DNA of 64,000 nucleotides from an uncultured Verrucomicrobiota bacterium (GTDB taxonomy: Bacteria > Verrucomicrobiota > Verrucomicrobiia > Limisphaerales > UBA9464), in the NCBI GenBank assembly GCA_903907995.1, contig CAIVQH010000046.1, positions 124,001 to 188,000 on the forward strand, written 5' to 3'. The notes below the pieces were generated by a model. The model saw nothing but the letters and a program-made list of their open reading frames with translations, was not told the origin of the DNA and ran no database searches. The position numbers and the translations under genes are program-made. Of this stretch, positions 1 to 64,000 are shown one piece after another (within the stretch, counting starts at the first letter, position 1; every line of letters begins with the position of its first letter).

Positions 1-1
1 C

Positions 2-640
2 AACTGGTCGCTCTCCGATCCCAAGAACACCGTGGGCCAGGCGCGCGGTACCGACGGCTCGGTGATCGAGATGGAGACCACCGGCAGCTGGACAGCCAAC
101 CAGGGCCTGAACGGCCTGACCTTCGGACTCGGAGCCGGGTTCGCCGTCAATCTCAAGGCGGCGGGCAACTACGTCGCGCTCTCCATCACCGGCGCCTACC
201 GCGTGAACGGCGGCGCGTGGAGCTTCTTCAACCCGATCGTCTTCGCGGCGGACGGGGCGGGCGGTCAGCCGGATTTCCTCTCGGCTGATTTCAGCAAACC
301 GGGCCAGGCATGGTTGAAGGACGGCGTGGCGGGAAATGATGTGACCGCCGGGTACACCACCTGGGGCCTGAGCACCAAGGTGATCGGCCAGGCGGGCAAC
401 CCGGCCGTCAATGTCGGCAACCGTGTGGACTTCAAGGCGTACTTCACCGCGATTGTCGATCCCGACGCGGATGCCGATTTCGCCGACATCCCGGCGAGCG
501 AAGCGCCCGCCTACGATTTCGGCAGCGAGTTCCAGCCGGTGCCGGAACCGTCGGAATACGCGGCCGTCGCCGCGCTGGGGCTGGTGGGCTTCGGAGCTTG
601 GCGGAAGCTGAAGGCGCGCCAATCCGCAGCCAGTGCATAA
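2..640 (+). CDS. PEP-CTERM sorting domain protein, 5'-truncated by window edge
   Basis: The reading frame is open from base 2, so the gene begins upstream of the window; the GTG at 32 is internal or only a formal start. The last 35 or so residues form a PEP-CTERM signal: a VPEPSEYAA motif, a hydrophobic stretch (AVAALGLVGFGAW) and a basic tail (RKLKARQ). In known systems such signals are recognised by an exosortase and direct the protein to the cell envelope or matrix. The rest is glycine- and alanine-rich, beta-structured in look and has no recognisable enzymatic motif. No exosortase gene is visible in this window. A strong terminator follows 15 bp after the stop. The biological role is unknown. 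Confidence 0.85.
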   Translation, partial: NWSLSDPKNTVGQARGTDGSVIEMETTGSWTANQGLNGLTFGLGAGFAVNLKAAGNYVALSITGAYRVNGGAWSFFNPIVFAADGAGGQPDFLSADFSKPGQAWLKDGVAGNDVTAGYTTWGLSTKVIGQAGNPAVNVGNRVDFKAYFTAIVDPDADADFADIPASEAPAYDFGSEFQPVPEPSEYAAVAALGLVGFGAWRKLKARQSAASA

Positions 641-655
641 CCGGATGAAACCGGG

Positions 656-683
656 GCCGCGCCCGAACGGGGCGCGGCTTTTT
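656..683 (+). terminator. Rho-independent terminator of the PEP-CTERM gene
   Basis: A perfect 9-bp GC stem (656-664 with 670-678) with a 5-base loop is followed by five T. It lies directly after the stop codon at 640. Confidence 0.85.
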
Positions 684-688
684 AAATC

Positions 689-752
689 CCTCTTTGTTCC
701 TTCGTTTCTTGGTTGTTCAAAAACAAAACCACCAAAAAAAATAGGAACAAAG
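689..752. repeat. Heptamer-type array with inverted copy (AT-rich variant)
   Basis: Degenerate units of about 7 bp (of the CTTTGTT / CCTTCGT type) occupy 689-718, and an A-rich complement occupies 720-752. TCTTTGTTCCT at 691-701 pairs with AGGAACAAAG at 743-752. The architecture is the same as in the other short-unit arrays of this window. It fills the gap between the PEP-CTERM terminator and the convergent amidase gene. Confidence 0.5.
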
Positions 753-772
753 TCAGGGCTTGAACTTGCGGC

Positions 773-1702
773 TCACGACGGGAACAGGTTTTTCGCCAGC
801 GTGCCCGTCACCGTGACCTGTGGGGTGTTCACGACCTGGCTGAGCCGCAGGTCCAGCGCGACGGAGCAGAGCGAGTAGGCGAGCTCGGGCGTCAGGCCGA
901 ACTTCGCGACGAGAAAATCAATTGCGTGGTTCACGACGTTGCGGACGGCGTCCATGGTCTGCGGAGCGCTCGCGATGAAGGCCCAGCTTCCTCGGTCGGG
1001 CAGCAGCGCGGGACGCGCGGGCGGCAGTTCGGCGAACGGCTCGTCGAGCTTCAGGTCCTTGCGCACCGTCAGCCGGAACTCCGCCTGCATCGGGCACTCG
1101 ATGCCGTTGATGCAGACCTCGCCGTTGCCCTGCGCGGCATGGCCATCGCCGGCCGAGAACAGCGCGCCCTCGTTGAAGACGGGCAGATAAAGCGTGGTGC
1201 CCGGCACCAGGTCGCGCACGTCGAGATTGCCGCCGAACGATCCGGGCGGCCGCGTGCGGTGCTCGCCCGGCTCCGGCGGGCACACGCCGACGATACCGAG
1301 GAACGGCGCCAGCGGCAGCGTCACCGGCGCGAGCGAGGTTGAGAAATCGCCGTCGAGCTTCCAGATGAAGAGGTGCGGATTCGTAAAGCGGTCTGGCAGC
1401 GAGCCGAGCCCGTTCACCAGGCTGGTCCAGCCCCAGCCACGGTGCTCGATGCGCCGGATTTCAATCTCCAGCACATCACCGGGCTTCGCATCCTTGACGA
1501 AGACAGGGCCGGTGATCGTGTGGACCTTCGTCCGGTCAATCTTGAGGTAGTCGGTGAGCGTGGAGGTCGGCGTGACCTGCGCACCGCTTGAATCCAGGCA
1601 GTCCATGACCACCACGTCGCCGCTCGCGACTTCGAGGGCGGGCTTGAGCGCCTTGTTCCAGCGATCGTGCGTGTGCGGCGGGGCAAGGTGATGAGTGGGC
1701 AT
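773..1702 (-). CDS. Acetamidase/formamidase family protein
   Basis: This 309-residue protein belongs to the FmdA/AmdA family, metal-dependent amidases that hydrolyse short aliphatic amides to ammonia and the acid. The signature GDGHAAQGNGEVC is present in the middle of the chain, and the N-terminal half has the family's VMDCLDSSGAQ and GPVFVKDAKPGDVLEIEI segments. The ATG at 1702 (MPTHHLAPP) is chosen; the frame stays open further upstream but there reads through the RidA gene. The RidA-family gene ends 5 bp upstream, so the two are probably one operon. A RidA-amidase pairing fits clearance of nitrogenous metabolites. The exact substrate is not readable from sequence. Confidence 0.88.
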   Translation of the reverse strand: MPTHHLAPPHTHDRWNKALKPALEVASGDVVVMDCLDSSGAQVTPTSTLTDYLKIDRTKVHTITGPVFVKDAKPGDVLEIEIRRIEHRGWGWTSLVNGLGSLPDRFTNPHLFIWKLDGDFSTSLAPVTLPLAPFLGIVGVCPPEPGEHRTRPPGSFGGNLDVRDLVPGTTLYLPVFNEGALFSAGDGHAAQGNGEVCINGIECPMQAEFRLTVRKDLKLDEPFAELPPARPALLPDRGSWAFIASAPQTMDAVRNVVNHAIDFLVAKFGLTPELAYSLCSVALDLRLSQVVNTPQVTVTGTLAKNLFPS

Positions 1703-1707
1703 GGGAT

Positions 1708-2169
1708 TCAGTTCAGTTCGACCAGCATCTGCACTTCCACCGCGGCGTTGAGCGGCAGGCCAGCCACCCCGATGGCGGCGCGCACATGCCGGCCAGCCTC
1801 GCCATAGAGGGCGACGAGAAGATCGCTCGCGCCGTTGATCACCTTGGGGGAGTCGGCAAAGCCGGCGACGCAGTTCACGTAGCCATTCACGCTCACCACC
1901 TGCTTCACCGAGTCCAGCGAACCAGTGGCCGCATGGACACACGCGAGCAGGTTCAATGTGCACAGCTTGGCCGCCTCATAGCCCTGCTCAATCGTGAGTT
2001 CGGCCCCGACCTTGCCCTGATAAACCAGCTCGCCGTTGCGGCTGGAAATGGTGCCCGGCAGATAAAGCAGGGAGCCGACGCGTCGGAACGGAAGATAGTT
2101 TCCGCCCGGTGGGGGCGGATTGGGCAGGGTCAGGCCGAGTCGGGTGAGGCGGGCGGCGGCATCGCTCAT
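1708..2169 (-). CDS. RidA family protein (YjgF/YER057c/UK114)
   Basis: The 153-residue protein belongs to the longer RidA subfamily that begins with a RLGLTLPNPPPPGGNY-type segment. Family members hydrolyse reactive enamine/imine intermediates released by PLP enzymes. The arginine that corresponds to the RidA catalytic Arg is visible in HVRAAIGVAGLP near the C-terminus. The ATG at 2169 gives the usual start; upstream codons in the same frame do not look like family sequence. It is the first gene of a two-gene minus-strand operon with the amidase. Which imine it handles is unknown. Confidence 0.88.
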   Translation of the reverse strand: MSDAAARLTRLGLTLPNPPPPGGNYLPFRRVGSLLYLPGTISSRNGELVYQGKVGAELTIEQGYEAAKLCTLNLLACVHAATGSLDSVKQVVSVNGYVNCVAGFADSPKVINGASDLLVALYGEAGRHVRAAIGVAGLPLNAAVEVQMLVELN

Positions 2170-2339
2170 GCGGGCAGTGTGCGACGATTCGGTTGCGGGT
2201 AAAGCGTTAGCAACGGATGGGCCATGGGCCGTTGAACTGCGAATGATGCAAAATGCGCGACCTTTTTTGATGGCTCTGGCCAAAAGCGGACAGCCACCAC
2301 GGAAAAAGGAAACAAACAGAAGACAAATGTGGGCTGGGA

Positions 2340-2368
2340 TTGACTTCGAAGGGAAAACCCTGCTAATG
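2340..2368 (+). promoter_or_regulatory. Possible promoter for the 49-residue membrane peptide
   Basis: TTGACT at 2340-2345 is a good -35 match. The -10 candidate CTAATG (2363-2368) sits 17 bp downstream but is a weak match. It would start transcription almost at the ATG at 2377, giving a very short leader. This is suggestive only. Confidence 0.25.
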
Positions 2369-2376
2369 AAGCGGTA

Positions 2377-2526
2377 ATGAATGACAGCACCAAACAGCTG
2401 TCCGGGAATACCACCATGCTCCTTCGCAAAGAGGGATGGTTCAGTCCACTGCGACTGATCCGGCTGCTGATAGTAATGTTCATCTGCATTCTGGTGGCTT
2501 TAGTGTGTGCCTTGGCAACGCGCTGA
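2377..2526 (+). CDS. Small single-pass membrane peptide, 49 aa, unknown function
   Basis: An ATG-started frame of 49 codons runs from 2377 to the TGA at 2524-2526. It encodes a polar N-terminus (MNDSTKQLSGNTT), a short basic region (LLRKEG, then PLRLIR) and one strongly hydrophobic segment (LLIVMFICILVALVCALA). Nothing else on the plus strand between 2170 and 2558 needs the strong terminator at 2558-2590, which supports transcription of this peptide. A three-codon frame ending in TAATG overlaps the start and could couple translation. It could be a regulatory membrane peptide or a type I toxin-like peptide; homology is not recognised. Moderate confidence because of its size. Confidence 0.45.
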   Translation: MNDSTKQLSGNTTMLLRKEGWFSPLRLIRLLIVMFICILVALVCALATR

Positions 2527-2557
2527 TCCGCCGGTTGAAATTGAAATTGAAAATCAC

Positions 2558-2590
2558 AACCGCGCCTCCTCTCGAGGCGCGGTTTTTTTT
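2558..2590 (+). terminator. Rho-independent terminator after the small peptide gene
   Basis: A perfect 11-bp stem (2558-2568 with 2574-2584) with a CTCTC loop runs into a tract of eight T starting at 2583. It precedes the radical SAM gene on the same strand and so must end a transcript that begins upstream. Confidence 0.85.
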
Positions 2591-2697
2591 GTTTGGGGCT
2601 GCCAATCCAGCCCCAATAAGGCCATTCTTCCCGGCTGGCGCAGAAGAAAGGGTTGCGACGCGCCGCTTTTAACGGATTCTCCGCTGACGATTTACAA

Positions 2698-3876
2698 ATG
2701 ACCGCTGTTGCTCCAACTCAAACTGCCGCCGCCCCGGCATCGCCCGCCGCCCATCCGGTGGATTTTTCCAAGCCGGTCCAGCCCCCGAAGAAATCCGTCT
2801 TCAAGCTGATCGGCGAGGTGCTCGACAACGGCGGACCGGGCTACCTGCAGTTCGCGATCACGAACCTCTGCAACGCCGACTGCGGCTTCTGCGGCTTCGC
2901 GCGCTCGCAGTTCGACCCGAAAAAGCGCCGCAGCGTGACGCTGCGCGAGGCCCAGGATGTCATCGACCTCGCGGTGAAGAACCACATCGGCTACCTGCTC
3001 TTCGTCGGCGGCGAACCGCTCGTCCACAAGGAACTGCGCGCCATGACGCGCTATGCGGCGGCGCGCGGCATCAAGCCGATGATCTGCACCAACGGCGGCC
3101 TGTGGACCGAGCAGAACATGAAGGACCTGGCCAGCGATGGCCTGAGCAGCGTCATCATGTCCATCGATGCGCACGATATCGCGGTGCACGAGAAGAACCG
3201 CGGCCTGCCCGACGTCTGCCGCAAGATCAAGCGCGCCAACGAGGTCTTCAAGACCCTCGGCATCCAGACCACCGCGAGCATCACGGCCAGCCGCCTGATC
3301 GAGGATTTTGAGAAGCTGCCGGCCTTCCTCGAATCCCTCGGTTTCGAGAGCTGCACCTTCAGCTATCCGCTCACCAATCTCGCCTCGAGCTACCTCAGCT
3401 TCAGCGAAGGCGGCCTCGTCAGCTTCACCAAGGACGAGCTGATCGCGCTGTTCGGCAAGATCAAGACGATGAAGCACAACAGCGGCTATCCGGTGGTGAA
3501 CCCGACCGAGTCGCTGGACGAGATGCAGCGCCACCTGCGGGGGGAGAAGGAAAAGTTCGGCTGCCTCGGCGGGCACAAGTACTTCTACCTCGACTGGAAC
3601 CTGAACCTCTACCGCTGCCACTTCTGGGAGACGCCCATGTGCAACGTGTACGAGTGGGACGATTCCAAGCTCATCCGCGACGGCTGCACCCGCTGCATGA
3701 TCGACTGCTACCGCGATCCGAGCGTGCTCCAATTCGTGGCCATCAGCGCCAGCGACGCGTGGCAGGCGGCCAAAAAGGGCAAGCTGCTCACCGCCGCGAA
3801 GCATGTCTTCGACGGTCGCAACCTCACGTCCCTCAAGGCCGTGTGGGAGGACCGCAAGTGGGTCGCGAAGGTCTGA
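2698..3876 (+). CDS. Radical SAM protein with C-terminal cysteine-rich (SPASM-like) region
   Basis: This 392-residue protein has the radical SAM cluster motif CX3CX2C at Cys58, Cys62 and Cys65 (CNADCGFCGF). These residues bind the [4Fe-4S] cluster that cleaves S-adenosylmethionine. A GGEP motif (VGGEPLVHKEL) follows, as in the family core. The C-terminal third carries six further cysteines (FGCLGG, YRCHFW, PMCNVY, DGCTRCMIDC), which suggests an auxiliary Fe-S cluster of SPASM or twitch type. The general form resembles HpnH- and PqqE-like enzymes, but no squalene/hopene or peptide-substrate gene is adjacent, so the substrate is unknown. The ATG at 2698 is preferred to an in-frame TTG at 2653. 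Confidence 0.85.
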   Translation: MTAVAPTQTAAAPASPAAHPVDFSKPVQPPKKSVFKLIGEVLDNGGPGYLQFAITNLCNADCGFCGFARSQFDPKKRRSVTLREAQDVIDLAVKNHIGYLLFVGGEPLVHKELRAMTRYAAARGIKPMICTNGGLWTEQNMKDLASDGLSSVIMSIDAHDIAVHEKNRGLPDVCRKIKRANEVFKTLGIQTTASITASRLIEDFEKLPAFLESLGFESCTFSYPLTNLASSYLSFSEGGLVSFTKDELIALFGKIKTMKHNSGYPVVNPTESLDEMQRHLRGEKEKFGCLGGHKYFYLDWNLNLYRCHFWETPMCNVYEWDDSKLIRDGCTRCMIDCYRDPSVLQFVAISASDAWQAAKKGKLLTAAKHVFDGRNLTSLKAVWEDRKWVAKV

Positions 3877-3901
3877 CGCGCTCACGCCTATCACCCGGCG
3901 C

Positions 3902-5488
3902 TCAATGCCGCAGCCGGGCCTCTTCCAGATCCAGCTCGCGGATCAGCACCGGGCCCAGCTCGGCGGCCAGCCGGTCCAGGTTGCGCAGGCGTTGCAGTTC
4001 CTCGCGTTCAGCATCCAGCGCCGCATGGCGCAGGCGATGCCAGGCCAGGCTGTGTTCCATCTGCGGGCTCCAGCCCAGGGCCAGGGCCATCTCGTCCGTG
4101 GCTTCCAGGATGCGCTCGTCGTAAATGTCACGGACCGCCCGCACGGCCCGCTCGTTGAACCTGCCGGATTCCACGAGCTGGTCCACCGCGGTAAGTCCGG
4201 CCCGTGCCAGGGCCAGCCGCACCTCACGCTCATGCTCGCCGCGGTTGATCCGTTCCCGCACCCCCAGCCGCCGCACGATCCACGGGAACGACAGCCCCTG
4301 CACGACGAGCGTGGCCAGGATCACGGCGAAGGTCAGGAAGATGAGCAGTTCACGACCGGGAAAGGCCGTCCCGTCCGGCAGTGTCCGGGGGAGCGCCAGG
4401 GCGGCGGCGAGCGATACCACACCCCGCACCCCCGCCCACGACATCACGGCGATCTCCTGCCAGCGCGGGGCCGGATCGCGCTTCCGGAGTCCCGGAATGA
4501 CCCAGCGCTGGACATGGGTGACGGGAAATATCCAGAGCGGCCGCAGCCCGATGACCAGCACGCTCAAGCCGACGGCCCAGCCCAGCAGCTGCTTCCATGA
4601 GTAATCGGCCTCCAAGCCGGACACCACGACGCGCAGTTGCAGTCCGATCAGGACAAACACCACGCCCGTCAGCAGTGAATCGACCATCCGCCACGTCGCC
4701 GAACCCAGCAGCCGCGCGGAGAACGTGAGCCTCGCTGGCAGGGTCGTGCCCAGATAGATGCCGCAGGCCACGACCGCGAGCACCCCGGAGAGGTGCAGGC
4801 GCTCGGCCGGGAGGTAGGCGGCGAAGGGCGTGAGCAACGACAGCGTGACCTGCCAGGCATCCTCGATGAGCAGGCGGCGCACCTGCAACATGAGCCAGCC
4901 CACGGCCAGCCCCACCGCGACCCCGCCCACGACGACCTGCACAAACGACACCGTCGCCAGAGGCAAGGAGAACGATCCGGCCGCCAGCGCGGCCAGCGCG
5001 AAGCGCAGAATGACCAGCCCGGTGGCGTCGTTTACGAGACTTTCGCCCTCCAAGACGGTCACGAGGCGTCGGGGCAGTTGAAGCTGTCGCGCCACCGCCG
5101 CCACCGCCACCGCATCCGGCGGCGACACGATGGCCCCGAGGGCGAAAGTGGCCGCCAAGGGAATTGCGGGCACCAGCCAGTGAACGAACAGTGCCACCCC
5201 TACCGCCGTAAAGAGAACCAGCCCGACGGCAAGCAGCACGATCGGACGGAGATTCGCGCAGAAAGCCCGCCAGGGTGTGAAGAACGCCTGCGCGAACAGC
5301 AACGGCGGCAGGATGAGCAAGAAAATGAGGTCCGGATCGAGCTGCACGAGCGGGAACCCCGGAATGAGGCTGACCAGCAGCCCGCCCAGCACGAAGGCGA
5401 TGGGCTCGGCCAGGCGCAGCCGTTGCGCCACCGGCGTAAACGCAACGGTCAGCGCCAGCAGCAGCAGACATTTTTCAACCGGCCCCAT
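3902..5488 (-). CDS. Na+/H+ antiporter, CPA1/NhaP type
   Basis: A 528-residue membrane protein with about twelve hydrophobic segments over its first 400 residues. The conserved CPA1 core motif is visible in GAIVSPPDAVAVAAVARQ and again in LEGESLVNDATGLVILRFA, where the Asp residues bind the cation. Such proteins exchange cytoplasmic Na+ (or K+) for external H+ for pH and salt homeostasis. The C-terminal 130 residues are soluble and helical, rich in Arg and Glu, as in bacterial NhaP/YjcE proteins. The ATG at 5488 (MGPVEK) is preferred; an in-frame GTG at 5521 is the alternative. It converges on the radical SAM gene and stands alone. Confidence 0.93.
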   Translation of the reverse strand: MGPVEKCLLLLALTVAFTPVAQRLRLAEPIAFVLGGLLVSLIPGFPLVQLDPDLIFLLILPPLLFAQAFFTPWRAFCANLRPIVLLAVGLVLFTAVGVALFVHWLVPAIPLAATFALGAIVSPPDAVAVAAVARQLQLPRRLVTVLEGESLVNDATGLVILRFALAALAAGSFSLPLATVSFVQVVVGGVAVGLAVGWLMLQVRRLLIEDAWQVTLSLLTPFAAYLPAERLHLSGVLAVVACGIYLGTTLPARLTFSARLLGSATWRMVDSLLTGVVFVLIGLQLRVVVSGLEADYSWKQLLGWAVGLSVLVIGLRPLWIFPVTHVQRWVIPGLRKRDPAPRWQEIAVMSWAGVRGVVSLAAALALPRTLPDGTAFPGRELLIFLTFAVILATLVVQGLSFPWIVRRLGVRERINRGEHEREVRLALARAGLTAVDQLVESGRFNERAVRAVRDIYDERILEATDEMALALGWSPQMEHSLAWHRLRHAALDAEREELQRLRNLDRLAAELGPVLIRELDLEEARLRH

Positions 5489-5569
5489 GTCGGGCGGGTC
5501 GGTAGCACAGCGCGGAGTCACGGTCCAGCGGCACCACGAAAAAATCCGGAACAGAGAGACGGATAGATC

Positions 5570-5686
5570 ATTTGGAAAACAGGAAAACAGGAACCGAGGA
5601 AAACTCCTTAGGTTTTGATTGCAGCCCAGCTCTTGATCCGTTCACGGAAGCCGAGCTCCGGCCTTTTTCGGTTTCCTGTCTTCCCT
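5570..5686. repeat. Octamer-type array and inverted copy, left flank of gene remnant
   Basis: Units of the GAAAACAG type occur in tandem at about 5575-5600, and the inverted form (TTTCCTGTCTTCC) at 5672-5684. The right arm ends exactly where recognisable protein homology of the downstream remnant begins. The same unit appears again at 6087-6183 and, inverted, at about 49188-49204. Confidence 0.5.
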
Positions 5687-6066
5687 ACCGGACCAACTTC
5701 GCCATCCAACCCTATGGGAAGGACCAGGAATTCACCACCGCGACGACGCTCACGCGTGACAGCGTGCTTTATGAGATGAGCCCGCACATGCACTACCGTG
5801 GACACCGGATGCGCATCGAGGCCGTGTACGCCGACAATTCCTCGGAGACCCTGCTGAATGTGCCCGGCTACCAGTTCGCCTGGCAGTCGCTCTACCGCCT
5901 GGCCGCGCCTAAATCCTTGCCGGCAGGAACGGTCATCCGGGTCACCGCCGGCTTCGACAACTCCCTGTGGAATCCGTGGAATCCCGATCCGTCGCAGACG
6001 GTCGTTTTTGGCGAACAGACCATCAACGAGATGCTCATCGGCTACCTGAACATCACGCAGAAGTAG
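5572..6066 (+). pseudogene. Remnant of copper type II monooxygenase-like protein (C-terminal part only)
   Basis: From about residue 39 the frame reads like the C-terminal domain of the large secreted redoxin/cytochrome plus copper type II ascorbate-dependent monooxygenase proteins common in Planctomycetes and Verrucomicrobia. Visible features are MSPHMHYRGHRM (the His-x-His copper-ligand-like motif), an RLAAPKSLPAGT segment, FDNSLWNPWNPDP and the closing GEQTINEMLIGYL. Complete proteins of this kind are several hundred residues longer at the N-terminus. Here the sequence before residue 39 is repeat-derived (MENRKTGTEEN and on), with no signal peptide. I read it as a 5'-deleted remnant of about 127 codons; a short expressed domain is possible but unlikely. 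Confidence 0.6.
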
Positions 6067-6086
6067 CAGCCAATTGGCGGAGACGG

Positions 6087-6183
6087 GGAGAAGACGAATT
6101 TGGAAAACAGGAAAGCAGGAACCGAGGGAGTGAGGAGGCAGGTCCTTTTCCTGTGGTCCTTTTTTTCCAAATTGGTCTTCTCC
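6087..6183. repeat. 97-bp inverted-repeat element with octamer units
   Basis: The outer arms 6087-6106 and 6164-6183 match as inverted repeats at 19 of 20 positions. Inside are GAAAACAG/GAAAGCAG/GAACCGAG tandem units on the left and the inverted form on the right. Together with 5570-5686 it brackets the monooxygenase remnant. Confidence 0.7.
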
Positions 6184-6242
6184 TTGTCCGGCTTCGTTCC
6201 ACGATTGCGGTCTGGCCGCCCCCAGCCCAGCTTAGCGTCCGT

Positions 6243-7508
6243 ATGGAGCAGCGTATTTTGCGGGTGGTCGTGCTGGGGGCCGGTTTTGGCGGCCTGACTT
6301 TCTGCCAGCATTTCCGTCACTCCAACGCGGTGATCTATCTGGTGGACCGCCAGAACCATCACCTCTTCCAGCCCCTGCTCTACCAGGTGGCGACTGCCGG
6401 TCTCTCCGCGCCCGAAATCGCGCAGCCCGTCCGCGCCGTCTTTCACGACCGGCCGGATGTGCATGTGCACCTCGCCAATGTGGAGGACATCCGCCCCGCG
6501 ACGAAGGAACTGGTGGTGGACGGTGAGACGCACAGCTACGACTACCTCGTCTTCGCCCTCGGCGGCCGCACGAGCTATTTCGGCCATCCCGAATGGGAGC
6601 AGTTCGCCCCCGGGCTCAAATCGCTGGATGACGCCCAGCGCATCCGGCGCGGGCTGCTGTTCGCGTTCGAGCACGCGGAGAACACGCGCGACAAGGACGA
6701 GCGGCGGCGGCTGATGACCATCGTGATCGTCGGTGGCGGGCCGACCGGCGTGGAACTGGCGGGCGCCTGCAGCGAGCTCACCCGGCAGGTGCTCAAGCGC
6801 GACTTCAAGCGCATCGACCCCGCCCAGGCGAGGGTCATCCTGATCGAGGGGAGCCCACGGCTGCTGGGGCAGTTCACCGAGCCGCTCAGCCAGAACGCGC
6901 GGGAAACGCTCGAAGGCATGGGCGTCGAGGTTCGCACCGGTACCCATGTGAAGAACATCACGCAAGGCCGGGTGGAACTCCCCGATGGCTCCGTGATAGA
7001 GGCGGAAAACATCCTGTGGGCTGCAGGCGTCGCCGCGTCGCCGCTCACCGCCAAGCTCGGGGTGCCCATCGACCGGGCGGGCCGCGTGCTGGTGAATCCG
7101 GACCTGAGCATTCCGGGGCGTCCCGAGGTTTTCGTCATCGGCGATGCCGCCTTTCTCCTGGACAAGGATGGGCAGATCGTTCCGGGTGTTTCCCCCGCCG
7201 CCATGCAGGAGGCCAAACACGTGGCCCAGATCATCACGAGTGAACTGGATGGCAATCCCGAACGCCCCCCATTCGACTATTGGGACAAGGGCAGCATGGC
7301 GACCATCGGCCGTTCGGCGGCGGTGGCGAAGGTGGGCGCGTTCGAGATGACGGGCTTCCTGGCGTGGATCGCCTGGCTGCTTATCCACCTGATTTTCCTG
7401 GTCGGCTTCCGCAACAAGGTGGCGGTGCTGTGGCAGTGGTTCTACAGCTATGTGACCTACCGGCGGGGTGCCCGGATCATCACTGGTTTGAAATGGCCGG
7501 CGAAGTGA
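6243..7508 (+). CDS. Type II NADH dehydrogenase (NDH-2), FAD-dependent
   Basis: A 421-residue NAD(P)/FAD-dependent oxidoreductase. The N-terminus has the FAD-binding Rossmann motif (VVVLGAGFGGLTF). The NADH-binding fold follows near residue 160 (IVIVGGGPTGVELAG), and the second FAD contact is FVIGDAA near residue 298. NDH-2 passes electrons from NADH to quinone without pumping protons. The C-terminus holds the family's amphipathic/hydrophobic membrane anchor (WLLIHLIFLVGFRNKV) and a basic tail. The ATG at 6243 gives a start seven residues before the Rossmann motif. It is a single gene, possibly cotranscribed with the small gene at 7532. Confidence 0.93.
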   Translation: MEQRILRVVVLGAGFGGLTFCQHFRHSNAVIYLVDRQNHHLFQPLLYQVATAGLSAPEIAQPVRAVFHDRPDVHVHLANVEDIRPATKELVVDGETHSYDYLVFALGGRTSYFGHPEWEQFAPGLKSLDDAQRIRRGLLFAFEHAENTRDKDERRRLMTIVIVGGGPTGVELAGACSELTRQVLKRDFKRIDPAQARVILIEGSPRLLGQFTEPLSQNARETLEGMGVEVRTGTHVKNITQGRVELPDGSVIEAENILWAAGVAASPLTAKLGVPIDRAGRVLVNPDLSIPGRPEVFVIGDAAFLLDKDGQIVPGVSPAAMQEAKHVAQIITSELDGNPERPPFDYWDKGSMATIGRSAAVAKVGAFEMTGFLAWIAWLLIHLIFLVGFRNKVAVLWQWFYSYVTYRRGARIITGLKWPAK

Positions 7509-7531
7509 ACCGCTGGTAACAGTGCCGTCCC

Positions 7532-7855
7532 ATGAGCACTCGCATCATGTATATGGAGCGCAAAGCTGGTGCCCTTACCGGTTCTGCTCGCATTGGCCGG
7601 GTTACCCTCAATCGGACAGGCCGCACCATCACTTATCGCGACCAAATATTCCGGCGCATCTTTGGTGGCGGCTTCAAGTCCAACTATATCGAGTTAGGAA
7701 CCAAGGAGGATTACTGGCTTTCCGGTTGCAAGCGCCGGGGTGGCGATCGGATGTATGGTTCCGCGTTGCCAGTCCCCATTGATGAAGATGTGCGCGCAGA
7801 ATATTGGCGCGACATCCGGAATCAACCGGAGCGAATCCTGGAACCTGTATCGTGA
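7532..7855 (+). CDS. Conserved small protein of unknown function, 107 aa
   Basis: The protein has a beta-rich, hydrophilic sequence (MYMERKAG, ARIGRVTLNRTGRTI, then GTKEDYWLSGCKRRGGDRMYG and IDEDVRAEYW). I recognise it as a widespread small family whose members have sometimes been labelled 1-deoxy-D-xylulose-5-phosphate synthase in databases. At 107 residues with no thiamine-diphosphate motif it cannot be that enzyme. It starts at an ATG 23 bp after the NDH-2 stop. Function is unknown. Confidence 0.7.
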   Translation: MSTRIMYMERKAGALTGSARIGRVTLNRTGRTITYRDQIFRRIFGGGFKSNYIELGTKEDYWLSGCKRRGGDRMYGSALPVPIDEDVRAEYWRDIRNQPERILEPVS

Positions 7856-7900
7856 GCCATGATACACGAATGACCACCGCGCCACCGTGACCGAATTCCC

Positions 7901-7933
7901 AATTCGAAACTCGGAACTCGAAACTCGAAATTT
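7901..7933. repeat. Heptamer tandem array (AACTCGA-type units)
   Basis: About four and a half units of 7 bp (AATTCGA, AACTCGG, AACTCGA, AACTCGA) stop three bases before the stop codon of the convergent rnd gene. The ends (AATTCG, CGAATT-like) are self-complementary. A sister array with unit ATTCGAA lies at 18515-18542. Confidence 0.65.
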
Positions 7934-7936
7934 CCC

Positions 7937-8995
7937 TCAGTCCTTCAGGAGGTCCCTCTGCCAGGTCAGCAACCGCTCCCATTCGCCCGGCTCCTGGCGG
8001 CCCAGGGCAAAGAGCGTGCTGCGGGAGGCGATGATCGTCGGATCGATCCCCAGTTCGGCCCCGCGCTTGTCCCGGCGCTCCTTCAGGACGTCGGCGTAAT
8101 CCAACTCGGTCCCGGTCATGCGGCGCGAGCGCACCCGGATATGCTGGGGGCGTTCGGCCTCCGGCACGGCCAGACCGCGATCGATCGCGTCCAAAATGCC
8201 GCCGCGGCGCTTCGGGGTCAGGAAGTGGGGCAGCTTCACGGCCTTGGTGCCGCCCTTGCTGGCCTGGGCGGCGATCTCACTAAGCGCCTCGTGCTTGAGA
8301 ATGAAGAACGGCGGACGGCCGGTGCGCAGCGCATCCTTTTCGCGCCAGTACCAGAGCTCGCGCAGGACGGCGAGCCCGGTCTCATCGAGCTGGTCGTGGC
8401 CGCGGATGCGCCAGACAGTGTTCGCATCCACCTCGCTGGGACGCGCGTTGTCCTCGATCAGGCGGACGCACAGCTCCCGGTGCCATTCCAGCCGGCCCAG
8501 CTCAACCAGGCGGGCGCGGAGCTTCTGTTCCAGCTCGCGCAGGTGGCGCACGTCGTTGAGCGCGTACTCGGTCATGCGCGGCGTCAGCGGGCGGCGGCCC
8601 CAGTCGGCCTTCTGGGCGCCCTTTTCCAGGGTCAGGCCGAGGTACTTGGTGAGGCAGTCGTTGAGCCCGAACTTGGGTTCGCCGACGAGCCGGGCCGCCC
8701 ACATCGTGTCAAACAGGGTCGTCGGCTTGAAATGGTGCCCGTTGTAGAGAAGGTGCAGGTCGTAGTCCGAGGCGTGCAGGATCAGCTCATGCTTGTCGAA
8801 GGCCTCCCAGACGGGTTCCAGGTGCAGGTCGGCCAGCGGATCGACCAGATAGGCACCGTCCGGAATCGCGATTTGCAACAGGCACAGTTTCTCCGGATAC
8901 GCGTGCAGGCTGTCTGCCTCGGTATCAATTCCGACCCAGGGGGCGTCGTGAATGCGGGCCGCAAGTTCGCTCAGTTCAGCGGCGGATTGAATCAC
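7937..8995 (-). CDS. rnd: Ribonuclease D
   Basis: A 352-residue DEDD-family 3'-5' exoribonuclease that acts in tRNA 3'-end maturation and RNA turnover. Motif Exo I is [10 protein letters not shown] (Asp24, Glu26). Exo II lies around [11 protein letters not shown], and the Exo III tyrosine motif is in [12 protein letters not shown]. An HRDC domain follows from about residue 205 ([20 protein letters not shown] through [13 protein letters not shown]). Length and order match bacterial RNase D. The ATG at 8995 starts immediately before [11 protein letters not shown], the usual N-terminus. It is convergent with the small gene at 7532 and divergent from the TIM-barrel gene. Confidence 0.93.
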
Positions 8996-9129
8996 TGCGG
9001 GAACCCTCCGTCAAAATGCCCGCGCCGCCAAGACGGGAAGTTGAGGGGTTCATCGGGTCGTTTTCGGCGAAACGGCTTGCCCCGGTTGCCCCTTTGCGGC
9101 AGTTAGACGCGACACGTCCCAAGTTGACT

Positions 9130-10191
9130 ATGAGCAAGAAGACTTCCGCCGCTCCGGCCGCGAACAATTTCCCCAAGCTTCACAACGCCATGTGGCCCGG
9201 CCTCGTCGGCAAGGGCAGCCCCGGCGCGGAGCCGTTCATCGACCTCGACACCATGCTCGACCTCACGGCCAAGGCCGAGGTCAACGGCGTGAAGTTCGAC
9301 GGCGTGGACCTCTTCCTCTACGACCCGCATGTCAACATCGACATCTCCGACGACAACCTCAAGCGGCTCGCCGACAAGATCAAGGCCAAGGGCTTCGTGG
9401 TCGGCTCCGTCGTCGCGCCCGTGTGGTTTGACGGTTCGGCGATGGGTGACGAGACCAAGCGCGCCAACTGGGTCACCGCCGTGAAGAAGGCCTGCCGCAT
9501 CGCCAAGAAGCTGCGCGAGCTCGGCGTGCGCCCCTATGGCGTCGTGCGCATTGACTCGGCCGCCAGCGTCACGGACTGGGACAAGGACCCGAAGAACAAC
9601 ACCAAGCTTATCGCCAAGACCTTCAAGGAAGGTGGCAAAGTCGCCAAGGACCACGGCGAGCGCCTCGCCGCCGAGGGCGAAATCTGCTGGGGCGGCATGC
9701 ACTCCTGGAAGTACATGATCCAGACCCTTGAGGCCGTGGGCATGCCCAAGGTGGTCGGCTTCCAGGCTGACATGGCGCACACGCTTCTCTACACGCTCGG
9801 CTACAACGCGCCTGAGCACCGCATCGTGCCGGAGAAGTTCCACTGGGAACCCGCCGTGTTCCACGCGGCGATGAAGAAGATGACCGACGCGCTGCGGCCC
9901 TGGACGTTCGACTTCCACGTCGCGCAGAACGACGCCACGGTCAAGGGCTCCGGCGACCACGAGAAGACCGGCAAGCACTGCCCGGTCAACGACGTGTACG
10001 GCAAGCTCAACGTGGCCCGCGACTCCGCCTACTGGCTGCGCGATTCCGCAGGCAAGGTGACCAAGAAGACCCGCCACATCTGCTGGGACGGCTGCATGTT
10101 CCCCAACGAGATGCTCATGAAGCAGGAGACGTGGAACAACATCCTCGCCTCGATGCTGCAGGTCCGTGAGAACCACGGGTGGCGCGAGTGA
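9130..10191 (+). CDS. Sugar phosphate isomerase/epimerase-like TIM-barrel protein
   Basis: A 353-residue cytoplasmic protein with the look of the xylose-isomerase-like TIM barrel (AP endonuclease 2 superfamily). The N-terminal MWPGLVGKG and the repeated beta-strand/helix pattern are seen ([57 protein letters not shown]). The acidic and histidine residues in [16 protein letters not shown] and DFHVAQNDA are plausible metal ligands. The ATG at 9130 (MSKKTSAAP) is chosen over in-frame codons back to 9016. Its stop codon lies inside the start of the repeat at 10188. The substrate is unknown. Confidence 0.75.
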
Positions 10192-10301
10192 GACAGTATT
10201 CAGTAATCAGCAGGTCAGTGATCAGTGGCCCAGCAGTCTCACCCGCCCGTCCACCCGCTCACTGACCCACTGATTACTGATTCACTGATTTCTGTCTCAC
10301 T
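10188..10301. repeat. Heptamer tandem array with inverted copy (AATCAGT-type units)
   Basis: The terminal arms AGTGAGACAG (10188-10197) and CTGTCTCACT (10292-10301) are perfect inverted repeats. Inside, degenerate 7-bp units (ATTCAGT, AATCAGC, GGTCAGT) on the left are mirrored as ACTGATT/ACTGACC-type units on the right. It overlaps the stop of the upstream gene and ends 11 bp before the recF start. Confidence 0.8.
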
Positions 10302-10312
10302 GCCCCCATCCG

Positions 10313-11422
10313 GTGCATCTGGCCCACCTGCGTCTCCGTGACTTCCGCAATTATGTGCGGTTGGACGCGGAGTTCACGCCCGGCTTCCACCTGCTGCTCG
10401 GCGGCAACGCCCAGGGCAAGACAAACATCCTCGAGGCCATCTACCTGCTCGCGACCCTGCGCTCGTTTCGTGGCGTGGGCGGCGCGCAGATGATCCGGCA
10501 TGGGGCGAAGGGCTACTTCGTCGGCGGCACCGTCGTGGGCCAGGCCGCTGCGGAGATCAAGGCCTACTGGTCGGCCAAGGAGCGCAAGCTGTCGCTGAAC
10601 GGCACGCCGGTGCGGCGGCTGGCGGATTACTTCGGGACGCTGCGCGCGGTGGTGTTCTGCACGGAGGACCTGCAGCTCGTGAAGGGCGCGGCGCGCGGGC
10701 GGCGGCGCTTCCTCGACCTGCTGCTGGCCCAGACCCAGCCAGCCTACCTGCCCCTGCTGCTCCGCTACACGCAGGCGCTGCGCTCGCGCAACGCGCTGCT
10801 CAAGCAGCCGTCGGTGGACGAGGCTCAGCTGGCCAGCTTCACGCAGGAACTGGTCATGCTCGGCACGCAACTGATGGAGGCACGCCGGGTGTTGGTTCCG
10901 AAGATCTCGCCACTTGCACGGCTGGCCTTCCGCCGCATCGCCCACGACCAGGACGAGCTGAAGCTCGACTATGCGCCGAGTGTGAAGGGCGATTTCGCCG
11001 TGGCGCTGGCCAATAGCCGCCCGCGAGAGCGGACCTATCGGACGACGCTGGTCGGACCGCACCGCGACGACCTGTCGCTGGTGGTGAATGACCACGACGC
11101 AGAGGCCTACACGAGCGAGGGACAGAAGCGGACTCTCGCCATCGCCCTGAAAATGGCGCAGGCGGAATACTTGACCGGCATCCACGGACGTCCGCCGGTG
11201 CTGCTCATCGACGACGTAATGGGCGAGCTGGACGCCCGTCGTCGCGCGGGACTGTTGCCCTTGCTCAATCAGGCCCGCCGCACGGGCGGACAGGTCTTCA
11301 TGACGTGCACCGAGGAAAACTGGCCCCAGGAGCTGGGGAGCGAGCTGACGCGGTGGGAAGTGAAGGGCGGAACCCTGGAAAAAGCTCAAAGTTCAAAGCT
11401 CCAAGCTCCAAGCTCCGACTGA
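10313..11422 (+). CDS. recF: DNA replication/repair protein RecF
   Basis: A 369-residue SMC-like ATPase that loads RecA with RecO and RecR at single-strand gaps. The Walker A motif is GGNAQGKTNILEAIY near residue 30. The signature motif lies in YTSEGQKRTLAIALK, and Walker B is VLLIDDVMGELD. The start is GTG at 10313 (MHLAHLRLRDFRNY), the expected RecF N-terminus. The last dozen codons (EKAQSSKLQAPSSD) are encoded by the heptamer array at 11382-11416, so the native C-terminus has probably been replaced or extended. The gene is not beside dnaA, dnaN or gyrB here. Confidence 0.93.
   Translation: MHLAHLRLRDFRNYVRLDAEFTPGFHLLLGGNAQGKTNILEAIYLLATLRSFRGVGGAQMIRHGAKGYFVGGTVVGQAAAEIKAYWSAKERKLSLNGTPVRRLADYFGTLRAVVFCTEDLQLVKGAARGRRRFLDLLLAQTQPAYLPLLLRYTQALRSRNALLKQPSVDEAQLASFTQELVMLGTQLMEARRVLVPKISPLARLAFRRIAHDQDELKLDYAPSVKGDFAVALANSRPRERTYRTTLVGPHRDDLSLVVNDHDAEAYTSEGQKRTLAIALKMAQAEYLTGIHGRPPVLLIDDVMGELDARRRAGLLPLLNQARRTGGQVFMTCTEENWPQELGSELTRWEVKGGTLEKAQSSKLQAPSSD
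11382..11416. repeat. Heptamer array inside the 3' end of recF
   Basis: Five tandem 7-bp units (AAGCTCA, AAGTTCA, then AAGCTCC three times) run up to the recF stop codon. No inverted copy is seen downstream, so this is a one-armed member of the class. Confidence 0.75.
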
Positions 11423-11455
11423 GGCGTAGGACGTCCGCGACCAAGCGCGCTCGCT

Positions 11456-11624
11456 TCTCATTAACACCGGGGTTTCAACCCGGTGCCACCGAACCTTCCA
11501 GCAATATAACCGTTTCCAACGGTTTTGGCCACGGAGCCCGTCGAAGTGGCTCTGGCAAACCGTTAGAAACGGTTGTGGTCACGATAGGCTGGAGGCACCC
11601 GGTTGAAACCGGGTGTCAATGAGA
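11456..11624. repeat. 169-bp nested inverted-repeat element (MITE- or REP-like)
   Basis: The outer arms 11456-11487 and 11594-11624 match as inverted repeats at nearly every position. Each arm is itself a small hairpin built on CACCCGGTTTCAACCGGGTG-like sequence. Inner inverted repeats pair AACCGTTTCCAACGGTT near 11508-11524 with AACCGTTAGAAACGGTT near 11558-11574. The whole segment can fold as one long structure. No open reading frame with protein character lies inside. Confidence 0.75.
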
Positions 11625-11640
11625 CACTTGCTTCCTCTCG

Positions 11641-12372
11641 TCAGTTCGCCCTGATCAGCAGCCGTTCCACGGCCAGATCCTGATCGCCCAATGACACGAG
11701 GCGGTCGGTCAGTTCGTTGAGCGCCAGCCGGGCTTCGTGAAAACAGTCGGCGAGCAGGGCGAACACCTCTTCCAGCCCGAAACGTTCGGCGAGCCGATGC
11801 CGGCTGGCACTGGCGAAACTGCTACTGCCCATCCGCTCGTAATAGCCCACATCCGGAAACCCCTTGCGCCGCACCCGCGCTTCGATGCGCCCGGAGAAGA
11901 GCCCCGTGTAGTAGAGCGCCTGGTTGCCCATGTGCGAGCGGAGTTCAAACACCGAGCGTTCGTCCAGCTGGGTGAGCGCGGCCAGCATCTCGTAGAAATA
12001 GTCGAGCGGAGTGCCCGTGCCCGGCAGCCGGGCCCGGGTGCGTTCGGTGCGCGTGAATTCGGTGAGCAGTTCCGCCACGTAGTCGGCCACGGCACGGCTG
12101 CTGACGCCGAAGGTTCGCAGGCTGCGCCGGACGAGCACGTAGAAGTAGAGATGGCCGGAAATCGTGAGACAGCCGGTGCGCTCCAGCACGGCCCGGTAGA
12201 TCGTCTCGTCGTCCAGAATCTGGTCGCGGGTCTCTTCATCGGCCAGGAGGTTGCGAAGGGCGGCGGTGTCCTGGGGCGATTTGCCGAGGGTGGCGAGGAG
12301 GAAATCCAGATCGGCGGCAGTGAATTGCAGCCGGCAGTTGGCACGGATCACGTTCACAACTGGAGCAAGCAT
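11641..12372 (-). CDS. Hypothetical protein, 243 aa
   Basis: The protein has no signal peptide or membrane segment and is mainly helical and charged. Its sequence opens with MLAPVVNVIRANCRLQFTAA and includes aromatic clusters (GHLYFYVLVRRSL, PLDYFYEMLAAL, NQALYYTGLF). I do not recognise a family or catalytic motif. Codon use and the clean frame over 732 bases support a real gene. A minus-strand GT9 gene lies upstream with a 150-bp gap, so cotranscription is possible. Function is unknown. Confidence 0.75.
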   Translation of the reverse strand: MLAPVVNVIRANCRLQFTAADLDFLLATLGKSPQDTAALRNLLADEETRDQILDDETIYRAVLERTGCLTISGHLYFYVLVRRSLRTFGVSSRAVADYVAELLTEFTRTERTRARLPGTGTPLDYFYEMLAALTQLDERSVFELRSHMGNQALYYTGLFSGRIEARVRRKGFPDVGYYERMGSSSFASASRHRLAERFGLEEVFALLADCFHEARLALNELTDRLVSLGDQDLAVERLLIRAN

Positions 12373-12522
12373 CGGTCACGCCAACCCTGATATCGGCGGC
12401 GTGGAATGGCGAAATGGCAGCGAAAACGTTGCCAGACCGACCGAGAAGCGGCGCTTTGGCCAAAACGGGGCAATCAGCAGTGTGCTCCGTGCGGGCGAAT
12501 TTTGCCGAGCCTGCGGCCCTTT

Positions 12523-13536
12523 TTACAGCAGGTGGGCAATTGCCGCCTGGAAGACCCGCTCCACGGTCAGCCCCTTCAGGCAGGCGAGCGGCTCGGCATT
12601 GGCACAGGTGGCCTTCATGCAGGGCGCACAGGGGAGATCCACGCGAAGCGTGTGCGCCAACTGTCCATAGGGACCGGTGCGGGTCGGCTCGGTGGGTCCG
12701 AACAGGCCGATGACCGGGCGGCCCAACGCGACGGCGACGTGCATCGGACCCGTGTCGTTGGTGATCATGAGGGCGCAGCGACGCAGCCACTCGACCATGC
12801 CGGGAAGCGAAAGCTGGCCGGTAAGATCGAGGCAGCGCTCGCCCGCCAACCCGGCAATCTGTGCGCCAAGCGGACGGTCGGCATCCCCGCCAAGCACGAC
12901 GATCCGGAGCGACTCATCGTGCGCCAGCAGACGCCGGGCGAGCGCGGCGAAATGCTCCGCCGGCCAGCGCTTGTTCAGCCAGCGCGCCCCGGGTTGCAGG
13001 GCGATCCAGCGATGACCATTGGCGGGCCACACGGATTCCACGACCGTGGCGGCATCCTCGTTGCGGGGCAGCCAGTCAAAGTTCCAATGGACGGGCACGC
13101 CCTGCCGACGCAGCACGTCGAGATACCAGTCCACCGCGTGGGTCTGATACGACGCGCGCGGCACGGAGACATCGTGGAAACCGGATGCACCTTCCCGCCG
13201 GTCATCCAGACCGACGGTCAGGCCACCCTGGGCCAGCCACGCCACGAACCCGCTGCGGGCGAGGCTCTGGAGGTCGATGACCCAGTCGTAGCGTTCGCGC
13301 CGCATTCCCCGGATGATTCTCAGCGCCGAGGGCCAGCCCGTGGGCGCGCCCCAGCGCTTGCGGTCGAAGGGAATGACCCGCCGGATGTCGGGATCGTGCT
13401 CCAGCAGCGGAGCCAGATCGCGGTTCAGCCACCAGTGAATCTCCGCCTCCGGAAAATGCCGCCGTAGCAGACGGGCCACGGGCAGCGCCTGCACCACGTC
13501 ACCCAGAGAGCTGGGTTTGAGGACGAGGATTTTCAA
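12523..13536 (-). CDS. Glycosyltransferase family 9 (heptosyltransferase-like)
   Basis: A 337-residue GT-B fold protein of the ADP-heptose:LPS heptosyltransferase family. The N-terminus MKILVLKPSSLGDVVQALP is the family signature. The C-terminal half carries the nucleotide-sugar site (VLGGDADRPLGAQIA, TNDTGPMHVAVALGRPVIGLFGPTEPTRTGPYG). Such enzymes build the inner core of lipopolysaccharide at the cytoplasmic face of the inner membrane. Four cysteines near the end (LPCAPCMKATCANAEPLACL) form the cluster often seen in this family. The sugar donor is inferred from family only. Confidence 0.9.
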   Translation of the reverse strand: MKILVLKPSSLGDVVQALPVARLLRRHFPEAEIHWWLNRDLAPLLEHDPDIRRVIPFDRKRWGAPTGWPSALRIIRGMRRERYDWVIDLQSLARSGFVAWLAQGGLTVGLDDRREGASGFHDVSVPRASYQTHAVDWYLDVLRRQGVPVHWNFDWLPRNEDAATVVESVWPANGHRWIALQPGARWLNKRWPAEHFAALARRLLAHDESLRIVVLGGDADRPLGAQIAGLAGERCLDLTGQLSLPGMVEWLRRCALMITNDTGPMHVAVALGRPVIGLFGPTEPTRTGPYGQLAHTLRVDLPCAPCMKATCANAEPLACLKGLTVERVFQAAIAHLL

Positions 13537-13553
13537 AGGATAAGAGGGTGATT

Positions 13554-13596
13554 ATGAGGAAAGAACCGGAGCCAGCGGCAAACCGCATTTCCTCAT
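13554..13596. repeat. Short inverted repeat, possible degenerate hexamer array
   Basis: ATGAGGAAA (13554-13562) pairs with TTTCCTCAT (13588-13596). The flanks look like decayed 6-bp units (GATAAG, AGGGTG, ATTATG, AGGAAA). It sits between two minus-strand genes. Membership of the array class is uncertain. Confidence 0.35.
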
Positions 13597-13612
13597 CCCG
13601 CTCACGCCTTCA

Positions 13613-14335
13613 TCACTGCCCGGTGGCCAGCCGTTCCGCGAGGCGCTCCGGCAGGCCGGCGGCGCGAATTTTGCGCTGTTGCGCAGCGATGTCATAATCC
13701 AGCCGGCGCAGTTCAATGGTCTGCGTGGGCAGGTCGTAGACGACATAGGCGGCCTTCGGGTTACGGTCACGCGGCTGGCCGACGCTGCCGACGTTCACAA
13801 AGTACTTCTTGCCTGGCTCGACCCGGAACTTGGAGTAGGTGCCACCGCGCACGCCGGTGTCGCGGATAAAGGCCACCGGCACATGCGTGTGGCCGAAAAA
13901 GCACACCTGGGTGTTCTGGTAGGTGAAGCTGGCCGCCGCCTCGAGCTTCTCGAAGACGTAGCCCCAGCGCTGCGGGGCATCCAGGGTGGCGTGGACGATG
14001 GAAAAATTGGCGACCAGGCGGAAATACTTCAGCTCCCGCAGCCACTGCCGATCCTCCGCAGTGAGCTGGTTGCGGCTCCAGGTCACGGCCTCGGCGGCTG
14101 CATCGTTAAAGCCATCGGGATTGTCATCCAACCCGATGTATTCGTCGTGATTGCCCTTCACGACCGGGATGTTCATTCCCCGGATGATGTCGAGGCAGGC
14201 CTTGGGGTCGGCACCGTAGCCCACCACGTCACCCAGACATACGACATGGGTACACTTCTGCTGCTTGATGTCTTCCAGCACCACCTGGAGGGCGTCCAGA
14301 TTGGCGTGAATGTCGGCTATGACGGCGTATCTCAT
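13613..14335 (-). CDS. Calcineurin-like metallophosphoesterase
   Basis: A 240-residue protein with all motifs of the metallophosphoesterase superfamily in order: ADIHAN (Asp8 and His10), GDVVGYG, GNHDEY and FGHTHVP. These bind two metal ions that hydrolyse phosphoester bonds. The form is close to the YfcE/prokaryotic single-domain group, and the closing NVGSVGQPRD segment is typical. It begins 5 bp after the acylphosphatase stop, so the two genes form a pair. The natural substrate is not known. Confidence 0.92.
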   Translation of the reverse strand: MRYAVIADIHANLDALQVVLEDIKQQKCTHVVCLGDVVGYGADPKACLDIIRGMNIPVVKGNHDEYIGLDDNPDGFNDAAAEAVTWSRNQLTAEDRQWLRELKYFRLVANFSIVHATLDAPQRWGYVFEKLEAAASFTYQNTQVCFFGHTHVPVAFIRDTGVRGGTYSKFRVEPGKKYFVNVGSVGQPRDRNPKAAYVVYDLPTQTIELRRLDYDIAAQQRKIRAAGLPERLAERLATGQ

Positions 14336-14340
14336 TGCAA

Positions 14341-14619
14341 TTACCGCGCGATATCGAACCCGCGGAATTCACCGCCTGGCTCCGACCAAAAAACTGCCTC
14401 ATCCCGGATCAACGGCCCGAGCCCGCTGTCGCGGATGGCCTGCTGAAACTCTTTCAGCTCGGACTCCGCACCTTCGGCCACGAGTTCCACGCGACCATCG
14501 GTCAGATTGCGCACAAAGCCAGTCACTTCAAAGCCGGCGACCACCTGCCTGGTCTGGTAGCGGAAACCCACTCCCTGCACCCGGCCGGAATAGAACACCT
14601 GCATTCGGCGACGGTTCAT
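14341..14619 (-). CDS. acyP: Acylphosphatase
   Basis: A 92-residue enzyme that hydrolyses acyl phosphates. The substrate-binding motif SGRVQGVGFRY includes the catalytic Arg20, and Asn38 of VRNLTDGRVEL is the second catalytic residue. Length matches the family. MNRRRMQ at 14619 is taken as the start, with Met6 as alternative. It is upstream of and nearly contiguous with the metallophosphoesterase gene. Confidence 0.93.
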   Translation of the reverse strand: MNRRRMQVFYSGRVQGVGFRYQTRQVVAGFEVTGFVRNLTDGRVELVAEGAESELKEFQQAIRDSGLGPLIRDEAVFWSEPGGEFRGFDIAR

Positions 14620-14753
14620 CCAGAATGACCTGTCACGAACGCTGGCTCCCCGCCAACTGTCCCCAACAGGCCGGCGACTTAGCCATATTCATGCCGGATG
14701 AAGCAAGGTTTTGTTCCCCCGAGAAGAGGCGAATACGGCCCAACCGGTTACGC

Positions 14754-15584
14754 TCAATCCGCAGAAAGCGCGGTTGTGGTCACCGACAGTTTGCGGCGGC
14801 CGGCCAAAGCCTCCAGTTCGGGCTGATCCAGCAGAAGGGTACGGTCGGCCTCCACCGCCAGCACCGCCACTCCATGCGCGGCACACACTTCGACCGTTTT
14901 CGGTCCGACACAGGGGAGGTCAAACCGCAGGTCGTGACCGGCCTTGGCCACCTTCACGGCCACGGCCCCGCCATCCTTGCCGGCCAGCTTGCCGCCACGT
15001 TCGAGGCAGGCATCGGTCCCCTCAAAGCCTTCGACGGCCAAGACTGTCCCGCGCTTCACGACCACGCTCTGACCAATGTCGAGGCGGGAGACTTCCTTGG
15101 CAATGCGCAGTCCGAAACAAACGTCTTCGCGTTGTTCCTCCGTCAGTTTCGGGCCGACGGCATAGCCGGCGGACGGCATCCACGGCTTAAGCCAGCGCAA
15201 CGGCTCGATCAGGGTGACGCCATCCTTCTGCAGCTCGTCGGCGATCGCCCCAAAGAGCGTGTGCGCGTTCTTCTCCTTGAGGCGGAACAACATGCCCATC
15301 GCCCGGAGATCGGGGCGGAGGTTGAACAGGTTGCTGGGCGCGATCTGGCCGAGCATGACGCATTCGTGCACGCCCCGTTCGGTGAAGGCGGCGATCATCT
15401 TTCCAAGCTGGCCGACGCGGAGCCACACGATCTCATCCACCAACGGCGCGAGCTCGGGACTGGTCTCACCCTCAAAGGCGACGGCGACCAGGCGGCGGCC
15501 CTCGCGCCGGGCCTCCTGCGCAAACAGGAGCGGCAGCGACTTGGAACCGGCGATCAGACCCAATGGGGCGGAAGATTCGGACAT
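14754..15584 (-). CDS. lpxI: UDP-2,3-diacylglucosamine diphosphatase LpxI
   Basis: A 276-residue protein of the LpxI (formerly DUF1009) family. It hydrolyses UDP-2,3-diacylglucosamine to lipid X and UMP in lipid A biosynthesis and replaces LpxH. The N-terminal domain begins LGLIAGSKSLPLLFAQ. The C-terminal domain contains the family's DIGQSVVVKRGTVLAVEGFEGTD and the DLPCVGPKTVE segment with conserved polar residues. Its presence argues for a lipid A-bearing outer membrane. The ATG at 15584 is the first plausible start. The gene is divergent from the secreted protease, with a hexamer array in the shared upstream region. Confidence 0.93.
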   Translation of the reverse strand: MSESSAPLGLIAGSKSLPLLFAQEARREGRRLVAVAFEGETSPELAPLVDEIVWLRVGQLGKMIAAFTERGVHECVMLGQIAPSNLFNLRPDLRAMGMLFRLKEKNAHTLFGAIADELQKDGVTLIEPLRWLKPWMPSAGYAVGPKLTEEQREDVCFGLRIAKEVSRLDIGQSVVVKRGTVLAVEGFEGTDACLERGGKLAGKDGGAVAVKVAKAGHDLRFDLPCVGPKTVEVCAAHGVAVLAVEADRTLLLDQPELEALAGRRKLSVTTTALSAD

Positions 15585-15665
15585 GGTTTAAATGCAGCGG
15601 GACGATGCGGCTGGCCGGGCCCGAGAGGCAACACGCAAGCACACGTCCGCCAAACGGTGTCTCAA

Positions 15666-15743
15666 TCCTAATCGTAATCTTCATCATAATCGTAATCGCG
15701 AGAAACGTGGGGATCAGGATCACGATCAAGATTACGATTAGGA
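15666..15743. repeat. Hexamer tandem array with inverted copy (AATCGT-type units)
   Basis: Left arm 15666-15699 consists of 6-bp units (CCTAAT, CGTAAT, CTTCAT, CATAAT, CGTAAT). Right arm 15710-15743 consists of the complement (GATCAG, GATCAC, GATCAA, GATTAC). The outer 16 bp of both arms are perfect inverted repeats (15666-15681 with 15728-15743). It lies in the divergent gap between lpxI and the protease gene. Confidence 0.85.
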
Positions 15744-15800
15744 TGCCATCCGCACGCGGCGACGACTTGCGAAAGAACGGGCTTCAGGCAGCGTTGCCGG

Positions 15801-16883
15801 GTGTTCAAACGGATCCGCTTCTGGACCTTTGCGCTGACCGGCCTGTTGGTCCTGGCTGTCGGCATTCCGGCCCATGCAGTCATCCTGTTCGGTTCGGGTG
15901 ATCCAGCGCGCAACACTACGCCTCCCACCGGCGCCCTGGCCAGCAGCGGCTGGCACTGGCAGACGGACGTCGGCACCTGCGCGACGGCGGTGGGCCCACA
16001 CCATGCGGTGACGGCCCATCACCTTGGGCAACATCCGGGTTCCCTGCTGAGCTTCGGCGGCTTGGTGTACCCGGTGATCGCGGCCAGCACCGCCCCGGAC
16101 AGCGATTTCACCCTCGTGGAACTGGCCGGCAGCCTGCCCAGTTTTGCGCCGCTCAATTCGGACACCAATGAGATTGGCCACCCGCTGATTATTTTTGGCC
16201 GGGGAACACTCCGGGGTAGTCCCGTGCTCGCGCCGGATGGCAGCGGGGATGTCCGCGGTTGGTATTGGGGGGGCGGTGACGGGCGCCTGCGCTGGGGCAC
16301 CAACGTGGTGGCCGATACCGACACCGGCACGCCGGACAACGGTTTTTCCGGCGATGTCCTGATCGGAACCTTCGGCCCCGATGCTGGCGGCGACACCGGC
16401 ACGCTTTCGACCGGCGATTCCGGCGGTGGCACGTTTGTGCTGGATGACGATGGGCAATGGCGGCTGGCGGGGGTGAATTACGCCGTGGAAGCGACGTTCA
16501 ACACCACGACGAACGGAGCCGGTTTCAGCGCCGCCCTGTTCAACCGCACCGGCTTCTACGAACAGGACACCAACAACGTGTGGGTCATTGACGACCAGCA
16601 GGCGGAACACCCCGAAACCGTCCTCATCGTCACCCGGGTTTCCAGCTATGCGGCCTGGGCGCAAACAGTGATGAGCCAGCCGATGACCAGCCGGCCCGTG
16701 TTGTTTTCGGCCCCGGCGGTAGAGGGGCCCTATGGTGAGCATCCGGCCTATTCCGTGGATGCCACCAAGCAGCAGATCGCGCTCCCGACGCCGGCGGGCA
16801 ACCGGTTCTTCCAGCTCCAAGGGGCCACGAATCTGAGCCTGCCGACGCGATCGGGCGGGCAGCTCGTCTTCGGCTACCAATGA
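15801..16883 (+). CDS. Secreted trypsin-like serine protease
   Basis: A 360-residue protein with an N-terminal signal peptide (basic MFKRIRF, then ALTGLLVLAVGIPAHA). The chymotrypsin-type triad can be placed: His in HAVTAHHLG, Asp in DSDFTLVEL and Ser in STGDSGGGTFV. The C-terminal 100 residues lack protease motifs and resemble a small adhesive or substrate-binding region (LPTPAGNRFFQLQGATNL). The start is GTG at 15801. The protein is probably exported by Sec and acts outside the cytoplasm. A bidirectional terminator follows directly. Confidence 0.85.
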   Translation: MFKRIRFWTFALTGLLVLAVGIPAHAVILFGSGDPARNTTPPTGALASSGWHWQTDVGTCATAVGPHHAVTAHHLGQHPGSLLSFGGLVYPVIAASTAPDSDFTLVELAGSLPSFAPLNSDTNEIGHPLIIFGRGTLRGSPVLAPDGSGDVRGWYWGGGDGRLRWGTNVVADTDTGTPDNGFSGDVLIGTFGPDAGGDTGTLSTGDSGGGTFVLDDDGQWRLAGVNYAVEATFNTTTNGAGFSAALFNRTGFYEQDTNNVWVIDDQQAEHPETVLIVTRVSSYAAWAQTVMSQPMTSRPVLFSAPAVEGPYGEHPAYSVDATKQQIALPTPAGNRFFQLQGATNLSLPTRSGGQLVFGYQ

Positions 16884-16912
16884 AAAAACCCGCGCCATGA
16901 AGGCGCGGGTTT
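16883..16912. terminator. Bidirectional terminator between protease and oxidoreductase genes
   Basis: An 11-bp perfect stem (16886-16896 with 16902-16912) has a 5-base loop. Read on the minus strand it runs into six T, which serves the oxidoreductase gene ending at 16935; on the plus strand it starts inside two bases of the protease stop. Confidence 0.85.
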
Positions 16913-16934
16913 GTGAACGAAATAGGTCGCCGGT

Positions 16935-18236
16935 TCAGACCGTCTTGGTCACGCCCGGCACGGCCACCTTATAGACGCCGTCCGCATCCGGAAGCGTCTT
17001 GGGCGTGGTGTCCCAGGTGTAGTTGTCGGTGTCGGGATGGAGGTTGATGTTGGAGTTCAGCGCATCATCCCAAGAGATTTCGACGCCGGAGTAGGTGGCC
17101 ATACGGCCGAGGATCGCGGTCATCGTGGATTTCGCACCGTTGAAGGCCTCGTTGTACTCCTTGTTACCACGGATGGCCGCAAAGAGGTCGTCGTGCTCGA
17201 CCTGATACGGATCCTTGTCCTTGCCCTGGAAGTGCCAGCCATCGGCGCCCTTGGCCTTGATGCGGTAGCCGCTCACGTCGCAGGTGCCGTTCGAGCCGAC
17301 GGCGTGCTCGCTCACGCTGCTCCAGCAGCCGCGCTGGTGGCGGCACTGGCTGAAGTTGGTCGCACCGTTGGCGTAGAAGAACTCGACGGCATGGTGGTCG
17401 TAGATTTCGCCGAACTGCTTGTCCACCCGCACCTGGCGGCCACCCATGCCGCGCGCCTTGACCGGGTAGCCGTTCATCACCCAGTTCGCGACATCGAGGT
17501 TGTGGATGTGCTGCTCGACGATGTGGTCGCCGCCCAGCCAGACAAAGTAGTACCAGTTGCGCATCTGGTAATCCAATTCGCCCTGACCGGGCTTGCGCGG
17601 GTTGACCCAGACACCGGCATCGTTCCAGTAGGTGCGCATCGTGTGGATGTCACCGATGGCCCCGTCATGGAGGCGCTGGATGGTTTCGAGATAGCCGGCC
17701 TGGTGATGGCGTTGCAGGCCGATGCCGACCTTGAGGTTCTTGTTCTTGGCCTCCTGGGCGGCGGCAAGGAAGCGGCGAATGCCGGGAGCATCCGTGGCGA
17801 CCGGCTTCTCGGCGAAGATGTGCTTGTTCTGCTTCACCGCCTCCTCGAAGTGGAACGGGCGGTAGCCCGGAGGCGTCGCGAGGATGACGACATCGGCCAG
17901 CGCGATGGCCTGCTTGTAGGCGTCGAGGCCGACAAACTTGCGGTCATCCGGCACGTCCACCTTCTCGCCGTGGGCTTCCTTGAGATTCTTGTAGGAGCCG
18001 TCTAGGCGGTCCTTGAAGGCGTCGGCCATGGCCACGAGCTTGTTGCCGGGCACGCTCAGCGCCTGGCCGGCCGCACCGGAACCGCGACCACCGCAGCCGA
18101 TGAGGGCGATTTTGAGTTCGTCGCCGCCGGCGGCGAAGGCGAAGCGGCTGGCCGCGAGCGCACCGACCGTGGCCACACCGGCGGTGCTGATGAAGTTCCG
18201 CCGCGTGACCGGCGTGATGATGGGAGACTGGTTCAT
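16935..18236 (-). CDS. Gfo/Idh/MocA family oxidoreductase with Tat signal
   Basis: A 433-residue NAD(P)-dependent oxidoreductase. The N-terminus has a twin-arginine signal (TRRNFISTAGVATVGAL) ending at FAFAAGG. The Rossmann fold follows (LKIALIGCGGRGSG). The family's EKPV motif is seen in HIFAEKPVATD, with a GIGLQRHHQAGY segment and a C-terminal alpha/beta domain around HIVEQHIHNLDVANWVM. Such secreted forms are numerous in Verrucomicrobia and Planctomycetes and act on sugars or inositols. The ATG at 18236 (MNQSPIITPV) directly precedes the Tat motif and is preferred over the longer frame to 18350. The substrate is unknown. Confidence 0.92.
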   Translation of the reverse strand: MNQSPIITPVTRRNFISTAGVATVGALAASRFAFAAGGDELKIALIGCGGRGSGAAGQALSVPGNKLVAMADAFKDRLDGSYKNLKEAHGEKVDVPDDRKFVGLDAYKQAIALADVVILATPPGYRPFHFEEAVKQNKHIFAEKPVATDAPGIRRFLAAAQEAKNKNLKVGIGLQRHHQAGYLETIQRLHDGAIGDIHTMRTYWNDAGVWVNPRKPGQGELDYQMRNWYYFVWLGGDHIVEQHIHNLDVANWVMNGYPVKARGMGGRQVRVDKQFGEIYDHHAVEFFYANGATNFSQCRHQRGCWSSVSEHAVGSNGTCDVSGYRIKAKGADGWHFQGKDKDPYQVEHDDLFAAIRGNKEYNEAFNGAKSTMTAILGRMATYSGVEISWDDALNSNINLHPDTDNYTWDTTPKTLPDADGVYKVAVPGVTKTV

Positions 18237-18386
18237 AATTGTGATGCTGCGGCCATTTCGGACGCCGACGAAGGCACCCCGATTCAAGCCGGGTTCAGTA
18301 CTGTGACAGGGAACGTGACGCCAGACTAACGAGGTGACCGGGCCGGGCAAAGAAAAGTTTCGTGAACGGGTTGGGTCACCAGACGG

Positions 18387-18472
18387 GGCTCATGCTCTTG
18401 CTCCTGCTCATGCTCATGCTCTTTATCCTCTTCAGTCCTTTCAGAACGGCCCATGGAGCAAGAGCATGAGCC
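18387..18472. repeat. Hexamer tandem array with inverted copy (GCTCAT/GCTCTT units)
   Basis: The left arm 18387-18435 consists of 6-bp units (GCTCAT, GCTCTT, GCTCCT). The right arm 18455-18472 is the exact inverted copy of the first 18 bp of the left arm. The left arm carries several more units than the right. The same units appear at 36786-36865. Confidence 0.85.
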
Positions 18473-18514
18473 GGTCACAGGCCACCCGGCTCGCGAGGAC
18501 TCGCCCACCGGCCC

Positions 18515-18542
18515 ATTCGAAATTCGAAATTCGAAATTCGCA
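18515..18542. repeat. Heptamer tandem array (ATTCGAA units)
   Basis: Four near-perfect 7-bp units (ATTCGAA three times, then ATTCGCA) lie 22 bp upstream of the ATG at 18565. The unit contains the palindrome TTCGAA, so the array is self-complementary. Confidence 0.75.
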
Positions 18543-18564
18543 ACTTGTCGCTACACTCCCTCGC

Positions 18565-19155
18565 ATGGTCGTTGCCACCAGCGCGGTCGAAATCCTGCCC
18601 GGTGTCCACCGCTGGGCTGCCTTTTCGCCGGAGCATAGGGTCGAGCTGGCGGCGCATTCGGTCTGGGATGGGCGCACCCTGCTCATTTTCGACCCCATCC
18701 CGCTGGCGGCCGAGGTCTTTGACTGGTTTCCCACGCCCCAGGCGCCCGATGCCGTGGTGCTTACCAACGGCAACCACGAACGTGACGCCGCCCGTTGGCG
18801 CGAACTCTTCCCACTCCCCATCTGGGCAGCGCCGGAGACCCAGCCGATACTCGAAGGCGTGAGGCGCTGGGATGTCACCCAGCCCCCCTTCCCTGGCTGG
18901 TGGATCATTCCTCTGCCCGGCGGCGCGGTCGGAGAAAGCGCTTGGTTCTGCCCGGCGAAGTCGCTCGTCGTCTTTGGCGACGCGGTGGTAAACCTCTCTG
19001 GTCGCGGCCTGGAACTGCTGCCGGCCAAGTATTGCCGGGACCCGGCGGAATTGCGTCAATCCCTGCGCGGCCTGCCGGAATTCGCCCATGCGGTGTTTGC
19101 TCACGGGGAGCCGATCCTGGACGGCGCTTCCGCCCGGATCGCCGCGCTCTTGTAA
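18565..19155 (+). CDS. MBL-fold-like hydrolase, atypical
   Basis: A 196-residue protein with the beginning of a metallo-beta-lactamase-like fold (VEILPGVHRWAAFSP, HSVWDGRTLLIFDPIP). In place of the canonical HxHxDH it has TNGNHERDAARW, which keeps one His and the Asp. Later elements that fit the fold are PLPGGAVGESAWF, KSLVVFGDAVVN and AVFAHGEPILDG. The metal site is therefore incomplete, and activity is uncertain. The ATG at 18565 is chosen because the upstream frame reads through the repeats. It lies 34 bp before the lolC/E-like gene and may share a transcript. Confidence 0.65.
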   Translation: MVVATSAVEILPGVHRWAAFSPEHRVELAAHSVWDGRTLLIFDPIPLAAEVFDWFPTPQAPDAVVLTNGNHERDAARWRELFPLPIWAAPETQPILEGVRRWDVTQPPFPGWWIIPLPGGAVGESAWFCPAKSLVVFGDAVVNLSGRGLELLPAKYCRDPAELRQSLRGLPEFAHAVFAHGEPILDGASARIAALL

Positions 19156-19189
19156 TCACGCCCGCCGCCGGTAGCGTCCGCCCCACGTC

Positions 19190-20494
19190 ATGTCCTCGTT
19201 GCCTTTCGAACTCGCCCTGGCGCTGCGCTACCTGCGGCCGAAGCGCACGTTCGTCTCGGTGATCACGCTCATCTGCATCCTCGGCGTGATGCTCGGCGTG
19301 TCGGTGCTCATCATCGTGATCGCGGTGATGACCGGCTTCGACAACAAGTTCCGCGAAAGCCTCATCGGCTTTCAGGCCCACCTGAAAGTCGAATCACGCG
19401 CCACGGCCACGTTGACCAACTGGAACGCCGTGATGGACCGTCTGGACAAGAATCCCGCCGTCCGCGGCGTCGCGCCCTATGTGAACGCCCAAGTGCTCAT
19501 CAAGTCCGAGCCGGCCAATGGCGGGCCAATCCGTACTTTCGGCGCGATAGTGCGCGGGGTTCATCCGGAACTGGAAAACCATGTCAGCCGATTGACCAAT
19601 TCGGTCATCCTGGGCGATGCCCGGCTCCCACCCCACAGCCTCCTCGTGGGAGTGGAACTGGCGGATACTTTCGGCATCCATCCCGGCGACCACCTGGCGG
19701 TGTATGCCCCCGCCGCGTTCGAGCGATTAGAGGCGGCCGTTGACCGGGCGCGGAAAGAAGGCCGCAAGGACCTCGATGAGCTTCCGATGGCCACGGAGTT
19801 CAAGGTGCGGGGCCTGGCCGATCTCGGGCTGCATGACCTCAACGCCAATGTGATCATCACCTCGTTGGCCGATGCCCAGGATCTCAGCGGCATGGAAGAC
19901 GGCGTGCAGGGCCTGACCGTCATGCTTCACGACGCCTCCGAAAAAAACACCCTCCGCCTGCAGGCTGAACTGCAGGCGCAGCTCGGGCCGGAGTACGGTG
20001 TGAGCACCTGGCTGCAGGAGAACCGCGACTTCCTCAATGCCCTCGCCACCGAGCGCAGCATGATGTTCATCATCCTCTTCTTCATCGTGATCGTCGCGGC
20101 CTTCGGGATCATGAGCGCTCTGATCACCTTCGTCGTCCAGAAGACCCGCGAGATCGGGATGCTCAAGGCTCTGGGAGCGACGCCGCTGTCGGTGTCCTTT
20201 CTGTTCCTGGGGCAGAGCCTCGTCGTGGGCGTGCTCGGGGTGCTGAGCGGACTCGGTTTCGGCATGTTCATGCTGCATTTCCGGAATCAGTTTCTCCGGT
20301 TCATGAACGATGTTGTCGGGTTCAATCTGTTTCCCTCCAACATCTACCAGTTCCGGGAGCTGCCCGCCCAGATCGTGACTTCCGACCTGCTGCTCATCTG
20401 CGGGGTCTCGCTCGTGATCTGTGTGCTGGCCGGGGTCTTGCCGGCCATCCGGGCCGCCTGGCTGCAACCCGTGGAGGCGCTGCGCCATGAGTGA
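19190..20494 (+). CDS. Lipoprotein-releasing ABC transporter permease (LolC/LolE family)
   Basis: A 434-residue inner-membrane protein. It has an N-terminal transmembrane helix (VISVITLICILGVMLGVSVL region), a large periplasmic domain from about 50 to 270, and three more helices near 290, 340 and 395. The N-terminal LALRYLRPKRTFVSVITL is the Lol family motif. With LolD it extracts lipoproteins from the inner membrane for delivery to the outer membrane. Only one permease gene is present, so the complex would contain a homodimer. Its 3' end overlaps lolD by 8 bp, a sign of translational coupling. Confidence 0.93.
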   Translation: MSSLPFELALALRYLRPKRTFVSVITLICILGVMLGVSVLIIVIAVMTGFDNKFRESLIGFQAHLKVESRATATLTNWNAVMDRLDKNPAVRGVAPYVNAQVLIKSEPANGGPIRTFGAIVRGVHPELENHVSRLTNSVILGDARLPPHSLLVGVELADTFGIHPGDHLAVYAPAAFERLEAAVDRARKEGRKDLDELPMATEFKVRGLADLGLHDLNANVIITSLADAQDLSGMEDGVQGLTVMLHDASEKNTLRLQAELQAQLGPEYGVSTWLQENRDFLNALATERSMMFIILFFIVIVAAFGIMSALITFVVQKTREIGMLKALGATPLSVSFLFLGQSLVVGVLGVLSGLGFGMFMLHFRNQFLRFMNDVVGFNLFPSNIYQFRELPAQIVTSDLLLICGVSLVICVLAGVLPAIRAAWLQPVEALRHE

Positions 20495-21161
20495 ACCCAT
20501 CCTCACCGCCACCGGCATCCGGAAATCCTATTCGCTGGGCCGCCGCTCCCTTGACGTGCTGCGCGGAGTGGACCTCACAGCGCGGCGCGGCGAGTTCGTC
20601 GCGCTGCGGGGCTCCAGCGGCGCGGGCAAAAGCACCCTGCTGCACCTGCTGGGAGGATTGGACCGCCCCGATTGCGGCGACATCCGGGTCTGCGGTTTTG
20701 ACCTCAGCAAGCTTTCGACCACGTCCCTGACGGAATTCCGCAACCGTCGCCTGGGCTTCATCTTTCAGGCGTACCACCTGCTGCCCGAGCTGGACGCCGT
20801 GGAAAACGCCGCCCTGCCCGCCCGCATGGCCCGGGTGCCGGCAACCCAGGCGCAGGCCAAGGCGGAAGATTTGCTGAAACGCGTCGGACTGGGCGAACGG
20901 TTCGAGCATCGGCCCTACGAGCTTTCCGGCGGCGAACAGCAGCGGGTCGCCATCGCCCGCTGCCTCATCAACGATCCCGAGGTGATCTTCGCGGACGAGC
21001 CCACGGGCAACCTCGACACCAAGACCGGCGCGGAAGTCCTGGAACTGCTCCTGTCCCTGCGTGCCGAACGCGGCACCACGCTCATTATTGCCACCCATGA
21101 CCCGGCGGTGGCCGCACGCGCCGAACGGGTGGTCAACCTGGTGGACGGCTTGGTTGCCTGA
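20487..21161 (+). CDS. lolD: Lipoprotein-releasing system ATP-binding protein LolD
   Basis: A 224-residue ABC ATPase. Walker A is GSSGAGKST, the Q-loop is in [14 protein letters not shown], the signature is [13 protein letters not shown], and Walker B is [16 protein letters not shown]. The [15 protein letters not shown] segment and LNPD-like TGNLDT are typical of LolD/MacB ATPases. It energises the LolC/E permease encoded just upstream. The ATG at 20487 lies inside the end of that gene. No LolA or LolB is seen nearby. Confidence 0.93.
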
Positions 21162-21167
21162 GCGGCT

Positions 21168-21237
21168 GGAGCGCCGAGCATTGCCCGGCCTGATGGCGCC
21201 GATGGTCCGTTCGTGCCGAGCAATGCTCAGCGCTCCG
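21168..21237. repeat. 70-bp inverted-repeat element
   Basis: GGAGCGCCGAGCATTGC at 21168-21184 and its inverted copy at 21220-21236 match at 16 of 17 positions. It lies directly after the lolD stop and could act as a transcription end or a REP-like mobile element. Confidence 0.65.
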
Positions 21238-21287
21238 ATTCGGGAGGCGCGCTGCGCGCAGAAGGATTTCCCCGCCACCTGCAGCAC

Positions 21288-21680
21288 TCAGGTATTCAGC
21301 ACCTTCAGCGCCTTCTTGCAGTTGCTGGCGCGCAGGATCAGCAGGCCGTTCTTCGCGTTCGGGCTGGTGGCGCAGTAGGCGTACTCGATGTTGATGCCCG
21401 CGTCGGCGAGCTTGCGCGCGATGGTCGCGAGCGAGCCCGGCTTGTTGTCACCCGGAATGAGCAGCACTTCGCTCTCGACCACGAGGGCATTGCGCTCCTC
21501 GAACATGACGAGGGCCTTGATGGGATCGCTCAGCACCATGCGCACCACGATGTGATCAATCGTGTCGTTGGTGGAAAAGGCATGGATGTTGATCTTCGCC
21601 TCGGCCAGGGCGTCGCAGACGCGCGCGAGCGATCCGGGCTTGTTGTCGAGGAACAGGGCGAGCTGGGTACCAAGCTGCAT
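21288..21680 (-). CDS. Tandem ACT-domain protein
   Basis: A 130-residue protein made of two ACT domains and nothing else. Domain one starts QLALFLDNKPGSLARVCDALAEA, and domain two starts VLLIPGDNKPGSLATIARKLADAG; each has the conserved N-K-P-G loop where amino acids bind. Such proteins are amino-acid sensors. The gene lies downstream of a gltB gene on the same strand but is separated from it by a strong terminator. A role in sensing an amino acid linked to glutamate metabolism is inference. Confidence 0.88.
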   Translation of the reverse strand: MQLGTQLALFLDNKPGSLARVCDALAEAKINIHAFSTNDTIDHIVVRMVLSDPIKALVMFEERNALVVESEVLLIPGDNKPGSLATIARKLADAGINIEYAYCATSPNAKNGLLILRASNCKKALKVLNT

Positions 21681-21703
21681 GGCCCCGCTTTGCGCCCTTC
21701 CCA

Positions 21704-21735
21704 GAAAAAAGCGAGCCCGGAATTTCCGGGCTCGC
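21704..21735 (-). terminator. Terminator downstream of gltB (first copy)
   Basis: A perfect 10-bp stem (21711-21720 with 21726-21735) with a 5-base loop is followed on the minus strand by six T (21705-21710). It separates gltB from the ACT-domain gene. Confidence 0.85.
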
Positions 21736-21759
21736 CTGGATGGCCATGGCCGGCCGCTC

Positions 21760-26310
<4,551 letters not shown>

Positions 26311-26361
26311 GTTCGGTATTACAATGGCTGGGGATTGGGTTCACCGCCAGCCACGGACCAA

Positions 26362-26394
26362 AACGTAGGGGCCACGTTTCCGGCAACGCAAGGG
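26362..26394 (-). promoter_or_regulatory. Putative promoter/operator upstream of gltB paralogue 1
   Basis: On the minus strand TTGCGT (26391-26386), an 18-bp spacer and TACGTT (26367-26362) resemble a -35/-10 pair. The block 26364-26394 is nearly identical to 32677-32708 upstream of the other gltB, and both stand 53-54 bases from the start codon. Confidence 0.5.
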
Positions 26395-26445
26395 AATCTC
26401 GGGAACGGATCGGTTTGCGATGCCGGCCAAACGGAGGGCCGCCGG

Positions 26446-26477
26446 CAAAAAGAAAGCCCCGGCAGACTGCCGGGGCT
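26446..26477 (-). terminator. Terminator downstream of gltD
   Basis: AGCCCCGGC at 26455-26463 pairs with GCCGGGGCT at 26469-26477, and the minus strand continues into a T-rich run. It ends the gltB2-gltD transcript. Confidence 0.8.
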
Positions 26478-26508
26478 CTCGTGGAAAACTTTGCGCTTCA
26501 GCACGGCC

Positions 26509-27987
26509 TTACGGCAGCTCTGTCGTACCCATCAGGAAACGGTCGCACTCACGTGCCGCCCCACGGCCCTCGTTGAAGGCCCACACCACGAGGCTCTGGC
26601 CACGGCGGCAGTCACCGGCGGCGAAGACCTTCGGGATGCTGGTCAGGTACTTGCCGTGGTCGGCCTTCGCGTTGGAACGCGGGTCGCGCTCCACGCCGAG
26701 GGATTCGAGCAGCGGCTGTTCGGGCCCGAGGAAGCCCATGGCGAGCAGAACGAGCTGTGCCGGCACGAGCCGGTCGGTGCCGGGGACATCCACGGGGATG
26801 AACTGCCCCTTCTCGTTCTTCTCCCACTTGATCTCCACCAGGTGAACGCCGGAGACATTGCCCTGGTCGTCGCTGAAAAACTTCTTCGCCGTGGTGAGAT
26901 AGACGCGCGGGTCCGCGCCGTATTTGGCGGCGGCCTCTTCCTGGCCATAGTCCATCTTGTAGGTCTTCGGCCACTCGGGCCACGGATTGTCCTTGGCGCG
27001 CGCTTCGGGCGGACGCGGCAGGATCTCGACCTGGATGAGGCTCTTGCAGCCGTGGCGCAGCGAGGTGCCGACGCAGTCGGTGCCCGTGTCGCCACCGCCG
27101 ATGATGATGACATCCTTGCCCTCGGCCGTGATCGGCGGCGTGGTCTGGTCGAGCAGCGCCTTGGTGTTTGAGTGGAGGAACTCCATGGCGAAATGGATGC
27201 CCTTGAAATTGCGGCCCTCAATGGGCAGATCGCGCGGCTTGGTCGCGCCGGTGCAAAGCACGACGGCGTCGAATTCCGCCATCAGCTCCGCCGAGGTGAC
27301 ATCCTTGCCGACCTCACAGTTGCAGCGGAAGGCAACGCCTTCGCGCTCCATCTGCTTGAGGCGGCGCTGCACGACCTTCTCCTTGTCGAGCTTCATGTTG
27401 GGGATGCCGTACATGAGCAACCCGCCGGGACGGTCGGCGCGCTCGAAGACAGTGACCCAATGGCCCGCCTTGTTAAGCTGCGCGGCCGCGCTCAGACCGG
27501 CCGGACCGGAACCGATGACCGCGACCTTCTTGCCGGTACGCTTCTTCGGCGGCTCCGGCTTGACCCAGCCCTGCTCCCAGCCGTGGTCAATGATCGTGCA
27601 CTCGATGTTCTTGATCGTGACGGGCGGGGCGTTGATGCCGAGCACGCACGAGCCCTCGCACGGCGCGGGGCAGACCCGACCGGTGAACTCGGGGAAGTTG
27701 TTCGTCTTGTGGAGCCGGTCCAGCGCTTCGCGCCAGAGGCCGCGATAGAGGAGGTCGTTCCACTCGGGGATCAGGTTGTTGATCGGGCAGCCGCTCGCCA
27801 TGCCGCTGACCAGCGTGCCGCTATGGCAGAACGGGATGCCGCAATCCATGCACCGCGCACCCTGCTGGCGGAGCTTGGCCTCGTCCATGTGCTCATGGAA
27901 CTCGTTCCAGTCGCGGATGCGGTTTTGTGCGCTGCGGTCGAGCGGCAGTTCGCGGACGAATTCTAGGAAGCCAGTGGGTTTGCCCAT
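26509..27987 (-). CDS. gltD: Glutamate synthase small subunit
   Basis: A 492-residue flavoprotein that passes electrons from NADPH through FAD and Fe-S clusters to GltB. The N-terminal domain has the cysteine clusters [12 protein letters not shown] and [12 protein letters not shown] for the [4Fe-4S] centres. The FAD Rossmann motif is [17 protein letters not shown], and the NADPH motif is [16 protein letters not shown]. The gene follows gltB2 with a 47-bp gap and no terminator between, so the two are probably cotranscribed. It is the only gltD in the window and may serve both large subunits. Confidence 0.96.
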
Positions 27988-28034
27988 TTATCAGTCTCGT
28001 TCGGGGTCGGGATTGTCTGTTCAGCGCCCGGCGT

Positions 28035-32624
<4,590 letters not shown>

Positions 32625-32674
32625 TGTTCTAGGCGATCTGACCGCGCAGCCCGCCGCCGCGCGCAAGACAGGGA

Positions 32675-32708
32675 AGCGTAAAGGCCGCGTTTCCGGCAAG
32701 GCAACGGG
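32675..32708 (-). promoter_or_regulatory. Putative promoter/operator upstream of gltB paralogue 2
   Basis: On the minus strand TTGCCT (32704-32699), an 18-bp spacer and TACGCT (32680-32675) form a -35/-10-like pair. The surrounding 30 bp is shared with the block upstream of paralogue 1 at the same distance from the start codon. Confidence 0.5.
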
Positions 32709-32798
32709 TTTTTGGGCTCGGAGCGGAAAACCTTTAGATTTTGCCCTCCTGAACCTCGCAACGGGCCTCCGCGCACGAATTTCTCCGGCGATGGAAAC

Positions 32799-32824
32799 AA
32801 AAAAGCCGCTGCGAGCAGCGGCTT
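32799..32824 (-). terminator. Terminator of the second PEP-CTERM gene
   Basis: AAGCCGCTGC (32803-32812) and GCAGCGGCTT (32815-32824) form the stem, and the minus strand continues into six T. It lies 22 bp after the stop at 32847. Confidence 0.75.
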
Positions 32825-32846
32825 GTTCAAAAGAGTGTCCGGCAGC

Positions 32847-33509
32847 TCAGGCCGCCTTGCGGGACCGGCGGTACCAGAGGCCGCCCACGGCCAACCCCAT
32901 GAAACCGGCGGCGGCGTAGGTCGAGGTTTCCGGCACACCCACGAAGAGCTGGGTATTGGCGATGTACAGTGGGTCAGCCCCTTCGATCGGAAAAGCGGTC
33001 GCTATCGAAAGCGTGTCTCCGTCGGCCTTGAGGAAACCGAAAAAAGTGGGGGCCGCCGCCACATCGGCAACCAAGGAGGTCCCATCGCTCAGATCGAACT
33101 GTATCTGTCCCGGCACCAATTTGCCATCTGCATCGGTAATCTCGAAGTAACCACCAATCGCCCGGACGTTGCCCGAGGTGATTGTGTAGTTGAGTGCAAA
33201 ACCGTCTACGGCCGTGGAAAGGGTGTTGACAGAGCCAGCATCTTGAATGCCGACCACATCCGAGTTAGGAGGATTTGCGGTGGGGATGGTAGGCGCGTTG
33301 ACCGTGTACGCGAAGGTCGATGAAATATCGTGGAAATCGAACGAGGGCGCAGAGGTGCCCGCGATGCCGCTGAAATTTTCCGCGTAATAACCATCGCCAA
33401 TCACGCCCAAAAAGGCGGAGGAGTCCGTAAAAACCTGAGATTGGCCAAATGCCGCCAGCGGCAGCAGGGCGACTCCGGCGAAGGCGATACGAGCGCTGAA
33501 ATTTTTCAT
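32847..33509 (-). CDS. PEP-CTERM sorting domain protein
   Basis: A 220-residue secreted protein. The N-terminal signal peptide is MKNFSARIAFAGVALLPLAAFGQS. The C-terminus is a PEP-CTERM variant: VPETSTYAAAGFMGLAVGG, then WYRRSRKAA as the basic tail. The central region (about 170 residues) is rich in small and aromatic residues and appears beta-structured. The ATG at 33509 is preferred; Met and GTG codons at 33515 and 33518 would add two or three residues. It is divergent from the ECF sigma gene, which makes envelope regulation possible but unproven. Confidence 0.88.
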   Translation of the reverse strand: MKNFSARIAFAGVALLPLAAFGQSQVFTDSSAFLGVIGDGYYAENFSGIAGTSAPSFDFHDISSTFAYTVNAPTIPTANPPNSDVVGIQDAGSVNTLSTAVDGFALNYTITSGNVRAIGGYFEITDADGKLVPGQIQFDLSDGTSLVADVAAAPTFFGFLKADGDTLSIATAFPIEGADPLYIANTQLFVGVPETSTYAAAGFMGLAVGGLWYRRSRKAA

Positions 33510-33657
33510 GGTCATCACGGTACTTCTAATTTGGTCGGACTCTCATCCTGTCGGACAGATGCGTCAATGAATTTAGGCCTGACCTGCCCTCATGGTGGAT
33601 CAGGAGGTTTCCTAGTGCCAAAAATCGTCCGCTGTGATGTTTTGGCCTTACTTTAGG

Positions 33658-33685
33658 GCGAACCATTTCGGGCGGGGGAACGTTA
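33658..33685 (+). promoter_or_regulatory. Possible ECF-type promoter upstream of the sigma factor gene
   Basis: GCGAACC at 33658-33664 and CGTTA at 33681-33685, separated by 16 bp, match the general GAAC-N16-CGT form of ECF-sigma promoters. The start codon is 16 bases downstream. This would permit autoregulation. Confidence 0.35.
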
Positions 33686-33701
33686 TACTCTCGGAAGATT
33701 C

Positions 33702-34301
33702 ATGATCTGGCCTCTTACGCTCACCGACGAGCAGGCGATGTGGCGGGTGCAGCAAACCGACGACCATGCCGCCTTTGCGCGCCTGGTCGAGCGGTGGGAA
33801 GCACCCATCCAGCGACTGTGCGCCCGCATGACCGGTGACCTGCACCGGGCGGAGGATCTTGCCCAGGAGGCCTTTGCGCGGGTTTTTGCCAAACGCCACG
33901 CCTACGAGCCGGGCGGCAAGTTCTCCACCTGGCTCTGGCGCATCGCCCTGAATCTCTGCCGCGACGAACTCCGCCGCCGGCAGCGACATCCGGAGCTGTC
34001 GCTGGAAACCGGCGGCGATACCGACGAGACGTCGCACCCGCATGAAATCTCCGACTCCACCCCCTCGCCCGCCGAAGCCGTGGAAGCGCTGGAACAGGCG
34101 GAAATTGTCCGGCGGGCCCTGCTCCGGCTGCCGGAGCACTACCGTACCGTCGTCGTCCTGCGGCACTACGAGGGGCTGAAGTTCAATGAAATCGCCGAAG
34201 TGCTCGGCATTCCGGACGGGACGGTAAAGTCCCGCATGAGCGAGGGACTGGCCCGCCTCGCCTGCCTGTTGCGGGAATGCCGGACGCGCAATGACCGATG
34301 A
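33702..34301 (+). CDS. RNA polymerase sigma factor, ECF (sigma-70 family)
   Basis: A 199-residue group IV sigma factor. Region 2 covers about residues 22-90 (FARLVERWEAPIQRLCARMTG, then AEDLAQEAFARVFA and FSTWLWRIALNLCRDELRRR). Region 4 covers 135-190 (LRRALLRLPEHYRTVVVLRH area, then FNEIAEVLGIPDGTVKSRMSEG), which is the helix-turn-helix for -35 recognition. The linker between them is acidic. The next gene encodes a zinc-finger anti-sigma, followed by a secreted protein with a 4-bp overlap, which is a standard ECF operon. The inducing signal is unknown. Confidence 0.95.
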   Translation: MIWPLTLTDEQAMWRVQQTDDHAAFARLVERWEAPIQRLCARMTGDLHRAEDLAQEAFARVFAKRHAYEPGGKFSTWLWRIALNLCRDELRRRQRHPELSLETGGDTDETSHPHEISDSTPSPAEAVEALEQAEIVRRALLRLPEHYRTVVVLRHYEGLKFNEIAEVLGIPDGTVKSRMSEGLARLACLLRECRTRNDR

Positions 34302-34353
34302 CCATGAACCCGACTCCACAGGGCGCTCCCCCATCCCCCACCTTTTTCCGCTT

Positions 34354-35040
34354 ATGAAACATCCCTCCGCTGAAGCCTGGATGAGCCACCTCTACGGCGA
34401 ATTGCCCTCGGCCGAGCATGCCGAATGCACGGCCCATCTGGCGACCTGCGCCGAGTGTCAGCAAATGGTGGCTTCCTGGCGGGCCACCATGGCCGACCTC
34501 GACACCGACCAGGCGACGCTCGTGCTGCCCCCGCGGACCTCCCGTACGGGTGCCCGCTGGCAACCGGCACTGCGCTGGGCGCTCGCCGCCTCGGTGGCGC
34601 TGAGCGCAGGTTTTCTCGCCGGCCGGCTTTCCGGTCCGAACCGCGACGAAATCCGCAAGGAGGTCGCCGCCGCCCGGCAGCAGCTTTCCAACGAGCTGCG
34701 TGCCCGCTATCAGGCCGACCTGAAGACGCTGGCGGACACCACGCTGGCCAGCAGCACGGCCGAAACGAAGCGCTTCATCGAGGAATACACCCACCAGATC
34801 AACACCGTGCGCAATGACGAGCGCCGCGACTTCCTCAAGACCATGCAGACCTACGAGGATCGCCACGTGATGGATTACGCCGAGCTGCGCCTGGCGCTCG
34901 GCCAGCTGGCCCAGCGCACCGGGAACGGGTTTCGCCAGACGGAATCCCAGCTGAACCAGCTGGCCGGTTCCCTGCCCCCGGAATATCCCGGCAGCAAAGT
35001 CAATACTGACCGCCCGGCCTTCAACGAAAGGAACCCATGA
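34354..35040 (+). CDS. Anti-sigma factor with zinc-finger (ZAS) motif and one membrane helix
   Basis: The protein (228 residues from the ATG at 34354) begins MKHPSAEAWMSHLYGELP and contains the His-x3-Cys-x2-Cys motif in AHLATCAECQQM, which marks zinc-binding anti-sigma domains. A single transmembrane segment (LRWALAASVALSAGFLAG) follows at about residue 75. The C-terminal 130 residues are helical and probably periplasmic, with a coiled-coil look. An in-frame ATG at 34291 overlaps the sigma gene by 11 bp and is an alternative start. It should hold the upstream sigma factor inactive. Confidence 0.88.
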   Translation: MKHPSAEAWMSHLYGELPSAEHAECTAHLATCAECQQMVASWRATMADLDTDQATLVLPPRTSRTGARWQPALRWALAASVALSAGFLAGRLSGPNRDEIRKEVAAARQQLSNELRARYQADLKTLADTTLASSTAETKRFIEEYTHQINTVRNDERRDFLKTMQTYEDRHVMDYAELRLALGQLAQRTGNGFRQTESQLNQLAGSLPPEYPGSKVNTDRPAFNERNP

Positions 35041-36056
35041 ACGCGCCCTTCATCCGCCGCGCCGCCATCCTGCTGGCTCTCGCCGTCATCGCCGCCCCGC
35101 TTTGCGCGGACAAACTGGCCCCACCGGCGGACGCTCCCGCACCGCCGGAAACGCTCAAGGCAGACCCGGCCGCGATCAGCGCCTCGGAAGTGGAGTCCGG
35201 CATCCGTACCAGTTTGGAACAGGTCAAGGCCGAAGCCGTCCGGGCGGCCCACGAGGCCCATGCCCGATGGGGCAGCCTGCGGGTCGGCTTCAACGGGGCC
35301 AGCACCACCCGCACCCTGGTCCTGCCGGCCGCCGACATTTCGGCGGAGCAGCTGGGGCAGGTTCGCGAGGAACTGGCGATCATGTTCCGCCTGCTGGCCA
35401 AGGCCGCCGATCCCGACAGCGGCAAGCGCGGCGGCTTCCGGATCAACTTGGGCGACATCGACTTCGGCCAGACGACGGATCTGGATGCCATGTACCTGGA
35501 CGGCTACGGGGCCGTGTTTCTGCTGGAGGTGGATTATCCGCTGGTCGAACCGGCGAAAGTCACTGAGAAGAAAGCGGATACGAAGCCCGACAAGGACTCC
35601 GCCTGGGAAAAGGCCCGTCGCGAAATCAATGGCACCGACCACGACAGCGATCTGGACGACGGTGGCGACGACGCGCAATCCGAACCCGCCGGAGTCCCTT
35701 ATGATGCCGAAAAAGTGGCCACCCTACGCAAGCGCCTCCTCGAGGTTTTCCGGCACGCCACGAACCTGAAGTCGGTGAAGCCCAACGAGGACATCGTCCT
35801 GCGTGTTTCGGGCCGCAGCGTACGCCCACCCCACATGGCCCAGCTGCCGGTTTACGTCACCAATCCCACCATGAGCAAACGCTACGGGGTCCACACCATC
35901 GCCACCACCTCGCCGAGTGAGCCCATCCTCTCGACCCTCACGCTGCGGGCCAAAAAGTCCGTCGTGGACGCCTTTGCCGCCGACCACTTGAGCGACGAGG
36001 AGTTTGCGAAGAAGGTCACCGTGAACCAGCGGGACGATTCCGGCCCCGCAAAGTGA
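35037..36056 (+). CDS. Secreted protein of ECF-sigma operon, unknown function
   Basis: A 339-residue protein with a Sec signal peptide (AILLALAVIAAPLCADK). Its stop-start overlap of 4 bp (ATGA) with the anti-sigma gene shows it belongs to the same operon. The sequence has two parts: residues 45-180, with GFRINLGDIDFGQTTDLDAMYL and an acidic, low-complexity linker, and a C-terminal part with VATLRKRLLEVFRHATNL and a TTSPSEPILSTLTLRAKK segment. No enzymatic motif is recognised. Similar secreted genes commonly sit at this place in verrucomicrobial ECF operons. It may be an effector or sensor for the pathway. Confidence 0.82.
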   Translation: MNAPFIRRAAILLALAVIAAPLCADKLAPPADAPAPPETLKADPAAISASEVESGIRTSLEQVKAEAVRAAHEAHARWGSLRVGFNGASTTRTLVLPAADISAEQLGQVREELAIMFRLLAKAADPDSGKRGGFRINLGDIDFGQTTDLDAMYLDGYGAVFLLEVDYPLVEPAKVTEKKADTKPDKDSAWEKARREINGTDHDSDLDDGGDDAQSEPAGVPYDAEKVATLRKRLLEVFRHATNLKSVKPNEDIVLRVSGRSVRPPHMAQLPVYVTNPTMSKRYGVHTIATTSPSEPILSTLTLRAKKSVVDAFAADHLSDEEFAKKVTVNQRDDSGPAK

Positions 36057-36245
36057 ACCGCGGGTGATGGCCCAGTTCAGGGGTGCATGCCCAATCCGGG
36101 CAGGGATGACGCTCTGCGGCGTCCCCATCGCCGAGCGGAGCCTCAGGCGGCGGAACGAAAACCCAAATTATCCGCCTGGCATCGGGAGCGGAACGCGGCG
36201 GGTTTTTGTTTTGCGCCCCGACGGGGGCGTGCTTGGCTCTCAGCC

Positions 36246-36776
36246 ATGAAACTCTCCGAACTTCATGTCGGCATGGCGGTCATCCACCCCGCCTACGGGT
36301 CCGGCGTGGTCAAGTCCATCACCGAACATGCCGCCGAAGTGCTTTTCATCGACGGCCGCAAGCCGGTGGAACCGGAATCCGGCGGCCTCATGCCGGCCGA
36401 ACCGCAGGCCACCGTCACCGCCCTCAGCGTACCGCTCGCACAGTTCATCACGCAGACCGTCGAAGCCCTTGCCGACCGCCTCGGTCTGGAAAAACCGGAC
36501 GTCCACGTGAAGGAGCTCGCCCCGAAATGGCGGGGCGGCAAACTGGTGATCCACCCCCATGACCCGGCGCTCGCGACCAAGGAGATCGAGCTGGAGATCT
36601 TCTTCCACAAGATCGTGATGGTCCGGAACAACCTCCGGGTGCTGGAGCAGAAGATCAACGCCAGCGAGGCCCTCACCAGCGCGGAGAAATTCGACTGGCA
36701 GCAATACCTCACCCGCAGCTACGGCTCGCTCACCACCTTCAACCTGCTCTTCAAGGAGAAGGAAGACCAGTTCTGA
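36246..36776 (+). CDS. Hypothetical protein with CarD-like N-terminus, 176 aa
   Basis: The start MKLSELHVGMAVIHPAYGSG resembles the beta-strand opening of CarD/TRCF-type RNA polymerase-interacting domains (a GxxVxHPxxGxG pattern). The match covers only about 35 residues and is not diagnostic. The remainder has a helical C-terminal half (ITQTVEALADRLGLEKPDVHV, IFFHKIVMVRNNLRVLEQKI). There is no signal peptide. The ATG at 36246 is chosen over longer in-frame starts. It is followed by the hexamer array at 36786 and then rsmD. Function is unknown. Confidence 0.75.
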   Translation: MKLSELHVGMAVIHPAYGSGVVKSITEHAAEVLFIDGRKPVEPESGGLMPAEPQATVTALSVPLAQFITQTVEALADRLGLEKPDVHVKELAPKWRGGKLVIHPHDPALATKEIELEIFFHKIVMVRNNLRVLEQKINASEALTSAEKFDWQQYLTRSYGSLTTFNLLFKEKEDQF

Positions 36777-36785
36777 GGCGGGACA

Positions 36786-36865
36786 GGTCTTATCCTGCTC
36801 ATGCTCTTGCTCTTGCTCCCAGGACAAGAAAACTGACTGAAGGGAGTAAGAGCATGAGCAAGACC
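36786..36865. repeat. Hexamer tandem array with inverted copy; arms differ by whole units
   Basis: The left arm 36786-36820 contains GCTCAT and GCTCTT units, and the right arm 36842-36865 is their inverted copy. When aligned, the left arm has one extra GCTCTT unit and one extra 5-6 bp unit. The array ends 14 bp before the rsmD ATG. Confidence 0.85.
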
Positions 36866-36879
36866 AGGAATTGCGAATT

Positions 36880-37485
36880 ATGCGAATCATTGGCGGACAG
36901 GCGGCAGGCCGGCTTGTGAAGGTCCCCGAAGGGCTGGGCGTCCGGCCCATGCCCGACAAGGTCAAGCTCGCGGTCTTCAACTCGCTGGGCGATTTCGTCG
37001 CCGGCGCGAGGGTGCTGGACCTGTTTTCCGGCACCGGTGCGCTGGGGCATGAATGCCTCAGCCGAGGGGGGGTGCTGCTCCACAGTGTCGAGAAATCGGA
37101 GAAGCACGCGCGGTTCTACCGCCGCAACCTGGTGGCGGCCGGTTTGCCGGAGCACGCGGTGGAACTGCGGGTGAACGATGTTTTTAGCGCGGTGCCGGCA
37201 CTGGCGACGGCGGGCCGGCAGTTTGACCTCGTGATCGCCGATCCGCCCTACGGCGAGAAAAACGTCGGCCGCCGTTCCACTTCGCTGGCCCAGCGGCTGC
37301 TGGACGAACCGAATCTGCCGCGCGTGCTCGCCCCCGGTGGCCTGTTCATCCTCGGCCATACCAAGCGCGACACCCTGGAAGTTCCGGCCTTCTGGAAGGA
37401 GCACCGGCAGCTCAAACATGGCGACACCGTGATCCGGTTTTTTAAGCCGGGGACCCCGACGACAGTGTCCGGATCCCCTTCTTAA
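36880..37485 (+). CDS. rsmD: 16S rRNA (guanine(966)-N(2))-methyltransferase RsmD
   Basis: A 201-residue SAM-dependent methyltransferase. The N-terminus MRIIGGQAAGRLVKVPEG is the RsmD signature. The SAM-binding motif is VLDLFSGTGALGHECLSRG (residues 45-63), and the catalytic motif is DPPY at residues 121-124. It methylates G966 of 16S rRNA. The ATG at 36880 gives the family N-terminus. The stop codon TAA lies within the first units of the downstream hexamer array. The usual neighbour coaD is not here. Confidence 0.94.
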   Translation: MRIIGGQAAGRLVKVPEGLGVRPMPDKVKLAVFNSLGDFVAGARVLDLFSGTGALGHECLSRGGVLLHSVEKSEKHARFYRRNLVAAGLPEHAVELRVNDVFSAVPALATAGRQFDLVIADPPYGEKNVGRRSTSLAQRLLDEPNLPRVLAPGGLFILGHTKRDTLEVPAFWKEHRQLKHGDTVIRFFKPGTPTTVSGSPS

Positions 37486-37556
37486 TCTTACTCATAATCC
37501 TAATCTTAATCACTTTGCCCTCGCGATTAAGATTATGAGTAAGATGAAGATGAAGA
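37482..37556. repeat. Hexamer tandem array with inverted copy (AATCTT units), overlapping rsmD stop
   Basis: Left-arm units (AATCTT, ACTCAT, AATCCT, AATCTT, AATCAC) run from the rsmD stop to about 37512. Right-arm units (GATTAA, GATTAT, GAGTAA, GATGAA) cover 37526-37556. CTTACTCATAAT and ATTATGAGTAAG are perfect complements. The left arm has one extra CCTAAT unit. Confidence 0.85.
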
Positions 37557-37574
37557 ACCGGATACTCCCCGCCT

Positions 37575-38633
37575 CTACGGCACCCGCGTGACATCGATCC
37601 GCTGCAAATCCGCCACACCCAGCTCGATCAGCTCCGCGTTGCTGTAGAGATCGGTCTTCATCTTCTTCTCCCCCTCGACCTTCGCAGCCTCACGCGCCCG
37701 CTCCACGTCCGCCAACGCGAGCACGTCGAGCGCAACCGGATCCTTGCTGAAGCGCAGCTCGTTGAGCGGGATGGTGTAGTGCAGCAGCGTCAGCTCCTCG
37801 CCGCGATACTGGCAGACAAGCGCATCGCTGACGGCGAGCACCAGACGTGGTATGACGTCATCCAGCGCGCAGATGTCGGGCACCGACTCGGCCATCCGCG
37901 CGGGGTCATTGGCGAAGCGGATCGTGTTGTCCACACTCGCCCAGGCCAGGCCGGCCAGATGGCCGTTCACGGCGGTAACGTTGTGGCTGAGCACCGGCGC
38001 CACCGTGATGATCTTGGTGAGATCATGCGTGAGCAGCCGGGTGACGTAGGATTTGCGCCCCGAATGGTCCTCTTCCTTGCGACCGAACTCCAGATCGCCC
38101 GCCACCAGCCGGCCGATCAGCGGCGAATCGTAGAACTTCGATTCGTCCCAGCCGGCATCCTCACTGGCCACGCAGCGCACCCCGAGCCGCTTGGCCAGCT
38201 GGGTCCAGCCGCCGGCACGGAGATCCAGCGACCGCTTGTCCCAGATCACGATCTGGTTCGCGGGATGGCCGGCGGCAATCAGGCTCTCGATCAGCGCCTG
38301 CACGGTCGCCGGACGCGTGCCGCTGACCGCTCCGGGGGCGGCGGTCACCTTGAAGCCCACCGTATCCTTGGCGGTGATCAGGCTATGCCAGGCCGCGGTG
38401 GTGTCCGGCTTGCTTGCGAAGGCGATCAGCCCCTTGTCCACCATGCGCCGCACGACCTGGGTGTCGGGCACAAACGCCGTCGTGGCTGCGGCGTCATGCA
38501 CGACCACAACTCGCGCGTGCGGGGCGTTGGTGACGCCAGCCGGCACTGCCGACGGTTCGGCGGCAGCCGTCGCCACCGTTGCGAACAGCCGCAGGGCGGC
38601 CGCACAGGCTATGATGGATCGGACCCGGTTCAT
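37575..38633 (-). CDS. DUF362-like secreted protein
   Basis: A 352-residue protein with an N-terminal signal peptide (MNRVRSIIACAAALRLFATVATAAA). The central part resembles the DUF362 family (VGFKVTAAPGAVSGTRPATVQALIE, NQIVIWDKRSLDLRAGGW, KIITVAPVLSHNVTAVNGHLAG, then VSDALVCQYRGEE). Usual DUF362 ferredoxin cysteines are not present. Family members are found near Tat-exported oxidoreductases, but there is none adjacent here. The ATG at 38633 is chosen by the signal peptide; the longer frame to 38771 lacks one. Function is unknown. Confidence 0.8.
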   Translation of the reverse strand: MNRVRSIIACAAALRLFATVATAAAEPSAVPAGVTNAPHARVVVVHDAAATTAFVPDTQVVRRMVDKGLIAFASKPDTTAAWHSLITAKDTVGFKVTAAPGAVSGTRPATVQALIESLIAAGHPANQIVIWDKRSLDLRAGGWTQLAKRLGVRCVASEDAGWDESKFYDSPLIGRLVAGDLEFGRKEEDHSGRKSYVTRLLTHDLTKIITVAPVLSHNVTAVNGHLAGLAWASVDNTIRFANDPARMAESVPDICALDDVIPRLVLAVSDALVCQYRGEELTLLHYTIPLNELRFSKDPVALDVLALADVERAREAAKVEGEKKMKTDLYSNAELIELGVADLQRIDVTRVP

Positions 38634-38850
38634 CGATGCCCCGAGAATACCGGAGCCGGGGAAAGGACGCAAAGGGTTGCCGCAACGTTCAAGCCGACTG
38701 CGCCGCCGGATCGGCAAATTCGGGGGAATAAATTGTCTTGTCCTCCCCGCCATGGATAGAAAGCTCGGCACTCACTGGCGCCGGTCCGGGTCAATTGACG
38801 GGCTTCCGGCCCATAATGGGGTACAAATCTGATTCACCAATGACTTCGGC

Positions 38851-40746
38851 ATGACCGTGCCAGCCACCACCACCAGCCAGCCTGCCGCCGCTGCGGATTC
38901 TGGCTCAAAACCGCCCGATCCTGGTGCGGGCCTGTGGATCATCTTCACGCCCGAAGGACGTTATGCCGATTACCATGCCGCGAAACCCGGCCTGCTGGTG
39001 CAACCCCCGGAAGGCCTGCTGGGGCGGCATTATCGCGAGGTGCTGCCACCCTTGGTGGCCGAAAAGCTCTCGGTGGCCTGGGAAAAGCTGAAAGCAACCG
39101 GCCTGCCGCAGGCCACCCAATACGAGCTGCCGGTGGTGGATGGCCGTCGCGAATTCGTGGCCGAACTCAGCCAGGGAGCCAGCGGCCAGGTGCTTGCCCT
39201 CCTGCGGGACGTCACGCGCGAATATGACACGCACGAGGAAATGCGGGTGATTTCGGACCGGCTCCGCGTGATTTCCGAGGCGGCCGGCCTCGGCTCCTGG
39301 GAATGGTCGGCCACCACCGGACGGCATTGGCGGGATGCACGCCTGCTCGAGATCTACGGCGTCACCATCATGGGGCCGGACCAGCAGGCCTGGGCCTCGC
39401 TCATCCACCCCGAGGACCGGGAAGAGACCCTTCGCCGGGCGGAAGTGGCCACCGCCGACCCGATCTGCCCCGGCTACATGCACCAGTACCGGATCGTGCG
39501 GCCGGATGGCAGTGTCCGCTGGCTGCGCTCGCAGGTGGCCTTTCAGCGGGACCCCCACGGGCACGCCCTCGGTGCGGTGGGCGTTGACTCCGATGTCACG
39601 GAGGAAAAGGAGCGGGCCGAACGCTTCCGTGTGCTGTCCGACCGGTTGCTGCTGGCGGCGCAGGCCGCCGATTTTGGCGTGTGGGACTGGGACATCCGGG
39701 CTTCCCGGCTGATCTGGGATGACCGCATGTGCGCCCTGTACCAGATCACCAAGGGCGATCCGGCGCTCTACCCCGACCTGTGGCGGAACCGGGTGCATCC
39801 GGAAGACCTTTCACGCGTGCAGGCGGAGGTGCAGGCGGCCCTGGCCCAAGGCTACCGCTTGGACACCCATTTTCGCATCGCCTGGCCGGATGGCACCATC
39901 CGTTTCATCAAGGATGATGCGCTGATCCAGCGGGACGCCGCCGGCAATGCCATCCGGCTCATCGGCATCAACCGTGATGTGACCGCCGACCGGCTGCGGG
40001 AGGCCGAGATGCGTCAGGCCCGGGAGGCGGCCGAAGCCGCCAGCCTGGCCAAAAGCTCCTTTCTCGCGGCGATCAGCCACGAACTGCGCACCCCGCTGAA
40101 CGGCATCCTTGGATTTGCGTCGCTGCTGGCCGACACGCCCCTGCAGCCGGAGCAGAACGAGTTCGTCGGCTACATCAGCCACTCCAGCGAGATCCTGCTG
40201 GCGATGATCAACGACCTGCTCGACATCTCGCGCATCGAGGCTGGCCGGCTCTCGCTCAGCCCCCGGGCGTTTTCCCTGCGGGAGGTGACGGAGGATGCCG
40301 TGCGGCGGCTGGGCCAGCGGGCCACCGAGAAATCATTGAAGATCTCCACCCGCTGGCATGCGGGGTTGCCCGTCCATATCGTCAACGACCCCGAGCGGGT
40401 GCGACAGGTCATCACCAACCTCGTGAGCAACGCCATCAAGTTCAGCACCCAGGGCACGGTGACGGTCGAGGCGGCACCGGATGAACCGGGATTTGCCCGC
40501 GTGTCGGTCACCGACACCGGCATCGGCATCGCCCCGGACAAGCAGCCGCTGCTGTTCCAGAAATTCGTCCAGGGGGAATCCTCGACCACCCGGCGCTTTG
40601 GCGGGGCGGGACTGGGGCTGGCCATCAGCCGGCAGCTCGTCGAGCTGATGGGCGGCCGGATCGGTTTCACCAGCGAACCGGGAAAGGGTTCGACCTTCTG
40701 GTTCACCCTGCCCTGTTCCCCGGCGGAAACGGCCCGCGTTCCTTGA
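38851..40746 (+). CDS. PAS-domain sensor histidine kinase, soluble, orphan
   Basis: A 631-residue protein without membrane segments. It has a first poorly conserved PAS-like region (residues 25-125), then two PAS/PAC domains (about 140-255 and 270-385), each ending in a PAC-type DVTEEKERAE or GINRDVTADRLRE segment. The HisKA domain follows with the phosphorylated His at residue 410 (AISHELRTPLNGI). The HATPase_c domain has N box NLVSNAIKFS, G1 VTDTGIGI and G2 GGAGLGLAIS. It should sense a cytosolic signal and transfer phosphate to a response regulator. No receiver gene is adjacent. Confidence 0.95.
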   Translation: MTVPATTTSQPAAAADSGSKPPDPGAGLWIIFTPEGRYADYHAAKPGLLVQPPEGLLGRHYREVLPPLVAEKLSVAWEKLKATGLPQATQYELPVVDGRREFVAELSQGASGQVLALLRDVTREYDTHEEMRVISDRLRVISEAAGLGSWEWSATTGRHWRDARLLEIYGVTIMGPDQQAWASLIHPEDREETLRRAEVATADPICPGYMHQYRIVRPDGSVRWLRSQVAFQRDPHGHALGAVGVDSDVTEEKERAERFRVLSDRLLLAAQAADFGVWDWDIRASRLIWDDRMCALYQITKGDPALYPDLWRNRVHPEDLSRVQAEVQAALAQGYRLDTHFRIAWPDGTIRFIKDDALIQRDAAGNAIRLIGINRDVTADRLREAEMRQAREAAEAASLAKSSFLAAISHELRTPLNGILGFASLLADTPLQPEQNEFVGYISHSSEILLAMINDLLDISRIEAGRLSLSPRAFSLREVTEDAVRRLGQRATEKSLKISTRWHAGLPVHIVNDPERVRQVITNLVSNAIKFSTQGTVTVEAAPDEPGFARVSVTDTGIGIAPDKQPLLFQKFVQGESSTTRRFGGAGLGLAISRQLVELMGGRIGFTSEPGKGSTFWFTLPCSPAETARVP

Positions 40747-40777
40747 CGTGTCACCGCCCCGCGTTTAACACCCGCCC

Positions 40778-42691
40778 ATGTTGCGATTCGTTTCCCTGCG
40801 CGCCGTTGCGCTGGCGGTCCTTGTGCTGGCGGCCGGCTGCCAGCCGCACGGACCGGATGCCCTGCGCCGCGGCGACGAGCTGCTGCGCGCCGGCAAGGTC
40901 GCCGAGGCCGTGCCCCTGCTCGAGCGTGCCGCCACGGATCTGCCCGACGATCCGCGGGCGTGGAATTTCCTCGGCCTCGCCTACCACGACGCCAACCGCC
41001 CGGGCGAGGCGCTGAAGGCCTACCTGCGCGCCCTGCGCGCGGACCGCAACTACTTCGACGTCCACTACAATCTCGGCGCGCTCCATTCCGAGCAGGGCAA
41101 CTGGACCGAGGCCGAGCGCTCGCTGCGCACCTTTCTGGCCCCCGACGCCAACCGCAACCACGCCGCGGCCTGGGCGCTGCTCGGGGATGCCCAGCTCAGG
41201 CTCCGCAAGCTGGACGACGCGGAACACAGCCTCTCCTTCGCCGCCAAGCTGGCCCCGAACAACGCCGACGTATGGATCAGCCTCGGGCTGGTTTACGCCG
41301 GTAAACGGCGCTGGCCCGCCGCCCGGCAGGATTTCGCCTACGCCATCCGGCTGGACCAGCGCAACCCGGCCGCCCGCCTGAATCTGGCGGTCGCCACCCA
41401 GCAGGCCGGCGACCGGCGCGCGGCGCTGCCGCTGTACCGCGACTATCTGGCCTTGGTGCCGGACGCCGCCAACGCCGAGGAGATTCGCAACCTGATCCGG
41501 CAGCTGGATGCCCAGGTGAACGGCGCCGCCGCCGCCGCGGCGCTGACCAACACCGTGGCTGCCGCCCGGCCGGTCACGAATCCGCCACCGGCCACCGTGG
41601 CCAAGGCCCCGGCCACCAACAACACCGCCACCGCCAGGGTGGTGCCGCCTGCGACGAAGGGAGTCGCTGATACGCACCCAGCCCCGCAAAAGCACAACGA
41701 TCTGGCACCGGCCAATCCTGCCGCTCCCAAACCCACGGCTCCCGTCAAACCGGAGGCATCCAAGTCGGCAGGGGCGGAAACCACCCCGTCGGCAGCCACG
41801 GAAGTCGTGCGGGTAAATGACGGCCCAACCCTGCGCGCCGCCCGGGATGTCACGGCGCCCACGGCGGTTGCGGCCCCGTCGCCCGCCACGACCCCTCCAC
41901 CGACGACCACGCCCGCCGATGCAGCCGCAGCCGCCGTCACGCCTGCCGCCGGGGAGCCAGTGGTCGCGAACCAACCCGCCCGCGCCGCCCGCCCGGAACC
42001 GGCGAAGCACAAGACCATCTGGCAACGGGCGAACCCGGTGAACTGGTTCCGCGACGGTTCCCCTCCGCCCCCGCGCGCCGGAGCCGCCCTGGCCACGCTG
42101 CCTTTGCCGGACAGTTCCCCGGCCCCCCAGCCGGCGGTGCCCGCCCCGGCGCCCAAGCCGAAGCCCGTGAAACCCGCCGCGGCCCGCTATGCGAGCCGGT
42201 CGCCGGCTGATCTGTCCCCCGGCAACCGCACCGAAGCGGACGTCCAGTTCGCCGCCGCCGTGGCCGCCCACGACCGTCGTGATCTGCCCAACGCCATCGC
42301 CCTGTACCAGCGCGCGGTGGAGCTGGATCCGGGCTATTTCTCCGCCTACTACAACATGGGCCTGGCCGCGCTGGATGCGGGCGACGTGTCCCGGGCCCTG
42401 TTCGCCGGCGAATGTGCCACGCGCCTGAACCCGCGCTCCACCACGGCCCTGCGCCTGTTCGCTTCGGCCCTGCAACGGGGAAATTATCCGGCGGATGCGG
42501 CCGAGCAGCTGGAGCGGGTGGTGGCGGCGGAACCGGCGGACGCGAGCGCACACCTCGCGCTGGGCGGCCTCTACGCGCGCTCACTGGGCGAGCCCGAAAA
42601 GGCGCGCCCGCATTACGAACGCGTGCTGGCGCTCGACCCGCAGAATTCCCAGGCCGGCGCGATCCGGGTCTGGCTGGCGGAAAACCCCTGA
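40778..42691 (+). CDS. TPR-repeat lipoprotein with Pro/Ala/Thr-rich linker
   Basis: A 637-residue lipoprotein. The signal peptide ends in LVLAAGCQ, a lipobox with the modified Cys near residue 22. Residues about 30-240 form several tetratricopeptide repeats (AWNFLGLAYHDANRPGEAL, YFDVHYNLGALHSEQGNW, DVWISLGLVYAGKRRW). A low-complexity linker of roughly 200 residues rich in Ala, Pro and Thr follows. A second TPR block (NAIALYQRAVELDPGYFSAYY and on) ends the protein. TPRs mediate protein-protein contacts. It is probably anchored to the outer membrane or inner-membrane surface. It begins 31 bp after the kinase gene. Confidence 0.9.
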   Translation: MLRFVSLRAVALAVLVLAAGCQPHGPDALRRGDELLRAGKVAEAVPLLERAATDLPDDPRAWNFLGLAYHDANRPGEALKAYLRALRADRNYFDVHYNLGALHSEQGNWTEAERSLRTFLAPDANRNHAAAWALLGDAQLRLRKLDDAEHSLSFAAKLAPNNADVWISLGLVYAGKRRWPAARQDFAYAIRLDQRNPAARLNLAVATQQAGDRRAALPLYRDYLALVPDAANAEEIRNLIRQLDAQVNGAAAAAALTNTVAAARPVTNPPPATVAKAPATNNTATARVVPPATKGVADTHPAPQKHNDLAPANPAAPKPTAPVKPEASKSAGAETTPSAATEVVRVNDGPTLRAARDVTAPTAVAAPSPATTPPPTTTPADAAAAAVTPAAGEPVVANQPARAARPEPAKHKTIWQRANPVNWFRDGSPPPPRAGAALATLPLPDSSPAPQPAVPAPAPKPKPVKPAAARYASRSPADLSPGNRTEADVQFAAAVAAHDRRDLPNAIALYQRAVELDPGYFSAYYNMGLAALDAGDVSRALFAGECATRLNPRSTTALRLFASALQRGNYPADAAEQLERVVAAEPADASAHLALGGLYARSLGEPEKARPHYERVLALDPQNSQAGAIRVWLAENP

Positions 42692-42695
42692 CCAA

Positions 42696-45600
42696 TCAGG
42701 GACTGACCGTCACGCGGAAGAAATAGGGCAGCAGCGGATCAAGCGCCGGCAGCGTGGCTTCCAGCGGCGTGCCATCACTCCGGGTCGGGTCGGTGAGCGG
42801 CTGCCAGGAAGTCAGGTTGGTGCTCACTTCGAGCCGGTAAGTGCGCCCCGCGACAGTGGGCCAGGTAAAATGCACCGTGCCATTGGGCAGCACGGCTGGC
42901 AGGGACAGCTTCAGCACACTCGTGGCATTGCCGGGATCGGTCCCCGCCTGCCATTCGGCAAAGTCGCTCGCCCCGTCGCCATCCGTGTCACCCAGGCCCG
43001 TGTAACCCACCTTGACGCCTCCAAAAAACTGCTGCTCCCACAGGTCGCTGATGCCGTTGTGATTCGCATCGGGGAACGTGTAAACGCCGATGAAAACCAG
43101 ATCGTTGGTGGTGTCGCCGAGGGTGTTCGTCTGGGCGGGCGGCGTCACGTAGTAGGGCACCGGCTGCCAGGTGATGACGTACCGTCCGGCGGGCGCGTTG
43201 GTGCGGAAGACCAGGCCGCCGCCGGCAATGACGGAGTTGGTCGGGCCGGCAAGCGTGAAGGAGGCTTCCGCAAGGTTGTTGGAAACCACCAGCACCGTGC
43301 TGGCCACGGTGTGCAGGGTCACGCTGAAGTCATCCAACAGCCAGCCCGGACGCATCACTGAATTGAAACTGAAGAGCTGGTAATTGAAGCGCAGGCGCAC
43401 GACGTGCCCGACATAGCGGGAAAGATCCACCTCGGCCTCCTCCCAGCCGTCGGAAACGTCCGCCGGCACGGTGTAAAGGTCATTCCAGGTGCCCCCGTTG
43501 TCGGTCGTGAGGGCGACCTGACCGGCCTCGACAAGCATGTCGCCAAAACCGTCATCCGTACCCCCGGTCGTGTTCCCTGAAAAATCATAGTTCTGCCAGA
43601 AACGCAGGGTGGCCTGGTTGCCGCCGATGAGGGTGATCGCGGGTGAAATCAGGTCGGTGTCGGAAAAATCCAGCGAATCGCCGTTGAGGTTGGTGGCCCA
43701 GCAATTGGTCGGGCTGTGGGCATTGATGCCCAGGGCCGCCGCCGGCACGCCGAACTGCCAGACGCTGCCGCTGACATCGCCCCCCGAATCCCCGCCATCG
43801 CCGACATTGGAAAATCCGTCGGTCGAGCTGTTGTCGTACACGACCCAGCCCGCGACGCCGCCTTCCAGCTGGTCGGTCCAGGGCGGGGAGAGCGGCTTGA
43901 GTGTCCGGAAAGTGTAGAGGTGGCCCTGGTTGTTGTCCGTCGTCACGTTGCCGGCGGCATCGCGGCTCACCACCTGGAAATAGTACTGCTTGTCCGGCAG
44001 GAGCCCGTCGAGCTGCACGGAATGGTCGGTGGCCGACCCGGCGACGTAGGCGCTGCGGGTGAGGAAGGAATCATCGCCGCCGGATTCACCATAACGCACG
44101 AGCGCGTCGGTGAACTTGTCGGTGGTCCAGGTGACCACCGCCTCATTGTAGGAGGGCTCCGTCGCCACGCCGGCGATGGTCGCCGCCATCGTATCCACCG
44201 ACGCGCTCGTGGTGGTCTCGGTGCCGCCCGAATCAACATAGGCCGCAGACAGGGTATCGCCGTTGCTGGCGGGCAGGCGTGGCGGCCCGGGGAGTCCGGG
44301 TGCGCCCTGGGAAGGGGGCGCTCCCGGCGTCGCCGGAGCATTGGGTACCACGACGAACTGGCCGCGGAACCGGCCTTTCTGCGTGGTTTCAAACAGCGTG
44401 AGCGGCTGGGTCGCCGCCGTCGCGGTGGATCCCAGCTTCACCGTGACCTGGCCCAGGCCGGCGCGCTTCGCATCCGTCACCTCCACAATCACCGAGGCAG
44501 GCACCGTGTAGGCCGAACGGTCAAAGGCCAGGCTGGAACCATCGACCAGCTCCGGCGCCAGAAAACGGATGGCATCCGCCAGCAGCGTGGCGCGGTTGTT
44601 GGGGGCATCTCCCGCATCGGGCACCGCCTCGAAGGCATAGGAATTGAAGACCACGCGGCCCACCGCGTCCTGGCCGGTCTTCGGATAGCGCACCCCCACA
44701 ACCAGACCGCTTTCCTGAAAAAAGATGGGAGCGGCATTGGTGCCGGCCACGAGCGAGTCCGGAACGTCGGGCCAGTTGATGAGGCCCAGCTCGTCGGGGA
44801 AATTGCTGTAGTCCAGGTCCAGCGCGATGCCGCCGCCCACCGGTTCGCCCGGCACGGCGGTCAGCGAACTGGCCCCGGTGTCCGCCTGGAACGAAGCCAG
44901 ATGGAGCACATCGCTGATAAAATTGGTGGTGCCACCTTCCGTAAGCCGGCTGAGCAGGTCGAAGGAGCTGACGAAGAGCGAGCCCCCCAACTGGACGTAG
45001 GTGCCCAGTGCGTCGGTCAAACCGGCCGGTGGCGGCCCCAGCTCTTCCGGACGCCAGAGGACGAGGCGGTAGCGTTTCAAGTCGTTCGCACTGGGCACGG
45101 TCCCCATCTCGCTGACATTCCAGATCTCGTAGTTCAGCGAGAGGGCATCCATCGTACCGGTCCAGGTGTCGATTCCCGGATAGCCATCCAAGTTGCTCTC
45201 TTCGGAATACACGAGCAACGCCTCCGCCGGTTGGGGGGCGACAAAACGGAAGTAGAAGCCGCCATTGTTGTTGGTCGCCGTGTTGCCGGCGGCATCCGCG
45301 CCCACGACAAAATAGAAATACGTCTCGTTCGGCGTCAGCGATCCCAAGCTCAGGGAGTGATCGGTCAGCAGGCCCACGGCGCTGACCACATTGGTCACCG
45401 CGTTGGTCGTGCCATAGACCACCAGCGAGGTGGCCGGCTCGCTCGTCACCCAGCTCACGGTGCCATGACCAAAGCCAGTGTCGGTCGTGACGGTGGAAAT
45501 CACCGGCGGCAGATTGTCCACCCCGGCGGTGGCCACCCGGTCACCCGCCGGCGCGGCATCATGATAGACCACGGTAAGTGTGTCGCCATCATTGGCGCTC

Positions 45601-47951
45601 AGTTTGCCGTCACCCGCCACTGCCGTGCCGGTGATGAGCGGAACGGAGCCGGTGAAGGTGCCGTTGACTCCCACCCGGTCCAGCGCGACGTCAAATCCGG
45701 CCGGTTCCGAGGTGCTGCTGACCGTGACGGTCGCCGTCGGTTGCGCAGCGAGCTGGGCATCCACCAGGCGGATCACCGCCATGGAGGGCGAACGGAAGGC
45801 CCCGCGATCCCACGAGACCACGCCTTCGCCGGGAAGCGGCAGTTCGCCTGAGATCACCAGCGCAAAGTCCTGCTGCGGCGCGCCCTGGGTCTGGTGATGC
45901 ACATCCTGCACGACATTCTTGGCCCGCACGCGCACGACGTAGTCACCGGCCGCCGGCACACCCAGGTGAACCGCCTCCACGTTGTTGATGCGGTCGCCTT
46001 CCGGCGTGCCGGCGGTGGATTCGCCGTCGGCAAAGGCATTGCCCAGGAAGACCCGTCCGTCAGGAGCAACGACTTCCAGATCCAGGTCGTTCACCAAGGC
46101 GGGAATCGCCGCCGGCAGGCCCGGCACATCCGTATAGACGAGGGTCACTTTCAACTGGGCGTCTGGCCCGACCACCACATGCTGCTCGAACATCTGATCC
46201 GTGGAGAGTCCCGTCCCCTGCTCGACAAACTGATACCGGCGTGGCCCGGAGATCAGGTTTTCCAAATCGATCCGTCCCCAGCCCTCGTCGTTGTTGGGCA
46301 CCGGCCCGGTGTCACCCACCACGGTGCCGCTGCCCGGGTCGCCGGAACCGTCATTGGTCGGATCGGGAATGAGGGCGGTGCCCATGTCATCCGCCGAATT
46401 GATCAGCATCGCCTTAACCAGCGCGGGCGAGGGCGTCGCGCCGGCGTGGGTCGCGCGGTACCACTGCACTACCACCGCGCAGGCGCCGCTCGCGTGCGGC
46501 CCGGCCTGGGAAGTGCCACCCTGATACAGGTAGAGGTCGTCAATTGGCGACCAGGCGTTGTTGTCGTTGGCATAGACCGAACGGAGCGACGAGATCCACG
46601 TGCCCGGCGCGGTGATGTCGGGCTTGATGCGGCCATCCTCGGCGGGACCGCGGCTGGAGAAATCGGCCATCACTTCCTGGCCCTCGTCGTAGATGCCGAA
46701 GCCGAAGCGGTTGTTGTCGGTGGCACCCGTGGAAATGACATTCTTGGCCACCGCCGGGCTGTCCATCGTCTGCGGGCCGGGACCGGCGTTGCCCGCGCTG
46801 AACTCCAGCACATAGGGCTGCTCGCCCGGCACATCGGGATCGGCGTCACGCACCAGCGCGTCAAACTCGGCCGCGTCCAGGTTGTATTCGCCCGCCACAT
46901 CGTCGCCCCAGGAGTTGGAGCCGACATAGGCGCCGTTGCGCACGGCATACTGGGTCAGGGCGGCATAGCTCGGCGGCGCGTAATAATCTCCGGCCCCGTC
47001 GAAAATGCGTTCAATGACGAGATGCGCCCCGGGAGCGACGCCCAGGCCCCAGAACTGGCCATTGTCATCCACCTCGCCCGAGGCGGCATTGCCGGCCACG
47101 ATGCCGGCGACATGCGTGCCGTGGCTGTGCTCGTCCCGCGCATCGGCCAGGCCGCCATAGGCCGTCATGGCATCCACCCGCCCCGCGATGTCCGGATGCA
47201 GGTTTTTGATGTCGCCGGAATCGAGACCGGAATCGGCCACCGCCACCACGACGCCGCGCCCGTCAAAGCCAAGCTGCTGCACCGCGTTGAAAGTCCCCAC
47301 CTGGCCATCGTCACCGCCGACAATCTTGGCGGCGACTTCGTCCACCAGTTTCATGCGGGCGGCGCGTTCAATCCAGATCACCGCCTCGGATTTCGCCAGG
47401 GCGGACAGCCGGCGCGCATCCGCCCGGCCGGTGACAAAGGTGCCGCTGCTCAGCGTGTGCTGGCTGACCGGCCCCCGCAGGGTGCGCAGCACCGAGATCA
47501 GCTCCGCCGGGGTCGCGTTCGGGCGCAGCAGCAGCTTGACCGGCAAATTGGTCGATAAATTGGTCGCCAGCGCCGCCGTCAAGCGCGGGTGCAACTTCAT
47601 CTGGGGGTCCAGCGGCCCACTCCAGCGCACGTAGCCCAACGCCCTCACTGACGAGAGCTTCGTGCCCTCCAAATGGACCACAAAGGCGTCGTCGGGCACA
47701 AAATGGAGCAGTTCCACCCCCTTACGAGCCAATTCATCCCGCCATTCCGGTCGGATGTGGTTCGTAAATTGCAGCAGAAAAAGCCCCGAAGTGCCTGGCT
47801 CGTTTGGATTTAGGACTGCCGCCTTCGCCACCCGCGACGGCTCCGGGGTGGTGATGATCCCATTGCGCAGCCGGATGGACTTGGCTTCCTGGGCGGAAAC
47901 CCCGACCAGGCAACAAAGCCCCAAAAGGACCATGCGAAAGAAACGGAACAC
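42696..47951 (-). CDS. Very large secreted subtilisin-like (S8) protease
   Basis: A 1751-residue protein with a Sec signal (LLGLCCLVGVSAQ). The S8 catalytic domain spans about 210-630: Asp240 in VAVADSGLD, His277 in HSHGTHVAG, oxyanion Asn388 in SAGNAGPG, and Ser481 in GGTSQAGPHASG. A P-domain-like region follows (LDLEVVAPDG). Two fibronectin-like or phosphatase-like modules come next (VSWVTSEPATSLVVYG, VTWTTDKFTDALVRYG). The end holds thrombospondin type 3-like calcium repeats (DANHNGISDLWEQ, DTDGDGASDFAEWQAGTDP) and a closing beta module (TYRLEVSTNLTSWQPL). It is an extracellular enzyme, convergent with the TPR gene by 4 bp. Confidence 0.93.
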   Translation of the reverse strand: MFRFFRMVLLGLCCLVGVSAQEAKSIRLRNGIITTPEPSRVAKAAVLNPNEPGTSGLFLLQFTNHIRPEWRDELARKGVELLHFVPDDAFVVHLEGTKLSSVRALGYVRWSGPLDPQMKLHPRLTAALATNLSTNLPVKLLLRPNATPAELISVLRTLRGPVSQHTLSSGTFVTGRADARRLSALAKSEAVIWIERAARMKLVDEVAAKIVGGDDGQVGTFNAVQQLGFDGRGVVVAVADSGLDSGDIKNLHPDIAGRVDAMTAYGGLADARDEHSHGTHVAGIVAGNAASGEVDDNGQFWGLGVAPGAHLVIERIFDGAGDYYAPPSYAALTQYAVRNGAYVGSNSWGDDVAGEYNLDAAEFDALVRDADPDVPGEQPYVLEFSAGNAGPGPQTMDSPAVAKNVISTGATDNNRFGFGIYDEGQEVMADFSSRGPAEDGRIKPDITAPGTWISSLRSVYANDNNAWSPIDDLYLYQGGTSQAGPHASGACAVVVQWYRATHAGATPSPALVKAMLINSADDMGTALIPDPTNDGSGDPGSGTVVGDTGPVPNNDEGWGRIDLENLISGPRRYQFVEQGTGLSTDQMFEQHVVVGPDAQLKVTLVYTDVPGLPAAIPALVNDLDLEVVAPDGRVFLGNAFADGESTAGTPEGDRINNVEAVHLGVPAAGDYVVRVRAKNVVQDVHHQTQGAPQQDFALVISGELPLPGEGVVSWDRGAFRSPSMAVIRLVDAQLAAQPTATVTVSSTSEPAGFDVALDRVGVNGTFTGSVPLITGTAVAGDGKLSANDGDTLTVVYHDAAPAGDRVATAGVDNLPPVISTVTTDTGFGHGTVSWVTSEPATSLVVYGTTNAVTNVVSAVGLLTDHSLSLGSLTPNETYFYFVVGADAAGNTATNNNGGFYFRFVAPQPAEALLVYSEESNLDGYPGIDTWTGTMDALSLNYEIWNVSEMGTVPSANDLKRYRLVLWRPEELGPPPAGLTDALGTYVQLGGSLFVSSFDLLSRLTEGGTTNFISDVLHLASFQADTGASSLTAVPGEPVGGGIALDLDYSNFPDELGLINWPDVPDSLVAGTNAAPIFFQESGLVVGVRYPKTGQDAVGRVVFNSYAFEAVPDAGDAPNNRATLLADAIRFLAPELVDGSSLAFDRSAYTVPASVIVEVTDAKRAGLGQVTVKLGSTATAATQPLTLFETTQKGRFRGQFVVVPNAPATPGAPPSQGAPGLPGPPRLPASNGDTLSAAYVDSGGTETTTSASVDTMAATIAGVATEPSYNEAVVTWTTDKFTDALVRYGESGGDDSFLTRSAYVAGSATDHSVQLDGLLPDKQYYFQVVSRDAAGNVTTDNNQGHLYTFRTLKPLSPPWTDQLEGGVAGWVVYDNSSTDGFSNVGDGGDSGGDVSGSVWQFGVPAAALGINAHSPTNCWATNLNGDSLDFSDTDLISPAITLIGGNQATLRFWQNYDFSGNTTGGTDDGFGDMLVEAGQVALTTDNGGTWNDLYTVPADVSDGWEEAEVDLSRYVGHVVRLRFNYQLFSFNSVMRPGWLLDDFSVTLHTVASTVLVVSNNLAEASFTLAGPTNSVIAGGGLVFRTNAPAGRYVITWQPVPYYVTPPAQTNTLGDTTNDLVFIGVYTFPDANHNGISDLWEQQFFGGVKVGYTGLGDTDGDGASDFAEWQAGTDPGNATSVLKLSLPAVLPNGTVHFTWPTVAGRTYRLEVSTNLTSWQPLTDPTRSDGTPLEATLPALDPLLPYFFRVTVSP

Positions 47952-48218
47952 ACCCGAAAGCTAGCCAGAGTCGTGCCGGAAACAAGCGGGCGAAGAAGAT
48001 GGGCTCCAGCCTTTGAATCAGGTTTTAAAATGCGAATCATCAGCATGTTTTCCTGATTTCAGCCTCATTGGCTGGCTCGGAGTCACTCAACCTGCCGATA
48101 AGCAATCGGATGTGCCTTTCGCACTTACGCATGAAATGGCGGCCCGGTTTGCTCATGATGCAGACTCACACTTGTTCTGTGGAAATCAGTCTGAAGGTGA
48201 ACGAACTGCCCTTCCGCG

Positions 48219-48287
48219 CGTAGCAGCCGACGTGAGGAGGCTCCATTTTTCGCCCCAAGCCAGAGCCTCCTCACGTCGACTGCTACG
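48219..48287. repeat. 69-bp inverted-repeat element, copy A
   Basis: 24-bp arms (48219-48242 and 48264-48287) are inverted repeats with about one mismatch, centred on GACGTGAGGAGGCT. A second copy of the same length and sequence is at 60770-60838. The rest of the gap 47952-48305 holds only a weak AATCAGG/CCTGATT pair and no gene. Confidence 0.8.
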
Positions 48288-48305
48288 AAAAGGCGCTCCT
48301 TTGCC

Positions 48306-49091
48306 CTAATTTTGGCAGTCGGGCACCCGGCGGAGACCGGTGTGCTGCCCGAAGACCCGCCAGACGAAGCGGGGGTTGTTCCGGAAATAGCGCCGCCACA
48401 GCCGGCGCGGTTCAGAACACAGCCGGTACAACCATTCAAAGCCGCTCCGCTGAATCCAGCGCGGCGCCTGCCGAACCCGGCCAGCGTGAAAGTCGAAGGC
48501 CGCGCCGACGCCGATCATGATCTTGGCATCGAGCTTGGCCATGTGCTCGGCCATGAAGCGCTCCTGCTTCGGCGTGCTCAGGCCGACCCAGAAGAAATCC
48601 GGCTGCAAGTCCCCCACCTGCCTGGCCAGGCCGGCTAGCTCGTCCGGATTCAGCGGACGAAATGGCGGGGTGAAGGTGCCGACGATGCGGATACCGGGGT
48701 ACCGCTGCTCCAGCTTGGCCTTCAGCTCTTCGGCCACGCCGGGGTTGCCGCCGTAAAAGAAATGGGTGTGCCCGCTGTGCTGCGTCCAGGCAAAGACGGA
48801 CTCCATGAGGTCGGGGCCGTACACGCGGCCTGCCGATTTGTGGCCGGCGAGGCGGCTCAGCCAGACCATGGGCATGCCGTCGGGCGTGGTGAGCAGCGAG
48901 GCGTTATGGATCTGCCGCAGCGCCTCGTCCTCCTGCGATTCCATCACGCCGTGGACACCGGTCACGGTGACATAGCCACGCCGGCCGGCAGCCAGCGCAT
49001 CGCGTAGTGCAACAACGGCAGAATCGAGGTTCAGCACCGATATGCCCACGCCGAGCACATTGACCCGGGGCGGTGAATTGAACTCAGGCAC
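48306..49091 (-). CDS. WecG/TagA/CpsF family glycosyltransferase
   Basis: A 261-residue membrane-associated GT26 enzyme. The family pattern is clear: VNVLGVGISVLNLDSAV at the N-terminus, TVTGVHGVMES, TTPDGMPMVWLSRL, VYGPDLM, FFYGGNPGVAEE, and FFWVGLSTPKQERFMAEH with IMIGVGAAFDFHAG. These enzymes add the second sugar (often N-acetylmannosamine or its uronate) to a lipid-linked N-acetylglucosamine in polysaccharide or teichoic-acid synthesis. It fits with the WecA-like enzyme encoded at 53228-54304, although the two genes are separated by about 4 kb. Confidence 0.93.
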   Translation of the reverse strand: MPEFNSPPRVNVLGVGISVLNLDSAVVALRDALAAGRRGYVTVTGVHGVMESQEDEALRQIHNASLLTTPDGMPMVWLSRLAGHKSAGRVYGPDLMESVFAWTQHSGHTHFFYGGNPGVAEELKAKLEQRYPGIRIVGTFTPPFRPLNPDELAGLARQVGDLQPDFFWVGLSTPKQERFMAEHMAKLDAKIMIGVGAAFDFHAGRVRQAPRWIQRSGFEWLYRLCSEPRRLWRRYFRNNPRFVWRVFGQHTGLRRVPDCQN

Positions 49092-49160
49092 GGCGCGAGT
49101 CTAATCGGCTGCAGGCGCAGACGGAAGAGTCGTGTCGGGTTTGCCGGTTTAGTCGCGAAG

Positions 49161-49244
49161 CGCCCCCGGACATAAGAGGACAGATCCTTCCTGCTTTCCA
49201 AATTGATTCTCCTCACCAAGTTGGCGCTTGGGTTTTGTCCGGGC
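49161..49244. repeat. Inverted repeat with octamer-like core
   Basis: The outer arms CGCCCCCGGACA (49161-49172) and TGTCCGGGCG (49236-49245) are inverted. The core contains TTCCTGCTTTCCAAATT at 49188-49204, which is the inverted form of the 6087-6183 element with one 8-bp unit missing. It lies in the divergent gap between two genes. Confidence 0.45.
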
Positions 49245-49269
49245 GTGATTTCCCATTCCGGGGCTCACC

Positions 49270-50574
49270 ATGCGCTTCACCGCCCTGCTCCTCGCCGCCA
49301 CGACCGCCGTCGTGGTCCACACCGCCCAGGCCGAATCCTCCGCCGACCGGTATCTGGCGCAGTTCAAACTGCCGCCCGCGCCGGCCCGGCCGAAGCAGCC
49401 CCTGCTGCATACCGGCGACCGCCTCGCAATCTGCGGCGACTCGATCACCGAGCAGAAGCTGTATTCGCGGATCATGGAAACGTACCTCACCGTATGCGTC
49501 CCCGAGCTGCATGTGACCGTGCGCCAGTACGGCTGGAGCGGCGAGCAGGCCGGCGGGTTCCTCCACCGCATGACCAATGACGTGCTGCGCTTCAACCCGA
49601 CCATCGCGACGACCTGCTACGGCATGAACGACCATCGCTACGTGCCCTACACGCAGGAAATCGGCGACGCCTACCGCGCCAATATGGGCGACGTGGTCCG
49701 CTCCTTCCAAGCGCACGGCGTGCGCGTGGTGCTCGGCACCGCCGGACCGGTGGGCAAGATGCCCTCGTGGGTGAAGTCGGCCAAAGGCAGCGTACTGGAC
49801 CTCAATCTGAATCTCGCCGAACTCCGCAACATCGACCTCCAGCTCGCCGCCTCCGAAAAGACCGCCGGCTTTGCCGACGTCTTCCGGCCGATGTTGATGC
49901 AGGAATTCCGCGCCCGTTCGTACTACGGCACCAACTACGCCGTGCCCGGCAAGGACGGCGTCCACCCCGGCCTCGCGGGGCAGACGATGATGGCCTGGGC
50001 CTTCCTTCACGCGCTCGGCGTGGATGGCCAGATCGGCACCATCACGGTCTCGCTCGATTCCGGGAAGGCCACGGCCACCACCGGGCACACGGTCACCGCG
50101 AGCGGACCGGGCACCGTGACGCTGCACAGCACGCGTTATCCCTTCGTGGCCCCCTCCGCCGATCCGGCGGACGACAACAGCATCCGCTCGGCGTTCCAGT
50201 GGGTCCCGTTCGAGGAGGAACTGAACCTCTTCCTGCTGGTCGTGAAGGACGCCCGCAGTTCTGCCCGCTACGAAGTAAAATGGGGCGACATCACGCGCCG
50301 CTACACCGGCGCCGAACTCCGTCACGGTGTGAACCTCGCGCAGGACTTCACCGTGACCCCGTTCGACGCGGCCTTCCACGCGGTGGACACGGCCGTTGCC
50401 GCCAAGCAGGCCTACGAGACCAAGCAGGTCAAAGAACTGTTCCACGGCGAAGCCGGCCGCACCGACATGGAAGCCACCGTGCAACGCACCGAGGCCGAGC
50501 GCGCACCCCTCGCCGCCGCGATCCAGGCGGCAATGGTGCCGGTTGATCACACGATCACGATCACGCGGGAATAG
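49270..50574 (+). CDS. Secreted SGNH/GDSL hydrolase
   Basis: A 434-residue protein with a signal peptide (MRFTALLLAATTAVVVHTAQA). SGNH block I is ICGDSITEQ with the nucleophile Ser58. Block III is the TCYGMNDHRY Gly/Asn site. The catalytic Asp-x-x-His is in GKDGVHPGLAG. The C-terminal 150 residues form an additional beta-rich region (GTVTLHSTRYPFVAPSADP and on). Such enzymes are esterases or carbohydrate deacetylases acting outside the cytoplasm. The ATG at 49270 gives a proper signal peptide. The substrate is unknown. Confidence 0.92.
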   Translation: MRFTALLLAATTAVVVHTAQAESSADRYLAQFKLPPAPARPKQPLLHTGDRLAICGDSITEQKLYSRIMETYLTVCVPELHVTVRQYGWSGEQAGGFLHRMTNDVLRFNPTIATTCYGMNDHRYVPYTQEIGDAYRANMGDVVRSFQAHGVRVVLGTAGPVGKMPSWVKSAKGSVLDLNLNLAELRNIDLQLAASEKTAGFADVFRPMLMQEFRARSYYGTNYAVPGKDGVHPGLAGQTMMAWAFLHALGVDGQIGTITVSLDSGKATATTGHTVTASGPGTVTLHSTRYPFVAPSADPADDNSIRSAFQWVPFEEELNLFLLVVKDARSSARYEVKWGDITRRYTGAELRHGVNLAQDFTVTPFDAAFHAVDTAVAAKQAYETKQVKELFHGEAGRTDMEATVQRTEAERAPLAAAIQAAMVPVDHTITITRE

Positions 50575-50591
50575 GTGGAACTACAGACTTC

Positions 50592-50903
50592 ATGAAATCG
50601 GCTGTCACACCCGACGAGATCAAAGGTGTGGCGACGCGTCGCCTGGATCAGCTTCGTCTTCTGACTTTCGACGAGATCTCGGTCCTGCCTGCGTGTACGG
50701 AAGAAGTGGTGATTCTCCGCAACGGTGAAATCAAGATTGGTATCTATTCTGACCGTATGGTCAATGGATCCTTCCGTGTCGTAGTTCAGGCCTATTATCA
50801 CCGCGTTCTCTTCATCGGTACGATGACAGCAGATGGGTTCGTCATCGCGCCCGACGGCTCACAGTCGGCAGTGCCGCAGAAGATGATGTGGGAGTTCATC
50901 TGA
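50592..50903 (+). CDS. Hypothetical protein, 103 aa
   Basis: The protein is hydrophilic at the N-terminus (MKSAVTPDEIKGVATRRLDQ) and beta-rich after residue 35 (VVILRNGEIKIGIYSDRMVNGSF, then VVVQAYYHRVLFIGTM). It has no signal peptide or known motif. It follows the GDSL hydrolase gene by 17 bp but its base composition is less GC-rich, more like the gene at 50966. It could be of foreign origin. Function is unknown. Confidence 0.6.
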   Translation: MKSAVTPDEIKGVATRRLDQLRLLTFDEISVLPACTEEVVILRNGEIKIGIYSDRMVNGSFRVVVQAYYHRVLFIGTMTADGFVIAPDGSQSAVPQKMMWEFI

Positions 50904-50965
50904 AATCGTCGCAGCATCGATTCGGGCTGCGACCGTGGCGCAAACCGAGGCCGGCGAAGCGCCAT

Positions 50966-51649
50966 TCACTCAATCCATCTGCCTTTGCTGGTTTCTTTCC
51001 AGGCTCCCCCAGATTTTTCAAACAAAAGCATCCAATTGTGCGAGCCGTCCGACAAACCTCCGCCAACCGTCATGACTCGCACATGTGAGGAATCGCGCTC
51101 CGTTTGGAAATTGAGAATCGTGGCATTTTTCGTCGAAATTTTAGTCGCGTCATAAAGTGCCAGCAAATCGGCGTCCGTCAGCTTTTCAGCGATGCTAAAT
51201 CGTTCCCCCACCGGCTGATTGGTAATGATTTTCTGCCCGTTAGGAACGATCCAGCAGTACTCATGGGTTCTATGCTCATCTGCCCACCAATTGCCGAACC
51301 GTATGTACGGTATAATATCTTCATGGGGCGGATTAAGGACCGCTTGGTGGCAGTAAATGCCACGACACCGCAGGATGCGCTCCGATGAATTCGTCGGGGC
51401 AAAAAGAACCTGTATGGCAAACAGTTCTTTTTTTCCGTCTCCGTAAGCAATGCCTTCAAGCATCCAGACGTTAGTGCCCTCACCCCGGGCTGACCGAGTC
51501 AATTGGGAAACCACTTCGATGATCTCCGCCGTGATCTGGTTCCGACCCTCACCTATCAGTATTGGCCGGTTGGTCTGCGCCAGTGCGCATAATGCGGAGG
51601 CCAGAAACACGCTCCAAAAGGTGGCCGCAACGTGGCGTCTGAGTTTCAT
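50966..51649 (-). CDS. Hypothetical secreted protein, 227 aa
   Basis: The N-terminus is a signal peptide (ATFWSVFLASALCALAQ). The mature part has alpha/beta character with a C-R-G-x-x-C pair (ILRCRGIYCHQ), a WWADEHRTHEYCW segment and a C-terminal MLLFEKSGGAWKETSKG stretch. I recognise no family. The coding sequence uses more A and T than the neighbouring genes, and with 50592-50903 forms a small low-GC patch. Function is unknown; transfer is a possibility. Confidence 0.68.
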   Translation of the reverse strand: MKLRRHVAATFWSVFLASALCALAQTNRPILIGEGRNQITAEIIEVVSQLTRSARGEGTNVWMLEGIAYGDGKKELFAIQVLFAPTNSSERILRCRGIYCHQAVLNPPHEDIIPYIRFGNWWADEHRTHEYCWIVPNGQKIITNQPVGERFSIAEKLTDADLLALYDATKISTKNATILNFQTERDSSHVRVMTVGGGLSDGSHNWMLLFEKSGGAWKETSKGRWIE

Positions 51650-51808
51650 AAGAGTTAATCCCCGTTTAACTGAGCCTTTCGACAGGTGACCACGCTACGA
51701 ACTTGGCTTCCGTTGTCAGGCTACATTTTGATGGGATTGCCAGAATGGGCGCATCTTTTTCCAATGTGGTCGGCGGCGATGACCCAAGCTCGACGCGAAG
51801 TCCGCGAG

Positions 51809-51932
51809 GTCTTGGACTGCGGCAGTCCTCTACCGCTTTGGTTGGGGCAACCGTTCAGAGGCAGTCATGCTTCAGCCCGTCGTCCACTCATCCGACGGCC
51901 GAAAGCGGCAGAGGACTGCCGCAGTCCAAGAC
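51809..51932. repeat. 124-bp element with 31-bp terminal inverted repeats (MITE-like)
   Basis: Arms 51809-51839 and 51902-51932 are inverted copies with one mismatch in 31 positions; the core motif is CTTGGACTGCGGCAGTCC. The 62-bp interior has no coding sequence. The surrounding gap 51650-52025 otherwise shows no gene. It has the size and arm length of a non-autonomous mobile element. Confidence 0.8.
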
Positions 51933-52025
51933 GCTACCGCGCCCACCACTGCCTCGGTCCACCTCACCCACTTCGGAATCGATCAACGCACTAACGCCCG
52001 CGCAAAACTAACCTCGAAGGCACTG

Positions 52026-53231
52026 TCACCAGCGCAGCACGCGCACCCAGCATCCCTCCGCGAGAACTGATTCAGGCGGAACATCCACCAGCCCATCCGC
52101 CGCAGCGAGCGAGCCGAGCCGGTGCGAGGCCTGGGGACCGGCGGGCCGCACCTTGCCTTCGGCATCGGTGACCACGCGCACGAAGTGGCGGCGGCGGTCG
52201 GGATTCGCGAACGGCACGGCCAGAATTCCCAGCTTGGCCGGCGGTTCGCAGTCCGCCGCGCCCTGAAGCCGCAGCAGGGCGGATTGGACCAGCAGCACGG
52301 CGGTGACGAAGGCGGAGACCGGATTACCCGGCAGGCCGAGCAGGCATTTCCCATCGAGCCGGCCGAAGCAAAAGGGTTTGCCGGGTTTCAAGGCGACCCG
52401 CCACAGGTCGAGCTGGCCGCCCAGGGCGGTGAACACGGGTTTGACGAGGTCATGGTCGCCCACCGAAGCGCCGCCCACGGTGATGACCAGATCGGCCACC
52501 GCGAACGCCTCCACTAATGCCTCCCGCAGCAAGTCCTCATCATCGGCGACGCACCGGCTGAAGACCGGTTCACCGCCGAACCGACGCACCATCGCGGCCA
52601 GCATGGCCGTGTTGCTCTCGAAAATCTGCCCATCGGCCAGTTCGGTGCCGGACGGACACAATTCGCTCCCGTTCGCCAGCAGCGCCACGCGCGGCCTCCG
52701 GTGCACGGCCACCTCAGCGAGTCCCATCGCACCGAGCAGTGCCAGATGCTGTGGCCCCAGTCGCGTTCCGGCGCTGGCGAGCACCGAATCGCGGGCCACA
52801 TCTTCGCCCCGGAATCGCACATTTTCCCACGGCTTCACGCCCTCGCGCACCCGGATGCGATCGGGAGTTGCCGGATCGGCCTCCACATCCTCCTGCATCA
52901 CCACGGCATCCGCGCCAGCCGGCAAGGGTGCGCCGGTGAACACGCGCACGCATTCGCCTGCGGCCAACGTGTGCCCCGAAGCTTCCCCGGCAGCAGTGCG
53001 GCCCACGAGCCGGAGCGGGGCCGGCACCTTCGCCGTATCGGCAGCCCGCACCGCGTAGCCGTCCATCGAGGAGTTGTCGAAGGGCGGCAGTTCCCGGGGC
53101 GAACGGATCTCCAGCGCGAGAAAACGGCCGTCGGCCGCCGCGAGAGAAACTCTTTCCGCAGAAAGCGGCGCGAGCGCGGAAAGCAGACGTTCGCGGGTGG
53201 CTTCCAAGGACTGCATGACGGGAGGGCTCAC
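52026..53231 (-). CDS. moeA: Molybdopterin molybdenumtransferase MoeA
   Basis: A 401-residue enzyme that inserts molybdate into adenylated molybdopterin. Domain markers in order are: PPFDNSSMDGYAVRAAD, RVFTGAPLPAGADAVVMQED, VALLANGSELC, then TVGGASVGDHDLVKPV with the active-site Asp, and LLGLPGNPVSAFVTAVL. The GTG at 53231 overlaps the stop of the upstream WecA-like gene by 4 bp; an ATG at 53216 is the alternative. Translational coupling of a cofactor gene to a polysaccharide cluster is unusual. No other molybdopterin gene is in the window. Confidence 0.94.
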   Translation of the reverse strand: MSPPVMQSLEATRERLLSALAPLSAERVSLAAADGRFLALEIRSPRELPPFDNSSMDGYAVRAADTAKVPAPLRLVGRTAAGEASGHTLAAGECVRVFTGAPLPAGADAVVMQEDVEADPATPDRIRVREGVKPWENVRFRGEDVARDSVLASAGTRLGPQHLALLGAMGLAEVAVHRRPRVALLANGSELCPSGTELADGQIFESNTAMLAAMVRRFGGEPVFSRCVADDEDLLREALVEAFAVADLVITVGGASVGDHDLVKPVFTALGGQLDLWRVALKPGKPFCFGRLDGKCLLGLPGNPVSAFVTAVLLVQSALLRLQGAADCEPPAKLGILAVPFANPDRRRHFVRVVTDAEGKVRPAGPQASHRLGSLAAADGLVDVPPESVLAEGCWVRVLRW

Positions 53232-54304
53232 TCGCCCTTTTCAAATTTCGCCTTGAGGCGGAATTTCCAGAGCAGCGTGACCCCCAGCGACAGCACGGCG
53301 AACAGGATGCTCAGCTTGAGCTGGTCGTTGGTCTCCATCAGGGACAGGAGCACGGCCACCGACCCCGTCACCAGCACCACCCCATACAGCACCCACGACG
53401 CCTGGCGATGGTTGAGGCCGAGGGACAGCAGCCGGTGATGCACATGGATCTTGTCGGCGCGGAAAATGGAGACGCCCCGGCGCCAGCGCTCAAACATGAC
53501 CCGGGCGGTGTCAAAAATCGGCAGCCCGAAGAGGATCAGCGGCACGGAAAGCAGCGGGCTGGCGGCGCGGGTGCTCTCCTGAAAGAGCGAGATGATGCCC
53601 ACACAGGCCAGTACCAGCCCGACCGTCAGGCTGCCCGAGTCGCCCAGAAAGATGCGGGCCGGCGAATGGTTGTGGGGCAGAAAGCCGAGGCAGGCCCCGG
53701 CCAGCGCCACGGTGAGCAGCGCCACCACAACGTGGCCGGTGATGGCGTTGATGATCGCCAGCGTGACGGCCATGCAGGCGGTCACGCCGGCCACCAGCCC
53801 GTCGATGCCATCCAGCAGGTTGATCGCGTTGGTCACGCCCACGATCCACAGCAGCGTGACGGGCAGGCCGAACCACCCGAGCTCAATCTGCGGGCCAAAC
53901 GGATTTTGGAGCGCCTCGATCCGGTAGCCGCCAATCCACATGAGCACGGCCACGGCGAACTGCACGATCAGCTTCTTAAGGGGATCGGCTCCCTTCACGT
54001 CATCGTAAATGCCGAGGGCCAGCATGCCGGTGGCACCGATCACCAGCGTCAGGAACAGTTTTTCGTAGTTCTGGAACTGGAGGGAGACGGGGTTGTGGAG
54101 GAGATACAGCCCGGCCCAGGGCAGCAGGAACCCCAGATAGACGGCCACCCCACCGAGGCGGGGCATCGGGCGCTTGTGCACCTTCCGCTCGTTGGGAAGG
54201 TCCACAGCCCCCCATCGCTGCGCCAGCCATGAGGCGAACGGTATGAACCAGAACGCCCCGAGTGCTGAAACAAACAGCATGACGAGGTAGGTCTTGTAAC
54301 TCAT
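53228..54304 (-). CDS. Undecaprenyl-phosphate N-acetylglucosaminyl 1-phosphate transferase (WecA/MraY family)
   Basis: A 358-residue integral membrane protein with about ten hydrophobic helices. Catalytic motifs are visible: LGIYDDVKGADPLKK with the paired Asp, TNAINLLDGIDGLVAGV, FLGDSGSLTVGL and the HVHHRLLSLG cytoplasmic loop (HIHH-like). It transfers sugar-1-phosphate (by family, GlcNAc-1-P) to undecaprenyl phosphate and so starts a lipid-linked glycan. Its start overlaps the preceding glycosyltransferase stop by 4 bp and its end overlaps moeA. Substrate choice between WecA and TagO types is not decidable. Confidence 0.92.
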   Translation of the reverse strand: MSYKTYLVMLFVSALGAFWFIPFASWLAQRWGAVDLPNERKVHKRPMPRLGGVAVYLGFLLPWAGLYLLHNPVSLQFQNYEKLFLTLVIGATGMLALGIYDDVKGADPLKKLIVQFAVAVLMWIGGYRIEALQNPFGPQIELGWFGLPVTLLWIVGVTNAINLLDGIDGLVAGVTACMAVTLAIINAITGHVVVALLTVALAGACLGFLPHNHSPARIFLGDSGSLTVGLVLACVGIISLFQESTRAASPLLSVPLILFGLPIFDTARVMFERWRRGVSIFRADKIHVHHRLLSLGLNHRQASWVLYGVVLVTGSVAVLLSLMETNDQLKLSILFAVLSLGVTLLWKFRLKAKFEKGE

Positions 54305-55432
54305 GCGGACCTCTGTTCTCTGATTAGTCGCTGAAAAAGGGTTTGGTAGCGTTGGACCATGACTTGGGCGGCGAATTCTGAGTTTGCCCGCCGCCGGCCT
54401 TCCGCGCCCAGCCGTTGCCGCAACGATTCGTCGCCGAGAAGCCGTCGGAGTGCAAGCATCAGGGCGTGATTTTCTCCGGGTGGAACCGTCAGCCCGGTCA
54501 CCTCGTTTGCGCAGACCCAGGGCACGCCGGACCGCAATGTGCAGGCGACCACGGGCTTGCCGCAGGCCATTGCCTCAACCTGCACCAGCCCAAATGCCTC
54601 GTTCGGGGTCACGGAGGGAAACACGAAGATGTCACACGCGTGGAAGTAACAGGGCAGTTCGGCGTCGCTGATATCACCACAAAAGGTGACCCGGTCGGCC
54701 ACCCCGACCGCCGCCGCGAGCGCCCGCAGCTCGGCCTCCAGCGGCCCGGTGCCCACAAACCACAGCACGGCCCCGGGCAGTTCCCGCAGCGCCTCGATGG
54801 CATGGCGTTGGCCCTTGTACCCGACCAGCCGGCCCACGTTCAGCAGGATGGCCCGGCCCTGCGCCTGCGCCCGCAGGGCGGCAACCCTGGCCGCATCAAA
54901 CGCCCCGGGCTCGAAGCGCGAGAGATCGAGGCCGAAGGGGATCACTTCGACCTTGTGGCGAAAGGCCGGCAGCCAGGGGGGGAAATTCCAGGTGGTTCGG
55001 CGTCGCCACCACGATGCGATCCGCCCGACGCAACAGGGCCGTCTGCAGGATCTTGTAAACGCCCATCACCAGGCGCTGCCGGATGATGTCACTATGCCAG
55101 CTGAGCACGACCGGGGTTTTCCGCGGCACACGCAGGCAGGCGAGATCGGCCAGCGGATTGGGAAAGTGCGCGTGAACCACATCTGCCGGGTATCTTCCCG
55201 GCGCGAACGGGTAGGCGGGGCACAGCGAGGTGCTGAACATCATGCCGTAGCTCGCCAACCGGTGAACCCGCACGCCGTTCTGCGTTTCCCGCACCGTCTT
55301 CGCCTCCGTGTTCGCGACGACGCAGTCCACCTCATCCCCCGCCGCCACAAAGCCGTCGCTCCAGAGCTTGAGCAGCGTCTCGATGCCGCCGCGCTCCGGC
55401 GGATAGAATTTCCCCAGCTCGAGAATCTTCAC
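54301..55432 (-). pseudogene. GT4 glycosyltransferase gene with one-base frameshift
   Basis: Two frames together spell one group 1 glycosyltransferase. The 5' part (from GTG at 55432) gives MKILELGKFYPPERGGIETLL, then ADVVHAHFPNP and ADRIVVATPNHLEF. The 3' part continues with WLPAFRHKVEVIPFGLDLSRF, then LNVGRLVGYKGQRHAIEAL, and FVFPSVTPNEAFGLVQVEAMACGKP. The break lies in a run of seven G on the plus strand (54976-54982); with six the frame is continuous. The GTG start overlaps the upstream gene's stop by 4 bp, which fits an intact coupled gene. It is either a sequencing error, a true mutation or a phase-variable tract. Confidence 0.85.
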
Positions 55433-56625
55433 GTCCCACCTCCGACGAGTTCGCAAAAGGCGGCCTCCAGGCCATCTGCCGGGCGGTCCCAGGAAAACTG
55501 CGCCCGCGCATACGCCGCGCAGCGTTCCCGCGCCGGCAACGCCAGCCGGCCGGCCAGCACCTCGCGCAGGCGTTGAGTCAGGGCTTCACCGGAGCCCGGC
55601 GCGAACAGCAGCTGAGGGTCCAGCGGCGCGAGCAGTTCCGGCGTGGCTCCCGCCCGCGACCCGAGCACCGGGGTGCCGCACGCGAGCGATTCCACGGTGG
55701 CGAGGCCGAAGCCTTCCAAGTCGAGCGACGGCATCACGGTGCAATCGGCGGCAGAATAGACACGCGGCAGATCCGCTTCCGGCACAAAGCCGAGCAGTTC
55801 CACCCGCCCGGCCAGCCCGAGCCGGGTGATGGCCTCCCGCAACGCCCCTTCCTGCGGACCTCGCCCGGCCATCCAGAGCCGCAGCCGGGGAAACTCCTTC
55901 ACCAACGCCGCAAACGATTCCAGCAGCATCAGCAGGCCCATGCGCGCATCGAGACGGCGGACGGTCAGGAGCAGGAAATCATCCTCCGCGACGCCGCGCG
56001 CAGAACGAAAGTCCCGCCGGCCAATGTCCGGTTGGAAGCGCGAGGAATCGGTGCCTCCCGAAACCATCTTCACCGGCGGCAGATGTCCGGGATGCCAGTC
56101 GCGCAGTGCCGCAATGTAATAGTCGCTGATCGTCAATAAGCTGCCCGCCCGGCGCAGGGACGACCGCTCCACCTGGCGCATGATGCCCGCCACAAACCGG
56201 TCGAAAATCCGCTTGGCAAACCCACGTGGTTGGGTCTGCCGGGAGAACAGGAATTCTTCGGCCCACGGTCCCGTGAACAGATACGCCTGTGGACCATGCC
56301 AGGACCGCTGCGCCGGCCCGAAGAACGCATGGCAGTTCACGAGCAAGGTGGGCGCTGAAGACGCGGAGAGCTTCGCCAGCTCGGCCTGGGCGGCGCGGTT
56401 TTCCGCCCGCCAGTTCGCGGCAAAATTGCCACTCGCATTCGCGAACCGGTGGCGCTGCACGCCGTTCAGGGGCGAATCGCCGGTCTCACCGTTCGGCGCG
56501 GCGGGGTACACCGAGTGCACTTCGTGTCCGCGCGCCGCCAGCCGCTCCGCCGTCTCCGCCACATAGCGGAAGGCCCCGCCGATCTGATCGGGATGGTAGC
56601 CCAGCGTGAGAAAGAGGAAGCGCAT
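55429..56625 (-). CDS. Glycosyltransferase family 4 (group 1)
   Basis: A 398-residue GT-B fold enzyme. The N-terminal acceptor domain opens MRFLFLTLGYHPDQIGGAFRYV. The donor domain has FLLLTVRRLDARMGLLMLLES, GRVELLGFVPEADLPRVYSAAD and the E-x7-E type motif within PSLDLEGFGLATVESLACGTP. Such enzymes use nucleotide-activated sugars with retention of configuration in polysaccharide assembly. It is placed between two other GT4 genes, 15 bp after the first and overlapping the second by 4 bp. Sugar specificity is unknown. Confidence 0.92.
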   Translation of the reverse strand: MRFLFLTLGYHPDQIGGAFRYVAETAERLAARGHEVHSVYPAAPNGETGDSPLNGVQRHRFANASGNFAANWRAENRAAQAELAKLSASSAPTLLVNCHAFFGPAQRSWHGPQAYLFTGPWAEEFLFSRQTQPRGFAKRIFDRFVAGIMRQVERSSLRRAGSLLTISDYYIAALRDWHPGHLPPVKMVSGGTDSSRFQPDIGRRDFRSARGVAEDDFLLLTVRRLDARMGLLMLLESFAALVKEFPRLRLWMAGRGPQEGALREAITRLGLAGRVELLGFVPEADLPRVYSAADCTVMPSLDLEGFGLATVESLACGTPVLGSRAGATPELLAPLDPQLLFAPGSGEALTQRLREVLAGRLALPARERCAAYARAQFSWDRPADGLEAAFCELVGGGT

Positions 56626-56640
56626 GGCGTCGGCGATATG

Positions 56641-57858
56641 TTAACCGGTCGCAACGGGCGACGACAGCACCTCGCCGATGACGCGGTCAAAGTCGGCAAA
56701 CACCCGTTCCAGCGTGAATCGCCGTTCGACCGTTCGCCGGCCGGCGGTAGCAAAGGTGGCCGCCCGGGCGCGATCTTCCACGAGGGCCACCATATGGCGC
56801 AAATACTCCGCGACCGATCCCGGCGCGGCCAGCAGCCCATCCACGCCATCGGTCAGGATTTCCGGCACCCCGCCCGCCCGCGCGCCGATCACCGGCACGC
56901 CCACGGCCATGGCCTCAATCAGCACGCGGCCAAACGGTTCCGGCTTGGTCGAGCAATGCAGCAGCACGTCCAGTTGCGAGAGCGTGACCGCGATGTCGGC
57001 CTGGAAGGCGACAAAGTGAACGCGGTTTTCGAGCCGGTGGTAGCGGACGAATTCCTTCAGCGAGGTCTCGAACGGCTCATCCTCGTTAAAGGCCCGCCCG
57101 ATGATCACGAAACGTCCGGGCCGGCCGGCCGCCGACCATTCGGCCGCGAGCCGCAGGAACAGATCCTGCCCCTTCCAGGGGGTGATCCGACCCACCAGGC
57201 CGAACAGCGGTTCGCCCGGTGAAATTTTCAGCCGGTCGCGCAGCAGCGTGGATTCGCTGCGCCGGTACCGCTCCAGCGGGATGCCGTTGTGAATGGTCAC
57301 GATGCGCTCGGCGGGCAGCCCCTCCGCGATCAGGGCCGCGCGGCCGAAATCGGAAACCGGGGTGAGCCGCGTGGCCAGCTTCCGCGCCTTGGCCACAAAC
57401 ACGCGGCGCACCGGCCAGGAAAAAAAGTCGGCGGAGAGGATGTCGTTCACCCACCACACGCTCGGCCGGCCGGTGTCGGCGGCCACCGCTCCGGCGGTGA
57501 AGTGATCCTTGTTGGCGCAGGACAGCAGCACATCCGGCCGCACCCCGGCCACGATTTCACCCAGCCGTCCTGTGGCCCGCTGGAGTTCCTGCCAGCCGCG
57601 CAGCTTGCCGATGGGGTTAAGGCCGCGGCCCACGATGCGCAGCTCGTTCAGCGCCGGCGCAAAGCCATAGGTGTGGCACGGCACCTCCAGCTTCGCCAGG
57701 GCCGCCGCCAGCGGGCTTCCGGGCGCGCAGGCCACGCTCACGTCCCAGCGCGTGCGCGCCTCCGGGAGCCCGAGCAGCTCGAGCAGATTGACCTCGGCCC
57801 CGCCCAGCACCTTGCTGACGTGGTCCACAAACAGAATGCGCGGTCGTTCCCGGTTCAT
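56641..57858 (-). CDS. Glycosyltransferase family 4 (group 1), first gene of the cluster
   Basis: A 405-residue GT-B enzyme. The start MNRERPRILFVDHVSKVLGGAE has the conserved G-G pair of the acceptor domain. The donor site includes FGLVGRITPWKGQDLFLRL, VHFVAFQADIAVTLSQLD and STKPEPFGRVLIEAMAVGVP with the two Glu of the EX7E motif. The ATG at 57858 is the sensible start; the longer in-frame reading to 57942 is made from the heptamer array. It heads a five-gene minus-strand cluster: three GT4, a WecA-like enzyme and moeA. The cluster probably makes a surface polysaccharide. Confidence 0.92.
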   Translation of the reverse strand: MNRERPRILFVDHVSKVLGGAEVNLLELLGLPEARTRWDVSVACAPGSPLAAALAKLEVPCHTYGFAPALNELRIVGRGLNPIGKLRGWQELQRATGRLGEIVAGVRPDVLLSCANKDHFTAGAVAADTGRPSVWWVNDILSADFFSWPVRRVFVAKARKLATRLTPVSDFGRAALIAEGLPAERIVTIHNGIPLERYRRSESTLLRDRLKISPGEPLFGLVGRITPWKGQDLFLRLAAEWSAAGRPGRFVIIGRAFNEDEPFETSLKEFVRYHRLENRVHFVAFQADIAVTLSQLDVLLHCSTKPEPFGRVLIEAMAVGVPVIGARAGGVPEILTDGVDGLLAAPGSVAEYLRHMVALVEDRARAATFATAGRRTVERRFTLERVFADFDRVIGEVLSSPVATG

Positions 57859-57868
57859 CAACGCGGGC

Positions 57869-58056
57869 GGACGGTAAGAGGGAGTAAGGAAAAAGGAAAA
57901 AGGCAAAAGGCAAAAGAAAGCAAAGGCCAGACGTCGTAACACTAAGGGCTTGAGGCGCGTTCCGGTCGGCAGCTCAAATCTTTTCCTTTTGCCTACCCAC
58001 CGCCTTTTGCCTTCCGCCGTCCTTTTACCTTTTGCCTTTTTCCTTTTCCCTTACCC
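57869..58056. repeat. Longest heptamer array with inverted copy (AAAAGGC units)
   Basis: The left arm (57869-57927) contains tandem 7-bp units (GTAAGGA, AAAAGGA, AAAAGGC, AAAAGGC, AAAAGAA). The right arm (57980-58056) holds the complement (CCTTTTG, CCTTTTA, CTTTTTC and others) in a longer series. A 32-bp block matches between arms at about 30 positions. The element takes up almost the entire gap between two divergent genes, from 11 bp before one start to 1 bp before the other. Confidence 0.9.
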
Positions 58057-58057
58057 C

Positions 58058-58786
58058 GTGCCGAGCAAGTTCTACGTCGAAAGCGACGCGCGGGCCGCGA
58101 AGGTGGAAGACCTCTTCGCGACCATCGCGCCGCGCTACGACCTGATCAACGACCTGCAGAGCTTCGGGCTGCACCGGTGGTGGAAGCGCCGCCTGCTCCG
58201 GCTGGCTGCCGTGCAGCCCGGCGAACACGCGCTCGATGTCTGTTGTGGCACCGGCGATGTGACTTTCGCCCTCGCGCGGGCCGGTGCTGAAGCCACCGGC
58301 TTCGACTTCAGTGAGCCGATGCTGGCTGTCGCCCGCCGCCGGGCGGCCGCCTGGCGCGCCCCGCTCACCGCTCCGCGCTTTGAACAGGGCGATGCCCTGC
58401 AACTCCCCTTCGCTGACGGCAGTTTTGAGGTAGTCACGATCAGTTATGGGCTGAGGAACCTCGCGGATTTCGACCGGGGACTGCGGGAACTGACCCGGGT
58501 GCTGCGACCCGGAGGACGCCTGCTGGTGCTCGATTTCGGCAAGCCCGACCTCGCCGCCTGGCGCTGGCTCTACTTCCAATACCTCCGCTGGCTGGTGCCG
58601 CTGTTTGGCCGGCTTTTCTGCGGCGATGCCGACACACACGGCTACATTCTGGATTCCCTTCGCAAATTCCCCGCCCAGCGCGGCGTGGAATTGAAGCTGC
58701 ACGAACTCGGCTACGCTGAAACCCAGGTCGTGAACCTGCTCGGCGGCATCATGGGCATCAATTACGGGCGAAAGCGGTTGGACTGA
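58058..58786 (+). CDS. ubiE: Demethylmenaquinone methyltransferase (UbiE/MenG family)
   Basis: A 242-residue SAM-dependent C-methyltransferase of quinone biosynthesis. The family start KVEDLFATIAPRYDLINDLQSFGLHRWWKRR is present. The SAM motif is ALDVCCGTGDVTFALARAG, followed by DALQLPFADGSFEVVTISYGLRN and a closing GYAETQVVNLLGGIMGINYG. GTG at 58058 is the likely start because the sequence upstream in frame is repeat. The window's NDH-2 would reduce the quinone product. Whether the quinone is menaquinone or ubiquinone cannot be told; menaquinone is likely for this phylum. Confidence 0.92.
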   Translation: MPSKFYVESDARAAKVEDLFATIAPRYDLINDLQSFGLHRWWKRRLLRLAAVQPGEHALDVCCGTGDVTFALARAGAEATGFDFSEPMLAVARRRAAAWRAPLTAPRFEQGDALQLPFADGSFEVVTISYGLRNLADFDRGLRELTRVLRPGGRLLVLDFGKPDLAAWRWLYFQYLRWLVPLFGRLFCGDADTHGYILDSLRKFPAQRGVELKLHELGYAETQVVNLLGGIMGINYGRKRLD

Positions 58787-58867
58787 CCCATCCCACATCA
58801 GGCGGCCACCAGCGTTTGCGCCCACTTCCGCGATTGCTGCCCCCAGACCATTCGGTAGCTTCACCCC

Positions 58868-60709
58868 ATGGCCGACACATCGCCCGACGCTCCCGGCAAG
58901 CTGCAGCGGCTGCAGGCGGAAATGCAGACGCTGATCAATGAAGACGCCGTCGCCGAGCAGGAGCCGCAGCTCAACTGGGCGCAGCGCTTCGTGCATTTCT
59001 GGATTCTGGTGGTCCGGAATTTCCTGCGGAACCGCTGCCTCGTGCGCGCGTCGGCCCTGGCCTACACCACGCTGCTCGCCCTCGTGCCGCTGCTCGCCGT
59101 GTCCATCAGCGTCGCCTCGCTCTTCCTGCCGCGCGACGAGGCCAAGCAGAAAGAAAAGCTGCTGGAACTCATCGACTCCACGATCACGCATGTGGCCCCG
59201 ACTCTAGGCCTCTCGGAAAGCAGCGCCGGCAATGCCCCATCGGACGCCGCCGCGACCACCGCCAGAACCGATTCCCCCCTGCTCACGGCGACGGACATCC
59301 GGGATTTCCCCTCGTTTGCCGCCAAGCTGCAGCAGCCCAAAGACACCGCCTCAATCTACCTTGCCTCCCGGCTCAGTCCGGCCACCCGGGATGCCCTGTC
59401 GGCATGGGACGGGACGAAACCGGTTCCCAAACCGCTGCGATCCGCCATCATCGTGGATCTCAATGCGCTGATCCAGGGGCCATCCATTTGGGAAGGAGAA
59501 CGGTTCCCGTTGCCGACCCTGCCGCCGGGTCTGGGCGAACTGCTGGCCAAGAATCCTTCCGGCCAGGAGCTGGCCCGCGTGAACCGGCTGCTGCTGGAAA
59601 ATGCCTATGTGACGGAACTGACCCGGGAACCGAAACAGAAACGGAGCGAGGTGGCGGCGAAGATCGTGGAGTTCGTCGGCAACATCCGTTTCGGCACGAT
59701 CGGCGCTACGGCCATGGCAGGCCTGCTGTTTGTGGCGATCTCGCTGCTGCGCACGGTGGAGGCGGCGTTCAATGACATCTGGGGCGTCGCCAAGGGACGG
59801 TCGTGGTTCATGAGCATCGTGCTTTACTGGGCGGTGATCACGCTCGGCCCGGTTTTCATGCTGCTGGCCAAGGGTGCCAACTATCTGCACTACCTGCCCT
59901 CGCTCAGCCTGACCGGCGGCGGTTGGGACAAGACCTTCGTCGGGCAGATGCTCCTGTCGTTTTCTTGGGTCTTTCCGCTCGTCCTGATGGGCATCGCGTT
60001 TGCCGCGCTCTACCTCTGGATGCCCAATACGCGCGTGCAATGGCAGGCGGCGCTGGTCGGCGGCCTCACCGCTTCAGCGCTCTGGACCGCCAACGGCCAC
60101 CTCGCCGCGCTCTACAACTCCCGCGTGGTCACCTACAGCGCGATCTACGGTTCGCTCGGCATCGTGCCGCTGTTTCTGGTCGGCATGTACTTCTCCTGGA
60201 ACATCCTCCTGCTCGGCGCGCAGACGAGTTATGTGTACCAGCACCGGCGGGCCTATCTGCAGGAACGCCGCGCCGGCCGCGTGCATCAGCAGGGCCGGGA
60301 GTTTGCCGCGTTGCGCCTCATGACCAATCTCGGGGAGCGCTTCCTCAACCATGAGAAGCCTGCCACCTCATCCCAGCTCGCCAGCCATTTTGCCATTCCG
60401 CCCAAGCTGGTGGTGGAAATCCTGCATAGCCTGGTGGCGGCGAAGCTGGTCGTCGAGGTGACCGGGCCGGAAACGGCCTACGCCCCCGCCCGTCCGCTGG
60501 ACCGCATCACCCCACGCGACGTGCTGCGGGCGCTGCGCTCCGGCCAGGGACATGACCTGCCTACCAATCAGGACCACGCCCGCCCGTACGTGCGGGCCGA
60601 ATTCGACAGCATCCTCGCGGCGGAAGATGCCCGGGCAACCGACCTCACCATTGAGGACCTGGCCAAACGCGCCATCGCCAGCGCCGGTCCTGCGACCAAG
60701 ACGGCCTGA
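58868..60709 (+). CDS. YihY/virulence factor BrkB family membrane protein with large insertion and C-terminal winged-helix-like region
   Basis: A 613-residue inner-membrane protein. The YihY family start is RNFLRNRCLVRASALAYTTLLALVPLLAVSIS. Six hydrophobic helices are seen in two parts: one near residue 60-80 and five from about 275 to 455 (MAGLLFVAISLLRTVEAAFNDIW onwards). About 190 polar residues are inserted between helices one and two, longer than usual. The C-terminal 150 residues are soluble and contain a possible winged-helix (ATSSQLASHFAIPPKLVVEILH, then LVAAKLVVEV). The family's function is unknown; the old RNase BN label is not supported. Confidence 0.88.
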   Translation: MADTSPDAPGKLQRLQAEMQTLINEDAVAEQEPQLNWAQRFVHFWILVVRNFLRNRCLVRASALAYTTLLALVPLLAVSISVASLFLPRDEAKQKEKLLELIDSTITHVAPTLGLSESSAGNAPSDAAATTARTDSPLLTATDIRDFPSFAAKLQQPKDTASIYLASRLSPATRDALSAWDGTKPVPKPLRSAIIVDLNALIQGPSIWEGERFPLPTLPPGLGELLAKNPSGQELARVNRLLLENAYVTELTREPKQKRSEVAAKIVEFVGNIRFGTIGATAMAGLLFVAISLLRTVEAAFNDIWGVAKGRSWFMSIVLYWAVITLGPVFMLLAKGANYLHYLPSLSLTGGGWDKTFVGQMLLSFSWVFPLVLMGIAFAALYLWMPNTRVQWQAALVGGLTASALWTANGHLAALYNSRVVTYSAIYGSLGIVPLFLVGMYFSWNILLLGAQTSYVYQHRRAYLQERRAGRVHQQGREFAALRLMTNLGERFLNHEKPATSSQLASHFAIPPKLVVEILHSLVAAKLVVEVTGPETAYAPARPLDRITPRDVLRALRSGQGHDLPTNQDHARPYVRAEFDSILAAEDARATDLTIEDLAKRAIASAGPATKTA

Positions 60710-60769
60710 TTTGGTCAGCCAGTGCGACGGGGTTTCCCGATCCGGCGACAAGCGAACGCCCCTTGATTG

Positions 60770-60838
60770 CGTAGCGGCCGACGTGAGGAGGCTCCATTTT
60801 CCGTTCCAAATCAGAGCCTCCTCACGTCGGCTACTACG
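60770..60838. repeat. 69-bp inverted-repeat element, copy B
   Basis: It has the same length and arms as 48219-48287 (arms 60770-60793 and 60815-60838), with a different spacer base composition in the middle. Flanking bases just upstream are also partly shared, so the full element may be longer. Confidence 0.8.
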
Positions 60839-60918
60839 ATGAAAAGACATCCCTACACGTCCGCCCGCGCAGGGTTTGTTTTGTCGCTGGGCCGGTTGCA
60901 CGCTAGCGTTTCGCCCGC

Positions 60919-62121
60919 TTGAAGACCGCCCCTTTTGACGACATCCCCTCCGTGCTCGCCGATCTCCGGCGAGGCAAACTGGTCATCGTGGTGGATGACG
61001 AGGACCGGGAGAACGAGGGTGACCTCATCCTCGCGGCCGAGAAGGCTACGCCCCAGAACATCGGTTTCATGGTGCGCCATACCTCCGGCGTCATCTGCGT
61101 GCCCATGGAGGGCGCCGATCTCGACCGCCTGGAACTGCCGCTGATGACGCAGCAGAACATGGAGCGGATGCGCACCGCCTACACCATCTCGGTGGATGCC
61201 GCCAAGAACGTGACCACCGGCATTTCCGCCGCCGACCGCGCCCACACGATCCAGCTGCTGGCCGGCACCAAGACAGTGGCGGATGACCTGGTGCGTCCGG
61301 GCCACATTTTTCCGCTCCGTTATCGTCAGGGTGGCGTGCTGCGTCGCGCGGGCCATACGGAAGCCTCCATCGATCTGGCCCGGCTCGCCGGTTTGCGCCC
61401 GGCCGGCGTACTGGCGGAAATCGTCAATGACGATGGCACGATGGCCCGCCTGCCCGCCCTGCGGAAATTCGCCACAAAGCACCGGCTGAAGATTTGTTCC
61501 ATCGCGGACCTCATCCAGTATCGCCGCGCATCCGAAAAACTCGTCGAGCGCGTCGAGACGATCAACATGCCGACGGATTACGGCGACTTCGCCCTGCATC
61601 TCTACGCCTCCAAGATCGACGGCGCGCATCACTTGGCGCTGGTGAAAGGCGACGTGACCGGCAAATCCGGCGTGCTCGTGCGCGTGCACAGCGAGTGCCT
61701 CACCGGGGATGTCTTTGGCTCACGCCGCTGCGATTGCGGCCCGCAGCTTCACGCCGCCATGGAGCATATCCAGAAGGCCGGCCAGGGAGTGATCCTCTAC
61801 ATGCGCCAGGAAGGCCGCGGCATCGGTCTCGCGGCCAAGATCAAGTCCTACAAACTGCAGGAGAACGGCCTGGATACGGTGGACGCGAACCTGAAGCTCG
61901 GCTTCCCGATGGACCTGCGCGACTACGGGCTCGGCGCGCAGATGCTGTGTGATCTGGGGCTGAAGAAAATCCGCCTGCTCACCAACAATCCCAAGAAGGT
62001 GGTCGGCTTGCAGGGCTACGGCCTGAAGATCGTCGAACAGCTGCCGATCCGCATCCAGCCGAACCCGCACAATGCGCGCTACCTCGCCACCAAGCGCAAG
62101 CGGATGGGGCATCTGCTCTGA
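60919..62121 (+). CDS. ribBA: Bifunctional 3,4-dihydroxy-2-butanone 4-phosphate synthase / GTP cyclohydrolase II
   Basis: A 400-residue fused enzyme of riboflavin synthesis. Residues 1-200 are the RibB domain: VDDEDRENEGDLI with the acidic loop, RHTSGVICVPM, and RRAGHTEASIDLARLAG. Residues 205-400 are the RibA domain: VRVHSECLTGDVFGSRRCDCG with the three zinc Cys, YMRQEGRGIGL, and LLTNNPKKV. The two active sites supply both precursors of lumazine. The start is TTG at 60919. No FMN riboswitch is visible in the 200 bp upstream. Confidence 0.95.
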   Translation: MKTAPFDDIPSVLADLRRGKLVIVVDDEDRENEGDLILAAEKATPQNIGFMVRHTSGVICVPMEGADLDRLELPLMTQQNMERMRTAYTISVDAAKNVTTGISAADRAHTIQLLAGTKTVADDLVRPGHIFPLRYRQGGVLRRAGHTEASIDLARLAGLRPAGVLAEIVNDDGTMARLPALRKFATKHRLKICSIADLIQYRRASEKLVERVETINMPTDYGDFALHLYASKIDGAHHLALVKGDVTGKSGVLVRVHSECLTGDVFGSRRCDCGPQLHAAMEHIQKAGQGVILYMRQEGRGIGLAAKIKSYKLQENGLDTVDANLKLGFPMDLRDYGLGAQMLCDLGLKKIRLLTNNPKKVVGLQGYGLKIVEQLPIRIQPNPHNARYLATKRKRMGHLL

Positions 62122-62155
62122 GCCGACGGGCGTTGCCCATCACTCCGCAGTGCCG

Positions 62156-62252
62156 TATTAATCATACTCATAATCTTTATCTTAATCCTCTTCGCGCGAA
62201 GCGGAAGAGAAACCCAGAGATTAGGATTAAGATTATGATTACGATCAAGATG
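62156..62252. repeat. Hexamer tandem array with inverted copy (AATCTT/AATCAT units)
   Basis: The left arm 62158-62193 is built from ATTAAT, CATACT, CATAAT, CTTTAT, CTTAAT type units. The right arm 62216-62252 holds the complement (GATTAG, GATTAA, GATTAT, GATTAC, GATCAA). The left arm has one more TTTATC unit than the right. An inner palindrome CTTCGCGCGAAG lies at the centre. Confidence 0.85.
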
Positions 62253-62314
62253 GGGAACAACGTCCATGCCGCATCCCGTTTGACCGGCATCACCTTCCCC
62301 GGCACGCTCGGCGG

Positions 62315-63619
62315 ATGATTTCCCGGTTCCTGCGGACAGGCACGGCGCTTCTGCTCGTGCTGGGTTGGAAGGCTCTGGCTGTGGACAAAATTCCCATCAA
62401 CGAGGACGAAAGCAAGGTGTCGCCCTACACCCTGCCCGATCCGCTCGTGTTTACGGATGGCCGCCCGGTCAAGGATGCCGCCGCCTGGTCACAGCGCCGC
62501 GCCGAAATCCTGGAGCTGTACCGCGCGCATGTCTACGGGCGCACGCCCAAGGGGCTTCCCCGGAAGAAGGCCACCGTCACCTCGGAAAATCACAACGCAC
62601 TCGGCGGCCTCGCCACCCGCAAACTGATCCACGTGCCGCTCCTCTGGAGTGACAAGGGTCCGGCACTCGACATTCTGCTCTATCTGCCGAACGCGGCGAA
62701 GCAGCCGGTGCCGGCCTTCGTCGGCTACAATTTTAACGGCAACCAAGCGGTCACCATGGACCCCGGCGTTCCGCTCGCCCGCAGCTGGATCGAGAACCGC
62801 CGCGAGAACTTCATCACCAACAACGTCGCCAACGAACAGTCGCGCGGCTGCGAGGCGTCCGCGTGGCCCATCGAGCACATCCTCGCGCGCGGATATGCGG
62901 TGGCGACGATCTATTATGGAGACGTGGAGGCGGATTTCGCCGAGGGCTGGAAGCAAAGTCTCCGGGGCGCGGCGGCCAAAGGCGGCACCAACCATGTTTT
63001 TGCACCGGACGAATGGGGCGCCATCGCCGCGTGGTCCTGGGGGCTGAGCCGCGCGATGGATTACTTGGAAACCGACTCCTCCGTGGACGGCAAACGGGTC
63101 GCGGTCATCGGCCATTCGCGGCTCGGCAAGACGTCGCTTTGGGCCGGCGCGCAGGACGAACGCTTCGCACTCGTCATTGCCAACGAATCCGGGGAAGGCG
63201 GCGCGGCGCTCGCCCGGCGGTGGTTCGGAGAGACCGTGTGGCGCATCAACGCCAGCTTCCCGCACTGGTTCTGCGGCCGGTTCAAGGATTACAACGAGAA
63301 CGTGCCCGCCCTGCCGGTCGATCAGCACGAACTCATCGCCCTCATGGCTCCCCGCCCCGTTTACGTGGCGAGCGCCGAGGACGACAAGTGGGCCGATCCG
63401 CGCGGTGAATTCCTGGGCGCGAAGCACGCCGAACCGGTCTATGCGCTCTTCGGCAAACCCGGCCTCGGCGTCGCGGACATGCCGGCGGTGAACACGCCGG
63501 CGGGTGGCACGATCGGCTACCACATCCGCACCGGCAAACACGCGCTCACCGCTTACGACTGGGACCAGTACATGAACTTCGCCGATCGGCATCTGAAGCC
63601 CGCCGATTCGGCGAAATAG
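62315..63619 (+). CDS. Secreted alpha/beta hydrolase, glucuronoyl esterase-like (CE15)
   Basis: A 434-residue protein with a signal peptide (TGTALLLVLGWKALA). The nucleophile is Ser268 in VIGHSRLGKTSLWAGAQD, the characteristic CE15 elbow. GEGGAALARRWFGE and a WFCGRFKDYNENV stretch follow as in bacterial glucuronoyl esterases. The catalytic His is probably that of TGKHALTAYDWDQYMNFADRH. CE15 enzymes cleave ester bonds between glucuronic acid of xylan and lignin. The start MISRFLR at 62315 is ATG. The gene stands alone behind a hexamer array; action on plant or algal glycans is inferred from family. Confidence 0.9.
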   Translation: MISRFLRTGTALLLVLGWKALAVDKIPINEDESKVSPYTLPDPLVFTDGRPVKDAAAWSQRRAEILELYRAHVYGRTPKGLPRKKATVTSENHNALGGLATRKLIHVPLLWSDKGPALDILLYLPNAAKQPVPAFVGYNFNGNQAVTMDPGVPLARSWIENRRENFITNNVANEQSRGCEASAWPIEHILARGYAVATIYYGDVEADFAEGWKQSLRGAAAKGGTNHVFAPDEWGAIAAWSWGLSRAMDYLETDSSVDGKRVAVIGHSRLGKTSLWAGAQDERFALVIANESGEGGAALARRWFGETVWRINASFPHWFCGRFKDYNENVPALPVDQHELIALMAPRPVYVASAEDDKWADPRGEFLGAKHAEPVYALFGKPGLGVADMPAVNTPAGGTIGYHIRTGKHALTAYDWDQYMNFADRHLKPADSAK

Positions 63620-63634
63620 CTCCGCACACGGTCC

Positions 63635-64000
63635 TCAGGCCGCCCGGTCCGCCCGGCGCAGCAGAAGGATGCCCGCCCCAACGAAAAGGAAATTCGGCAG
63701 CCAGAGGATCAGCACGGGATGCAGGTGCGGTTTGGTTTCCAGCGCCTGGCCGAGAATGATGAAGCTGTAATAGGCCAGCACCAGCAGCAGGGCGATGCCC
63801 ACCCCGGCATTGGTCTCCCGCCGGTGGGCCCGGATGCCCAGCGGAATGCCCACCAGGGTGAAGCCGAGGCAGGCGAAGGAAAACGCGATCTGCCGGTGGA
63901 TCTGGACGTCGATCAGCGTGAGATCGACCCCTTTGGCCGCCTGTTTGCGACGTTCGGCCCGCAGCTGGCTGAAGGTCATCTCATTGAGCTTGAGTTCCGG
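63635..64000 (-). CDS. LptF/LptG family permease, C-terminal part (window edge)
   Basis: The frame is open to the window's end, so the gene continues beyond 64000. The visible 120 residues have three hydrophobic helices ([60 protein letters not shown]) and a preceding EIHRQ-type segment ([12 protein letters not shown]). This is the typical C-terminus of LptF/LptG, the inner-membrane permease that extracts lipopolysaccharide. It agrees with LpxI and the Lol proteins in the window. F and G types cannot be separated from this part. Confidence 0.85.

Follow-up and report, generated by a model that had tools for sequence, protein, structure and literature searches.

Short-unit tandem arrays in verrucomicrobial intergenic gaps tend to read outward from the edges of open reading frames

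Introduction

How does a pair of mirrored, short-unit tandem arrays come to lie between two genes? The question is raised by the gap flanked by the starts of two divergent genes, one for a GT4 glycosyltransferase and the other ubiE; in it, degenerate AAAAGGN heptamers and their inverted copy are separated by a spacer of 105 bp. The left arm (57886..57916) reads outward from the start edge of the glycosyltransferase gene, and the right arm (58021..58052) ends 5 bp short of the GTG start of ubiE. The original prediction, made from the letters of the window (the whole stretch of 64,000 nucleotides analysed here), listed 13 sites of this kind. It held that they share one plan with a unit peculiar to each site and mostly an inverted copy, and proposed slippage with hairpin template switching as the generator. 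In cyanobacteria, the STRR sequences are tandem heptamers in intergenic DNA, and the arrays described here resemble them in both respects.

Sequence data and array detection

The window is C46:124001-188000, part of a 60-contig, 5.1 Mb genome whose assembly is 95.7% complete. Gaps were defined as the DNA between open reading frames (ORFs) found by a purpose-written, simple codon-usage caller, so called starts are uncertain and stops less so. Arrays were scored by period-p self-matches within gaps, using a threshold of 14 on contig C46 and of 11 on a 1.39 Mb set of six contigs with 864 gaps (232 kb of padded gap DNA and 1.14 Mb of coding DNA). The nearest relative compared, G003, belongs to the same genus and shows ~92% DNA identity over the aligned parts (~311 kb).

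Abundance and location of the arrays

Tandem arrays with units of 6–8 bp are a real, genome-wide class, far above the level of shuffled DNA. In the gaps of C46, 50 dinucleotide shuffles gave mean counts of 0.0 at period 7 and 0.02 at period 6, where the actual sequence has 11 and five segments; the coding DNA of this contig contains one period-6 and one period-12 segment and zero at the other periods from 4 to 11. Equality with shuffled intergenic DNA was the outcome against which the original prediction had staked the class, and the 1.39 Mb set gave 32, 120 and 32 gap segments at periods 6, 7 and 8 against 0–3 each in five shuffles. Periods 3, 4, 5, 9, 10, 11 and 13 gave 0–5 segments, and the signals at periods 12 and 14 (17 and 59 segments) are harmonics. 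After removal of overlaps, 183 arrays remain in 141 of the 864 gaps (31 of period 6, 120 of period 7 and 32 of period 8). Arrays are present in coding DNA too, with 31, 7 and 3 segments at periods 6, 7 and 8 in 1.14 Mb, and the 7- and 8-mer arrays show a strong intergenic bias. Since periods 9 and 12 are as raised there as period 6 (34 and 32 segments), the coding hexamers probably reflect codon-length repeats. Arrays can also form ORF tails: the last residues of the recF reading frame (10313-11422), KAQSSKLQAPS, are encoded by a heptamer array that lies 6 bp from the ORF end. Downstream of recF, at window positions 11440-11625, several short palindromes of the CACCGGG...CCCGGTG and AACCGTTT...AAACGGTT types were seen by reading; they resemble palindromes that lie next to a Y1_Tnp (RAYT-type) gene of G003 (L293).

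Per kb of gap, 0.60 divergent, 0.70 convergent and 0.76 tandem gaps contain an array (1.39 Mb). Because this density is nearly even, neither a terminator rule nor a divergent-gap rule stands. The first 279 kb had suggested a divergent-gap enrichment, which levelled out at 1.07 and 1.39 Mb, and the reading of the arrays as terminators was rejected; the 3'-end placement expected of intrinsic terminators is not seen, divergent gaps having a similar array density and 12 of the 42 inverted pairs. Among gaps shorter than 200 bp, an array is present in 1/52 divergent, 33/295 tandem and 9/73 convergent gaps.

Sites of the window and two classes of array

Twelve of the 13 sites are short-unit arrays by their TRF rows (Table 1). 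The exception is site 689, which has no tandem row and is, on direct reading, an imperfect inverted repeat (fold z about -5). Just before it, positions 655-685 read as a G+C-rich hairpin followed by TTTTT, which is terminator-like. The inverted copy ascribed to most sites is present at 8/13 in the window, and beyond it the description fails, since 43/123 arrays on 1.07 Mb have one. These eight arms were recognized by reading at sites 6087 and 10188 and by score at sites 15666, 18387, 36786, 37482, 57869 and 62156; a further one, at site 5570, is weak by score. Sites 7901 and 18515 have no inverted arm scoring above shuffles, and none was seen by reading at site 11382, which is outside the scored set. 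Self-complementary units as a replacement for the missing arm were rejected, only 6/123 arrays being above shuffles. Folding on both strands is better than in shuffles at ten sites of the window (z -2.9 to -10.6), and positions 10189-10303 gave z values of -6.8 and -10.6.

Table 1. Coordinates of arrays and neighbouring genes in the window
Feature	Position	Strand	Basis and remarks
GGAAAACA octamer arm, outer end ATTT	5574..5601	+	TRF, scores
GGAAAACA octamer hairpin arm	6102..6121	+	TRF, reading; right arm read at about 6143-6183
Solitary heptamer edge array, CGADTTN	7891..7930	-	TRF, scores; 6 bp from stop edge of minus gene 7937-8995
Degenerate CAGTRAT arm, just past stop of gene 9130-10191	10193..10230	+	Direct reading; under score threshold
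Inverted ACTGATT array, upstream of recF (10313)	10259..10302	-	TRF
AAAGCTC heptamer array, C-terminal tail of recF reading frame	11381..11416	+	Coding period-7 array; translation
Hexamer hairpin, left arm	15664..15698	+	TRF, scores
Hexamer hairpin, right arm	15711..15744	-	TRF, scores
Hexamer hairpin, left arm, GCTCNT variant	18388..18421	+	TRF, scores
Hexamer hairpin, right arm	18455..18471 (C46 142455-142471)	-	Pair score
Solitary heptamer array, CGADTTN	18515..18543	-	TRF, scores; 21 bp before called start of gene 18565-19155
Hexamer hairpin, left arm	36793..36818	+	TRF, pair score
Hexamer hairpin, right arm	36844..36869 (C46 160844-160869)	-	Pair score
Compact hairpin, left arm, hexamer NNTCNT, overlaps rsmD stop	37480..37511	+	TRF, scores
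Compact hairpin 3' of rsmD, right arm	37525..37556	-	TRF, scores
GT4 glycosyltransferase gene	56641-57858	minus	Pfam
Focal left arm, AAAAGGN heptamer	57886..57916	+	TRF; period score 21.5; identical in G003
Focal right arm, inverted AAAAGGN	58021..58052	-	TRF, scores; identical in G003
ubiE	58058-58786		Pfam UbiE; GTG start
Hexamer hairpin, left arm	62158..62187	+	TRF, scores
Hexamer hairpin, right arm	62219..62251	-	TRF, scores; realised differently in G003

The single plan proposed for the sites did not hold, because compact hairpins and long-spaced heptamer pairs differ in spacer and position. Pairing is the usual state for hexamers and the exception for heptamers: on 1.07 Mb, an inverted arm accompanies 20/26 hexamer, 18/78 heptamer and 5/19 octamer arrays. 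The 42 non-redundant inverted pairs include 17 hexamer, 16 heptamer and six GGAAAACA octamer pairs. Hexamer and GGAAAACA pairs, with spacers of 6–48 and 10–56 bp, respectively, float within the gap, and heptamer pairs have spacers of 29–133 bp, with the nearer arm at a median of 6 bp from an ORF edge.

In hexamers, the two arms match each other hardly more closely than after permutation of their units (mean 17.1 versus 16.6; 17 rows). The arm match lies above the permutation mean in 25/38 testable pairs, clearly so in some 7- and 8-mer pairs, where unit order is kept between the arms (for example at C46:268848, C23:25955 and C37:109570). Outer ends are shared among the GGAAAACA arms, which end outward in ATTT or ATCT in 25/27 cases by reading and in 18 by script (background 1.4%). 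Across loci, unit order is above permuted order in 56/92 comparisons (p=2e-4, a small effect); it is kept for CGADTTN (17/21) and CAGTRRGY (6/7), and unconserved for hexamers (11/21), AAAAGGN (4/8) and CAGTRAT (3/9). A gradient of uniformity along the arrays was set aside as evidence, since the counts (of 137 arrays, 64 are more uniform in the ORF-proximal half and 40 in the distal half, with 33 ties; p=0.002) may reflect the cutting of array ends.

A shared vocabulary of words

Gap arrays draw on a modest shared vocabulary and not on site-specific units. The idea that the unit differs from site to site was not borne out, since many units recur genome-wide, though many canonical units were seen once. 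The canonical units of the 1.39 Mb set comprise 15 hexamers, 46 heptamers and 18 octamers, with 3–12 occurrences for the most frequent heptamers; they were grouped by hand into about 15–16 degenerate words. These include NNTCNT, AAAAGGN, CGADTTN, CAGTRAT, GGAGACA, RGTCCNR, GAGCGNG and GGAAARCA; some words are loose, and 17/183 arrays fit none at 0.78. The class does not reduce to one transposon family, in line with the original prediction.

Three CGADTTN units in a row were matched in 46/116 genomes of the order, with 63 matches here, 63 in G003 and zero in the same-genus genomes G002 and G005. The backward control of this pattern gave 2 matches here and 12 in G003. In G059, G062 and G102, the control gave 103, 191 and 108 matches and the pattern itself 0, 1 and 4, which suggests that these genomes use a different vocabulary. 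G002 has four arrays in 92 kb that fit words of the present genome. G007 has ten arrays in 100 kb, mostly of another octamer, by reading GTTGAAGG, whose arrays occupy convergent gaps and show the outward layout seen here. Three arrays were found in 51 kb of G005, five in 59 kb of G016 and none in 80 kb of G022.

Strand polarity at ORF edges

As a strong tendency, and irrespective of gene direction, a word points away from the ORF edge closest to it, whether that edge is a start or a stop; hence a pair takes the form X ... reverse-complement of X. In 42/42 inverted pairs, a given word has one and the same strand in the left arm. As the strand labels of the words were fixed after the pairs had been seen, the informative count is 37 pairs from six words with at least two pairs each, and 37/37 are consistent; one AGTCCNA pair fits its word poorly (0.76). 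Solitary arrays provide a separate test: those of words whose strand the pairs had fixed show the same trend relative to the gap centre, with 37 left and 6 right for + words and 12 and 30 for - words (Fisher 7e-8), and it recurs in each gap type (T+, p=0.03; T-, p=0.0006; convergent, p=0.015; divergent, p=0.04). Words with a guessed strand gave 9/2 and 5/8. Within 30 bp of an edge, 47 solitary arrays point outward and 8 inward (stops 30:5, starts 17:3); the paired arrays there, whose pairs set the labels, are 30 outward (21 at stops, 9 at starts) and 0 inward. The distance to the outward edge has a median of 6 bp at stops, where 29/39 solitary arrays lie within 15 bp, and of 53 bp at the less certain called starts, where 12/46 do so.

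The outward rule also applies where a gap contains two different words. In 30 gaps with at least two classified arrays, 26 run + ... -, four run ++ or -- and none is reversed; the outermost word is the same in 15 of the 26, which are label-setting pairs, and different in 11. Gaps with different outermost words number 15, of which 11 run + ... - (three of them resting on a guessed strand of an outermost word), four run ++ or --, and none runs - ... +.

A test free of labels used 146 edge arrays from seven genomes, with G003 left out as orthologous and pairs drawn from different gaps. Similar arrays lie on the same outward strand in 531/620 pairs, compared with a mean of 310 (sd 12, maximum 386) in 2000 random flips. 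Comparisons of stop with start edges agree in 257/295 pairs, pairs within this genome in 303/320, pairs between genomes in 196/264 and pairs that do not involve this genome in 78/98. The remaining 89/620 pairs are opposite, and 11/132 arrays disagree with their partners. The agreement between the two kinds of edge suggests a geometric rule that acts at the level of DNA and is not tied to the sense strand of a transcript.

In stretches from other families, chosen around CGADTTN matches and not by strand or position, the polarity counts are 5/0 and 0/6 in G113 (p=0.002) and 5/1 and 2/7 in G120 (p=0.04), where CGADTTN alone gives 4/1 and 1/4 (p=0.21). The counts in G003 (28/4 and 5/25) are orthologous and therefore not independent. 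A survey of rsmD flanks, covering 75/80 loci (minus L051, which is G003, and four shorter than 5 kb), found arrays at 36 per 1.1 Mb; the polarity trend there is weak (+ 6/2, - 5/9) and the assigned words are often poor fits. Contrary cases are a reversed-looking pair in L098 and, by reading, site 689, both with words of guessed strand.

An unsupervised count of 7-mers recovers an outward bias for part of this vocabulary, for example GGAGACA (37:5), TTCGAAT (33:7) and TCAGTGA (33:9). There is also a general, mild outward G/A bias, strongest at starts, which persists at start edges with the arrays masked; it could strengthen the polarity of words rich in purines, and not that of NNTCNT. Just outside called starts, this genome is G-rich outward, that is, C-rich in gene sense, with a G fraction of 0.51 at the first outward base.

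Comparison with a sister species

The orthologous gaps of G003, a comparison that the original prediction had named as its check, show arrays kept, lost or swapped. Of 90 array gaps on three contigs, 32 could be mapped and 58 could not, the G003 stretches covering these contigs partly. At least one array (match score at least 12) is kept in 22/32 mapped gaps, often with altered sequence or unit number. Starting from the 44 array gaps of G003, 17 have the same word here, 4 another array, 7 none above threshold and 16 are unmapped; some of the seven contain degenerate arrays by reading. Thus the proposal that architecture is conserved and sequence is not applies to some gaps between the sister species, and at others the arrays are lost.

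At the focal site, the 63 bp of the two arms are identical in G003 and the remaining gap is 78% identical. The arms at C41:289669 are likewise nearly identical while the rest of the gap diverges; C41:287993 was rejected as a conservation island, its flanks being conserved too. Array conservation is 0.76 versus 0.56 for gap DNA, and higher for the array in 16/21 gaps, in a comparison biased by the exclusion of anchored gap DNA from the comparator; it was for this reason rejected as proof. Other gaps have changed their words. At C46:196021, a GGAAAACA pair here corresponds to an AAATTCA/AAAGCTC pair in G003. CGADTTN arms are swapped for a variant word with the layout kept at C41:292048 and at C41:151168, where both CGARTTN arms face CGATTTA arms in G003 and a GTTTTC array stays between them. 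The rsmD 3' hairpin has the same word with another sequence in G003, and the hexamer hairpin at 36793-36869 (gap C46:160784) faces a 14-bp stretch without an array.

Origin of the arrays

We favour, at a probability of roughly one in three, the reading that the arrays are dispersed and owe their polarity to the way intergenic DNA is rewritten, by outward copying at ORF edges. Gap DNA would be lost or broken, and the 3' end remaining at an ORF edge would be extended by copying an existing edge array. Priming would perhaps use the G/A-rich stretch that often links ORF and array (an impression from reading, uncounted), and the copied array would then be lengthened and varied by slippage. Because a 3' end at either edge writes 5'–3' away from the gene, the outward strand would be the same at both edges. 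The limit would be set by ORFs and, at start edges, by promoters, since losses reaching into them would be removed by selection. A second, related, gap-floating class would consist of the compact hexamer and GGAAAACA hairpins, which may spread as short copied elements. This model, whose central step we infer, unites polarity, edge distance and word exchange. There is some sign, though uneven, of copying between loci in the shared outer end of the GGAAAACA arms and in the unit order of certain words. A reverse-transcriptase or telomerase-like writer is unsupported, RVT_1 having no match in this 95.7%-complete assembly. Ku has no match in this genome or in G113 and is matched in G003 and G120, so Ku-dependent joining is not required; nor, among the few genomes compared, does its presence follow the array-rich ones.

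The close rival of the copying model is selection for a gene-edge signal, such as a site for a polar DNA-binding factor or a one-way barrier to transcription leaving ORFs. Any word with a suitable property would serve, so that the words themselves could drift under constraint on their position and strand. We consider this possible, if doubtful. The tight placement by stops (29/39 solitary arrays within 15 bp), the avoidance of short divergent gaps and the stable stems at paired sites are consistent with a signal, and the higher conservation of arrays than of neighbouring gap DNA, with the focal arms identical and those at C41:289669 nearly so, could mean selection. A signal would have to be read through about 15 words without common composition, however, and most gaps do without one (only 141/864 have an array). 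In addition, 7/28 mapped G003 array gaps have no above-threshold array here, some being degenerate by reading, and density varies within the genus, as shown by the four arrays in 92 kb of G002.

REPIN- or MITE-like mobile elements with tandem-unit terminal inverted repeats, of which solitary arrays would be decayed halves, are an unlikely source. They would account for the fixed X ... reverse-complement order in 42/42 pairs, the gain and loss of compact hairpins and the common outer end of the GGAAAACA class. However, comparison of the spacers of at least 15 bp (n=35) gave one similar pair, so that MITE-type internal homology is not seen; moreover, mixed-word gaps exist and solitary arrays adjoin stop edges. 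RAYT-type (Y1_Tnp) transposase genes are present, with five matches here and five in G003. The immediate flanks of the three loci read (two here, one in G003) contain other palindromes, a degenerate ACTGA stretch lies about 260–310 bp from one of them, and no scored array lies within 1.5 kb of the Y1_Tnp loci of this genome.

The mechanism first proposed, local slippage building the array and hairpin template switching its inverted copy, is improbable. The degenerate tandem units, and the unit order kept by some 7- and 8-mer arms, agree with it, but mirrored arms should keep their order and hexamer arms hardly do so (17.1 versus 16.6 when permuted). It also leaves unexplained the recurrence of words across the genome and across families, and the polarity of solitary arrays and mixed gaps. 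A G-quadruplex function of the kind considered for Xanthomonas and Nostoc heptamers is scarcely credible, because CGADTTN, CAGTRAT and NNTCNT, which have no G-runs, follow the same polarity as the G-rich words GAGCGNG and GCAGGGGD.

Relation to known repeats

The closest published parallel is found in PMC4692102, which describes GGGAATC / GGGGAYT heptamer repeats in the intergenic DNA of Xanthomonas and Nostoc, with fixed and variable positions. Those heptamers prefer the antisense strand within 50 bp upstream of an ORF or the sense strand downstream of a stop. Inverted pairs number 70 and 75 in two Xanthomonas genomes and are few in Nostoc, the heptamer sequence varies at the same gaps between relatives, and each genome has one G-rich word, considered through G-quadruplexes. 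The arrays described here agree in the dominance of period 7 (120/183 arrays), in the gap bias (32/120/32 in 232 kb versus 31/7/3 in 1.14 Mb of coding DNA) and in the outward rule (stops 30:5, starts 17:3). They differ in having many 6-, 7- and 8-nt words, several without G-runs, and a compact-hairpin class. By sequence, CGADTTN, CAGTRAT and NNTCNT are not G-rich, quadruplex-capable units of the Xanthomonas and Nostoc type. That type is under-represented between divergent ORFs, where the density here is 0.60 against 0.70 in convergent and 0.76 in tandem gaps. As the placement rule is already published for G-rich heptamers (PMC4692102), the present arrays are a multi-word variant of them.

PMC4679880 describes TAACTGA direct repeats just upstream of start codons in marine Beggiatoaceae, some Cyanobacteria and Bacteroidetes, as a single word with one indirect repeat in the main genome and a suggested translational role. 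Our CAGTRAT (= ATYACTG) is a word of its own and the exact TAACTGA unit is absent from it; in gene sense before starts it contains TTACTGA/TCACTGA, one base off those repeats and in the same orientation. The stems of the P6b loop in the Nostoc tRNALeu intron, described in PMC4476775, are class I (TDNGATT) and class II (NNTGAGT) heptamers. They resemble the present arrays in being degenerate heptamers with an inverted copy whose word class is replaced at the same site; unlike these arrays, they occupy one site in a structured intron that requires pairing. In the consulted part of PMC4210602, 54 short tandem repeats are reported from another verrucomicrobium, and the architecture found here is not among the features described. 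Among titles and the beginnings of abstracts in the open-licence literature, no description of such arrays in Limisphaerales was found, and in these sources the outward rule appears in print only for single G-rich repeats of other bacteria. To the published cases this genome adds a vocabulary of many words, hexamer hairpins, agreement between start and stop edges across words without G-runs, and the exchange of words at fixed gaps.

That the published placement rule holds across ~15 words in one genome separates it from sequence and suggests that gene edges are the site of a polar process, or are recognized by a polar reader. It is possible, though we hold it tentatively, that many bacteria share a strand-polar rewriting of intergenic DNA outward from ORF edges with a vocabulary peculiar to each genome; the G-rich, TAACTGA and verrucomicrobial repeats would then be its products and would not reflect a sequence-specific function. 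This bears on the turnover of bacterial intergenic DNA and on the source of its short repeats. As sister species of ~92% identity exchange words at some of the same gaps, the process should be watchable by strain comparison. Other dispersed intergenic families with many G003 matches were seen at L165:13796-13963, L158:15473-15616, L158:18643-18879 and L177:7308-7338, two of them with ends of roughly 40 bp matched on both strands and one only about 30 bp long; by reading, one of these families occupies two gaps where G003 has an array.
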